DNA of 39,420 nt from Candidatus Omnitrophota bacterium (GTDB taxonomy: Bacteria > Omnitrophota > Gorgyraeia > Zapsychrales > Fredricksoniimonadaceae): the NCBI GenBank assembly GCA_015233145.1, contig JADFYI010000003.1, positions 1 to 39,420 of the forward strand, in the 5' to 3' direction. A model generated the notes under the pieces. That model saw only the letters and a list, made by a program, of their open reading frames with translations, had not been told where the DNA came from and made no database searches. Of the stretch, positions 1-39,420 are shown one piece after another. Both the position numbers and the translations under genes were made by a program. How positions within the stretch are numbered: the stretch's first letter is position 1; every line of letters begins with the position of its first letter.

Positions 1-1
1 T

Positions 2-67
2 TCCTATAATGATGAGTTAAACAAACTCACCTCTGATGCGGTATTTAAAGAAACTCAATTGAAATAA
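2..67 (+). CDS. 3' end of an unidentified upstream gene (partial)
   Basis: An open frame enters from the left edge and runs 21 codons to TAA at 65-67, one base before the next gene's ATG at 69. The visible tail is hydrophilic and ends in TQLK. It is too short to assign to any family. The near-contact with the next gene suggests the two are co-transcribed. It could also be a chance open frame, because only 21 codons are visible. Confidence 0.35.
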   Translation, partial: SYNDELNKLTSDAVFKETQLK

Positions 68-68
68 G

Positions 69-1100
69 ATGCTTGATATGAAAACACAACAATACGCAGG
101 CCTGCTGAATTCCATAAAGACTAGAATTCGCAAGGCACAGTATGATGCGTTAAGGGCGGTGAATAAGGAGCTTATTCATCTTTATTGGGATATTGGCCGG
201 ATGATTGTTGAGCGTCAGGAAAAAGAAGGATGGGGGCGGGCGGTTGTAGAAACATTGGCTTCTGATTTGCAGAAAGAGTTTCCGGGAATACAGGGTTATT
301 CTGTCAGGAATATTTGGTACATGCGTACTTTTTTTATGTTGTACCGGGAGAATGCAAAACTGCAACCATTGGTTGCAGAAATCAGTTGGACTAAGCATTT
401 GGCTATCATTGACCGCTGTAAAGATAATTTTGAGCGCGAGTTTTACATCGGCATGACGCGCAAGTTTGGTTGGACAAAAAATGTGCTTATTCATCAGATT
501 GAGAATAAGACGTATGAGAAAACAATTCTTAACCAGACCAATTTTAATAAGACCTTGCCTCAAGAAATTAAAAATCAGGCTAAGCTGGCAGTCAAAGATG
601 AGTATACATTTGATTTTCTTGAACTTGGGATGGAGCATAGCGAACGTGAACTTGAAACAGCCCTGATGGCCAAGGTGAACCGTTTTTTAATTGAAATGGG
701 CGGGGCGTTTACGTTCGTGGGTAACCAGTTTCGCTTAGAAGTTGACGATAAAGAATATTTTATTGATATTCTTTTGTATCATCGCCGTTTGAAATGCCTT
801 GTGGCTATTGAGCTCAAAGTCGTGGAGTTCCAACCTGAGCATGTTGGCAAGATGCAGTTTTATCTGGCGGCTCTAGATGATATTGTGCGGACAAAGGATG
901 AGAATCCCTCAATTGGCATTATTCTTTGTAAAGATAAACAGCGGATGACGGTTGAGTATGCGCTTCGGGAGAGTAAAAAGCCGATAGGCGTGGCGCGGTA
1001 TCAGATTGTTTCTAAATTGCCTTCTAATTTAAAGAAAGAGCTTCCGGCGCCGGAACAGATTGCATTGTTGATGGATGGGGTTTTGGTAAAAGATAAATAG
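69..1100 (+). CDS. YhcG-type PDDEXK nuclease, DUF1016 family (copy 1)
   Basis: This 343-residue protein has the two-part layout of the YhcG/DUF1016 family. A helical N-terminal region (about 10-160, with motifs LYWDIG and YSVRN) is followed by a PDDEXK nuclease fold (about 185-330). The likely catalytic residues are D233 in FIDILLY, then E248 and K250 in the IELK motif. Such proteins are predicted Mg-dependent nucleases; they are common near restriction-modification loci but their target is not established. No restriction genes lie nearby. Instead the gene directly precedes lolC/E (12-base gap). A second ATG at 78 is a possible start, and neither ATG has a strong ribosome site. A divergent second copy lies at 23726-24802. 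The family call is firm; the biological role is unknown. Confidence 0.88.
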   Translation: MLDMKTQQYAGLLNSIKTRIRKAQYDALRAVNKELIHLYWDIGRMIVERQEKEGWGRAVVETLASDLQKEFPGIQGYSVRNIWYMRTFFMLYRENAKLQPLVAEISWTKHLAIIDRCKDNFEREFYIGMTRKFGWTKNVLIHQIENKTYEKTILNQTNFNKTLPQEIKNQAKLAVKDEYTFDFLELGMEHSERELETALMAKVNRFLIEMGGAFTFVGNQFRLEVDDKEYFIDILLYHRRLKCLVAIELKVVEFQPEHVGKMQFYLAALDDIVRTKDENPSIGIILCKDKQRMTVEYALRESKKPIGVARYQIVSKLPSNLKKELPAPEQIALLMDGVLVKDK

Positions 1101-1112
1101 GAATTGTGATAA

Positions 1113-2315
1113 ATGAACTACGAATACTGGCTCAGTTTCAGGTATTTGATTGCCAAAAAAGATAAATTTCTGGCCCTGATCAACTGGGTGTCGGTTTTGG
1201 GCATTGCCATCGGCGTTGCTGCGCTTATTGTGGTCATTGGCGTCATGACCGGGTTTGACCATGATCTTAAAGACAAGATTGTGGGCACAAACGCCCATAT
1301 TGTTGTTGAGCGTGAAAATGGCGTTAAGGATTTCGAGGCCTTGCGGACAAAGCTGTCAACAGTCCCAGGTGTTTCTGGCGTGTCGCCTTATATCCACGGC
1401 AATGTTTTTCTTGAGGCTGGAAGCCGTGCCTACAGCCTTGTGATTCGCGGGGTGGATCCCAAGAGTGAAGGGACTGTCACCAAGATCAATGATTATTTGA
1501 AAGGCAAGTTTACGATCGACAAGCTTGGCATTGACCAGGCCATTGTCGGGCGTGAACTGGCGCGGTATTACGGTTATAAAGTAGGGGATGAAATCGCGAT
1601 TCTTTCGCCGGTATCTGGTGTCGCTGGCGAAGGCTGGCGTTACAAGTTTAAGATTGTGGCGATTTTTGACTCAGGCATGTATGACTATGACCGCAATTTG
1701 ATTCTGATCAATTATCAGAATGCGCAGGAGATTTTTAATCTTCCGCTTAATCTTGCGACGGGCATTTCGATCAGGCTTAAGAATATTGACGACGCGGCAA
1801 ACGTTAAAAAGGCTGTGATCGAGCGCGTGGGGTTTGCGTACGAGGTGAGGACCTGGATTGAGCAGAACGCCAACTTTTTTGCGGCGCTGAATTTGGAAAA
1901 ATTTGCCATGTTTGTGATTTTGACGCTCATTGTGCTTGTGGCCTCGTTTAATATCGTAAGCACCCTGATTGTGACGGTAACGTCAAAAACAAAAGACATT
2001 GGTATTTTGAAATCCATTGGCGTTCCGGCCGGCGCTATCCGCCGGATTTTTACGTTTTATGGCCTTGTCCTGGGAGCATTGGGAACCGGGTTTGGCCTTG
2101 CAGGGGGTTTGGGAATCGCCTATGTCTTGAAAGAAACAGAGCTCATCAAGCTTCCGCAGACGGTTTATTACATTGACCATTTGCCGATCATGGTGCAGAT
2201 GAGCGATGTGTGTACCATTGTGGGCGCGGCTATTTTGATCAGTTATTTTGCCACGATTTATCCGGCATCGCGCGCCGCGAGCCTGGAACCCGTGGAAGCG
2301 TTGAGGTATCAGTAA
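1113..2315 (+). CDS. lolC: LolC/LolE-type lipoprotein-releasing permease
   Basis: This is the membrane subunit of the ABC transporter that extracts mature outer-membrane lipoproteins from the inner membrane and passes them to LolA. The 400 residues have the usual order. A short cytoplasmic start (YWLSFRYLIAKK) leads to TM1 at about 25-50 (GIAIGVAALIVVIGVMTGF), then a periplasmic MacB-core-like domain (about 55-260), then three C-terminal TM segments near 263-290, 315-345 and 365-390. The C-terminus keeps the family motif YPASRAASLEPVEALRY. Its TAA overlaps the ATG of lolD, so the two are translationally coupled. Only one permease gene is present, so it may act as a homodimer rather than as a LolC-LolE pair. 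The symbol is by family, since LolC and LolE cannot be told apart here. Confidence 0.92.
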   Translation: MNYEYWLSFRYLIAKKDKFLALINWVSVLGIAIGVAALIVVIGVMTGFDHDLKDKIVGTNAHIVVERENGVKDFEALRTKLSTVPGVSGVSPYIHGNVFLEAGSRAYSLVIRGVDPKSEGTVTKINDYLKGKFTIDKLGIDQAIVGRELARYYGYKVGDEIAILSPVSGVAGEGWRYKFKIVAIFDSGMYDYDRNLILINYQNAQEIFNLPLNLATGISIRLKNIDDAANVKKAVIERVGFAYEVRTWIEQNANFFAALNLEKFAMFVILTLIVLVASFNIVSTLIVTVTSKTKDIGILKSIGVPAGAIRRIFTFYGLVLGALGTGFGLAGGLGIAYVLKETELIKLPQTVYYIDHLPIMVQMSDVCTIVGAAILISYFATIYPASRAASLEPVEALRYQ

Positions 2316-2992
2316 TGACAATTTTAAGGGCTAAAAATATTCACAGGTCTTATACCGACACCATTGACCGCGTGGATGTGTTAAAGGGCATTGACTGTGA
2401 AATTCGTGAAGGGGAAACCATCGCCATTGTGGGGCCCAGCGGTGCCGGAAAATCAACTTTCTTGCATATTTTAGGCGGCCTTGATGAGCCTGACCAGGGC
2501 AAGGTGTTTCTCAAAGATCGCGATATGTATGCTCTTTGTGACGGTGACCGCGCCGCGATCCGTAACCGCGAATTCGGTTTTGTGTTTCAGTTTTATCATC
2601 TTTTGCCTGAATTTCATGCTTTGCACAATGTTATTTTGCCGGCGTTTATCCAGAAGAATTCTTGCAGGATAAAAGAACTGGAAGGCCTGGGGCGTGCCGC
2701 CCTGGAGCAGGTGGGTTTAAAAGACAGGCTTCATCATAAGCCCAACCAGCTTTCCGGCGGAGAGCAGCAGCGGGTGGCCATTGCCCGGGCGCTTGTGAAT
2801 AAGCCTGAAATTGTTTTTTGTGATGAGCCGACAGGGAATCTGGATTCGCATGCAGGCGACGCGATTATCGATCTTCTCTTGGCCTTGAATGATAAAACAA
2901 AGCAGACGATTATTATCGTCACTCATGATGAGCATGTCGCGGCCCGTTGCCGTAGGAAAATTCACATTAAGGATGGGATTCTTGAAACGTAA
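2315..2992 (+). CDS. lolD: Lipoprotein-releasing ABC transporter ATPase LolD
   Basis: This cytoplasmic ATPase powers the LolC/E permease encoded just upstream. The 225-residue protein has Walker A GPSGAGKS (40-47), the ABC signature LSGGEQQR (146-153), and Walker B running into DEPTGNLD (166-177), all typical of the LolD/MacB/FtsE class. The start chosen is ATG 2315, which overlaps the last base of lolC's TAA and has GAGG a few bases upstream. A longer frame from 2210 would run back through lolC and add 35 residues that do not belong to the family. The pairing with lolC makes LolD more likely than FtsE or a macrolide exporter. Confidence 0.92.
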
Positions 2993-3001
2993 AATAAATT
3001 C

Positions 3002-3032
3002 TTGTTTCTGAACGCAAACTATTGAATATAAT
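3002..3032 (+). promoter_or_regulatory. Candidate sigma-70 promoter for ilvE-mcsA-mcsB-clpC
   Basis: A perfect TATAAT lies at 3027-3032, followed 8 bases later by GGAG (3041-3044) and the ilvE ATG at 3051. The best -35 match is TTGTTT at 3002-3007, giving a long 19-base spacer. The site falls in the only gap (58 bases) between lolD and ilvE. No CtsR-type or CIRCE-type operator is visible around it. Confidence 0.5.
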
Positions 3033-3050
3033 AGACATACGGAGAAAATT

Positions 3051-3917
3051 ATGAAAATTTATCTTAACGGAAAACTGGTGGAAAAAGAAAATGCCCGGGT
3101 GTCTGTGTTTGATCACGGACTTCTTTATGGAGACGGAGCGTTTGAAGGGATCCGTGCTTATAGCGGCGTGGTCTTTCGCCTCAAGGAGCACATTGACCGG
3201 CTTTATGAAACATGCCATACCATGCTTATCAATACCGGGATGACCAAAAAAGAAATGATTGCGGCTGTGGTAAAGACCCTGAAAGCGAATAATCTTCGGG
3301 ACGGGTATATTCGCCTTGTGGTCACCCGCGGCGATGGCGACCTGGGCCTTGACCCGCGTAAGTGCAAAGGCAAGCCCAATATCATTATTATCGCGGACAA
3401 AATCACGCTTTACCCGGATGAGCTTTATAAGAACGGGCTTAATATTGTGACTGTGCCGACAATGAGAAACCATCCTGAGGCCATTAATCCTCAGCTTAAG
3501 TCGCTTAATTATTTGAATAATATTATGGCCAAGATTGAGGCCAACAATGCCGGCGTCCCTGAAGCGATCATGCTCGACGGCAGCGGTTATGTCGCGGAAT
3601 GCACAGGGGACAATATTTTTATGGTGAAGGCCAATGCCTTAAAAACGCCCTTGCAGGGCCGTTTGCGCGGCATCACACGCGATGCGGTCATGGAGCTTGC
3701 CGGGAAAAAGCTCAAGCTTGAAGTTATAGAAACCATGATCACGCGCCATGAGTTTTATAACGCCGAAGAGGTTTTTTTGACCGGCACCGCCGCAGAACTT
3801 ATTCCGGTCGTGAAAATTGACGGCCGCGTGATCGGTACGGGAAGGCCCGGCCCTGTGACGCTTAAACTACTCAAGTTGTTTCACGAGGTGACACGTAAAG
3901 ATGGAGTGAAATTTTAG
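3051..3917 (+). CDS. ilvE: Branched-chain amino acid aminotransferase (class IV)
   Basis: This PLP-dependent transaminase interconverts branched-chain 2-oxo acids and leucine, isoleucine or valine, using glutamate as amino donor. At 288 residues it is of normal class IV length. The N-terminal block FDHGLLYGDGAFEGIR (20-35), the PLP lysine K150 in PQLKSLNYL, and E183 in AECTGDNIF are all present. The C-terminal block FLTGTAAELIPV fits IlvE better than aminodeoxychorismate lyase. D-amino acid transaminase is the main alternative within the fold. It follows a candidate promoter, has GGAG six bases before its ATG, and ends two bases before mcsA, so it appears to head the mcsA-mcsB-clpC operon. 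Confidence 0.88.
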   Translation: MKIYLNGKLVEKENARVSVFDHGLLYGDGAFEGIRAYSGVVFRLKEHIDRLYETCHTMLINTGMTKKEMIAAVVKTLKANNLRDGYIRLVVTRGDGDLGLDPRKCKGKPNIIIIADKITLYPDELYKNGLNIVTVPTMRNHPEAINPQLKSLNYLNNIMAKIEANNAGVPEAIMLDGSGYVAECTGDNIFMVKANALKTPLQGRLRGITRDAVMELAGKKLKLEVIETMITRHEFYNAEEVFLTGTAAELIPVVKIDGRVIGTGRPGPVTLKLLKLFHEVTRKDGVKF

Positions 3918-3919
3918 CC

Positions 3920-4465
3920 ATGAAATGCGACAAATGTACTAAGAAGGCAACGGTTCATCTGACAGAGATTGTTGACGGTAAGGTCATGGAAATGCATCTG
4001 TGTGAAGACTGCGCCCGTGAACAGAGCCAGAACATGGAACAGCAGTTTGGCCTGGCCGACCTTCTTGCGGGGTTATCGGATTTTGGGATGCATGTTCCCA
4101 ATACCCAGCCTAAATCGGTGCTTAAGTGTTCGGTCTGCGGCTTGACGTATGAGGATTTCCGGAAATTTGGCCGATTCGGCTGTGCCAATTGTTATGAAGC
4201 CTTAAAGCCCCAGCTCAAAACCCTTTTAAAGAAGATTCACGGCTCTAACGAGCATTTAGGGAAAAAGCCGGTAAAAGAATCTCCGGCATTAATAAAGCCA
4301 AAGCCTGTTGTGGATGAGGTTGTTCCTGTTAAAGTTCCCGAAGAGCCGGAAGTGGAAACCGTTGAGACGCTCAGGAAAAAATTGCATCAGGCTATCGAGC
4401 GCGAGGATTTTGAAGCGGCGGCTCTTTTGCGCGACAAGATTCATGAGCTTGAAGGACGAGGCTAG
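3920..4465 (+). CDS. mcsA: McsA, zinc-binding activator of the arginine kinase McsB
   Basis: In Firmicutes McsA binds and activates McsB and links it to ClpC. The 181 residues contain four CxxC pairs (C3/C6, C28/C31, C70/C73, C88/C91), suited to two zinc sites, then a proline- and charge-rich linker. A C-terminal UVR motif (about 148-178, EREDFEAAALLRDKI) matches the McsB/UvrB-interaction type. The zinc layout, length and place before mcsB separate it from UvrB or UvrC. It starts two bases after ilvE stops, and mcsB starts four bases after its own stop. Confidence 0.9.
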   Translation: MKCDKCTKKATVHLTEIVDGKVMEMHLCEDCAREQSQNMEQQFGLADLLAGLSDFGMHVPNTQPKSVLKCSVCGLTYEDFRKFGRFGCANCYEALKPQLKTLLKKIHGSNEHLGKKPVKESPALIKPKPVVDEVVPVKVPEEPEVETVETLRKKLHQAIEREDFEAAALLRDKIHELEGRG

Positions 4466-4469
4466 TGTT

Positions 4470-5525
4470 ATGGAATTAAACGACCTTATTCATCATACCG
4501 GCGAGTGGCTGCGGGCAACCGGGCCTAACGGGAATATTGTTTTGTCATCGCGCATTCGCCTTGCGCGCAACCTGGCAGCGTTTCCGTTTACGAACCGCGC
4601 CGGAAAGAAAGATTTTGAAGCTATTCTGAAAATGGTTGAGGGGGCTATTGCGGAAATCCCTTATTTCAAGGATTCGGCCTTCTTTCATCTGAATGAACTG
4701 GATAACATTGACCGCCAGTTTTTGGTTGAACGCCACCTGATGAGCCACGACCACGCGTCCAATCCGCAGGGCAAGGGGCTTATTGTTTCCAAGGAAGAAG
4801 CGTTGTCGGTGATGGTCAATGAAGAAGACCATTTAAGGCTGCAGGTCATGCAGTCGGGCTTTAACCTTGACGCAACCTGGGACACCATTAATGCGATTGA
4901 TAACGCGCTTTCCGAGAAGCTGTCTTTTGCTTTTTTACCCGAATGGGGGTATCTCACCGCGTGCCCGACCAATACCGGAACCGCGATGCGCGGGTCGGTG
5001 ATGGTGCATCTTCCGGCTCTGGTCATGACCCGGCAGATCAACAAGGTCTTGATGGCGATTGCAAAGCTCAGTTTTGCTTCGAGGGGTTTTTACGGCGAAG
5101 GCACTCAGGCGATCGGGAATTTCTATCAGATTTCAAACCAGGTTTCTTTGGGGCACAGCGAGCGCGACATTATTCAGAATATCCAGGGGCTTATCCGCCA
5201 GATTATCGAGCAGGAAGAGCAGGCGCGCCAGGCTTTGCTGGTGCAGAACCGTTCAGCGCTTGAAGATAAAATTTATCGTGCCTGGGGGGTCTTGCGTAAC
5301 GCGCGCATTATTTCAAGCCAGGAAACCATTGAGCTTCTTTCCATGGTCCGGCTCGGCGTTGATGTCGGGATTATTGAGGGGCTTGACCATAAGATTTTAA
5401 ACGAACTGTTTATCATGATTCAGCCCGCGCACTTGCAGAAAATTGAGGCGAAAAAGTTAAATACATTTGAACGCGATACCAAAAGAGCACAGGTTATAAG
5501 AGAAAAATTACAAGGCAAGGTTTGA
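4470..5525 (+). CDS. mcsB: Protein-arginine kinase McsB
   Basis: McsB phosphorylates arginine side chains, marking proteins for the ClpC unfoldase. The 351-residue protein belongs to the ATP:guanido phosphotransferase fold: the nucleotide-binding motif SSRIRLARN is near 25-33, and the signature CPTNTGTAMRGSVMVHLP begins at C165, the expected reactive cysteine. The usual GTG of the signature reads GTA here. An RDxxRA motif (RDTKRA, 335-340), known in McsB as an allosteric phosphoarginine-binding site, is intact, which argues for McsB over a metabolic creatine or arginine kinase. The start chosen is ATG 4470; the longer frame from 4308 would overlap mcsA by more than 150 bases and adds unrelated sequence. 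Confidence 0.93.
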   Translation: MELNDLIHHTGEWLRATGPNGNIVLSSRIRLARNLAAFPFTNRAGKKDFEAILKMVEGAIAEIPYFKDSAFFHLNELDNIDRQFLVERHLMSHDHASNPQGKGLIVSKEEALSVMVNEEDHLRLQVMQSGFNLDATWDTINAIDNALSEKLSFAFLPEWGYLTACPTNTGTAMRGSVMVHLPALVMTRQINKVLMAIAKLSFASRGFYGEGTQAIGNFYQISNQVSLGHSERDIIQNIQGLIRQIIEQEEQARQALLVQNRSALEDKIYRAWGVLRNARIISSQETIELLSMVRLGVDVGIIEGLDHKILNELFIMIQPAHLQKIEAKKLNTFERDTKRAQVIREKLQGKV

Positions 5526-5584
5526 TTGATGGCAAGGCTCTTGGGTGGACGGAGCCGTTAAGGTGGATTTAATAAGGGGGGAAT

Positions 5585-8020
5585 ATGTTTAACCGTTTTA
5601 CAGAGCGCGCTCGAAAAGTAATTGTCTATGCCAAAGAAGAGGCAAGACGTTTTAATCATGATTATATCGGAACCGAACATTTGCTCTTGGGGCTCATCCG
5701 CGAAGGAGAGGGTGTGGCTGCCGCAGTGCTTCAGAAGCTGGGTGTGGATTTGGAATCCATCCGCATTGAAGTTGAAAAGCTCGTCCAGCCCGGGCCGCAA
5801 ACCCAGGTTGTGGGCGATATTCCGTTTACTCCGCGTTCCAAGAAAGCGCTGGAACTTGCCGCCGAGGAGGCGCGCGCTCTGGGGCATAATTATATCGGCA
5901 CGGAACACCTGTTGCTCGGCCTTGTGAAAGAAGGCGAAGGCATGGCCTACCGCGTGCTTTTAAACCTTGGGCTTGATTTGGGGAAACTTCGCAGTGAAGT
6001 GATGGAACTCTTGGGTTCCGGTATCCCTGGTTACGGACAACAGCAACCGCCGCAGGAGCAGCGCCAGGCAGGGGCCTCCAAAACTCCGGCTATTGACGCG
6101 TATGGCCGCAATTTAAACAAGCTCGCCAAGGACGGAAAACTGGATCCCGTGATCGGGCGCCAGGCAGAGATTGAGCGCGTTATCCAGATTCTTTCCCGCC
6201 GGACGAAAAACAATCCCGTTCTTTTGGGTGAGGCGGGTATTGGAAAAACCGCGATTGTTGAAGGCCTGGCCCAGCAGATCGTGGCCGGTGAAGTGCCTGA
6301 AGTTTTGCGTGATAAAACAATCGTGATGCTGGATCTGGCCATGATGGTGGCCGGCACCAAGTACCGCGGACAGTTTGAAGAGCGCATCAAGGCCGTGATG
6401 GAAGAACTCAAGCGTAACGGCAAGCTGATCCTTTTTATCGACGAGATTCATACCCTGGTTGGCGCGGGTGCCGCGGAGGGTGCCATAGACGCCGCGAATA
6501 TCTTAAAGCCGGCCCTGGCGCGCGGAGAGATCCAGTGCATTGGCGCGACTACGCTTGATGAATACAGGAAAAACATTGAGAAAGACGCGGCGCTTGAAAG
6601 GCGCTTTCAGACGATCAAGGTTAATCCACCCTCTGTGGAACAGACGGTGCAGATCCTTAAAGGACTGCGCGATAAATATGAAGCTCATCACAGGGTCAAA
6701 TATTCTGATGTTGCCCTGGAAGAGGCGGCCAAGCTTTCCGACCGTTACATTACCGGCCGGTTTTTGCCGGACAAGGCCGTAGACATTATTGATGAGGCCG
6801 GCGCCAGCGCCAGGCTCAAGGCCATGGTTCTTCCTGAGGGAATCAAGAAGCTCGAGGAAGAAATTGAAAATATCCGTAAAGAAAAAGAATCTTTTATCAA
6901 GCGCCAGGATTTTGAAAAGGCCGCGCAGTTCCGTGACAAGGAGCGCGAAGTGAGGGAAACGCTTGAAAAAGAAAGAAGCAACTGGATGGCCAAGCGTGAT
7001 GACGTTTCCCTTGTGATCGGCCCGGAGGAGATTGCCCGTGTCGTGTCCCAGTGGACGGGTGTTCCTTTGGTGCGCCTTGAGGAGAAAGAAACCGAGCGCC
7101 TTCTTAAAATGGAAGAGCATCTTGATAAGGTGGTCATTGGCCAGACAGAAGCGGTCAGCGCCATTACCCGCGCGGTCAGGCGTTCGCGTGCTGGCATCAA
7201 GAACCCCCGCCGGCCCATTGGTTCGTTTATCTTTTTAGGGCCCACAGGCGTTGGAAAATCGCTTTTGGCGCGCGCGCTCTCGGAATTTATGTTTGGCGAT
7301 GAAAATGCGCTGATCCAGATTGACATGTCGGAGTATATGGACAAGTACAATGTTTCCCGCCTTGTCGGCGCGCCTCCCGGGTATGTGGGGTACGAAGAGG
7401 GCGGGCAGCTGACCGAGAAAGTCCGCCGCCGTCCGTATTCGGTGGTGCTGTTAGATGAGATTGATAAAGCGCACGCGGATGTGTTTAACATTCTTTTACA
7501 GGTTCTTGAAGACGGTCGTCTGACCGATTCTTTTGGCCGGGTCGTTGATTTCCGTAATGCGATTATCATCATGACCTCGAATGTCGGGGTTGATATGCTG
7601 CGCAAGCAGGGATCTTTAGGTTTTGCCGCAGCAACGGAAGACGCAAGTTATGAACAGATGAAAGACAAGCTGATGGGTGAGGTGAAGCGTGCCTTTAAGC
7701 CCGAGTTTTTAAACCGTATCGACGATATTATTGTGTTTAAATCTTTGAATAAAGAGCATCTTTATAAAATTATTGACCTTGAAATCGAGTCTGTGAGAAA
7801 CCGCCTCAAGGAAAAACAGATCGGCCTTGAGTTAAGCCCTGAGTCTGTGGATTTTCTGATTGAGAAAGGCTTTGACCCTGTTTACGGGGCGAGGCCTTTA
7901 AAGCGCACGATTCAGCGCTACCTTGAAGATCCCATATCAGAAGCGATTATTGCCGGAAGCTTTAAGGCCGGAAGCCGTGTTGTGGTAAAACCTGATAACG
8001 ATAAGCTGATATTTGTCTGA
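5585..8020 (+). CDS. clpC: ATP-dependent unfoldase ClpC
   Basis: ClpC is the AAA+ hexamer that unfolds substrates for ClpP. Its 811 residues hold a double ClpN domain (1-143), AAA-1 with Walker A GEAGIGKT (215-222) and Walker [12 protein letters not shown], a UVR-type middle domain (about 435-470, [13 protein letters not shown]) that separates ClpC from ClpA and ClpB, and AAA-2 with Walker A GPTGVGKS (552-559) and [11 protein letters not shown]. Both IGTEH motifs of the N domain keep the glutamates (E31, E107) that in Bacillus ClpC line the phosphoarginine pockets. The ribosome site AGGGGGG sits just before the ATG. A 59-base gap follows mcsB, and no CtsR operator was seen. Its TGA overlaps the next gene's ATG. 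Confidence 0.95.
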
Positions 8021-8997
8021 TGAGTTGGAATTTTCAAAGAAAATGTATTTTAGGGGCCTTGATATTATGCGGGGTGCTTGTCCGGCCAGGGGTATCTTTC
8101 GCCTTGACGGAAATTCCTTTTGCCGGCATGGTTGACATCAAAAAAGAGCGCCTGACATTGCGCTTCGGCAGAGACACAAGGACCCTTGCGCTTGACGTCC
8201 AGACGCTGGCGCGAAACAAATACCATCTTACGCTGGATGTCGGGCATGTCCTGACGCCGTTTTTCGATCTTGCGGCACTGATTGAGGGTGATTTTGAGTC
8301 TGTGGGCGTCTCGAAGCGGGACAGGGCTGTTTCAGGCCACATTACGAGCAAGTATACTTTTGTTAATAATAAGCCTGTCCAGGATTTGAACCTCAAGTTT
8401 GCGGTCCGGGACCGCAAGTTTATCATTGATTCTTTTTTAGCCGGTGCTTTTTCAGGCCGGGGAGAGATTGCTCTTTGGGGGGAACACCGGGCATCGCTTT
8501 TTTTTGAGCTTCTTTCCGCGGATCTTGAAGATGTCGAACGCATGGTTCTCAGTGATCAAAAGAGGGGTTTTGATTTGAGCGGGGTTATAACCGGAGCCGT
8601 GGCCCTGAGCGGCCCTCTGGCCAAGCCGGAGATCAAAGGTCACTTTTCTTCTTATAACGGGCGGATCAAGACGCTTAATTATGACAGCATTATTTTGCAG
8701 TTTGAAGGAACGTATCCGATGATACGTTTGAATGATTCCCTGGTCACGCAGGCCGAGGGGTTTACTTTTAAAGTCGCAGGGCCTATTGATTTAAGCGATA
8801 TGCCGAAGCTCGCGATGCAGATTCGCCAGCTTAAAAAGTCGCCTATTGTTACAGCGGATAAAAACAAGCGTGAGTGGGTTTTTAAACGGCTGTCTTCGGA
8901 GAAAGACTCTGTGACAGAAATGAAATATTTTTTTACCAAGGATGACCGCGGCGATACCCAGGGTGTCTTGGGCATGGAAAAGCGTTTTGATTTCTAA
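8020..8997 (+). CDS. Exported AsmA/TamB-like protein of the Mla cluster
   Basis: This 325-residue protein begins with a signal peptide (hydrophobic stretch about 10-29, LTE following) and then has mainly beta-type sequence. Phrases such as SGVITGAVALSGPLAKPEIKG and GRIKTLNYDSIILQFEGTYP resemble the repeated beta-groove modules of AsmA/TamB bridge-like lipid-transfer proteins, but it is much shorter than full TamB. The start ATG overlaps clpC's TGA (TGATG). It is followed 15 bases later by mlaE, so it may be an envelope partner for the MlaEFD transporter. That partnership is inferred from position only. The C-terminus ends KRFDF, though outer-membrane insertion cannot be claimed from this. Confidence 0.6.
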   Translation: MSWNFQRKCILGALILCGVLVRPGVSFALTEIPFAGMVDIKKERLTLRFGRDTRTLALDVQTLARNKYHLTLDVGHVLTPFFDLAALIEGDFESVGVSKRDRAVSGHITSKYTFVNNKPVQDLNLKFAVRDRKFIIDSFLAGAFSGRGEIALWGEHRASLFFELLSADLEDVERMVLSDQKRGFDLSGVITGAVALSGPLAKPEIKGHFSSYNGRIKTLNYDSIILQFEGTYPMIRLNDSLVTQAEGFTFKVAGPIDLSDMPKLAMQIRQLKKSPIVTADKNKREWVFKRLSSEKDSVTEMKYFFTKDDRGDTQGVLGMEKRFDF

Positions 8998-9012
8998 AGA
9001 AAGAATTTAGTG

Positions 9013-9801
9013 ATGGTGACAGCGATTGTTGATAAAGGCAGATCAGTTGTTAACGGCTTTTTTCAGTACGCCGGAAGCCTGGCCATTTTATTTTCTGAAA
9101 TTTTCTTCTGGCTTTTTGCAGCGCCGTTCAGTTGGCAAAGGTTTTTTTCCCAGTCTAAAAGGGTGGGGCCGGGGAGTTTCTTTATTGCATCATTGATTGC
9201 GCTTTTTGTGGGGATGATTATTGCTCTTCAGATGGCCTATATGATGCTGCGCCTGAGTGCTGAAATTTATATCCCCAATGTCATTGCCGTTTCCTTGACA
9301 AGAGAGCTTGCGCCTGTTCTGACAGCGCTTATTGTGGCCGGCCGCATTGGCGCGGGTATTACCGCGGAAATTGGAACCATGGTCGTGACTGAACAGGTTG
9401 ACGCCTTAAAGGCGTTTGCCATGAATCCTGTCCGCTACCTTGTGGTGCCGCGTTTTTTGTCTTTGACGGTGATGCTGCCGGTCTTGACGGTGTTTGCAGT
9501 TATCGTTGGTATTTTTGGCGGATTTTTGATTTGTTACTTTAAGCTGGGCATCACGCAATATATGTACTGGCAAATGGTCAGGGATTCCCTGGTGGTTAAA
9601 GATATTGTGACAGGCCTGACAAAAACAGTCTTTTTTGGCATGATTATTGCGCTTGTGGGCTGCCATGAAGGACTTAACGTCCAGGGCGGCGCTGACGGGG
9701 TCGGGAAGTCCACGACATTGGCGGTGGTCAGGTCCTTTATCATGATCATCATGTTCGACTGTTTATTTACGTTTGTGTTCTATTTTTTGTTTAATGCGTA
9801 G
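9013..9801 (+). CDS. mlaE: MlaE-type phospholipid ABC transporter permease
   Basis: This is the inner-membrane permease of an MCE-type transporter moving phospholipids between the inner and outer membranes. The 262-residue protein shows an amphipathic start, five or so hydrophobic segments, and the family core SLTRELAPVLTALIVAGRIGAGITAEIGTM (about residues 95-125), followed by EQVDALKAFAMNPVRYLVVPR. This core identifies the MlaE/YrbE family clearly. The ATG at 9013 is chosen; a GTG directly before it at 9010 would add one residue. An AAGAAAG stretch about ten bases upstream is a modest ribosome site. mlaF and mlaD follow at once. Confidence 0.92.
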   Translation: MVTAIVDKGRSVVNGFFQYAGSLAILFSEIFFWLFAAPFSWQRFFSQSKRVGPGSFFIASLIALFVGMIIALQMAYMMLRLSAEIYIPNVIAVSLTRELAPVLTALIVAGRIGAGITAEIGTMVVTEQVDALKAFAMNPVRYLVVPRFLSLTVMLPVLTVFAVIVGIFGGFLICYFKLGITQYMYWQMVRDSLVVKDIVTGLTKTVFFGMIIALVGCHEGLNVQGGADGVGKSTTLAVVRSFIMIIMFDCLFTFVFYFLFNA

Positions 9802-9812
9802 TTGTGAGGCTT

Positions 9813-10586
9813 ATGATCGAGATAAAAAATCTTTATAAGACATTTAACAGGCTCCAGGTTTTAAACGACCTCAGCTTGACTATTAAAGACGGAGAAACCA
9901 AGGTGATCATCGGCCGCTCCGGAGCTGGCAAGAGTGTTCTTTTAAAATCCATTGTCGGGATCCTCAAGCCCGATGCCGGATCAATTAAGATCAATGGCGT
10001 TGAGGTGACCGGGTTGGGAGACAAGGAATACGATAATATCCGCAGAGATATCGGGCTTGTGTTCCAAGGAGGGGCCCTTTTTGATTCTTTGAATGTGGCT
10101 GAAAATGTGGGGTTTGTCTTAAATGAGTTCACGAAACTTTCTTCGTCGGTAAAACGTGAAAGAGTGGCGCACACGCTTTCTTTGGTGGGTTTAAAAGGGA
10201 TTGAGGAGATGATGCCGTCTCAGCTTTCCGGTGGGATGCGCAAACGCGTGTCTCTGGCGCGCGTGCTTTGTATGGAGCCGAAGATCCTTTTATATGATGA
10301 GCCGACGAGCGAGGTAGACCCCATCACGGCGGATGCGATCAACCGTTTGATCGTTGAAATGCACGACAAATTGAAGGTCACCTCGATTGTGGTGACGCAT
10401 GACATGAACGCGGCGTATAAAATTGCGGATACGATTGCCATGTTTTATCACGGGCAGGTTATTGCCGACGGAACGCCTGATGAGATCCGCAATTCGCGCC
10501 ACCCGGTGGTGCGGCAGTTTGTCAGGGGCGAGTCCACAGGGCCGGTGACAGAAGATGAGAGCCTGAAGTTCGGGCATGTAAAATAA
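9813..10586 (+). CDS. mlaF: MlaF-type ABC transporter ATPase
   Basis: This cytoplasmic ATPase drives the MlaE permease. The 257-residue protein has Walker A GRSGAGKS (34-41), a signature of the MlaF form LSGGMRKR (138-145), and Walker B ILLYDEPTSEVDP (158-170). The common TSGLDP is replaced by TSEVDP; Walker B and the catalytic glutamate E163 are kept, so activity is expected. The ATG at 9813 gives the usual MIEIKNLYK start, with GAGG only three bases away. A GTG at 9804, three bases after mlaE's stop, would add MRL and is a real alternative. Position between mlaE and mlaD confirms the assignment. Confidence 0.92.
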   Translation: MIEIKNLYKTFNRLQVLNDLSLTIKDGETKVIIGRSGAGKSVLLKSIVGILKPDAGSIKINGVEVTGLGDKEYDNIRRDIGLVFQGGALFDSLNVAENVGFVLNEFTKLSSSVKRERVAHTLSLVGLKGIEEMMPSQLSGGMRKRVSLARVLCMEPKILLYDEPTSEVDPITADAINRLIVEMHDKLKVTSIVVTHDMNAAYKIADTIAMFYHGQVIADGTPDEIRNSRHPVVRQFVRGESTGPVTEDESLKFGHVK

Positions 10587-10618
10587 TTCGAAGACAGGGT
10601 TTTTAACAGGAGCCGAAT

Positions 10619-11386
10619 ATGCCTCGGGAAACAAATCTGGAATGGAAAGTCGGAGTTTTTGTAACGCTTGCCATCGCATGCCTTGTTATTTTTATTTCTT
10701 CCATCAGTGATTTTTCGGTTTTTAAGAAAGGCTCAACGTATACAGTATTTTTTTATTACGCCAACGGGCTTAAAAAGAGCGCGCCAGTCCGGCTTTCAGG
10801 CGTTGACGCCGGGCATGTGCAGGATCTTAAAGTTTTTTATGACACGAGTGAACAAAAAACCCGTGTGGCTGTCACCCTGTGGCTTTCGGAAGGCGTGCAG
10901 TTTCCTGTGGATTCGCGTTTTTTGATTAACCAGCTTGGGATTTTAGGCGAAAAGTATTTGGAAATCATGCCGGGCATCCAGCGTGAATTTGCCTCTCCCG
11001 GAGTTACTCTTGTCGGGGATGAGCCTGTGTCCATGGAATCACTCACAAAAGAGCTTTCTTCACTCGGTGGAAAGGTTGAGGAAACCCTGGCCATGCTCAA
11101 CACAGGATTTCTCAATAATGCCAATAAAGAATCGCTGGCTTCCGCGCTGAGCAATGTCGCGTTTATGACGAGAAAGATTAATGCCGACTTTTTGACGGAT
11201 GCCAATAAACAGTCGTTGTCCGTGATTTTGGCCAATATGGCGGCGGTGACTGGGAAAATTAACAGCTCCAGCGGAACAATCGGGAAACTGCTCGATGATC
11301 CGTCTGTTTATAAAAACCTTGATGAAATGACCGCGGATTTAAAAATAAATCCATGGAAATTATTTTACAGGCCGAAGGGGCAATAA
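10619..11386 (+). CDS. mlaD: MlaD-type MCE-domain substrate-binding protein
   Basis: MlaD is the periplasmic, membrane-anchored ring subunit of the phospholipid transporter. The 255 residues hold a single N-terminal TM anchor (about 11-30), an MCE domain (about 38-115, with VRLSGVDAGHVQDL and NQLGILGEKYLEI), and a helical C-terminal part. That last part carries two adjacent 27-residue repeats (161-187 and 188-214) and ends NPWKLFYRPKG, a tail common in MlaD-like proteins. A ribosome site (AGGAG) precedes the ATG. Its TAA is directly followed by the GTG start of radA. Confidence 0.92.
   Translation: MPRETNLEWKVGVFVTLAIACLVIFISSISDFSVFKKGSTYTVFFYYANGLKKSAPVRLSGVDAGHVQDLKVFYDTSEQKTRVAVTLWLSEGVQFPVDSRFLINQLGILGEKYLEIMPGIQREFASPGVTLVGDEPVSMESLTKELSSLGGKVEETLAMLNTGFLNNANKESLASALSNVAFMTRKINADFLTDANKQSLSVILANMAAVTGKINSSSGTIGKLLDDPSVYKNLDEMTADLKINPWKLFYRPKGQ
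11099..11260 (+). repeat. Tandem 27-residue repeat inside mlaD
   Basis: Residues 161-187 and 188-214 of MlaD are two adjacent copies of a helix-prone unit. They share 14 of 27 positions, including FL..ANK.SL and the closing KI. The unit lies just after the MCE domain, where family members have a helical region. Confidence 0.7.
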
Positions 11387-12760
11387 GTGAAATCAAAAAC
11401 CATGTTCGTCTGCCAAAGCTGCGGGTCTGAATCGCCGCGCTGGCTTGGAAAATGCCCGGGATGCCAGAGCTGGAATTCATTCGTTGAGGAGACATTAGTT
11501 AAAAAACCGTTAAAAGACACCCCGCGCGGGATGCTGACCAATACTGATGCGCCTGTCCTTCTGTCACAGGTTTCTTCGGGAGAGGAAGCGCGGTACCAGA
11601 CTTCCATCCAGGAATTTGACCGTGTGATGGGCGGCGGCATTGTTGTAGGATCCGTGACATTAATCGGCGGAGACCCGGGGATCGGGAAATCCACCATTGC
11701 TCTTCAGGCCAGCTGCCGGTTGAGTGAAAAAGGTTTAAAAGTTCTTTATGTTTCCGGTGAAGAATCTGTGGCGCAAACCAAAATGCGCGCAGACCGTATC
11801 GTGAAAAAGCCGGGCGCATCGCTCTTTATTGTTAATCAGATTGATTTGAATCTGATCATTGATCACATCAATAAACTTGAGCCGCAGATTGTTGTGATTG
11901 ACTCCATACAGGTTGTTTACCAGCCTGAGGTTGGCTCCAGCCCCGGAAGCGTGAGCCAGGTGAGAGAATGCGCAGCGCTTTTGACCCAGCTGGCCAAGTC
12001 GCGCGGGATTGCCTGTTTTATTATCGGGCATGTGACCAAAGAGGGCATGATTGCAGGGCCCCGGGTGCTTGAGCATATTGTGGATACTGTTTTGTATTTT
12101 GAAGGCGAGCGGTATTCGGCGTATCGTGTTTTGCGGGCGGTTAAAAACCGTTTTGGCTCTACAAACGAATTGGGTGTTTTTGAAATGACATCGGAGGGGT
12201 TGGCTGAGGTCTTAAACCCTTCGGAGATTTTTCTCGCGGAAAGGCCCCAGAAGGTTTCCGGTTCGGTGGTGACGCCGATCCTTGAGGGAACCAGGCCTTT
12301 TCTTGTTGAGGTCCAGGGCCTGGCTTCGCGCAGCGCCTTTGGCATGGTCCGCCAAAAGGCCCAGGGGTTTGATGCCAACCGTTTGGCCCTGCTCGTGGCT
12401 GTGCTTGAAAAGCGTTTGGGCCTGAGGCTTGAGGACCAGGATATTTTTTTAAACGTTGTAGGCGGTGTCAGGATTGAAGACCCGGCGGCCGACCTTGCCG
12501 TGATGCTGGCGGTAGCGTCCGCGTTTTTGGATAAAACACTGAGCTTTGACACCGTGGTCTTAGGTGAGGTTGGCTTGTCTGCCGAGGTCAGGAGCGTCGG
12601 CCACATCCTTTTAAGGCTCAACGAGGCGGAAAAGCTCGGGTTTAAAAGATGCATTATGCCGAAAAACAATTTAAAGGCGCGCAGTGATATCAAACTGAAA
12701 AATTTGGAAATTGTTCCTGTTTCGACTGTCAAAGAGGCGCTGGAATATTTAATCAAGTAA
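11387..12760 (+). CDS. radA: DNA repair protein RadA
   Basis: RadA is a RecA-like, DnaB-type helicase that extends D-loops in recombination and stalled-fork repair. The 457-residue protein has an N-terminal four-cysteine zinc finger (C9, C12, C23, C26), Walker A GGDPGIGKS (94-102), the diagnostic KNRFG motif, and a C-terminal Lon-protease-like domain (LVEVQGLASRSAFG onward). The start is GTG at 11387, immediately after mlaD's TAA, with AGGGG six bases upstream. An in-frame ATG at 11402 would leave only three residues before the zinc finger. In Firmicutes radA directly follows clpC; here four envelope genes separate them. Confidence 0.95.
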   Translation: MKSKTMFVCQSCGSESPRWLGKCPGCQSWNSFVEETLVKKPLKDTPRGMLTNTDAPVLLSQVSSGEEARYQTSIQEFDRVMGGGIVVGSVTLIGGDPGIGKSTIALQASCRLSEKGLKVLYVSGEESVAQTKMRADRIVKKPGASLFIVNQIDLNLIIDHINKLEPQIVVIDSIQVVYQPEVGSSPGSVSQVRECAALLTQLAKSRGIACFIIGHVTKEGMIAGPRVLEHIVDTVLYFEGERYSAYRVLRAVKNRFGSTNELGVFEMTSEGLAEVLNPSEIFLAERPQKVSGSVVTPILEGTRPFLVEVQGLASRSAFGMVRQKAQGFDANRLALLVAVLEKRLGLRLEDQDIFLNVVGGVRIEDPAADLAVMLAVASAFLDKTLSFDTVVLGEVGLSAEVRSVGHILLRLNEAEKLGFKRCIMPKNNLKARSDIKLKNLEIVPVSTVKEALEYLIK

Positions 12761-12787
12761 TTTGAGTTCAAAAATCCGGAGGGTGTA

Positions 12788-13771
12788 ATGACGTTATTAT
12801 TTATCCGTATTTTCTTTATGGTCTTAAGCGGGGTGGTGGGGTTCCTGATCGGCAACATTTATAATCAGGAAATTTTTGGCACCCTTATAGGGCTTTTGGG
12901 AGGGTGCATCTGGATTTTACTTGAAGCGATGATGAAGCGGGTTTCGGTCAGGGGATTGTCGAGCGTTGTGTTTGGCCTCCTTTTCGGTATTATTATGGCC
13001 AAACTGATTTCTGATACCCTCGCCCTTCTTCCTTTCGGTGAGACTTTTCATTCGGCATTGCGCGTCATTTTTACTTTGATTTTTTCCTACCTTGGCGCAG
13101 TCATTGCCTTGCGGGGCAAGGATGAATTCAACCTGATCATCCCTTATGTGCGGTTTCGACGGACTGACCTTAAGGAGGGTGTTGTGCTTTTGGATACCAG
13201 CGCCATCATTGACGGCCGTGTTGCTGACATTTTCCGCTCTCACTTTTTGACCGGACGCTTGGTTGTGCCCCGTTTTGTGTTGCATGAACTCCAGCGCCTT
13301 GCAGATTCCGATGACGACCTTAAACGTCAGCGCGGGCGCCGCGGCTTGGAGATTTTACGCTCTATGCAGAAAGATTCTTCCGTGGATATCGCGATTCACG
13401 AGGACGACCTTCCGGGTGAGCATGAAGTTGACCTTAAGCTCGTGAAATTAACCAAGGTCCTCGAAGGGCGGATGTGCACAACGGATTTTAATTTAAGCCG
13501 CATGGCCACGATCCAGGGGATTGATGTTTTAAATATCAACGACCTTGTGAATTCTGTGAAGCCCGTTATTTTCGCGGGTGAGGAAATTTATATCCAGATC
13601 ATCAAGGAAGGCAAGGAAGATAATCAGGGTGTCGGGTATCTTGAAGATGGCACAATGGTGGTTGTGACCGACGGCCGCAAGAGTGTCGGGCAAAAGGTTA
13701 AGGTTGTTGTGACGTCCGTGCTTCAGACCCAGGCCGGACGAATGATTTTCTCAAGAGCGGAACATTCATGA
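12788..13771 (+). CDS. yacL: YacL-like membrane PIN/TRAM-domain protein
   Basis: The 327 residues comprise four N-terminal TM segments (roughly 5-23, 30-47, 57-80, 88-108), a PIN nuclease-fold domain (about 130-245), and a C-terminal TRAM beta-barrel (about 260-322). PIN acidic residues are visible at D136 and D142 in LLDTSAIIDGR, E167 in VLHELQRLAD, and the CTTDFN motif. PIN/TRAM ATPase-less proteins of this type are predicted membrane-tethered RNases; the substrate is not established. The gene sits between radA and ispD as Bacillus yacL does, except that disA is missing. GGAGGG lies just before the ATG, and the stop overlaps ispD's ATG. Confidence 0.88.
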   Translation: MTLLFIRIFFMVLSGVVGFLIGNIYNQEIFGTLIGLLGGCIWILLEAMMKRVSVRGLSSVVFGLLFGIIMAKLISDTLALLPFGETFHSALRVIFTLIFSYLGAVIALRGKDEFNLIIPYVRFRRTDLKEGVVLLDTSAIIDGRVADIFRSHFLTGRLVVPRFVLHELQRLADSDDDLKRQRGRRGLEILRSMQKDSSVDIAIHEDDLPGEHEVDLKLVKLTKVLEGRMCTTDFNLSRMATIQGIDVLNINDLVNSVKPVIFAGEEIYIQIIKEGKEDNQGVGYLEDGTMVVVTDGRKSVGQKVKVVVTSVLQTQAGRMIFSRAEHS

Positions 13772-14445
13772 AAATTCAGGCCATTCTTCCTGCTGCCGGG
13801 GCCGGTGAGCGGATGAAGTCGCAGATTCCAAAGCCCTTGTTGTTGCTTCATGGAAAACCTGTGATTGTCCGGACCATAGAGGTGTTTGAGGCCTGTGAAG
13901 CGGTTGACAGCATTATCCTTGTTGTCCATCCCGATTATCGTAAAGATTATGAAGATGTCGTCAAGAAGACTGATTTTAAGAAAACCGTTTTGATTGTTGA
14001 AGGCGGCGAAACCCGCACTCAGTCTGTGCGCAATGGCCTTGGGGCGCTGGATAAAGATACAACATGCGTGATGATTCACGACGGTGTCAGGCCCTGTATC
14101 ACGCGGGATGTTATTGAGCGCGGCCTTAAGGAAATAAAGGATGAAAAGGCTCTGGTTGCCGCTGTTGGGGTCAAGCCCACCTTGAAAGTGGTTGATCCTC
14201 AAACACGCCTTGTGACGGAAACTTTGGACAGGAGCCTAGTGTGGGAGATTCAGACCCCCCAGATTTTTGAGCGCGGGCTTCTGGAGCGCGCCTACCGTAA
14301 GGATACAGAAGGCGCCACAGACGATGCGGCTTTGGTGGAAAGACTCGGAGTGAAGGTGAAAGTCTTTCTGGGGGATTATCAAAACATCAAGATTACAACG
14401 CCTGAAGACATGTTGATTGCTGAAGCGTTCTTAGAAAGGAAATAG
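13768..14445 (+). CDS. ispD: 2-C-methyl-D-erythritol 4-phosphate cytidylyltransferase
   Basis: IspD couples CTP to methylerythritol phosphate in the non-mevalonate isoprenoid pathway. The 225-residue protein shows the nucleotide-binding start [10 protein letters not shown] (7-16) with K22 in PKPLLLL, the motif HDGVRP, and the EIQTPQIF and TDDAALVE blocks typical of IspD. Its ATG lies inside yacL's final codons (ATGA overlap), and ispF follows seven bases after its stop, so successive pathway steps are co-expressed. Confidence 0.94.
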
Positions 14446-14452
14446 AAAGTTT

Positions 14453-14965
14453 ATGAGTCAGGCATTGCGCGATAAGCTGTCCGAATACCGTTCAGGGATT
14501 GGCTATGATATTCACCGCCTTGTCGAGGGCCGCAAGCTTGTTTTGGGAGGAGTGACGATCCCGTTTGAAAAGGGGCTCATGGGGCATTCTGATGCCGACG
14601 TCCTTTTGCATGCCATTGCTGATGCTGTGCTGGGTGCTGCCGGGCAGGGAGACATCGGCGAACTTTTTCCGGATACAGACAAGAAATACAAAGGCGTATC
14701 GAGCTTGGTGCTTCTTAAACGCGTGTGTGAGGTTGCTCAGTCAGCAGGGTTTAGAATCGCGAATGTTGATTGCGTGCTTTTGGCTGAGGACCCCAAAATT
14801 ACTCCCTATAAAGACGAGATGCGAAAGAATATTGCCGGGGCTTTGGATGTGTCTCAGGGCCAGGTGAATGTGAAGGCCACGACCAACGAGGGATTGGGGT
14901 TTGTAGGGCGTCAGGAAGGATTGGCTGCGTATGCCAGTGTCCTTTTGCGTTCACGAGAACATTGA
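14453..14965 (+). CDS. ispF: 2-C-methyl-D-erythritol 2,4-cyclodiphosphate synthase
   Basis: IspF makes the cyclic diphosphate intermediate of the same isoprenoid pathway as ispD; IspE acts between them and is not in this window. The 170 residues include the zinc ligands D19 and H21 (GIGYDIHRL) and H53, the [13 protein letters not shown] block, and the CDP-binding segment [13 protein letters not shown] near the end. About 13 residues precede the usual IspF start, a short extension of unknown importance. An internal start could remove it, but none has a better ribosome site. Confidence 0.94.
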
Positions 14966-14986
14966 GGAGTGAAAGGAGTTATGGTT

Positions 14987-15661
14987 ATGACATTTTTATA
15001 TATTTTTATTTTCGTTTATCTTTTAGCGCTCCTTTTGATTCTTTTATTTTTCAGAGAAGAGATTATGGCGATCAAGGACCGTGATCCTGCCGCCAGTAGT
15101 ATTCTCGAGGTTCTTTTGCTTTACCCGGGCTTGCACGCGATCGTGGCGCACCGATTGGCCAAAGTTCTATGGGCCATGAAACTTCCATTTTTCCCCCGAT
15201 GGGTTTCCCAGACAGCCAGGTTTTTGACAGGCATTGAAATTCATCCCGGGGCAACAATCGGCAAGGGCTTTTTTATTGACCATGGCATGGGAGTCGTGAT
15301 CGGAGAAACGTCCACAATCGGCAACAATGTCACGATTTATCAGGGTGTCACCCTGGGTGGCACGGGAAAAGAAACCGGCAAACGCCACCCGACGATTGGG
15401 GACAATGTTGTCATCGGTACGGGCGCCAAGGTGCTGGGGAACATTTCGATTGGCAATAATTCTTATGTTGGGGCCAATGCGGTTGTTCTTCATACCATTC
15501 CTGCCAACAGCACCGTGGTCGGCGTTCCCGGGCACGTCACCAAGCAGGATGGGGAGAAGATTGACAAAAAACTCGCCCACGCGCAGATTTTGGACCCTGT
15601 GATGCAGGATATTGACGATATCCTCCGTCGGTTGGAAGATTTGGAGAAGAGAGGCCGGTAA
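14987..15661 (+). CDS. cysE: Serine O-acetyltransferase with an N-terminal membrane segment
   Basis: CysE acetylates serine with acetyl-CoA, the committed step of cysteine synthesis. The 224-residue protein has left-handed beta-helix hexapeptide repeats (about 80-190) with the active-site region [12 protein letters not shown] and the [14 protein letters not shown] loop. Unlike typical CysE it starts with a strong hydrophobic segment (about 2-22) before the family block [20 protein letters not shown], implying membrane attachment. The start ATG 14987 has AAGGAG at an eight-base spacing. ATG 14981 is only two bases from it, and GTG 14969 lacks its own site. The stop overlaps cysS, the enzyme that uses the product. 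Confidence 0.88.
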
Positions 15662-17064
15662 TGCCCTTAGAGCTTTACAATTCCTTAACTCGAAAACGCC
15701 AGCCGTTGCCTCCGCCGCCTCAACATATCAGCATGTATTCCTGCGGCGTGACGGTTTACGATAAATGCCATATCGGGCACGCCCGTTCGCTTTATACCTT
15801 TGATACGCTGGTCCAATACATGCGTTACCGCGGGTATGATGTGAAATTTGTCCGCAATATTACTGATGTGGACGATAAGATTATTGCGAAGGCCAAAGAG
15901 ATTGGAAAATCCTTTGACGAAGTGGTCCGTGAAAATATCGACCTTTATGAGAAGGACATGGCCTCTTTGGGAATCAAGCCTGCAGATGTGGAGCCGCGCG
16001 CCACAGACAATATTCCTTTAATGATTGCACATATCGAGGGGTTAATTCAAAAAGGCCATGCGTATCCTTCCCAGGGAGATGTGTATTTCCGCGTTCGTTC
16101 TTTTCCAGGGTATGGGAAACTCTCTGGCCAGAGCATTGACAAGATGCTCGAGGCTGTTCGTATTGACACAACCGAAAAGAAAGACGATCCTTTGGATTTT
16201 GCCCTCTGGAAAAAGGCAAAGCCAGGAGAGCCTTTTTGGCCAAGTCCGTGGGGAAACGGCAGGCCTGGCTGGCACATTGAATGTTCCTGCATGAGCATGA
16301 AGCATCTGGGTGTTGAAACGCTCGACGTGCACGCCGGCGGCCGCGATTTGGTGTTCCCTCATCATGAAAATGAAATTGCCCAGGCCGAAGCCTTGACGGG
16401 AAAGCCCTTTGCCAGGCTTTGGGTTCATCATGGACTGCTCACCATCAACAGCCAGAAAATGTCCAAATCCCTGGGGAACTTTATCACGGTCCAGGATGCC
16501 TTTCAAAAACATTCGGTCAATGCGTTTAAGCTTTTTTTCCTGTCAACGCATTACGCGAGCAATATTGACTATACCGAAGATAAACTTCTCGACATGGAAA
16601 AAGGGATTGCGAAGTTTAAAAATCTTTTAAAGAAAATTGATGTCGTTGGCCTGCCTTCATTTTCTGTAAGCCTTAATGAAGTTGATTTTGTTCTTGATGC
16701 CAAGGAAAAGATTCTAGAGGCTATGGATGCGGATTTTAATACAGCCCTCGCCCTGGGCCATGTTTTTGATTTTGTGACCGCGGCAAACCGTTTTATTGAT
16801 GAAGGCAAAAAAGACGATTATTTTGAAGGGAGTGCGCATCTCGCCGGCAAGGTTTTAAGGGAGATTTTAGAGGGAGTTTTAGGGCTTGATCTTAATGATG
16901 CGGTTTCAGGCCTTTTGCCGGAAGATGAGGCCTTTCTTAAGGAGCGGGTTGATGCGCGTAAGAACAAACAATGGAAACGCTCGGATGAGTTGCGCGATAT
17001 CTTGAAAGCACGCGGCATTGTTGTGGAAGATGGAAAACAGGGCCAGACGTGGCGGAGGGTATAA
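15661..17064 (+). CDS. cysS: Cysteinyl-tRNA synthetase
   Basis: This class I synthetase charges tRNA-Cys. The 467-residue protein has the zinc ligand C28, the HIGH motif at 37-40, a GGRDLVFPHHENEIAQ block that completes the zinc site, and KMSKS at 266-270. The C-terminal helical tRNA-binding domain ends LKARGIVVEDGKQGQTWRR, as in bacterial CysS. Its ATG overlaps the last base of cysE's TAA and its TAA overlaps the ATG of the TM2 gene. Confidence 0.96.
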   Translation: MPLELYNSLTRKRQPLPPPPQHISMYSCGVTVYDKCHIGHARSLYTFDTLVQYMRYRGYDVKFVRNITDVDDKIIAKAKEIGKSFDEVVRENIDLYEKDMASLGIKPADVEPRATDNIPLMIAHIEGLIQKGHAYPSQGDVYFRVRSFPGYGKLSGQSIDKMLEAVRIDTTEKKDDPLDFALWKKAKPGEPFWPSPWGNGRPGWHIECSCMSMKHLGVETLDVHAGGRDLVFPHHENEIAQAEALTGKPFARLWVHHGLLTINSQKMSKSLGNFITVQDAFQKHSVNAFKLFFLSTHYASNIDYTEDKLLDMEKGIAKFKNLLKKIDVVGLPSFSVSLNEVDFVLDAKEKILEAMDADFNTALALGHVFDFVTAANRFIDEGKKDDYFEGSAHLAGKVLREILEGVLGLDLNDAVSGLLPEDEAFLKERVDARKNKQWKRSDELRDILKARGIVVEDGKQGQTWRRV

Positions 17065-17342
17065 TGAAACAGAACAATGATTCTCCCAAGTCAAAATTCG
17101 TTTGTTTATTATTGTGTGTTTTTCTTGGCTGGCTGGGGGCACACCGTTTTTATACGGGCAAGTTTGGCACGGCCATCCTGATGATTTTTGTAACAGCCGG
17201 ATTCTCTTATTTGTCGGTTTTTGGCATCCCCATCTGGCCTTTTATTGATCTTGTTTTTATTCTGGACGGTTCTTTCCGTGACAAGGACGGCCGCCCGGTG
17301 ACTCGATGGGCAACACAATTTTTTCCTCGAGGACACAGATAG
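17064..17342 (+). CDS. TM2-domain membrane protein
   Basis: This 92-residue protein consists of a short charged start and two TM helices (about 13-29 and 36-58) around the TM2 signature GAHRFYTGK, followed by the WPFIDLVFIL motif. TM2 proteins are small integral membrane proteins of unknown function. The start is the ATG overlapping cysS's TAA; a frame from 17049 would begin inside cysS. It is the last gene before tmk. Confidence 0.82.
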   Translation: MKQNNDSPKSKFVCLLLCVFLGWLGAHRFYTGKFGTAILMIFVTAGFSYLSVFGIPIWPFIDLVFILDGSFRDKDGRPVTRWATQFFPRGHR

Positions 17343-17357
17343 GGATTAAAGGTATTT

Positions 17358-17978
17358 ATGTCGAAATACAAGGGCAAGTTTATTACGTTTGAAGGCTCGG
17401 AAGGCTGCGGCAAAAGTACGCATTCCAAAAAACTTTTGGCTTATCTTTTGGATAAGGGATTGCCGGCCAAGCTTATTCGTGAGCCGGGAGGGGTTGTCAT
17501 CAGTGAGAAAATCCGTGAAATCCTCCTCGATAAAACAAATATCGCCATGAACAAAGAATGTGAAACCCTGCTTTATATGGCGGCGCGGGCGCAGGTGGTT
17601 GAAGAAGTGATCATTCCGGAACTTGAACGCGGCACAATTCTTTTGTGCGATCGTTTTCTGGATTCTACGGTTGCCTACCAGGGGTACGGCTCTGGCGTTT
17701 CAGTGGATACGATAAAATCTATCGGGCTTTTTGCCACAAAAGGCATTAAGCCAAGCATGACATTTTTTTTGGACCTTGATACCGAGGAGGGCCTTCGCCG
17801 CCGGGGAAGTGTCCGCGACCGCATAGAATTGCGTTCCGTGGAATATCATAATCGCGTGCGTTTGGGGTATCAGGATATCGCGCGTAAAGAGCCCGGTCGT
17901 TTTGTTGTGATTGATGCCAGCCGCCCTATTGAGGATAATTTTGAAGAGATCCGAAAACATATCGAGAAAATTCTGTGA
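17358..17978 (+). CDS. tmk: Thymidylate kinase
   Basis: Tmk phosphorylates dTMP to dTDP for DNA synthesis. The 206-residue protein has the P-loop EGSEGCGKST (12-21), the REPGG motif (about 41-45), and LCDRFLDSTVAYQGYG, all diagnostic of the family. The usual FEGIDGAGKST is varied to FEGSEGCGKST with the lysine and serine intact. AAAGG lies upstream of the ATG. Its TGA overlaps the GTG start of holB, an order also found in Firmicutes. Confidence 0.95.
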   Translation: MSKYKGKFITFEGSEGCGKSTHSKKLLAYLLDKGLPAKLIREPGGVVISEKIREILLDKTNIAMNKECETLLYMAARAQVVEEVIIPELERGTILLCDRFLDSTVAYQGYGSGVSVDTIKSIGLFATKGIKPSMTFFLDLDTEEGLRRRGSVRDRIELRSVEYHNRVRLGYQDIARKEPGRFVVIDASRPIEDNFEEIRKHIEKIL

Positions 17979-18961
17979 AGAAGTTTGAGAATCATCCTCC
18001 GGTACATACCGCTATCCTTGAACGTTTTTATCGGCTTAAGTCGAGCAAACGCCTTGCGCATGCCTATCTTTTCATTGGCCCCAAAGGCATCGGAAAAAGC
18101 GAGACAGCCCTTGCCGTTGCTAGGCTCTTAAATTGCGAAAAAGAGACGCCTGTAGGCGAGGCCTGTGATTGCCCCAGCTGCAGGAAAATTGATTGCGGCA
18201 ATCATCCTGACATGTACCGCATCAAGCGCCCTGAGGATAAATCCACGATTCCGGTGGAGCTTTTTCGGGACGTGATTGAACGCCTTCAGCTTCGCCCCAT
18301 AGAAGCGCGTGTCAGGGTGTGCCTGGTTGAAGATGTTGATGAAGTGCGGGCCGAGGCCGGCAATGTGTTTTTAAAAACTTTGGAGGAACCCAGGGCGGAC
18401 ACGCTGTTAATTCTTACGACATCTGTGCCGGAGGCAGTTTTAAAGACAGTGGTCTCAAGGTGCCACCAGGTCTTCTTTTTTCCTCTCTCGGACAGAGAGC
18501 TTGCCGATTGGCTTCAAATTGAGTATCATGAGTCTTCTTCGGAAGCTGGGGAAGCCGCAAAAGCTGTGATCCTGGCAAAGCTGTCTCGAGGGAGCCCGGG
18601 GCGCGCGAAGGATTTGGGGCTCGAGTTTTTGCAGGAAAAAAACGAGATTATTGATTGTTTTATCTTGAGCCCGCGCCTGGAGGATGCTTTTTTAAAGAGT
18701 TACACTTCTGACAAGGAAACAGCCAGGAAATTTCTGGAAGTGCTTTTGACGTTTTTCAGGGATGTTGCGCTTGTCAAGCGCGGGCTAGGCGAGGCGGCGC
18801 TTATCCATGCGGACAGGGCGGGAGATTTGAAAAAGTTGGCCAGCCGCTATACAGAGGCGGATTTGGCTGGAATTGTGGCTGAGATTGTCTCAGCCATGCG
18901 GGGGATTAAAGAGAATATGAACGTCAAGGTGGCGGTAACGCTGCTTAAAGAAATGATATAA
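17975..18961 (+). CDS. holB: DNA polymerase III delta-prime subunit
   Basis: Delta-prime is a clamp-loader subunit that helps place the sliding clamp on DNA. The 328-residue protein has an AAA-like domain with P-loop GPKGIGKS (35-42), a zinc module with C54, C64, C66, C69 and C74 (CDCPSCRKIDCGNHPD), and the SRCH motif near 160, where DnaX family members have SRC. An HAYLF start block and LEEPRADTLLILTT support HolB. It begins with GTG at 17975 inside tmk's stop (GTGA overlap). DnaX itself would be longer and is not present here. Confidence 0.88.
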   Translation: MKKFENHPPVHTAILERFYRLKSSKRLAHAYLFIGPKGIGKSETALAVARLLNCEKETPVGEACDCPSCRKIDCGNHPDMYRIKRPEDKSTIPVELFRDVIERLQLRPIEARVRVCLVEDVDEVRAEAGNVFLKTLEEPRADTLLILTTSVPEAVLKTVVSRCHQVFFFPLSDRELADWLQIEYHESSSEAGEAAKAVILAKLSRGSPGRAKDLGLEFLQEKNEIIDCFILSPRLEDAFLKSYTSDKETARKFLEVLLTFFRDVALVKRGLGEAALIHADRAGDLKKLASRYTEADLAGIVAEIVSAMRGIKENMNVKVAVTLLKEMI

Positions 18962-18971
18962 GGGAGCTGTC

Positions 18972-19796
18972 ATGGGAAAATTAATTCAAGTCAACCTCGG
19001 AGAGCATCGGGGTTGCGGATATTTTGAAGCCAATAATATTGATGTGAAGCGCGGCGATTGCGTGATCCTTGAACTCGACCGTGCCACGGAATTCGGCCGG
19101 GTTGTTTCCACCGAGCTTTGCCGTTGCGATCAGGAAAAGCCGCCGGCCGCCTCAGGCAAGATTTTGCGAAAGGGTACGGACGGCGATGCCCGCCAGATGG
19201 ACAACAACCGCACAAAATCGTCGGATGCCTTAAACGTTTGTATTTCAAAAGTGACGGAACTTAACCTGGATATGAAGGTTTTAAAGGCCGAGTATTCTTT
19301 TGACTCCACAAAGATTATCTTTTATTTTACGGCGGAAGGCCGCGTGGATTTCAGGAATCTTGTCAAGGAACTGGCCCGCGTGTTTCGTGTCAGGATTGAG
19401 CTCAAGCAAATCGGTGTCCGTGACCGGGCCAAGATGATTGAAGGCTTTGGCGTTTGCGGGCAGCAGTTATGCTGTGCCTCTTTTATCAAGGATTTCAGCC
19501 AGTTATCCATCAAAATGGCCAAAGAGCAGGCATTGCCTTTAAATCCGTCGAAGATTTCAGGCGTCTGCGGCCGCATCAAGTGCTGCATGGCGTATGAACA
19601 TAACGTTTATAAGGAATTCAACCGCGGGTTACCCAAAATGGGAGCCAAGGTCCAGACAGCGGAAGGCAAGGGCAAGGTGATTAACCTTGATATTTTAAAG
19701 CGCCTGGTGCATGTGGATCTCGGCGATGGCAAGATCATCAAGATGACCGTGCCCAAGGATGAAAAAGTCACTTTGGCCAACCCCAAGCAAGATTAA
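18972..19796 (+). CDS. ricT: PSP1-domain protein RicT (YaaT)
   Basis: This 274-residue protein carries the PSP1 domain (about 90-180), with two cysteine clusters, CGQQLCC (162-168) and CGRIKCC (199-205). In Bacillus RicT the equivalent cysteines help bind 4Fe-4S clusters in a complex with RicA and RicF that modulates RNase Y. Neither partner is in this window, and in many bacteria RicT occurs alone. The order tmk-holB-ricT-metG matches Firmicutes. The product is cytoplasmic. Its TAA is followed by metG after only four bases. Confidence 0.9.
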   Translation: MGKLIQVNLGEHRGCGYFEANNIDVKRGDCVILELDRATEFGRVVSTELCRCDQEKPPAASGKILRKGTDGDARQMDNNRTKSSDALNVCISKVTELNLDMKVLKAEYSFDSTKIIFYFTAEGRVDFRNLVKELARVFRVRIELKQIGVRDRAKMIEGFGVCGQQLCCASFIKDFSQLSIKMAKEQALPLNPSKISGVCGRIKCCMAYEHNVYKEFNRGLPKMGAKVQTAEGKGKVINLDILKRLVHVDLGDGKIIKMTVPKDEKVTLANPKQD

Positions 19797-19800
19797 AGGT

Positions 19801-21306
19801 ATGCCTGACAAGTTTTACGTTACAACGCCGATTTATTACGTTAATGACAAGCCGCACATCGGCCATGCCTATACCACGATCCTGGCGGATGTTTTATCGC
19901 GTTTTCACCGTGAATTGGGCGATCGCGTGTTTTTTTTGACCGGCCTGGACGAGCATGGCCAAAAGGTTCAGCAGGCCGCTGAGAAACGTGGGCTTTCCCC
20001 CCAGGACCACTGCAATGATTTAGCTCCGCGTTTTACAGACCTTTGGAAAAAACTTGAAATCAGCAACGACGATTTTATCCGCACCACGGAAGAACGCCAT
20101 AAGAAAATAGTCCAGGCGGTCCTGCAAAAGGTTTACGATAGCGGCGATATTTACCAGAAAGAATACGAAGGCCTTTACTCTGTCTCTGAGGAGCGGTTTA
20201 TTACGGAAAAAGAAGCCGAGTCCGGCCAGTTCCGTGAAATAAAAAAGATTCAGGAGAAAAACTGGTTTTTTAAGATGAGCAAATATCAGGACAGGCTCAT
20301 CCGCTACATTGAGGAGCATGAGGGCTTTATCCGCCCTGAATCCAGGAAAAATGAAATGCTCGGGTTTTTGCGCCAGCCTTTGGCTGACCTTTGCATTTCG
20401 CGGCCCAAAACACGGCTGAGCTGGGGCATTGAAATTCCTTTTGACCGCGATTATGTCACTTATGTCTGGTTTGACGCCCTGATTAACTATATTACTGCAC
20501 CGGGTTATTTATCGGATGATAAGAAGTTTAAAACCTGGTGGCCGGCGTCCGTGCATCTTATTGGCAAGGATATCCTGACCACGCACTCCATTTACTGGAC
20601 TACCATGCTTTTTTCTCTTGAGCTTCCTTTGCCGGAAACAATTTTTGCCCATGGCTGGTGGCTGGTGGGAGAAAGCAAGATGTCGAAGTCTTTGGGGAAT
20701 GTGATTAACCCGCTTGATTTAATCGAACAGCACGGTGTGGATGCTGTGCGGTATTACCTTATGAGCGAGATGATATTAGGCCAGGACTCCAACTTTACGC
20801 TGGAGAACTTTATCAAGCGTTACAACAGCGACCTGGCCAATGATTTTGGGAACCTTCTCAACCGTGTTTCCGGCCTTATTGGAAAATATTTTGAAAGTGT
20901 TGTGCCGGAGGCTGGAACGCCGACTCCTGCTGATGAAATGATTATTGCGCAGGGCCGTGCCCTGGGAGAGAAGGTCCAGTCTCTTTTAAAAAATTACAAA
21001 GTTGATGCCGCGATTAATGAAATCATGAACCTTATCCGCGCGGTCAACAAATATATGGAAGTTCAGGCGCCCTGGAAACTGGCCAAAACGGATTTGCCTT
21101 CTGCCGGACGCGTGCTTTATACCGCCACCGAAGCGCTTCGTCTTTCCGCTGTGCTTTTGCGTGCTGTCATGCCTGAAAAAGCCCAACGAGTTTTAGAGAT
21201 CCTTGGCGCCCAGAATTCCGGTTTAAATTGGGGCGGCTTAAAGAGCGGCACCAAGCTTGAAGCACATCCGCCGCTTTTCCCGCGCATTGAGATAGAAAAG
21301 TCGTAA
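19801..21306 (+). CDS. metG: Methionyl-tRNA synthetase (compact form)
   Basis: This class I synthetase charges tRNA-Met. The 501-residue protein begins FYVTTPIYYVNDKPHIGH with HIGH at 19-22 and has KMSKS at 293-297, then an anticodon-binding helical domain (NSDLANDFGNLLNR onward). The connective insert reads YSVSEERFITEKE and lacks the zinc-knuckle cysteines of many MetRS. There is also no C-terminal Trbp111-like tRNA-binding domain, so this is a short type. The ATG at 19801 is chosen because it gives the standard start; a frame from 19759 would overlap ricT's end. Confidence 0.95.
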   Translation: MPDKFYVTTPIYYVNDKPHIGHAYTTILADVLSRFHRELGDRVFFLTGLDEHGQKVQQAAEKRGLSPQDHCNDLAPRFTDLWKKLEISNDDFIRTTEERHKKIVQAVLQKVYDSGDIYQKEYEGLYSVSEERFITEKEAESGQFREIKKIQEKNWFFKMSKYQDRLIRYIEEHEGFIRPESRKNEMLGFLRQPLADLCISRPKTRLSWGIEIPFDRDYVTYVWFDALINYITAPGYLSDDKKFKTWWPASVHLIGKDILTTHSIYWTTMLFSLELPLPETIFAHGWWLVGESKMSKSLGNVINPLDLIEQHGVDAVRYYLMSEMILGQDSNFTLENFIKRYNSDLANDFGNLLNRVSGLIGKYFESVVPEAGTPTPADEMIIAQGRALGEKVQSLLKNYKVDAAINEIMNLIRAVNKYMEVQAPWKLAKTDLPSAGRVLYTATEALRLSAVLLRAVMPEKAQRVLEILGAQNSGLNWGGLKSGTKLEAHPPLFPRIEIEKS

Positions 21307-21322
21307 ATAGTTAGTGTATAGA

Positions 21323-21435
21323 GGCAGATCCTGCAGAATGTGTCCGATGCGAGAGCGTTACGGCTCTTTTCTAATAAGATAATTTTTTTGTAAAGCCTTC
21401 ACGATTCGCATCAGACACATTCTTCCGGCTCTGCC
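21323..21435. repeat. Inverted repeat with 30-base arms between metG and mtnA
   Basis: The arms 21323-21352 and 21406-21435 are reverse complements at 26 of 30 positions, sharing the core AGAATGTGTC-GATGCGA and the outer GGCAGA/TCTGCC. The 53-base loop contains a smaller hairpin (separate entry). It fills much of the 172-base gap after metG; no open frame is present. It could be a palindromic repeat element or a structured 3' RNA end. The mismatches are not G-U pairs. Confidence 0.75.
21351..21370 (+). terminator. Candidate intrinsic terminator after metG
   Basis: AGAGC (21352-21356) pairs with GCTCT (21363-21367) around a six-base loop and is followed by TTT. A further G-T pair extends the stem. 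The stem is short for a terminator, but it stands 46 bases after metG's stop inside the loop of the larger inverted repeat. Confidence 0.4.
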
Positions 21436-21478
21436 ATCCAGAGGAATCAACATAATTTAAAGTTTTTGAAAGGGCCCC

Positions 21479-22525
21479 ATGGCTGTTCAAACCATTCGTT
21501 GGACAGGAAATGCTGTCCGTATTATCGACCAAACCCGTCTACCTAATAAACTGGTTTACATCAATTGCCGTGACGTTGATACGCTCTGGCATGCCATTAA
21601 AGAGCTCAAAGTCCGCGGCGCTCCGGCGCTTGGTGTTGCCGCGGCTTACGGCGTTCTTTTGGGGCTTAAAGATTTTAAGGGCAGTTCAAGCGCCCAGTTG
21701 GTGGGCCGCGTTTGTGAAGTGTGTGATTACATCGGGAAATCCCGCCCCACGGCAGTCAATCTTTTTAATTCTTTAAGCCAAATGCAGGCCCTGGCGCTTA
21801 ATAATGTGGATAAACCCGTGGCTATTTTGAAAGCTGTGTTGTGGGCCGAGGCCAATGCGATTTACGAGGAAGACCGCGCTGTTTGCCGCGCCATGGGAAA
21901 GCATGGCGCCACTCTTATAAAAAACGGCATGACTGTGATGACAGTGTGCAATGCCGGCGGACTCGCCACAGCAGATTATGGCACAGCCTTGGGCGTCATG
22001 TATGCGGCGAAAGAAGCGGGAAAGAAATTTAAAGTTTATGCCCTTGAAACCCGGCCGCTTTTGCAGGGAGCGAGGCTTACGGCTTGGGAACTTATGAAAA
22101 ACAAGATTGATGTTACGCTTATTTGCGACAACATGGCCGCGACAGTCATGAAAACCAAAGGCGTTGATATTATTTTTACCGGAGCTGACCGCATTGCTTC
22201 TAACGGGGATGCGGCCAATAAAATCGGGACATATATGCTCGCGGTGCTCGCCCAACATCATGGCGTGCCGTTTTATGTCGTGGCGCCGAAAACCACTTTT
22301 GATTTGAAGATCAAAACAGGCAAGGAAATTCCTATTGAAGAACGAAAGCCTGAAGAGGTCACTTCCTTTGGCCTTCGCCCGACAGCCCCTAAAGGCGTTA
22401 AAGTTTTTAATCCGGCCTTTGACGTGACCCCGAGTGGCCTTATGAGCGGCATTGTGACAGAGTACGGGATTATTCGTGCGCCGTATGTTAAAAATATTCA
22501 TAAGGTGCTGCTGTATGATGCGTGA
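21479..22525 (+). CDS. mtnA: S-methyl-5-thioribose-1-phosphate isomerase
   Basis: MtnA converts methylthioribose 1-phosphate to the ribulose form in methionine salvage. The 348-residue protein has the eIF2B-like fold, with the catalytic cysteine C157 in CNAGGLAT and aspartate D237 in GADRIASNGDAANKIGT. These residues and the RPLLQGARLTAWEL block favour MtnA over translation factor eIF2B or ribose-1,5-bisphosphate isomerase. AAAGGG precedes the ATG by four bases. No other salvage genes lie nearby. Inverted repeats lie on both sides, and the downstream one includes the last three codons and the TGA. Confidence 0.93.
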   Translation: MAVQTIRWTGNAVRIIDQTRLPNKLVYINCRDVDTLWHAIKELKVRGAPALGVAAAYGVLLGLKDFKGSSSAQLVGRVCEVCDYIGKSRPTAVNLFNSLSQMQALALNNVDKPVAILKAVLWAEANAIYEEDRAVCRAMGKHGATLIKNGMTVMTVCNAGGLATADYGTALGVMYAAKEAGKKFKVYALETRPLLQGARLTAWELMKNKIDVTLICDNMAATVMKTKGVDIIFTGADRIASNGDAANKIGTYMLAVLAQHHGVPFYVVAPKTTFDLKIKTGKEIPIEERKPEEVTSFGLRPTAPKGVKVFNPAFDVTPSGLMSGIVTEYGIIRAPYVKNIHKVLLYDA

Positions 22526-22694
22526 TGTTGATGACTGGAATTTTTTGAGCGGTGTCGGTCGAGCGAGCGGGCACGGTTTCGGCGTCATGAAGTGACGCCG
22601 AAGAGCGAGCGAGACCGTCAAGTGCAGGCTGCCTCGCTGGGGCGGCCAAACGTCCGCGAAAAAAATGTAAGGAATCAACGAATCACGCATCATA
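22514..22694. repeat. Palindromic element overlapping the mtnA stop codon
   Basis: The ends are a perfect 13-base inverted repeat (22514-22526 and 22682-22694, TATGATGCGTGAT), continued inward by imperfect matches (GTTGAT and an ATTTTTT run on each side). The centre holds a perfect 10-base stem, TTCGGCGTCA (22578-22587) with TGACGCCGAA (22593-22602), around a five-base loop, flanked by GAGCGAGC repeats on both sides. The left end lies in mtnA and supplies its last codons. No open frame is credible within it. The whole resembles a palindromic repeat insertion, but no second copy occurs in this window. Confidence 0.7.
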
Positions 22695-22710
22695 AGAAGG
22701 CTCTAATTTT

Positions 22711-22739
22711 TTGATAAGAAAATTTTTTGGAACATTTTA
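22711..22739 (+). promoter_or_regulatory. Weak candidate promoter before thiL
   Basis: TTGATA at 22711-22716 is a good -35 match. The only -10 candidate at a suitable spacing is the poor CATTTTA (22733-22739). The region 22695-22752 between the palindromic element and thiL is otherwise A/T-rich and has no open frame. Confidence 0.25.
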
Positions 22740-22752
22740 GGTTTAAGTAGCT

Positions 22753-23661
22753 ATGAACCAACTTGCTAAATTAGGCGAATTTGGCCTTATTGACCGTTTA
22801 AAGCGTTTTCAAAACCTTTCCCTGCGTGTCGTTAAAGGCATGGGTGATGATGCGGCGGTCCTTTCTTTGGATTCAAAACATTATCAGCTTTTCACAACCG
22901 ACATGATTGTCGAAGGCGTTCATTTTTTGAAAGGCGAACGTGCCTTTGATGTGGGGCATAAGGCCTTGGCCTGCAATATCAGCGATATTGCGGCCATGGG
23001 CGGGTGGGCCACGTTTGCGGTGGTGTCTTTGGGGCTGCCTTCGGGAACACCTGTTCAATATGTTGAGAAAATTTACGCGGGGATGGCGGCCTTGGCCAAA
23101 AAGTTTCATGTGAGTATTGTGGGCGGGGACACTGTTAAGGCGGATAAGCTCACGATTAATATCGCGCTTTTAGGCGAGGTGGAAAAGAAAAATCTTGTGA
23201 CACGCGACGGCGCAAAGCCTGGAGACGTGATTTTTGTGACAGGCAGGCTTGGGGGGTCTTTTAAGAGCCGCAAACATTTGACGTTTCTCCCGCGCGTGGC
23301 TGAGGCGCGTTTTTTGGTTGAGGCGTTTAAGCCTCATGCCATGATGGATATTTCCGACGGCCTGCTGGGAGACCTGGGGCATATCCTTAAAGCCAGCCGG
23401 GCAGGCGCGGTTTTGGAAGAGAAATTGATTCCCTGTGCCAAAGGGGCGTCCTTAACCGAGGCGCTTTCGCAAGGCGAAGATTTTGAGCTCCTCTTTACCT
23501 GTTCTTCCGTAAAGGCCAGTAAACTGCTAGAATATACTACCAAACACAAAGCTTTTCCTTTTTACAAGGTCGGCCGCATTATCGCACAGCCGAACAAGTT
23601 GTTTTTAGAGGGCAAGAACGGTTTGCGTTTGGTCAAGCCCAGGTCGTTTACGCACTTTTAA
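22753..23661 (+). CDS. thiL: Thiamine-monophosphate kinase
   Basis: ThiL phosphorylates thiamine monophosphate to the active diphosphate. The 302-residue protein has the AIR-synthase-like fold with GMGDDAAVL (about 36-44), the TTDMIVEGVHF block with its metal-binding aspartates, NISDIAAMGG, and GGDTVKADK. The C-terminal SQGEDFELLFT motif is standard for ThiL. The family usually runs about 310-330 residues, so this is slightly short but complete. No TPP riboswitch was recognised upstream. In Firmicutes thiL precedes tsaE and tsaB as here, but without an intervening gene. Confidence 0.93.
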   Translation: MNQLAKLGEFGLIDRLKRFQNLSLRVVKGMGDDAAVLSLDSKHYQLFTTDMIVEGVHFLKGERAFDVGHKALACNISDIAAMGGWATFAVVSLGLPSGTPVQYVEKIYAGMAALAKKFHVSIVGGDTVKADKLTINIALLGEVEKKNLVTRDGAKPGDVIFVTGRLGGSFKSRKHLTFLPRVAEARFLVEAFKPHAMMDISDGLLGDLGHILKASRAGAVLEEKLIPCAKGASLTEALSQGEDFELLFTCSSVKASKLLEYTTKHKAFPFYKVGRIIAQPNKLFLEGKNGLRLVKPRSFTHF

Positions 23662-23670
23662 CGTATTTTG

Positions 23671-23709
23671 TGTCATCAGGAAGGCCCATTTTCTGATGTC
23701 ATTTATTTT
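23671..23709 (+). terminator. Candidate terminator hairpin after thiL
   Basis: TGTCATCAG (23671-23679) and CTGATGTCA (23693-23701) form a nine-base stem with one mismatch and a 13-base loop, followed by TTTATTTT. It lies in the 64-base gap between thiL and the second DUF1016 gene. Confidence 0.4.
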
Positions 23710-23725
23710 GATAAAAGGCTGAACT

Positions 23726-24802
23726 ATGAAATCTGATTTGATTGTTGATAAAGAATATAAAAACTGGCTTGTCGATATTAAAGCGAGAGTCCGCACTGCG
23801 CAGATTAAGGCTGCGTTGAGCGTTAATACGGAGTTACTTACGCTGTATTGGAGCATAGGTACAGAGATTATTGCCAAACAGAAGAAAGCCAAGTGGGGAG
23901 ATGGCTTAATCGACCAGCTAAGTAAGGATTTATCGGTTGAATTTCCGGATATGAAGGGGTTTTCGCGTAGAAACCTGATGTATATTCAAGAATGGGCTCT
24001 TTTTTATAGTCAAAGCAAGGTGAATACAAGTCAAGAAACGGGTGGGCAGTTTGTGCAACAAGTTGTTGCACAAATTATTCAAATTCCCTGGGGGCATAAT
24101 ATTGCAATTATTTCAAAATGCCAAAATATTGAAGAGGCTTTCTTTTATATTCAGAATATTTTGAATCATGGTTGGAGCCGAAGCATTCTTGTTCATCAAA
24201 TAGAAAGCGGCCTTTATAAACGTGAAGGCAAGGCGGTTACCAATTTTCCTCTGACACTTCCCAAGCCGCAGTCCGATCTTGCGCATCAATCGTTAAAAGA
24301 TCCATATGTTTTTGATTTTTTAAGCATGTCTGCGGATCACAATGAACGAGACCTTGAAAAGAATCTTACAGATCATCTAAAAAATTTTCTTTTGGAATTA
24401 GGCGCTGGGTTTGCCTTTATCGGAAGGCAGGTGCCCGTTCAAGTCGGTGAGAGAGAATTTTTTATTGACCTTCTTTTTTATCATACCCGTCTGCATTGTT
24501 ATGTGGTCATAGAACTTAAAACAGCAGACTTTGAGCCGGAGTATGCGGGCAAGCTGAATTTTTATATTAAAGCTGTCGACAGTCAATTGCGCAAAGAGGG
24601 TGATCAGCCAACCATCGGGATTTTGTTATGTAAAAACAGGGATAAAATGGTCGCGGAGTATGCGTTGAGTGATATTCATAAGCCCATAGGCGTTTCAGAA
24701 TATAAATTAACTCATGCTTTGCCAAAGACCCTGAAATCAAGCTTCCCGACGATTAAGGAAATTGAGAAAGAGCTGGTAAGGCTCTGTCAAAGAAAGGGAT
24801 AG
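23726..24802 (+). CDS. YhcG-type PDDEXK nuclease, DUF1016 family (copy 2)
   Basis: This 358-residue protein has the same two-domain plan as the gene at 69-1100: an N-terminal DUF1016 region (about 10-165, with LYWSIG and FSRRN) and a C-terminal PDDEXK domain. The likely catalytic residues are D248 (FIDLLFY) and E263/K265 (IELK). The copies align throughout but differ at many positions, so they are old paralogs or separate acquisitions, not a recent duplication. A linker near 105-118 is unlike copy 1. It divides thiL from tsaE, genes that are adjacent in many bacteria. AAAGG stands seven bases before the ATG. The target and role are unknown. Confidence 0.88.
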   Translation: MKSDLIVDKEYKNWLVDIKARVRTAQIKAALSVNTELLTLYWSIGTEIIAKQKKAKWGDGLIDQLSKDLSVEFPDMKGFSRRNLMYIQEWALFYSQSKVNTSQETGGQFVQQVVAQIIQIPWGHNIAIISKCQNIEEAFFYIQNILNHGWSRSILVHQIESGLYKREGKAVTNFPLTLPKPQSDLAHQSLKDPYVFDFLSMSADHNERDLEKNLTDHLKNFLLELGAGFAFIGRQVPVQVGEREFFIDLLFYHTRLHCYVVIELKTADFEPEYAGKLNFYIKAVDSQLRKEGDQPTIGILLCKNRDKMVAEYALSDIHKPIGVSEYKLTHALPKTLKSSFPTIKEIEKELVRLCQRKG

Positions 24803-24816
24803 ATGGCACGGGGATT

Positions 24817-25284
24817 ATGGAAGATGCCCATATCGTTTCCAATAGTTATTCTGAAACATTGACATTAGCTTCTAAGTTTTCAAAACTTTTAAAGAGGGGA
24901 GACATTGTTTGCCTTTTTGGCGATTTGGGAGCCGGAAAGACGGCCTTTGTCAAAGGCATTGCCAGAGGGCTGAAGATCAGGACTGATGCGGTTCACAGCC
25001 CGACCTTCACCTTGATGAATATTTACGAAGCCAGGATTCCGTTGTATCATTTTGATTTATACAGGATTTCCTCCTGCGATCTTTTTGATTTGGGGTATGA
25101 AGAATTTTTTTACGGAAAAGGGGTTTCTGCGGTTGAATGGTCGGAAAAACTGGGAACCCTTTTGCCTCGCGAGCACTGGAAAGTCGAGATGAAGCATTTG
25201 GGATCTGATAAAAGAGACATCCGTATCGGGTATCATGGCGCTGGTGCCGGGAAAAGGACCAAAAAATTGGACACCTTATCATGA
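24817..25284 (+). CDS. tsaE: t6A biosynthesis ATPase TsaE
   Basis: TsaE is the P-loop ATPase that works with TsaB and TsaD to add threonylcarbamoyl to A37 of ANN-decoding tRNAs. The 155-residue protein has Walker A GDLGAGKT (35-42), SPTFTLMNIYEA (61-72), the YHFDLYRI motif, and an AVEWSEKL block near the end, all diagnostic. A basic tail of about 20 residues follows the usual end. Its TGA overlaps tsaB's ATG, so the two partners are translationally coupled. Confidence 0.93.
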   Translation: MEDAHIVSNSYSETLTLASKFSKLLKRGDIVCLFGDLGAGKTAFVKGIARGLKIRTDAVHSPTFTLMNIYEARIPLYHFDLYRISSCDLFDLGYEEFFYGKGVSAVEWSEKLGTLLPREHWKVEMKHLGSDKRDIRIGYHGAGAGKRTKKLDTLS

Positions 25285-25979
25285 AGATACTTGCCGTTGA
25301 CACCTCCACAAAACATTTAAGCCTTGCCTTGACCGATGACAATAAGTCGCTAGCCGTCATGAACCTTCGCCCCAAGAAAGACCTGTCCTTGTCGATTACC
25401 CTTGATATCGAGCGGCTTTTTAAGAAAGCCAATGTGTTTTTAAAAGATATTGACGGGTTTGTTATCGGCCAGGGGCCTGGCTCTTTTACGAGTTTACGCG
25501 TCGGATTTTCCATGATGAAGGCCTTTATTATGGTGACAGAGAAACCCGTGGTGGGGGTTCCCAGCCTGGACGCCATTGCCATGAATGTCAGAAGCAAAAA
25601 AAACGCCCGTATCTGTGTGATTGTGGATGCGCGCCGCAATCTTCTTTACAGCTGCCTTTATGAAAAAAAAGACACAGAGCTCACGCGCTGGTCAGAATAT
25701 CTTTTAAAGCCGCTCGCGGATATTTTTCATGCTCTTGAAGGGGAAATTATTTTTACCGGCGATGGGGTTTCACTTTATCGGGATGTGATTATCGAAACAT
25801 CAAAAGCTTCGAATGGCCGCTTTACAGCGTTTTTTGAAAACGAGAAACACTGGCTGCCTCAGGCCAGGGAATTGGCGCATCTGGGGGCCAGGCGGTTGTT
25901 AAAGGGTGATTTTGACAAGATTGAAACACTGGCACCAATGTATTTGTATCCCGAGGATTGTCAAATCAGTAAGAAGTAA
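25281..25979 (+). CDS. tsaB: t6A biosynthesis protein TsaB
   Basis: TsaB is a non-catalytic ASKHA-fold partner that dimerises with TsaD for tRNA t6A synthesis. The 232-residue protein begins KILAVDTSTKHLSLAL and contains the family motif GQGPGSFTSLRVG, followed by GVPSLDAIA. The C-terminal half is less conserved, as is normal. The ATGA overlap with tsaE supports the pairing. RimI and TsaD, often next in line, are absent; alr follows after 14 bases. Confidence 0.9.
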   Translation: MKILAVDTSTKHLSLALTDDNKSLAVMNLRPKKDLSLSITLDIERLFKKANVFLKDIDGFVIGQGPGSFTSLRVGFSMMKAFIMVTEKPVVGVPSLDAIAMNVRSKKNARICVIVDARRNLLYSCLYEKKDTELTRWSEYLLKPLADIFHALEGEIIFTGDGVSLYRDVIIETSKASNGRFTAFFENEKHWLPQARELAHLGARRLLKGDFDKIETLAPMYLYPEDCQISKK

Positions 25980-25993
25980 AAAATAAGGCTTTT

Positions 25994-27151
25994 ATGAATC
26001 AATCTTATCGCCACACGAAACCCGTTGCCTGGGTTCAAATAGATTTAAAGGCTGTCCGCCACAATTTTTCTGAAATCAGAAAGCTTGCCTTTCAACAGCT
26101 TGAGCCCCGGATCAACCGTGAAGTTGATATCCTTTCGGTTGTCAAGGCCGATGCTTACGGCCATGGCATGGTTGAGGTGGCTCACGTTATTGAAAAAGAG
26201 GGGGGCCGTTTTTTTGCGGTTTCCAATGTTGAGGAAGCCATTGAGTTGCGTGAGGCCGGGTGCAAAAAACGCATCGTGCTTTTTGAAACAACATTGCCGG
26301 AACTCGCGCCGCAAATTATCAAGTATGACCTGACGCCTGGCGTCTGCACCATGGAGCTTGCCCGTGCAATCGACCGGCTGGCTCGTCGTCTTAAAAAAAA
26401 GATTCCCGTTCATGTCAAGATTGATACCGGCATGGGAAGGCTTGGTGTGTGGCATGAGGAGGCCGTGGATTTTGTCCGCGCGCTCAATCGTTTAAAAAAC
26501 ATCCGTGTTGAAGGACTTTTTACGCATTTCCCGGTTGCGGACAGCGATGAGAAGTTTACGGAAAAGCAGATGGATGATTTTTCAAAGCTTGTGGCCCAGC
26601 TTATTAAGGACCAGATTCCTTTCCGCTATATCCACGCGGCGAACAGCATGGGTCTTCTGGGCTACAAAAACCGGTTTTTTAACCTGACGCGTCCGGGCGT
26701 CATGCTTTACGGCCTGTATCCTGCAGATGTTTTGCGCAAGAAAATTGCACTTAAGCCCGTTATGTCCGTTAAAAGCCGTGTTCTTTTTACGAAAACAATC
26801 CATAAAGGCCGGGGAATCAGCTACGGCCATACTTTTCGCACAACAAAAGACACCCGTGTGGCTGTTTTGGCCATTGGCTATAGCGATGGGTATTCGCGGG
26901 CATTCTCCAACAAGGCCAGGGTACTTCTTAATGGCGTTTTTTGTCCGGTTTTAGGGCGGGTGACCATGGACCAGACGATTGTGGATATTTCAAAGGCCGG
27001 GGTTGTCCGCATCGGAGACGAGGCCGTTGTTATTGGCCGCCAGGCCGCAGAAGAAATTACCACGGATCATCTGGCCGCCTGGGCAGGAACGATCAATTAC
27101 GAGATTGTTTGCAATCTTGGCAATCGTTTGCCAAGAATATATGTGAAATAA
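25994..27151 (+). CDS. alr: Alanine racemase
   Basis: This PLP enzyme makes D-alanine for peptidoglycan. The 385-residue protein has the barrel-domain start WVQIDLKAVRHN, the PLP lysine K51 in SVVKADAYGHG, the KIDTGMGRLG block, and the second catalytic base Y277 in GISYGHTF. The C-terminal domain has the metal-free family motif VTMDQTIVD. The alr-tsaE link occurs in other bacteria too. A ribosome site is weak (AAGG about ten bases upstream). Confidence 0.95.
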   Translation: MNQSYRHTKPVAWVQIDLKAVRHNFSEIRKLAFQQLEPRINREVDILSVVKADAYGHGMVEVAHVIEKEGGRFFAVSNVEEAIELREAGCKKRIVLFETTLPELAPQIIKYDLTPGVCTMELARAIDRLARRLKKKIPVHVKIDTGMGRLGVWHEEAVDFVRALNRLKNIRVEGLFTHFPVADSDEKFTEKQMDDFSKLVAQLIKDQIPFRYIHAANSMGLLGYKNRFFNLTRPGVMLYGLYPADVLRKKIALKPVMSVKSRVLFTKTIHKGRGISYGHTFRTTKDTRVAVLAIGYSDGYSRAFSNKARVLLNGVFCPVLGRVTMDQTIVDISKAGVVRIGDEAVVIGRQAAEEITTDHLAAWAGTINYEIVCNLGNRLPRIYVK

Positions 27152-27165
27152 GCGTCGGAGATCGC

Positions 27166-28119
27166 ATGAAAAAAATATTAATTCCATTGGCCTGGGTTTT
27201 GGGCATATTCCTGATTTTGGGCTTTATTAAAGACCAGATTATAAAGACCGCGGTTGTTATCGCGGCCAAAGAAGTTGTGGGCGCTGAAGTGACAATTGAC
27301 CACTTTTCCTTGAGCGTTTTTAAGCAGTCGGTGCGTATCAAGGGCTTTAAGATGTATAACCCGCCGGGATTTTTGGATGAGGTCATGATGGACATCCCAG
27401 AAATCGCGGTTAATTGTGATGTGCCGGCACTTGTCAAAGGCGAGCTTCATTTGCCCTATTTGAGGATCAATTTAAAAGAACTGCGCGTGATCAAGAATAA
27501 AGAAGGCAAGCTTAACGTTAATGCCCTAAAGATTGCTGAAAAGAAAGATGCCGCCAGGGCTAAAGATGAGAAGAAGAAAGAAATCAAGATGCGGCTCGAT
27601 TTGGTTTCTTTGAATATCGGGTCTGTTGTGATGAAGGATTATACGGTGTCAGGGGCAACGCCGTCGGTGAAGGTTTTTAACATTAATGTGAAAGACCGGC
27701 GCTACAAAAATGTGACGGATGCCGGACAGCTTGCGTCTTTGGTGATGCTTGAAGCGCTTAAACCAACCGCCATCCAGGGGGTGGGGATTTACGGGGCTGC
27801 CACAGTTTTAGGGGTTGCATTTCTACCGGTAGGCGTTGCCGCGATTGTTGTTGGGAAAGACAATTCTTCATTTGATTTTCATCAGGGTTTTGACGAGACC
27901 TTTAAGGCCACTGTCCAGGTTTTAAAGACAATGGGGCGGGTCACGAAAGAAGATAAGGCGAAGGGGATTGTCATGGCCGAAGTTCAAGGCGCCAGTGTTA
28001 CTGCTGAATTGATACGTGGCGGGGTAACAACACTTAAAGTTTCTGCCCGCAAATTTATGATTCCCCGCCAGGAAACTGCCTCTGGCGTGATTCATGAAAT
28101 TCAGGAGAAGTTAAAATAA
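27166..28119 (+). CDS. Membrane-anchored AsmA-like protein
   Basis: The 317-residue protein begins with a TM anchor or uncleaved signal (about 3-22, LIPLAWVLGIFLILGFI). It then has a beta-rich region with the AsmA-type opening VTIDHFSLSVFKQSVRIKG and GELHLPYLRINLKELRV. A lysine-rich stretch (about 125-145) and a hydrophobic patch near 215-230 follow. The N-terminal block resembles the AsmA family of periplasmic lipid-handling proteins, but the length is short and the function is not known. The ATG at 27166 has GGAG five bases upstream; a longer frame from 26941 would run inside alr and is not real. It ends the plus-strand run before a convergent terminator. Confidence 0.6.
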   Translation: MKKILIPLAWVLGIFLILGFIKDQIIKTAVVIAAKEVVGAEVTIDHFSLSVFKQSVRIKGFKMYNPPGFLDEVMMDIPEIAVNCDVPALVKGELHLPYLRINLKELRVIKNKEGKLNVNALKIAEKKDAARAKDEKKKEIKMRLDLVSLNIGSVVMKDYTVSGATPSVKVFNINVKDRRYKNVTDAGQLASLVMLEALKPTAIQGVGIYGAATVLGVAFLPVGVAAIVVGKDNSSFDFHQGFDETFKATVQVLKTMGRVTKEDKAKGIVMAEVQGASVTAELIRGGVTTLKVSARKFMIPRQETASGVIHEIQEKLK

Positions 28120-28154
28120 TCCGTGAGTTCTCCTTAAAAATTGCCCGCCAAATC

Positions 28155-28181
28155 ATTCCAAATCCTTCGGGATTTTGGGAT
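28155..28181. terminator. Bidirectional terminator-like hairpin between convergent genes
   Basis: AAATCC (28160-28165) and GGATTT (28170-28175) pair around a TTCG tetraloop. With one bulged T at 28176 the stem extends by five more pairs to 28155/28181. It lies between the AsmA-like gene and lptG, which converge. T-rich sequence on either side is modest. Confidence 0.65.
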
Positions 28182-28184
28182 AAA

Positions 28185-29294
28185 TCACCAAAACAATTTT
28201 TTAATAATATAAATTCCTGCGGCGAGAAAAAGGATGGGTGCCAGCCATGCGGCCAGAATGGGGTGTAAGACTCCGCCCTTGCCCAGCGCGAGTCCTACGG
28301 CATTAACCACATAGAAAAGAAATCCGATCGCAAGCGCAATTCCTACCGAAGCAAACGTCAGCCCCTTGCGTTTTCCTGTCACCAGCGCAAACGGCAAGCC
28401 GACAAAGATAATCACAATACAGCCAAAAGGGTAAGCAATCTTCTGGTGCAGGTCAACTTTGAGGCTGTTTAGGGCCGCCACAGCGCCTGAAGATTTGAAG
28501 CGCCGGATATAGGCCTTAAGCTGCTTGATATTCATGGAAGGGATCGATGAGCGTTGTTTCAAGAAGTCTTCAGGGCTTTCTTTAATATCTAAAATTTTTT
28601 CTTTATAAAAAGGAGCCTCTCCTATGAGGGTTTGAGTGGCTGGGTCATACCTTGTAATCTGGCAGTTAAAGAGTTTCCATCCGGACTGTGTCCATTCTCC
28701 TTTGAGGGCCACAATTTTTTCTGTCATGCGTTGCTTGTCATCCTGGCCGATAAGAGTTAAGCCCTGAAGTGTTTGGGAGGAGGGGTCAAACTGGTCAATA
28801 AAAAACAGGCGGTTATCAAGTCCGTAAAAAAAGAGATACTTGATAGGTTGCGGTTTAGCCCCCCGCTGTGCAGCATGAACTTCAATTTTATCTTTTTTGA
28901 GTTCCTGAGAAAGGGAGGCTGACTGGGGAACAAATTTTTCGTTCACGAGGAACACAAAGGCCGTGATGATAAGCCCAAAAATAATGGCAGGCCGGGTGAT
29001 GCGCCAGAAATCGAGGCCGCTGGCACGCAGGGCAATGATTTCGTTGTTGTTGTTGAGCGTGCTGTAAGTAAAAAGTGTGGCCAAAAGGCACGCAATGGGG
29101 GACGTCTGGACAAAAATAATCGGCAAAAATGTCAGGTAATATTGGGCGACAAGGATGCCCGGAACTTTGTTGGCAATAAAATCATCCAGGTGCGTTGCCG
29201 CATCAATGAGGATGTAAAGGAACGTAAAAATGAGAATCGTGGATATAAAAATTTTGGCAATATTCTTGAGGAGATAATTATCTAGGATGCGCAT
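28185..29294 (-). CDS. lptG: LPS export permease LptG
   Basis: LptG pairs with LptF as the inner-membrane part of the LptB2FG transporter, which extracts lipopolysaccharide and feeds it to LptC/A/D. The 369-residue protein has three TM segments at each end (about 12-32, 55-80, 98-120 and three after 305) around a periplasmic jellyroll, and the family motifs NNNNEIIALRASG and LHQKIAYPFGC. The start is the ATG at 29294, giving MRILDNYLL; a longer frame to 29396 runs into lptF and adds 34 non-family residues. Its start overlaps lptF's end by 13 bases. LptB, LptC and LptD are not in the window. Confidence 0.9.
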   Translation of the reverse strand: MRILDNYLLKNIAKIFISTILIFTFLYILIDAATHLDDFIANKVPGILVAQYYLTFLPIIFVQTSPIACLLATLFTYSTLNNNNEIIALRASGLDFWRITRPAIIFGLIITAFVFLVNEKFVPQSASLSQELKKDKIEVHAAQRGAKPQPIKYLFFYGLDNRLFFIDQFDPSSQTLQGLTLIGQDDKQRMTEKIVALKGEWTQSGWKLFNCQITRYDPATQTLIGEAPFYKEKILDIKESPEDFLKQRSSIPSMNIKQLKAYIRRFKSSGAVAALNSLKVDLHQKIAYPFGCIVIIFVGLPFALVTGKRKGLTFASVGIALAIGFLFYVVNAVGLALGKGGVLHPILAAWLAPILFLAAGIYIIKKLFW

Positions 29295-30373
29295 AGTTTG
29301 TAGTTGAGGATTAGGACAATAACGCCGCCGACCAGGTTCGGCAGCCACATCACGAATTCCGGCTTTGCCAATCCCTGGACTGCCAGGGCCTGGCACCCGA
29401 CCGATAAAAGATAATACGGCGCCGCGAACATAATCGCAAGAAGAAGATTGGCTGTTTTTTCGCGGCGGTGCGTGATGACTGCAACCGGGAACCCCAATAA
29501 GATAAAAATAAGGGGCGAAAATGACCAGCTGGTTTTTCTGTGGTATTCCGTTATGAGCGGCGTGGGGTCAATGGCGTGTTTTTTTATGTCACTGATATTT
29601 TGCGAAAGCTCTTTAAGGGTCATGGCCTTGGGTTTTTTATCAGCATGGTCGTTGCTTTTGGAAAGGTCGAGGGTCATGAACGACGTTTTGAAATTTAACT
29701 TGTAAAAATTGTTGGGGTTGTTGTAATCCGGCTCGTCCGAGGTGCCGTTGATGAGTTTGAGCTTGATTTGCTTTTGGCCTGGAACAGGCGCGAATTCGCC
29801 TTCCTGGGCAATGATGGTGCGGGTGGGCTTGTTATCAGGCTGGGGCTGGTAGATGCGGACATTGTAAAGCTTGTTTCTATCGACCCGGTAAATAAAAAGG
29901 ATGTACCCTTCAAAATCATCGATAAATGTCCCGGCTTCGAGAAGCGCCGCCGGGTTTTTTGAGCCGGTTTCCTGCAGGAGTATCCTTTGGGCGTTGTAGG
30001 CATTGGGGATGACCCTGTCGTTTAAGATCCATAAAAAGAGCGACATGACAGCCCCGATGAAAATTAACGGCGCCAAAAGGCGTTTGAGTGAAATCCCGCT
30101 GGCGCGGATCGCAATTATTTCATTGTCTGACGAAAGGCGCCCGAATGTCAGGATGATGGTGGCAAGCGCCGCAATCGGAAGCGTAAAGCCTAAAAGAACC
30201 GGGATATTGTAAAGGAGCGCCATCGTGACGGCCGATAAGCTGACGCCTTTGTTAATCACCTTGTTGGCGAGCTGGGGAAGATATCCTAAAAGAAATACGA
30301 AAGTCAAGACCCCTAAACACATTATAAAAGGGACTACGCACTCTTTAAGGATATAATTTCTGATGATACGCAT
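29282..30373 (-). CDS. lptF: LPS export permease LptF
   Basis: This is the second permease half of the LPS exporter. The 363-residue protein begins MRIIRNYILKE and has six predicted TM segments, three before residue 120 and three after 290, flanking a periplasmic domain. Family motifs include TLPIAALATIILTFGRLSSDNEIIAIRASG and a FSPLIFILLGFPVAV block. LptF and LptG are close relatives, so assigning which is which rests on gene order. It starts two bases after comFC's stop, forming a three-gene minus-strand operon. Confidence 0.9.
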   Translation of the reverse strand: MRIIRNYILKECVVPFIMCLGVLTFVFLLGYLPQLANKVINKGVSLSAVTMALLYNIPVLLGFTLPIAALATIILTFGRLSSDNEIIAIRASGISLKRLLAPLIFIGAVMSLFLWILNDRVIPNAYNAQRILLQETGSKNPAALLEAGTFIDDFEGYILFIYRVDRNKLYNVRIYQPQPDNKPTRTIIAQEGEFAPVPGQKQIKLKLINGTSDEPDYNNPNNFYKLNFKTSFMTLDLSKSNDHADKKPKAMTLKELSQNISDIKKHAIDPTPLITEYHRKTSWSFSPLIFILLGFPVAVITHRREKTANLLLAIMFAAPYYLLSVGCQALAVQGLAKPEFVMWLPNLVGGVIVLILNYKLCAS

Positions 30374-30375
30374 TT

Positions 30376-31104
30376 TTATTTCTCGACGATTGCGAGCGTG
30401 ATCAATCCCACTTTTTGAGCCCCCGCGGCTTTAAGGGTTTTGGCGGCTTCTGAAGCCGTGGCCCCTGTCGTTAAAAGGTCATCGACGAGGATAATATGCC
30501 TTCCAGACACCTCAGGGAAAGTTTTTATTCTAAAAGCGGCCTCAAGGTTTGTCCAGCGTTCTTTTGCCCCTAATTCGCTCTGGGCCTGGGTGGGGCGGAT
30601 GCGTTCAAGGATCGCGTTGTTTAAAGGGATGCCAAGCGCCTGGGAAAGCTCTTCGGCCAGAAGCAATGACTGGTTATACCCGCGTTCTCTTTGCCGTGTT
30701 GAGTGAAGCGGGATGGGGACAAGATAATCAACATTTTTGAAATTTACGGGAAAATGGTTAAAGAATTCCTTGGCCAGGGCGCCGAAGGTGTTCTTAAGGG
30801 ATGTTTTGTTATGGAACTTAAAACGCGGCACCAGGTCTTTGATGGCGCCTTTGTAAAGCGTGCAGGCCCAGGCATAATCAAATTCAGGAAGGCGTTTGCG
30901 GCAATCAGGGCAGAGGCCTTCTTCACTGATTGTATCAATATGGCGTGAACAGCGCACGCAAAAAGGGGGGTGGTTAAAAGTAATTCTTTTAAAGCACGAC
31001 GGGCATAAGGGATTTTTGTCAGTATCTTGATGGTATGCCTGGCAAAGGATGCAATTGCGCGGGAAGAGCATGTCGATCAGTAACGTCAGAATTTTTTTAA
31101 GCAT
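30376..31104 (-). CDS. comFC: ComF-family phosphoribosyltransferase
   Basis: The 242-residue protein has four CxxC zinc pairs in its first 75 residues (CILC, CPSC, CVRC, CPDC) and a C-terminal phosphoribosyltransferase fold with the PRPP motif ILVDDLLTTGAT. The block VDYLVPIPLHSTRQRERGYNQS is typical of ComFC/GntX. The family is linked to DNA uptake in competent bacteria, but its reaction is uncertain, and other competence genes are absent here. It heads the operon with lptF and lptG, divergent from the outer membrane protein gene. Confidence 0.9.
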   Translation of the reverse strand: MLKKILTLLIDMLFPRNCILCQAYHQDTDKNPLCPSCFKRITFNHPPFCVRCSRHIDTISEEGLCPDCRKRLPEFDYAWACTLYKGAIKDLVPRFKFHNKTSLKNTFGALAKEFFNHFPVNFKNVDYLVPIPLHSTRQRERGYNQSLLLAEELSQALGIPLNNAILERIRPTQAQSELGAKERWTNLEAAFRIKTFPEVSGRHIILVDDLLTTGATASEAAKTLKAAGAQKVGLITLAIVEK

Positions 31105-31155
31105 GAGGGGATTATACCCGCAGCAGGAAGGGGTGTCAAAAAGTCACTTTTATGC

Positions 31156-31183
31156 TTGGAAAGTCAGCGTATTAATTTACAAT
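31156..31183 (+). promoter_or_regulatory. Sigma-70-like promoter for the outer membrane protein gene
   Basis: TTGGAA (31156-31161) and TACAAT (31178-31183) are separated by 16 bases. A consensus AAGGAGG ribosome site follows at 31201-31207. The site lies in the 107-base gap between the divergent comFC and outer membrane protein genes. Confidence 0.6.
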
Positions 31184-31211
31184 AAAGGTATCGTCGCAAC
31201 AAGGAGGCCTT

Positions 31212-32372
31212 TTGATTAAAAGAATATTAATTCTAGTTTTTTTCTTTTTTGCTATTGGCATTTATTCGTCTTTTGCTGAAGAATCTTTTCAGACAGCGGC
31301 AAGGCGGGCGCTCGACGAGTATGAAAAAAACCATGCCGAGGCCATTGACCAGGTTTCTTCAAGCGAAGTTCGCGATCAGCCTTTTGTCACTGATGGGACT
31401 GTTTCCCAGCCTCCGCCGGTTGTATATTCCGAGTCATTCTTTAAGTCATCACAGCCGGCGGGCGATTCTGCCACCGCGCAAGTAGGACAGCCTTCCGCCT
31501 CTTCTGATTCTGATGCACAGCAAGTTAAAGAACAGTTTGTTAAGAGTGTGGCGTCGGCTCAGGAAAGACGGAATATTTTTGAGTTTGGCTTTGAGGGATA
31601 TACCTACAGATATAGAGAAACTGTTGAAGGCCAGCATTTTATGGATAATAAAGGCGCTTTTCAGGCGGTTTATGGGTCCTGGCTTCATCGTTTACAAAAT
31701 CCTGAAAAGAGCGCGGAAATGCCTGGAATTTTTAAAGCGGATTTGCGCCTCGGTATGGGCAGTGTGGATTATAACGGAGGCGTGCAGGATAATTCGGGCA
31801 ATCAGGTGGCTGATTTAACGGCGAGCGGTATTAAGGATACCGTGGTTGAAACCCGGGGTGTTTTTGGTAAAGAAATGCCATGGCATGGGTTTTTGTTTAT
31901 GCCTTATGCCGGGTTAGGTTATCGCTATCTTAAAGACAGGCCAGACCAGGTTTCGTCGACATTTACGTATCAGGGAGTAGAATATACTATCAGCGGGTAT
32001 AAACGTATTTCCCAGTATTGGTATTTACCCGTGGGTATTGATGTTCAGAAAAATTTTCCGAATAAATGGGGTGTGGGCACGAATCTTGAGTACGACCAGC
32101 TGCTCAAGGGGACTCAACGAAGCTATGAGCAAACGCCGACAGAACCTTTTATCACAAACACTCAGAAACATGGCTATGGTGTTCGCGGATCAATTCGTAT
32201 TTCCCGAGATTTTAACAATATGACGCTTAATTTTGAGCCGTTTTTCCGTTACTGGGACATTGACAAGTCGGATGTCGTCTTAACCGGGTGTGATGCGGGC
32301 GGCTGTTATGGCGCGCAGGAACCGCTCAATGTTACCAGGGAAATCGGCGTAAAATTAGGAATTAAGTTTTAG
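31212..32372 (+). CDS. Predicted outer membrane beta-barrel protein
   Basis: This 386-residue protein starts with a signal peptide (KR then hydrophobic residues about 5-21, cleavage after FA). A low-complexity, serine- and proline-rich linker follows (about 50-115), then alternating beta-strand-like sequence rich in aromatic residues and glycine. It ends GVKLGIKF with a terminal phenylalanine, the usual outer-membrane barrel signal. No specific porin family was recognised. The start is a TTG at 31212 behind AAGGAGG; no in-frame ATG offers a better fit. A small exported protein gene follows 11 bases later, so the two may work together at the cell surface. Confidence 0.7.
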   Translation: MIKRILILVFFFFAIGIYSSFAEESFQTAARRALDEYEKNHAEAIDQVSSSEVRDQPFVTDGTVSQPPPVVYSESFFKSSQPAGDSATAQVGQPSASSDSDAQQVKEQFVKSVASAQERRNIFEFGFEGYTYRYRETVEGQHFMDNKGAFQAVYGSWLHRLQNPEKSAEMPGIFKADLRLGMGSVDYNGGVQDNSGNQVADLTASGIKDTVVETRGVFGKEMPWHGFLFMPYAGLGYRYLKDRPDQVSSTFTYQGVEYTISGYKRISQYWYLPVGIDVQKNFPNKWGVGTNLEYDQLLKGTQRSYEQTPTEPFITNTQKHGYGVRGSIRISRDFNNMTLNFEPFFRYWDIDKSDVVLTGCDAGGCYGAQEPLNVTREIGVKLGIKF

Positions 32373-32383
32373 AAAGGGTTTTC

Positions 32384-32689
32384 ATGAAGAAAATTGTTCT
32401 GGCATTGTTTTTGCTCTCTGCCGTGATGCCGGCCGTGTCTTATGCCGCGTTTACAACTGATGATACCGCAATCCTTGAGCCTAAAGAGATCACGGCGCTG
32501 ACGGATGAGAAATTGACAGACATTTATATTGATGTGCTCGCTGAAATGGAAGCTTCTAGGGCGTTTCACTCCACAAGCGGATTCACGCCTAAGGAATATG
32601 AGAAGTATAAAAATCTTGTGAAGTATCGCCTGCAGCTTTTGATTGAGCTCCACCGCAGGAAACTGGAACTCCCGCCATCGATAAATTAA
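32384..32689 (+). CDS. Small exported protein of unknown function
   Basis: This 101-residue protein has a clear Sec signal peptide (MKK then a hydrophobic core, cleavage likely after SYA near residue 21). The mature part of about 80 residues is acidic and helical, with a TSGFTPKEYEKYK motif and a basic end. It matches no family that could be named. AAAGGG precedes the ATG and the spacing to the outer membrane protein gene is only 11 bases. A terminator-like hairpin follows 22 bases after its stop, just before pyrE. Confidence 0.7.
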   Translation: MKKIVLALFLLSAVMPAVSYAAFTTDDTAILEPKEITALTDEKLTDIYIDVLAEMEASRAFHSTSGFTPKEYEKYKNLVKYRLQLLIELHRRKLELPPSIN

Positions 32690-32711
32690 GAGAATGTGTT
32701 TTTTATAAGCA

Positions 32712-32736
32712 GGGGCAGCCTTAAGGCTCCCTTTTT
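32712..32736 (+). terminator. Terminator or attenuator directly before pyrE
   Basis: AGCCTTAAGGCT (32717-32728) is a perfect palindrome, extended by GGG (32713-32715) with CCC (32729-32731) past one bulged C, and followed by five T residues (32732-32736). The pyrE ribosome site GGAGG (32737-32741) begins at the next base, leaving no room for a separate promoter after the hairpin. Confidence 0.65.
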
Positions 32737-32746
32737 GGAGGACAAC

Positions 32747-33310
32747 ATGTCACAAATATCAATTTCCGACTGCAAGAAAAGGTTGTTTGAAATTTTAAAG
32801 ACCCAGGCTTTTTTAAAGGGCGATTTTACATTATCGTCGGGGAAAAAGAGCAATTATTATCTGGATGCCAGGCTGGTCACGCTTTCTGCCGAGGGAGCTT
32901 TTTTGTGCGGAAAGCTTATTTATGACCTTGTCAGGGATAAAAATCCTACAGCGATCGGAGGCCCCACCCTTGGCGCAGATCCCATGGTCGGCGCAGTGGG
33001 CACTGTGAGTTTTCTGGATAAAACTCCTGTCAAAACGTTTATTATCCGCAAAGAACCCAAAGGGCATGGCAAGGGCAAAATGGTTGAAGGCCCGGAGCTT
33101 AAAAGCGCAGACCGTATTGTTATTATTGATGATGTGGCAACCACAGGCAAGGCCTTTATCCATTCGATTGACGCCCTGGCTCAGGATGGGCTAAAACCTG
33201 TTGTGTGCGCCTGTATTATTGACCGTCAGGATGGCGCCAAAGAAGCCCTTGCCGCAAAAGGCGTTGAATTAAGGTCTTTGTTTACAGCCACGGAATTCTT
33301 GAAAGATTAA
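32747..33310 (+). CDS. pyrE: Orotate phosphoribosyltransferase
   Basis: PyrE joins orotate to PRPP to make OMP in pyrimidine synthesis. The 187-residue protein has the PRPP motif IVIIDDVATTGKA, the flexible-loop residues RKEPKGHGKGK, and TLSSGKKSNYYLD near the start, all standard. The ATG at 32747 has GGAGG six bases away; an upstream GTG at 32696 would place the terminator hairpin inside the coding sequence and adds non-family residues. No other pyr genes are nearby. A hairpin with a T tract sits directly upstream and may control expression. Confidence 0.93.
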   Translation: MSQISISDCKKRLFEILKTQAFLKGDFTLSSGKKSNYYLDARLVTLSAEGAFLCGKLIYDLVRDKNPTAIGGPTLGADPMVGAVGTVSFLDKTPVKTFIIRKEPKGHGKGKMVEGPELKSADRIVIIDDVATTGKAFIHSIDALAQDGLKPVVCACIIDRQDGAKEALAAKGVELRSLFTATEFLKD

Positions 33311-33315
33311 ACTCC

Positions 33316-34689
33316 ATGAAACCGCTTATTCTTGCCTCGGCATCAGCCCAGCGTCAGAATTTGATGAAAATTCTGAACCTTCCTTTTATTGTGAAGAAAT
33401 CCAAAGCCCGGGAGATTCTTGAAATCAAAACCAATGTCGCGGATTTGGTTAAAGAGAATGCTTTTATCAAGGCTCTCGACGTGGCAGAAGAGCTAAAAGA
33501 GGGGCTTGTGATCGGCGCAGACACGGTTGTTTATGCGAATGGCAGGCTCGTCCTTAAGCCGGGAAGTCTTAAAGAGGCCAAGAAAAATTTAAAAATGCTC
33601 ATGTCTGCGCCTCACTGGGTTTATACGGGAGTGGCGGTGATTGATGCCAGGACCAAAAAAGCTTTGGTCGATTACGATAAAACAAAAGTTTACATGTCAA
33701 AGCTTACTGATGGGGAGATCGACCGGTATCACAGGGAAGTGCCTCCCATGGATAAGGCCGGCGGGTTTGATATTGAGGGCCGCGGCGGCCTTTTTATTCC
33801 ACGCATCGACGGATGTTATTTTAATGTGGTGGGCCTTCCTTTGGCCAAACTTTGCCAGATGCTGAAAAAGTTTGGCGTTCACGCGCTTGCCTTGGGGTTT
33901 GTTTTTACAGCGTCGTTTGCGGTCTCGGGCTGCAGCGGGTTGTCGTCGAATTTTAATACGGCGACCAACCAGGAAGAAACAACCATGTATTCCACGGACA
34001 GCGAGCTGCAGATCGGCGCTTCTGCCGCGCAGGAGATGGAGAAGGAATATAAGGTTGTGGATGACGTTGAGCTTAACAAGCGGGTTGATGAGATTGCCCA
34101 GAAAATTGCAGCGGTGTGTGACCGCAAGGAACTGGTGTATGTGGCCAAAGTTATAGACGAGAAAAAGCCTGGCAGGGAAAAAATCGTGAATGCCTTGTCT
34201 TTACCCGGCGGGTATGTGTATGTTTTTAGGGACCTCATGGATTATATCAAGGATGACGACCAGCTGGCCGCGGTTATTGCCCATGAAATCGGGCATGTGA
34301 CGGCCCGTCACAGCATCAAGCATTTACAGGCGTCTTATGGAAGCATGCTGGCGGTTTTGGCCGCCATCCCCGTGAACGGGAACCTGGCCGGGGGCCTCAA
34401 CGTGGCCTTCCAAACCATGATGTTTAAATATTCCCGGGAAGATGAGCTTGAGGCCGACCGTTTGGGCCTTAAGTATATGACCGCCGCCGGATTTAAGCCT
34501 CAAGGCATGGTCAAGATGCTGGAAAGCCTTGAAGCCTATGACCGTAAACAGCCTATTCGCCCCAAAACATATGAAAGAACCCACCCCTACAGCCACGAGC
34601 GCATTGCGGCCGTCAATCAGCAGATCAAAGGGGATCTGACGTTTCAGGATTATGTGAGGACAACCGGCGAAACAGATGGGAAGAAATGA
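33316..34689 (+). CDS. Maf nucleotide pyrophosphatase fused to M48 lipoprotein peptidase
   Basis: One unbroken 457-codon frame holds two unrelated proteins. Residues 1 to about 188 are a full-length Maf/YceF-type house-cleaning pyrophosphatase (ILASASAQRQNL start, GADTVV, DKAGGFDIEG, VVGLPLAKL end). From residue 182 there is a textbook lipoprotein signal: MLKK, a hydrophobic core, and lipobox AVSGC with the acceptor cysteine at C206. Then comes an M48 zinc peptidase with HEIGH (H323, E324, H327) and the third ligand E377 in ELEAD, like periplasmic BepA/LoiP. The MLKKFG segment serves both as a normal Maf C-terminus and as the signal's n-region. An in-frame ATG at 33859 could start a separate lipoprotein, though it lacks a clear ribosome site. 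It may be two products or one membrane-spanning fusion; a lost stop is also possible. The stop overlaps the next gene. Confidence 0.85.
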   Translation: MKPLILASASAQRQNLMKILNLPFIVKKSKAREILEIKTNVADLVKENAFIKALDVAEELKEGLVIGADTVVYANGRLVLKPGSLKEAKKNLKMLMSAPHWVYTGVAVIDARTKKALVDYDKTKVYMSKLTDGEIDRYHREVPPMDKAGGFDIEGRGGLFIPRIDGCYFNVVGLPLAKLCQMLKKFGVHALALGFVFTASFAVSGCSGLSSNFNTATNQEETTMYSTDSELQIGASAAQEMEKEYKVVDDVELNKRVDEIAQKIAAVCDRKELVYVAKVIDEKKPGREKIVNALSLPGGYVYVFRDLMDYIKDDDQLAAVIAHEIGHVTARHSIKHLQASYGSMLAVLAAIPVNGNLAGGLNVAFQTMMFKYSREDELEADRLGLKYMTAAGFKPQGMVKMLESLEAYDRKQPIRPKTYERTHPYSHERIAAVNQQIKGDLTFQDYVRTTGETDGKK

Positions 34690-35123
34690 CAGGTCAATTT
34701 TTTTATTCCTTGATATTTTTTGTGTTATCTTTTTTCTTTGCCGGATGCCGTGAGTCGGCTTCACAGCCGCCGCAAGCGTGTTTTAAAGAAAATTGCTTTA
34801 CTGTTGAGTTAGCCGTTAGCCCCGAAGAGCGTGAGCGCGGGCTTATGTACCGCGAAAAACTTGCTCAAGGGGCAGGCATGCTTTTTATTTTCGATAAAGA
34901 GGATGTTTATTCTTTTTGGATGAAGAACACAAAAATTCCGCTCGATATTATTTGGCTGGATTCCCAAAAGCGCGTTGTTTATATCGGAGCCAATATCCCG
35001 CCGTGCGTCAACGACCCCTGCCCCAGTTATAATCCTCTTAAAAAAGCCCTCTATGTCCTTGAAATCCCATCAGGTGCGGCTGTGAAAAGTCAGATTGCTG
35101 TTGGCGATGTGATGCGGTATTGA
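34686..35123 (+). CDS. DUF192 lipoprotein
   Basis: The 145-residue protein has a lipoprotein signal ending FFFAGC (acceptor cysteine near residue 21), then a DUF192 domain (about 35-145) with ERERGLMYREKL, GMLFIF, FWMKNTKIPLDIIW, and NPLKKALYVLEIPSG. DUF192 proteins are small exported or archaeal proteins of unknown function. Its ATG overlaps the M48 gene's TGA (ATGA), so the two envelope lipoproteins are translationally coupled. It ends immediately before the converging lpdA. Confidence 0.85.
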   Translation: MTGQFFYSLIFFVLSFFFAGCRESASQPPQACFKENCFTVELAVSPEERERGLMYREKLAQGAGMLFIFDKEDVYSFWMKNTKIPLDIIWLDSQKRVVYIGANIPPCVNDPCPSYNPLKKALYVLEIPSGAAVKSQIAVGDVMRY

Positions 35124-36536
35124 TTATTTCTTCGGACGGATGATGTGAGAAGGATTCCCGAAAATGCCTTCGGCGCTTTCCATGAGGGTTTCTGACAGTG
35201 TCGGGTGCGTATGAATTGTGAGCCCCATTTCTTCGGCCTTGATTCCAGCTTCAATGGCGAGCGTCCCTTCGGCAATAAGCTCACCGGCGTTGACGCCGGC
35301 AATCCCCACACCCAGAATTCGCCCTGTTTTTGTATCTGCAATAATTTTTGTTATGCCATCGGTACGGTTCATGGTCATGGCCCGTCCTGAGGCAGCCCAG
35401 GGGAATTTAAAAACCCTGACATCGAGGCTCATGTCTTTGGCTTCGGCCTCCGTGAGGCCGACCCACGCGAGCTCAGGGTCTGTAAAAACAACGGCCGGAA
35501 TGCAGGACGGCTCAAAGGCAACAGATTGCCCGGCGATGATTTCTGCGGCAACCCTTGCCTCGGCCGAGGCCTTGTGGGCGAGCATGGGGTTACCGGCCAC
35601 ATCTCCGATCGCAAAAATGTTTTTATCATCTGTACGGCGCTGGGGGTTGACTTCAATAAAACCGATGTGTGTTAACTGTACCCGTGTATTTTCAAGGCCA
35701 AGATTTTCCGTGTTGGGGATTCTTCCGATGGCCACAAGCACGGCTTCAAAGATTTTTGACGACTTTTCGCCGTTTTTATTCTCAAAAGTGACCTCAATGC
35801 CTTCAGGGCTTTCTTTTCCTGAAACGACTTTTGTTTCAGGAAGAATACCGGAAAAGTTTTTTTTCATCCTGCGAAGCACCACATCGGCAAGGTCCCTGTC
35901 GGCGCCGGATAAAAGTTCTGCGGTTGCCTCGGCAACCGTGACAGATGCCCCGAGCCCTGAGTAAGCAGTGGCCAGTTCAAGCCCGATATAACGCCCGCCG
36001 ACCACAAGAAGGGTTTCCGGGATATGGGGGATGGTGAGGGCTTTTGAAGAATCCCATACGCGGTCACACACTGGCAATCCCGAAAGGGTAATGGGCCGGG
36101 AGCCTGTGGCAATGATGGCTTTTTCAAAAAGGAGTTCTTCGGTTGTACCGTCGGTTTTCTTGATTTCAAGTGTTGTGGAGTCACGGAATCGGGCAGTGCC
36201 CTGGATATAGGTGATCTTGCGGGCCTTGTTAAGCTGTGCCAGGCCGTTGGTGAGCTTGGCAACAATGGTGTTTTTCCAGGCCCGAAGTTTTTCAGTATCA
36301 ATTTTGGGCGAAGAAAATTCAATGCCGCAAACAGCGGATTCTTTGGTGTCTGTGATAACCTTGGCGGCGTGCAGAAGCGCTTTGGAGGGGATACAGCCCT
36401 CGTATAGGCAAATTCCGCCAGGTTGGGCGTTTTTATCAATGAGAGTTACGGAAAGCCCCAGGTCAGCGGCATGAAACGCGGCAATGTATCCGCCGGGGCC
36501 GGCTCCGATAATGGCAAGCTGTGTCGAGATAGACAT
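35124..36536 (-). CDS. lpdA: Dihydrolipoyl dehydrogenase (E3)
   Basis: Lpd reoxidises dihydrolipoyl groups of 2-oxo acid dehydrogenase or glycine cleavage complexes, passing electrons to NAD. The 470-residue protein has the FAD motif GAGPGG (11-16), the redox disulfide pair C43/C48 (GICLYEGCIPSK), an NAD-binding GGRYIGLE motif, and the C-terminal HTHPTLSE with the catalytic His-Glu pair. The CxxxxC spacing and HPTLSE separate it from mercuric or glutathione reductase. ATG 36536 is chosen; a TTG at 36545 would add three residues. No ribosome site is evident. No E1, E2 or H-protein genes are nearby, so its complex is unknown. Confidence 0.93.
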   Translation of the reverse strand: MSISTQLAIIGAGPGGYIAAFHAADLGLSVTLIDKNAQPGGICLYEGCIPSKALLHAAKVITDTKESAVCGIEFSSPKIDTEKLRAWKNTIVAKLTNGLAQLNKARKITYIQGTARFRDSTTLEIKKTDGTTEELLFEKAIIATGSRPITLSGLPVCDRVWDSSKALTIPHIPETLLVVGGRYIGLELATAYSGLGASVTVAEATAELLSGADRDLADVVLRRMKKNFSGILPETKVVSGKESPEGIEVTFENKNGEKSSKIFEAVLVAIGRIPNTENLGLENTRVQLTHIGFIEVNPQRRTDDKNIFAIGDVAGNPMLAHKASAEARVAAEIIAGQSVAFEPSCIPAVVFTDPELAWVGLTEAEAKDMSLDVRVFKFPWAASGRAMTMNRTDGITKIIADTKTGRILGVGIAGVNAGELIAEGTLAIEAGIKAEEMGLTIHTHPTLSETLMESAEGIFGNPSHIIRPKK

Positions 36537-36689
36537 AATGAACAAATAATAGCAAATTTTGAGCAGAAGTGTGTAAAAAGTGTGGAAAAAGACGTCTCCT
36601 GTGTAACGCAGTGATCGTCCGTTATACTCAGGTACAATTGATTCGCTTCCTGCTTCTCTTTAAAATTCTTTTTGTTGATAGGTTTCGGG

Positions 36690-37739
36690 ATGGGGCTCTC
36701 TATGCTGAGTAAAATCAAAAAAACATTGATGCCGTTTATTTGCAGCACTCCTGTGACAAAGATGTTTGAGACGCTGAATCAGGGGAAGCTGCGTATTTTG
36801 TTTTATCATCGCATTGCCCCTGCGCATAGCCTGGAGCGGCTTTATGAACCCACCATGTTTGTTGAAGAAAATGAGTTTGAAGACCAGATGCGCCTTTTGA
36901 GGGACCAATATCAACCTGTTTGTGAACAGGATGTTATTGAAGCCCTGAAAGGCAACGTCAGGCTTCCGGGAAAAGCGGTATGGGTTACGTTTGACGACGG
37001 GTATAAAGATAATTTTCTTCTCGGTTATCCGATCTTGAAGAAATGGGGGATACGGGCCACATTTTTTGTGGCTACAGATTATATTGATCGAAAAGAACTG
37101 CCATGGGAAGGATGTATTCTTGAAGCCCTGCAAAAGACCGACGCAAGGTCGGCGCTTGTGGACACGGATGGCCGAACCTTGATTTTTGAGCTTTCCAACC
37201 GAAAACAACGACGGCTTGCCGGCTATGAAATAATCAGACGTTTGGCGAAAAAAAATATTTTAAATAGAGAAAAAGTCCTTTCTTTGATCAGTAAATTACA
37301 GGTTGATTTAAACAAGATGGATCTTTCGTTCATGAGCTGGGATAACATTCGGGAAATGGCAGATAACGGTTCTTTCATCGGTTCTCACACGGTCATGCAC
37401 AGGCCAATGACCAAGTTAAGTCGTGATGAGGTTTCTTACGAGATTGGAGAATCTAAAAGAAGGATTGAAGAGTGCATCGGCCGTCAGGTTTTCTCTTTTT
37501 CGTATCCCTATGGGAAATGCCCGGCTTCTTTAAGCGATCCGGTTTTGTTTGATAAAGGGATTGAGGTGGCTGTCACAGCAAAGACAGGCCCTAACGACCT
37601 GACGCGAGCGGAAAAGTTCAGGCTTGGCCGTTTTGACCTCGGGTATAGGAATGCGCCACATATTTGGAAATTTAAGCTTGCGACGTGTCGTTTTTGGGCG
37701 AAGTTGAAAGAGTACACCGCTGGCGCGGAAGTTGTTTAG
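36690..37739 (+). CDS. NodB-type polysaccharide deacetylase
   Basis: The 349-residue protein belongs to carbohydrate esterase family 4. Motif 1 TFDDGY (D102/D103), motif 2 SHTVMH (the HxxxH metal ligands), and motif 3 SYPYG are all present, so it is likely an active metal-dependent N- or O-deacetylase. An internal helical insertion lies between motifs 1 and 2. No convincing signal peptide is seen, which suggests action on a lipid-linked or nascent glycan in the cytoplasm. Start choice is uncertain: TTG 36672, ATG 36690 and ATG 36702 are all in frame with weak ribosome sites. The next gene is a FemAB/GNAT-like protein, a pairing seen in exopolysaccharide loci. Confidence 0.85.
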   Translation: MGLSMLSKIKKTLMPFICSTPVTKMFETLNQGKLRILFYHRIAPAHSLERLYEPTMFVEENEFEDQMRLLRDQYQPVCEQDVIEALKGNVRLPGKAVWVTFDDGYKDNFLLGYPILKKWGIRATFFVATDYIDRKELPWEGCILEALQKTDARSALVDTDGRTLIFELSNRKQRRLAGYEIIRRLAKKNILNREKVLSLISKLQVDLNKMDLSFMSWDNIREMADNGSFIGSHTVMHRPMTKLSRDEVSYEIGESKRRIEECIGRQVFSFSYPYGKCPASLSDPVLFDKGIEVAVTAKTGPNDLTRAEKFRLGRFDLGYRNAPHIWKFKLATCRFWAKLKEYTAGAEVV

Positions 37740-37774
37740 ATGTATTTTAGAAAGTTTGCGCGTCCGGAGGGCTA

Positions 37775-38887
37775 ATGGCAAATTTTTCCCAATACCAGGT
37801 GAAGCGGATCGACACGGTTGACAAGTTTCTGGCATTAAAAGAAGAGTGGACGGATTTGGCGGGCCGGGTGCCGGAACTTTCAATTTTTTTAACATGGGAG
37901 TGGGGGTCTGTTTGGTGGAAGCATTTTGGTAAAGGACTGGAATTATTTGTCCTTGTGGCGCGGGATAATGCAGGCCGATTAAAAGGGATTGCGCCTTTGG
38001 TCAAAGGGTGTTGGCCGTGGCAATATTTTGGGCTTCGGTATATCCGGTTTCTGGGGCACGGGATCGTTTATCCGATTGATATGGGAGTGATCGTTGAGCC
38101 GAAAGAGTCCGAGCCAGTTTTAAAGGTATTGAGTGAATATCTGTTGTTGCATCGCAAAGAGTGGGACTTTCTGGACATGAAAGGTGTTGTTGCAAGGACT
38201 CATTTTGAGAAATATTTGTCTAATGCCGGGGGATTGCCTTTGGAAAGAGCTCCAACAGTTTGTCCGGTAGTTGCTTTAACAGGGGATTGGAGCAGTTTTT
38301 TTAAAGGATTAGACAGAAAATTCAGGCAGAAGTTAAGGAGTTCCGGCGCGTCGATCGAGCGCGATCATCCCGGGCAGGTTTTGTTTCACCGGGTTTCATC
38401 GGTTGATGAACTTTTCCAGGGTTTTGAATCACTTGTTGCGATGCGTAAGGCCTGCAAGGACGATACATCGTTTCATGATAACCAGTTTGTTGCATTTCAT
38501 CAGGAAGTGATGCGGGTTCTTCTCGAACGCGACTGGCTTCGTTTTTATGAATTGCGCATCAAGGGCCAGACAATTGCCGCCATGTATTGTTATCGGTGCC
38601 ACGATGTGTTTTGTGCGTATCAGGCAGGGTTTGATCTTGAGTGGAGCCGGTATAATCCCGGACATTTATTGGCAGCGCATGTGATCAGAGAGGCGATCGC
38701 TGAGAATGTGAGTGAATTTAATTGGCTCGGAGGGGATCAAAGATATAAATATCATTGGACCCCAGAATCAAGGGTGTCACCTCATTTTATATTCACATCA
38801 GGGGTTTGGGGCCGTCTGGTGGTATCCGCTTACCGTAATATCCGCAGGATGAAGGATAAGAAAAAAAGAGCGGTCATCCAGGTTTGA
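37775..38887 (+). CDS. FemAB/CelD-like GNAT acyltransferase
   Basis: The 370-residue protein matches the CelD/BcsL-type GNAT family (Acetyltransf_6). It has an N-terminal lobe with TWEWGSVWWKHFG, then a core starting FKGLDRKFRQKLRS (about 172-185) and ending near 315 with RYNPGHLLAAHVIREAIAENVSEFNWLGGDQRYK. Members act in cellulose or exopolysaccharide production, probably as acyl- or aminoacyl-transferases; the acceptor is not known. GGAGGG stands five bases before the ATG, and the gap from the deacetylase gene is 35 bases, so they are probably co-transcribed. Confidence 0.8.
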   Translation: MANFSQYQVKRIDTVDKFLALKEEWTDLAGRVPELSIFLTWEWGSVWWKHFGKGLELFVLVARDNAGRLKGIAPLVKGCWPWQYFGLRYIRFLGHGIVYPIDMGVIVEPKESEPVLKVLSEYLLLHRKEWDFLDMKGVVARTHFEKYLSNAGGLPLERAPTVCPVVALTGDWSSFFKGLDRKFRQKLRSSGASIERDHPGQVLFHRVSSVDELFQGFESLVAMRKACKDDTSFHDNQFVAFHQEVMRVLLERDWLRFYELRIKGQTIAAMYCYRCHDVFCAYQAGFDLEWSRYNPGHLLAAHVIREAIAENVSEFNWLGGDQRYKYHWTPESRVSPHFIFTSGVWGRLVVSAYRNIRRMKDKKKRAVIQV

Positions 38888-38896
38888 CGTTCAATC

Positions 38897-38928
38897 TTGT
38901 ATCATTAACAACTAGGCAGGTATATAAT
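38897..38928 (+). promoter_or_regulatory. Candidate promoter for the CheB-type gene
   Basis: TATAAT at 38923-38928 (or the overlapping TATATA at 38921-38926) lies in the 76-base gap before the last gene. The best -35 is TTGTAT (38897-38902), 18 bases before TATATA. AGGAGG follows at 38954-38959. Confidence 0.4.
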
Positions 38929-38963
38929 AATTTAAAATAGGATTCAAGTTGTTAGGAGGATGC

Positions 38964-39420
38964 TTGACCAACACCCAAAAGACAAATTTAACCAAGAATC
39001 ATTCATTTCCCATAGTGGGTGTCGGCGCATCTGCGGGTGGGCTGGAGGCGTTGATCGCGTTTTTTAAGTTCTTGCCGAAAAATATTAATATGGCATTTGT
39101 GCTGATCCAGCATCTGGAGCCTCAGCATAAGAGCGCATTATCCGAGATCCTTTCCAGAGAAACGTCTTTAAATGTTCGAGAAGCTGAGAATAATACAAAA
39201 ATTGAGCCTGCACACGTTTACGTTATCCCGCCCAACACCCGTATGACTATTTCCAACAGAAGATTAAGGCTCACTTCCCGCATAAAACGTTTGGATGGCA
39301 GGTATTTGCCTGTCGATTTTTTTATGACTTCATTGGCGCAAGCCGAAAGAGAAAAGGCGATCGGCGTTATACTTTCAGGGACAGGTTCTGACGGAACGCA
39401 GGGCGCTCGGGCGATTAAAG
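38964..39420 (+). CDS. CheB-type methylesterase domain protein (5' part, runs off the edge)
   Basis: An open frame of 152 codons continues past the right edge. It reads a short polar start, then the CheB methylesterase fold with the catalytic serine motif VGVGASAGGLEAL, the histidine in LIQHLEPQHKS, and VILSGTGSDGTQGA, whose aspartate completes the triad. There is no receiver domain before it, which points to a multidomain CheB-CheR-PAS-kinase type protein rather than a classic CheB; the rest is not visible. The start is TTG at 38964, four bases after AGGAGG (38954-38959); the ATG at 38960 is out of frame. No chemotaxis neighbours are seen. Confidence 0.85.
   Translation, partial: MTNTQKTNLTKNHSFPIVGVGASAGGLEALIAFFKFLPKNINMAFVLIQHLEPQHKSALSEILSRETSLNVREAENNTKIEPAHVYVIPPNTRMTISNRRLRLTSRIKRLDGRYLPVDFFMTSLAQAEREKAIGVILSGTGSDGTQGARAIK

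Follow-up and report, generated by a model that had tools for sequence, protein, structure and literature searches.

Envelope proteases of the M48 family such as Geobacter Q74D82 (3C37), LoiP and BepA carry their signal peptide at the N-terminus and are not known to have a cytoplasmic partner. The production of two proteins from one gene is exemplified by the Bradyrhizobium fbcH cytochrome b/c1 precursor, which is cut by signal peptidase at an internal signal peptide, with both parts belonging to one membrane complex. Maf nucleotide pyrophosphatases are characterized by the signature motif S-R-E-K-D-K, and in human ASMTL a Maf domain has been found fused N-terminally to a predicted methyltransferase (PMC3899018). 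In a stretch of 39,420 nucleotides from a Candidatus Omnitrophota bacterium (contig JADFYI010000003.1, assembly GCA_015233145.1; hereafter the window), a Maf domain is followed in the same frame by an M48 peptidase. The significance of this locus lies in a lineage-wide joint of a cytosolic and an exported enzyme, in which the connector itself would be a signal peptide.

The original prediction, made from the letters of the window, had placed both enzymes in one frame, and this holds for the 457 codons at 33316-34689, which encode both Pfam domains at full length (Table 1), with the Maf match covering profile positions 1-187 of 187 (E 1.1e-48) and the M48 match residues 254-435 (E 3.2e-32). Assignment to Maf is based on 165.8 bits with PF02545 (cut-off 27) and 155 bits with TIGR00172 (cut-off 117), and assignment to M48 on 112.3 bits with PF01435 (cut-off 20.3) together with HExxH and the downstream Glu ligand. 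At the level of curated NCBIfam subfamilies, the protein is filed neither as LoiP (73.5 versus a cut-off of 365 bits) nor as BepA (95.5 versus 570 bits). The Maf signature residues S10, R13, E33, K52, D69 and K81 are all present in the window and, like H323, E324, H327, E377 and D381 of the M48 domain, are invariant in 46 aligned fusions, and from these residues both domains look like active enzymes. AlphaFold2 predicts two confident domains with the Maf and the M48 fold, which are connected by a low-confidence linker at approximately residues 190-209 and have an undefined relative position.

Table 1. Coordinates of the joined gene, its parts and its neighbours in the window
Feature	Position	Strand	Remark
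maf::M48 joined gene, 457 aa	33316..34689	+	ATG start, TGA stop; one uninterrupted frame of 457 codons
Maf nucleotide pyrophosphatase domain, residues 3-186	33322..33873	+	Pfam PF02545 and invariant columns
MLKKFGV, residues 182-188, including ATG 33859	33859..33879	+	End of the Maf C-terminal helix, equal to the positive n-region
Hydrophobic h-region and lipobox HALALGFVFTASFAVSG	33880..33930	+	Begins at the position of the final residues and stop codon of separate Mafs
Lipobox Cys206 (TGC)	33931..33933	+	Predicted point of lipidation and LspA cleavage
M48 metallopeptidase domain, residues 254-435	34075..34620	+	Pfam PF01435; 3c37 match by sequence and fold
Zinc-binding HEIGH (H323, E324, H327)	34282..34296	+	Invariant in 46 aligned fusions
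ELEAD, region of the third zinc ligand (E377, D381)	34444..34458	+	Invariant in 46 aligned fusions
Upstream phosphoribosyltransferase (pyrE-like)	32696..33310	+	Separated from the maf start by 5 bases; listed as context
Downstream DUF192 protein with own N-terminal signal	34686..35123	+	ATG overlaps the M48 stop (ATGA)

The subfamily marks of the window Maf are mixed, with Gln12, Thr70 and Glu154 (33349-33351, 33523-33525 and 33775-33777) fitting neither the R-T-Q set of YhdE nor the W-Q-E set of YceF; many other Omnitrophota Mafs have Gln at the third subfamily position. Another complete Maf was not found in the scanned joined genomes of the order to which the window belongs, with one genome (G066) as a possible exception. 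There, a second Maf match lies in two pieces inside an open frame of 1788 codons (contig C166:9803-10468).

The joint of the window reads MLKKFGV-HALALGFVFTASFAVSG-C with the lipobox AVSGC, and the in-frame ATG at 33859 is indeed, as had been noted originally, the codon of Met182 that opens MLKKFGV. Separate Mafs of relatives end with MLKKFGV[HS]xL and a stop, and it is at this point that the hydrophobic stretch of the joined genes starts. The proposed overlap of Maf and signal peptide in QMLKKFG is accordingly real as a shared stretch, but with the separate Mafs ending approximately three residues later its extent is about 10 rather than seven residues. In all joined genes it is Maf itself that supplies the positive charges of the n-region, with a mean net charge of 1.60 versus 1.10 in unjoined Mafs (p = 0.018, uncorrected for relatedness), while separate M48 genes possess a start and an n-region of their own (for example MRKIFLSVLAGIVCCLAGC) that are absent from the joined ones. 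A hydrophobic stretch followed by [GAS]-C, as expected for a lipoprotein, is present throughout the 90 joined genes described below. The lipobox Cys is found in 90/90, preceded at position -1 by Gly in 88 and by Ser or Ala in the other two, and a charged residue within the 12 positions before the Cys occurs only once. Of the 90, 69 conform to a strict PROSITE-like lipobox pattern, and the others deviate mainly immediately upstream of the -1 residue. Between the last Maf motif, GCYxNVVGLP, and the Cys the distance is 34-44 residues, with a mode of 36 (42/90). Nine of the 10 genomes tested encode the maturation enzymes Lgt and LspA, whose domain matches lie 70 bases apart in the genome of the window. 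A search of the window for other internal lipoprotein signals returned, besides maf::M48, one weak pattern near an N-terminus. The DUF192 protein downstream (34686-35123) has an N-terminal hydrophobic signal that ends in AGC and is likely a lipoprotein.

In order to assess the distribution, loci were drawn from searches of three overlapping sets of relatives (55, 81 and 384) and read individually. Among 136 loci from distinct Omnitrophota genomes, 90 have the joined frame, 37 have Maf and M48 adjacent yet separate, and nine have a Maf without M48 found alongside, one of these at a contig end. The joined state, at 90/136 loci, is far beyond chance; one joined gene (genome G153) is located on a single 1.97-Mb contig. 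The joined frame in related genomes, for which a search had been suggested with the original prediction, is hence found in 90 genomes, with the Maf stop present in the 37 with separate genes; a uniform arrangement of two genes with a conserved stop, named there as counterevidence, is not what the relatives display. The fusions are spread over many families of the phylum at 42-73% identity, and both states are interleaved on a tree of the Maf and M48 proteins with at least 14 changes, at least seven of them forced by well-supported branches; the tree is a quick, unrooted one with many weak forks, and the changes may be fusions or fissions. In genus g8, for example, the one genome with separate genes is nested inside three joined ones. 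In G003, at 73% identity the closest relative of the window, ...MLKEFGVHAL is directly followed by a TAG and then by a fresh signal peptide. In two loci of the separated state (L002 and L067), Maf and M48 share a frame that is interrupted by a TAG or TAA, with a new signal peptide thereafter; recent fission, a fusion intermediate or stop readthrough are possible explanations. The long upstream frames in some genomes were considered as an N-terminal pyrE-Maf fusion, which was rejected as the upstream residues are not PyrE-like.

A second partner of Maf occurs in genus g11 of the same family, where the M48 neighbour is missing. In four genomes of this genus (L061, L062, L064 and L065), Maf is continued in frame by DUF192, the two being connected by [ML]LKKFGV and a hydrophobic stretch whose end (RADA, VQAA, YAAA or HAGA) resembles a signal peptidase I site; the sister genomes L056-L058 have two overlapping genes with the Maf stop over the DUF192 start (ATGA). 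Fusion at the same point to another protein shows the joint itself, as far as these sequences predict, to be the key.

The best explanation for these observations is probably one two-enzyme precursor, a small polyprotein, from which Lgt and LspA would release the M48 lipoprotein. The Maf domain of such a precursor would fold in the cytoplasm, while the end of its last helix (LKKFG) and the hydrophobic stretch would serve as an internal Sec signal peptide, in N-in orientation, for transport of the C-terminal part across the membrane. After lipidation of Cys206 by Lgt, LspA would cut before this residue. Two products would result: an M48 metalloprotease present as a lipoprotein in the envelope, and a cytoplasmic Maf that would keep, at least initially, the signal peptide as a membrane tail at its C-terminus and could work while tethered to the membrane or once the tail has been removed. 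From the sequence features of the joint we infer how the chain is oriented in the membrane, that it is lipidated and cleaved, and what becomes of the Maf tail. One argument against this precursor is that signal peptides do not usually follow a folded domain of approximately 180 residues. The conserved lipobox points to a chain that is cut apart, so that the fusion need not mean joint function. Equally, a functional link is not required by the sequence, because the two states interchange and Maf joins another exported protein likewise. The joint of Maf and M48 is presumably tolerated because the maturation enzymes cut it. A further-reaching possibility, which we consider rather doubtful, is that maturation not only makes the envelope protease but also a Maf tethered by the spent signal peptide, in a fixed 1:1 ratio and with the supply of Maf tied to the state of export.

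The main rival to the precursor is a stable uncleaved protein, in which the joint would be a signal anchor. Maf would then sit on the cytoplasmic side and M48 on the outer side of the inner membrane, and nucleotide clean-up would be coupled to proteolysis in the envelope. A true fusion had been one of the two readings offered originally, and the retention of the joined frame across many families with both active sites intact bears it out as far as the frame is concerned; this retention across 42-73% identity, which might reflect a benefit of tethering, and the narrow linker length of 34-44 residues with a mode of 36 would suit a stable protein. An uncleaved anchor, however, needs neither an invariant lipobox Cys nor a Gly at -1, and the repeated interchange of joined and separate states speaks against it. 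Furthermore, Maf is fused to DUF192 in the same way, there with AxA-like sites, so that a specific partnership of Maf and M48 is unnecessary. We regard a stable bifunctional membrane protein as unlikely.

The other original reading was a nested gene, with the M48 lipoprotein originating mainly from the internal start ATG 33859 and the long form being minor or accidental. This ATG is suitably placed for the n-region, and a start codon is found in that column in 72/90 joined genes, but Met182 is a normal Maf residue, present in 40/45 unjoined Mafs versus 71/90 joined ones. In the region 14-40 codons before the Cys, 16/90 joined genes lack an ATG and three (L093, L124 and L144) lack any ATG, GTG or TTG, and no alignment column carries a start codon in all 90. 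For these three genes the long precursor is the sole possible source of the lipoprotein, barring a rare start codon, and a nested start is therefore not the general mechanism. The ribosome-binding signal at candidate internal starts is not above that of random coding sites (p = 0.99), and separate M48 starts score higher (p = 0.03); the test is a weak one, in which Maf starts score low as well. An internal start would also leave the widespread absence of the Maf stop unexplained. With the absent start codons and the ordinary Met182, an obligatory start at ATG 33859 can be ruled out, and an internal start as the main source of the lipoprotein is very unlikely; a minor product from an internal start may be made in some species. 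Finally, a sequencing or assembly error masking a Maf stop, suggested by the TAG in the nearest relative and the origin of the window from a metagenome-assembled genome, is next to impossible, being ruled out for the family by the joined frame in 90 separately assembled genomes, always running into a lipobox.

Beyond this locus, the repeated switching between joined and separate genes and the DUF192 partner provide a natural test of how far from the N-terminus a signal peptide can be located. Catalogues of lipoproteins limited to N-termini would miss the M48 protease, and automatic annotation may name joined genes after one half only. A description of a Maf-M48 fusion or of internal lipobox signals was not found in the open-access papers searched, which are a part of the whole literature.

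With the Maf pyrophosphatases YhdE, YceF and Bacillus subtilis Maf (1EX2, 4P0E), the window protein has in common the full domain, the fold and the six signature residues, but it extends beyond the usual Maf C-terminus with a signal peptide and an exported enzyme. As in human ASMTL, Maf is located N-terminal to another enzyme; the joint in ASMTL is, however, without a signal peptide, while the partner in the window is an envelope protease beyond one. With Q74D82 (3C37), LoiP and BepA it shares the M48 domain with HExxH and ExxxD, and the LoiP model aligns from residue 197 onwards, including part of the signal peptide, which in the window protein starts at residue 182 instead of the N-terminus and would be N-terminal only upon use of the internal start. 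As separation at an internal signal peptide is already known from fbcH, the principle is not new and the Maf-M48 arrangement is a variant thereof, distinguished by a soluble cytosolic enzyme as one part and by a lipobox as the predicted site of separation.
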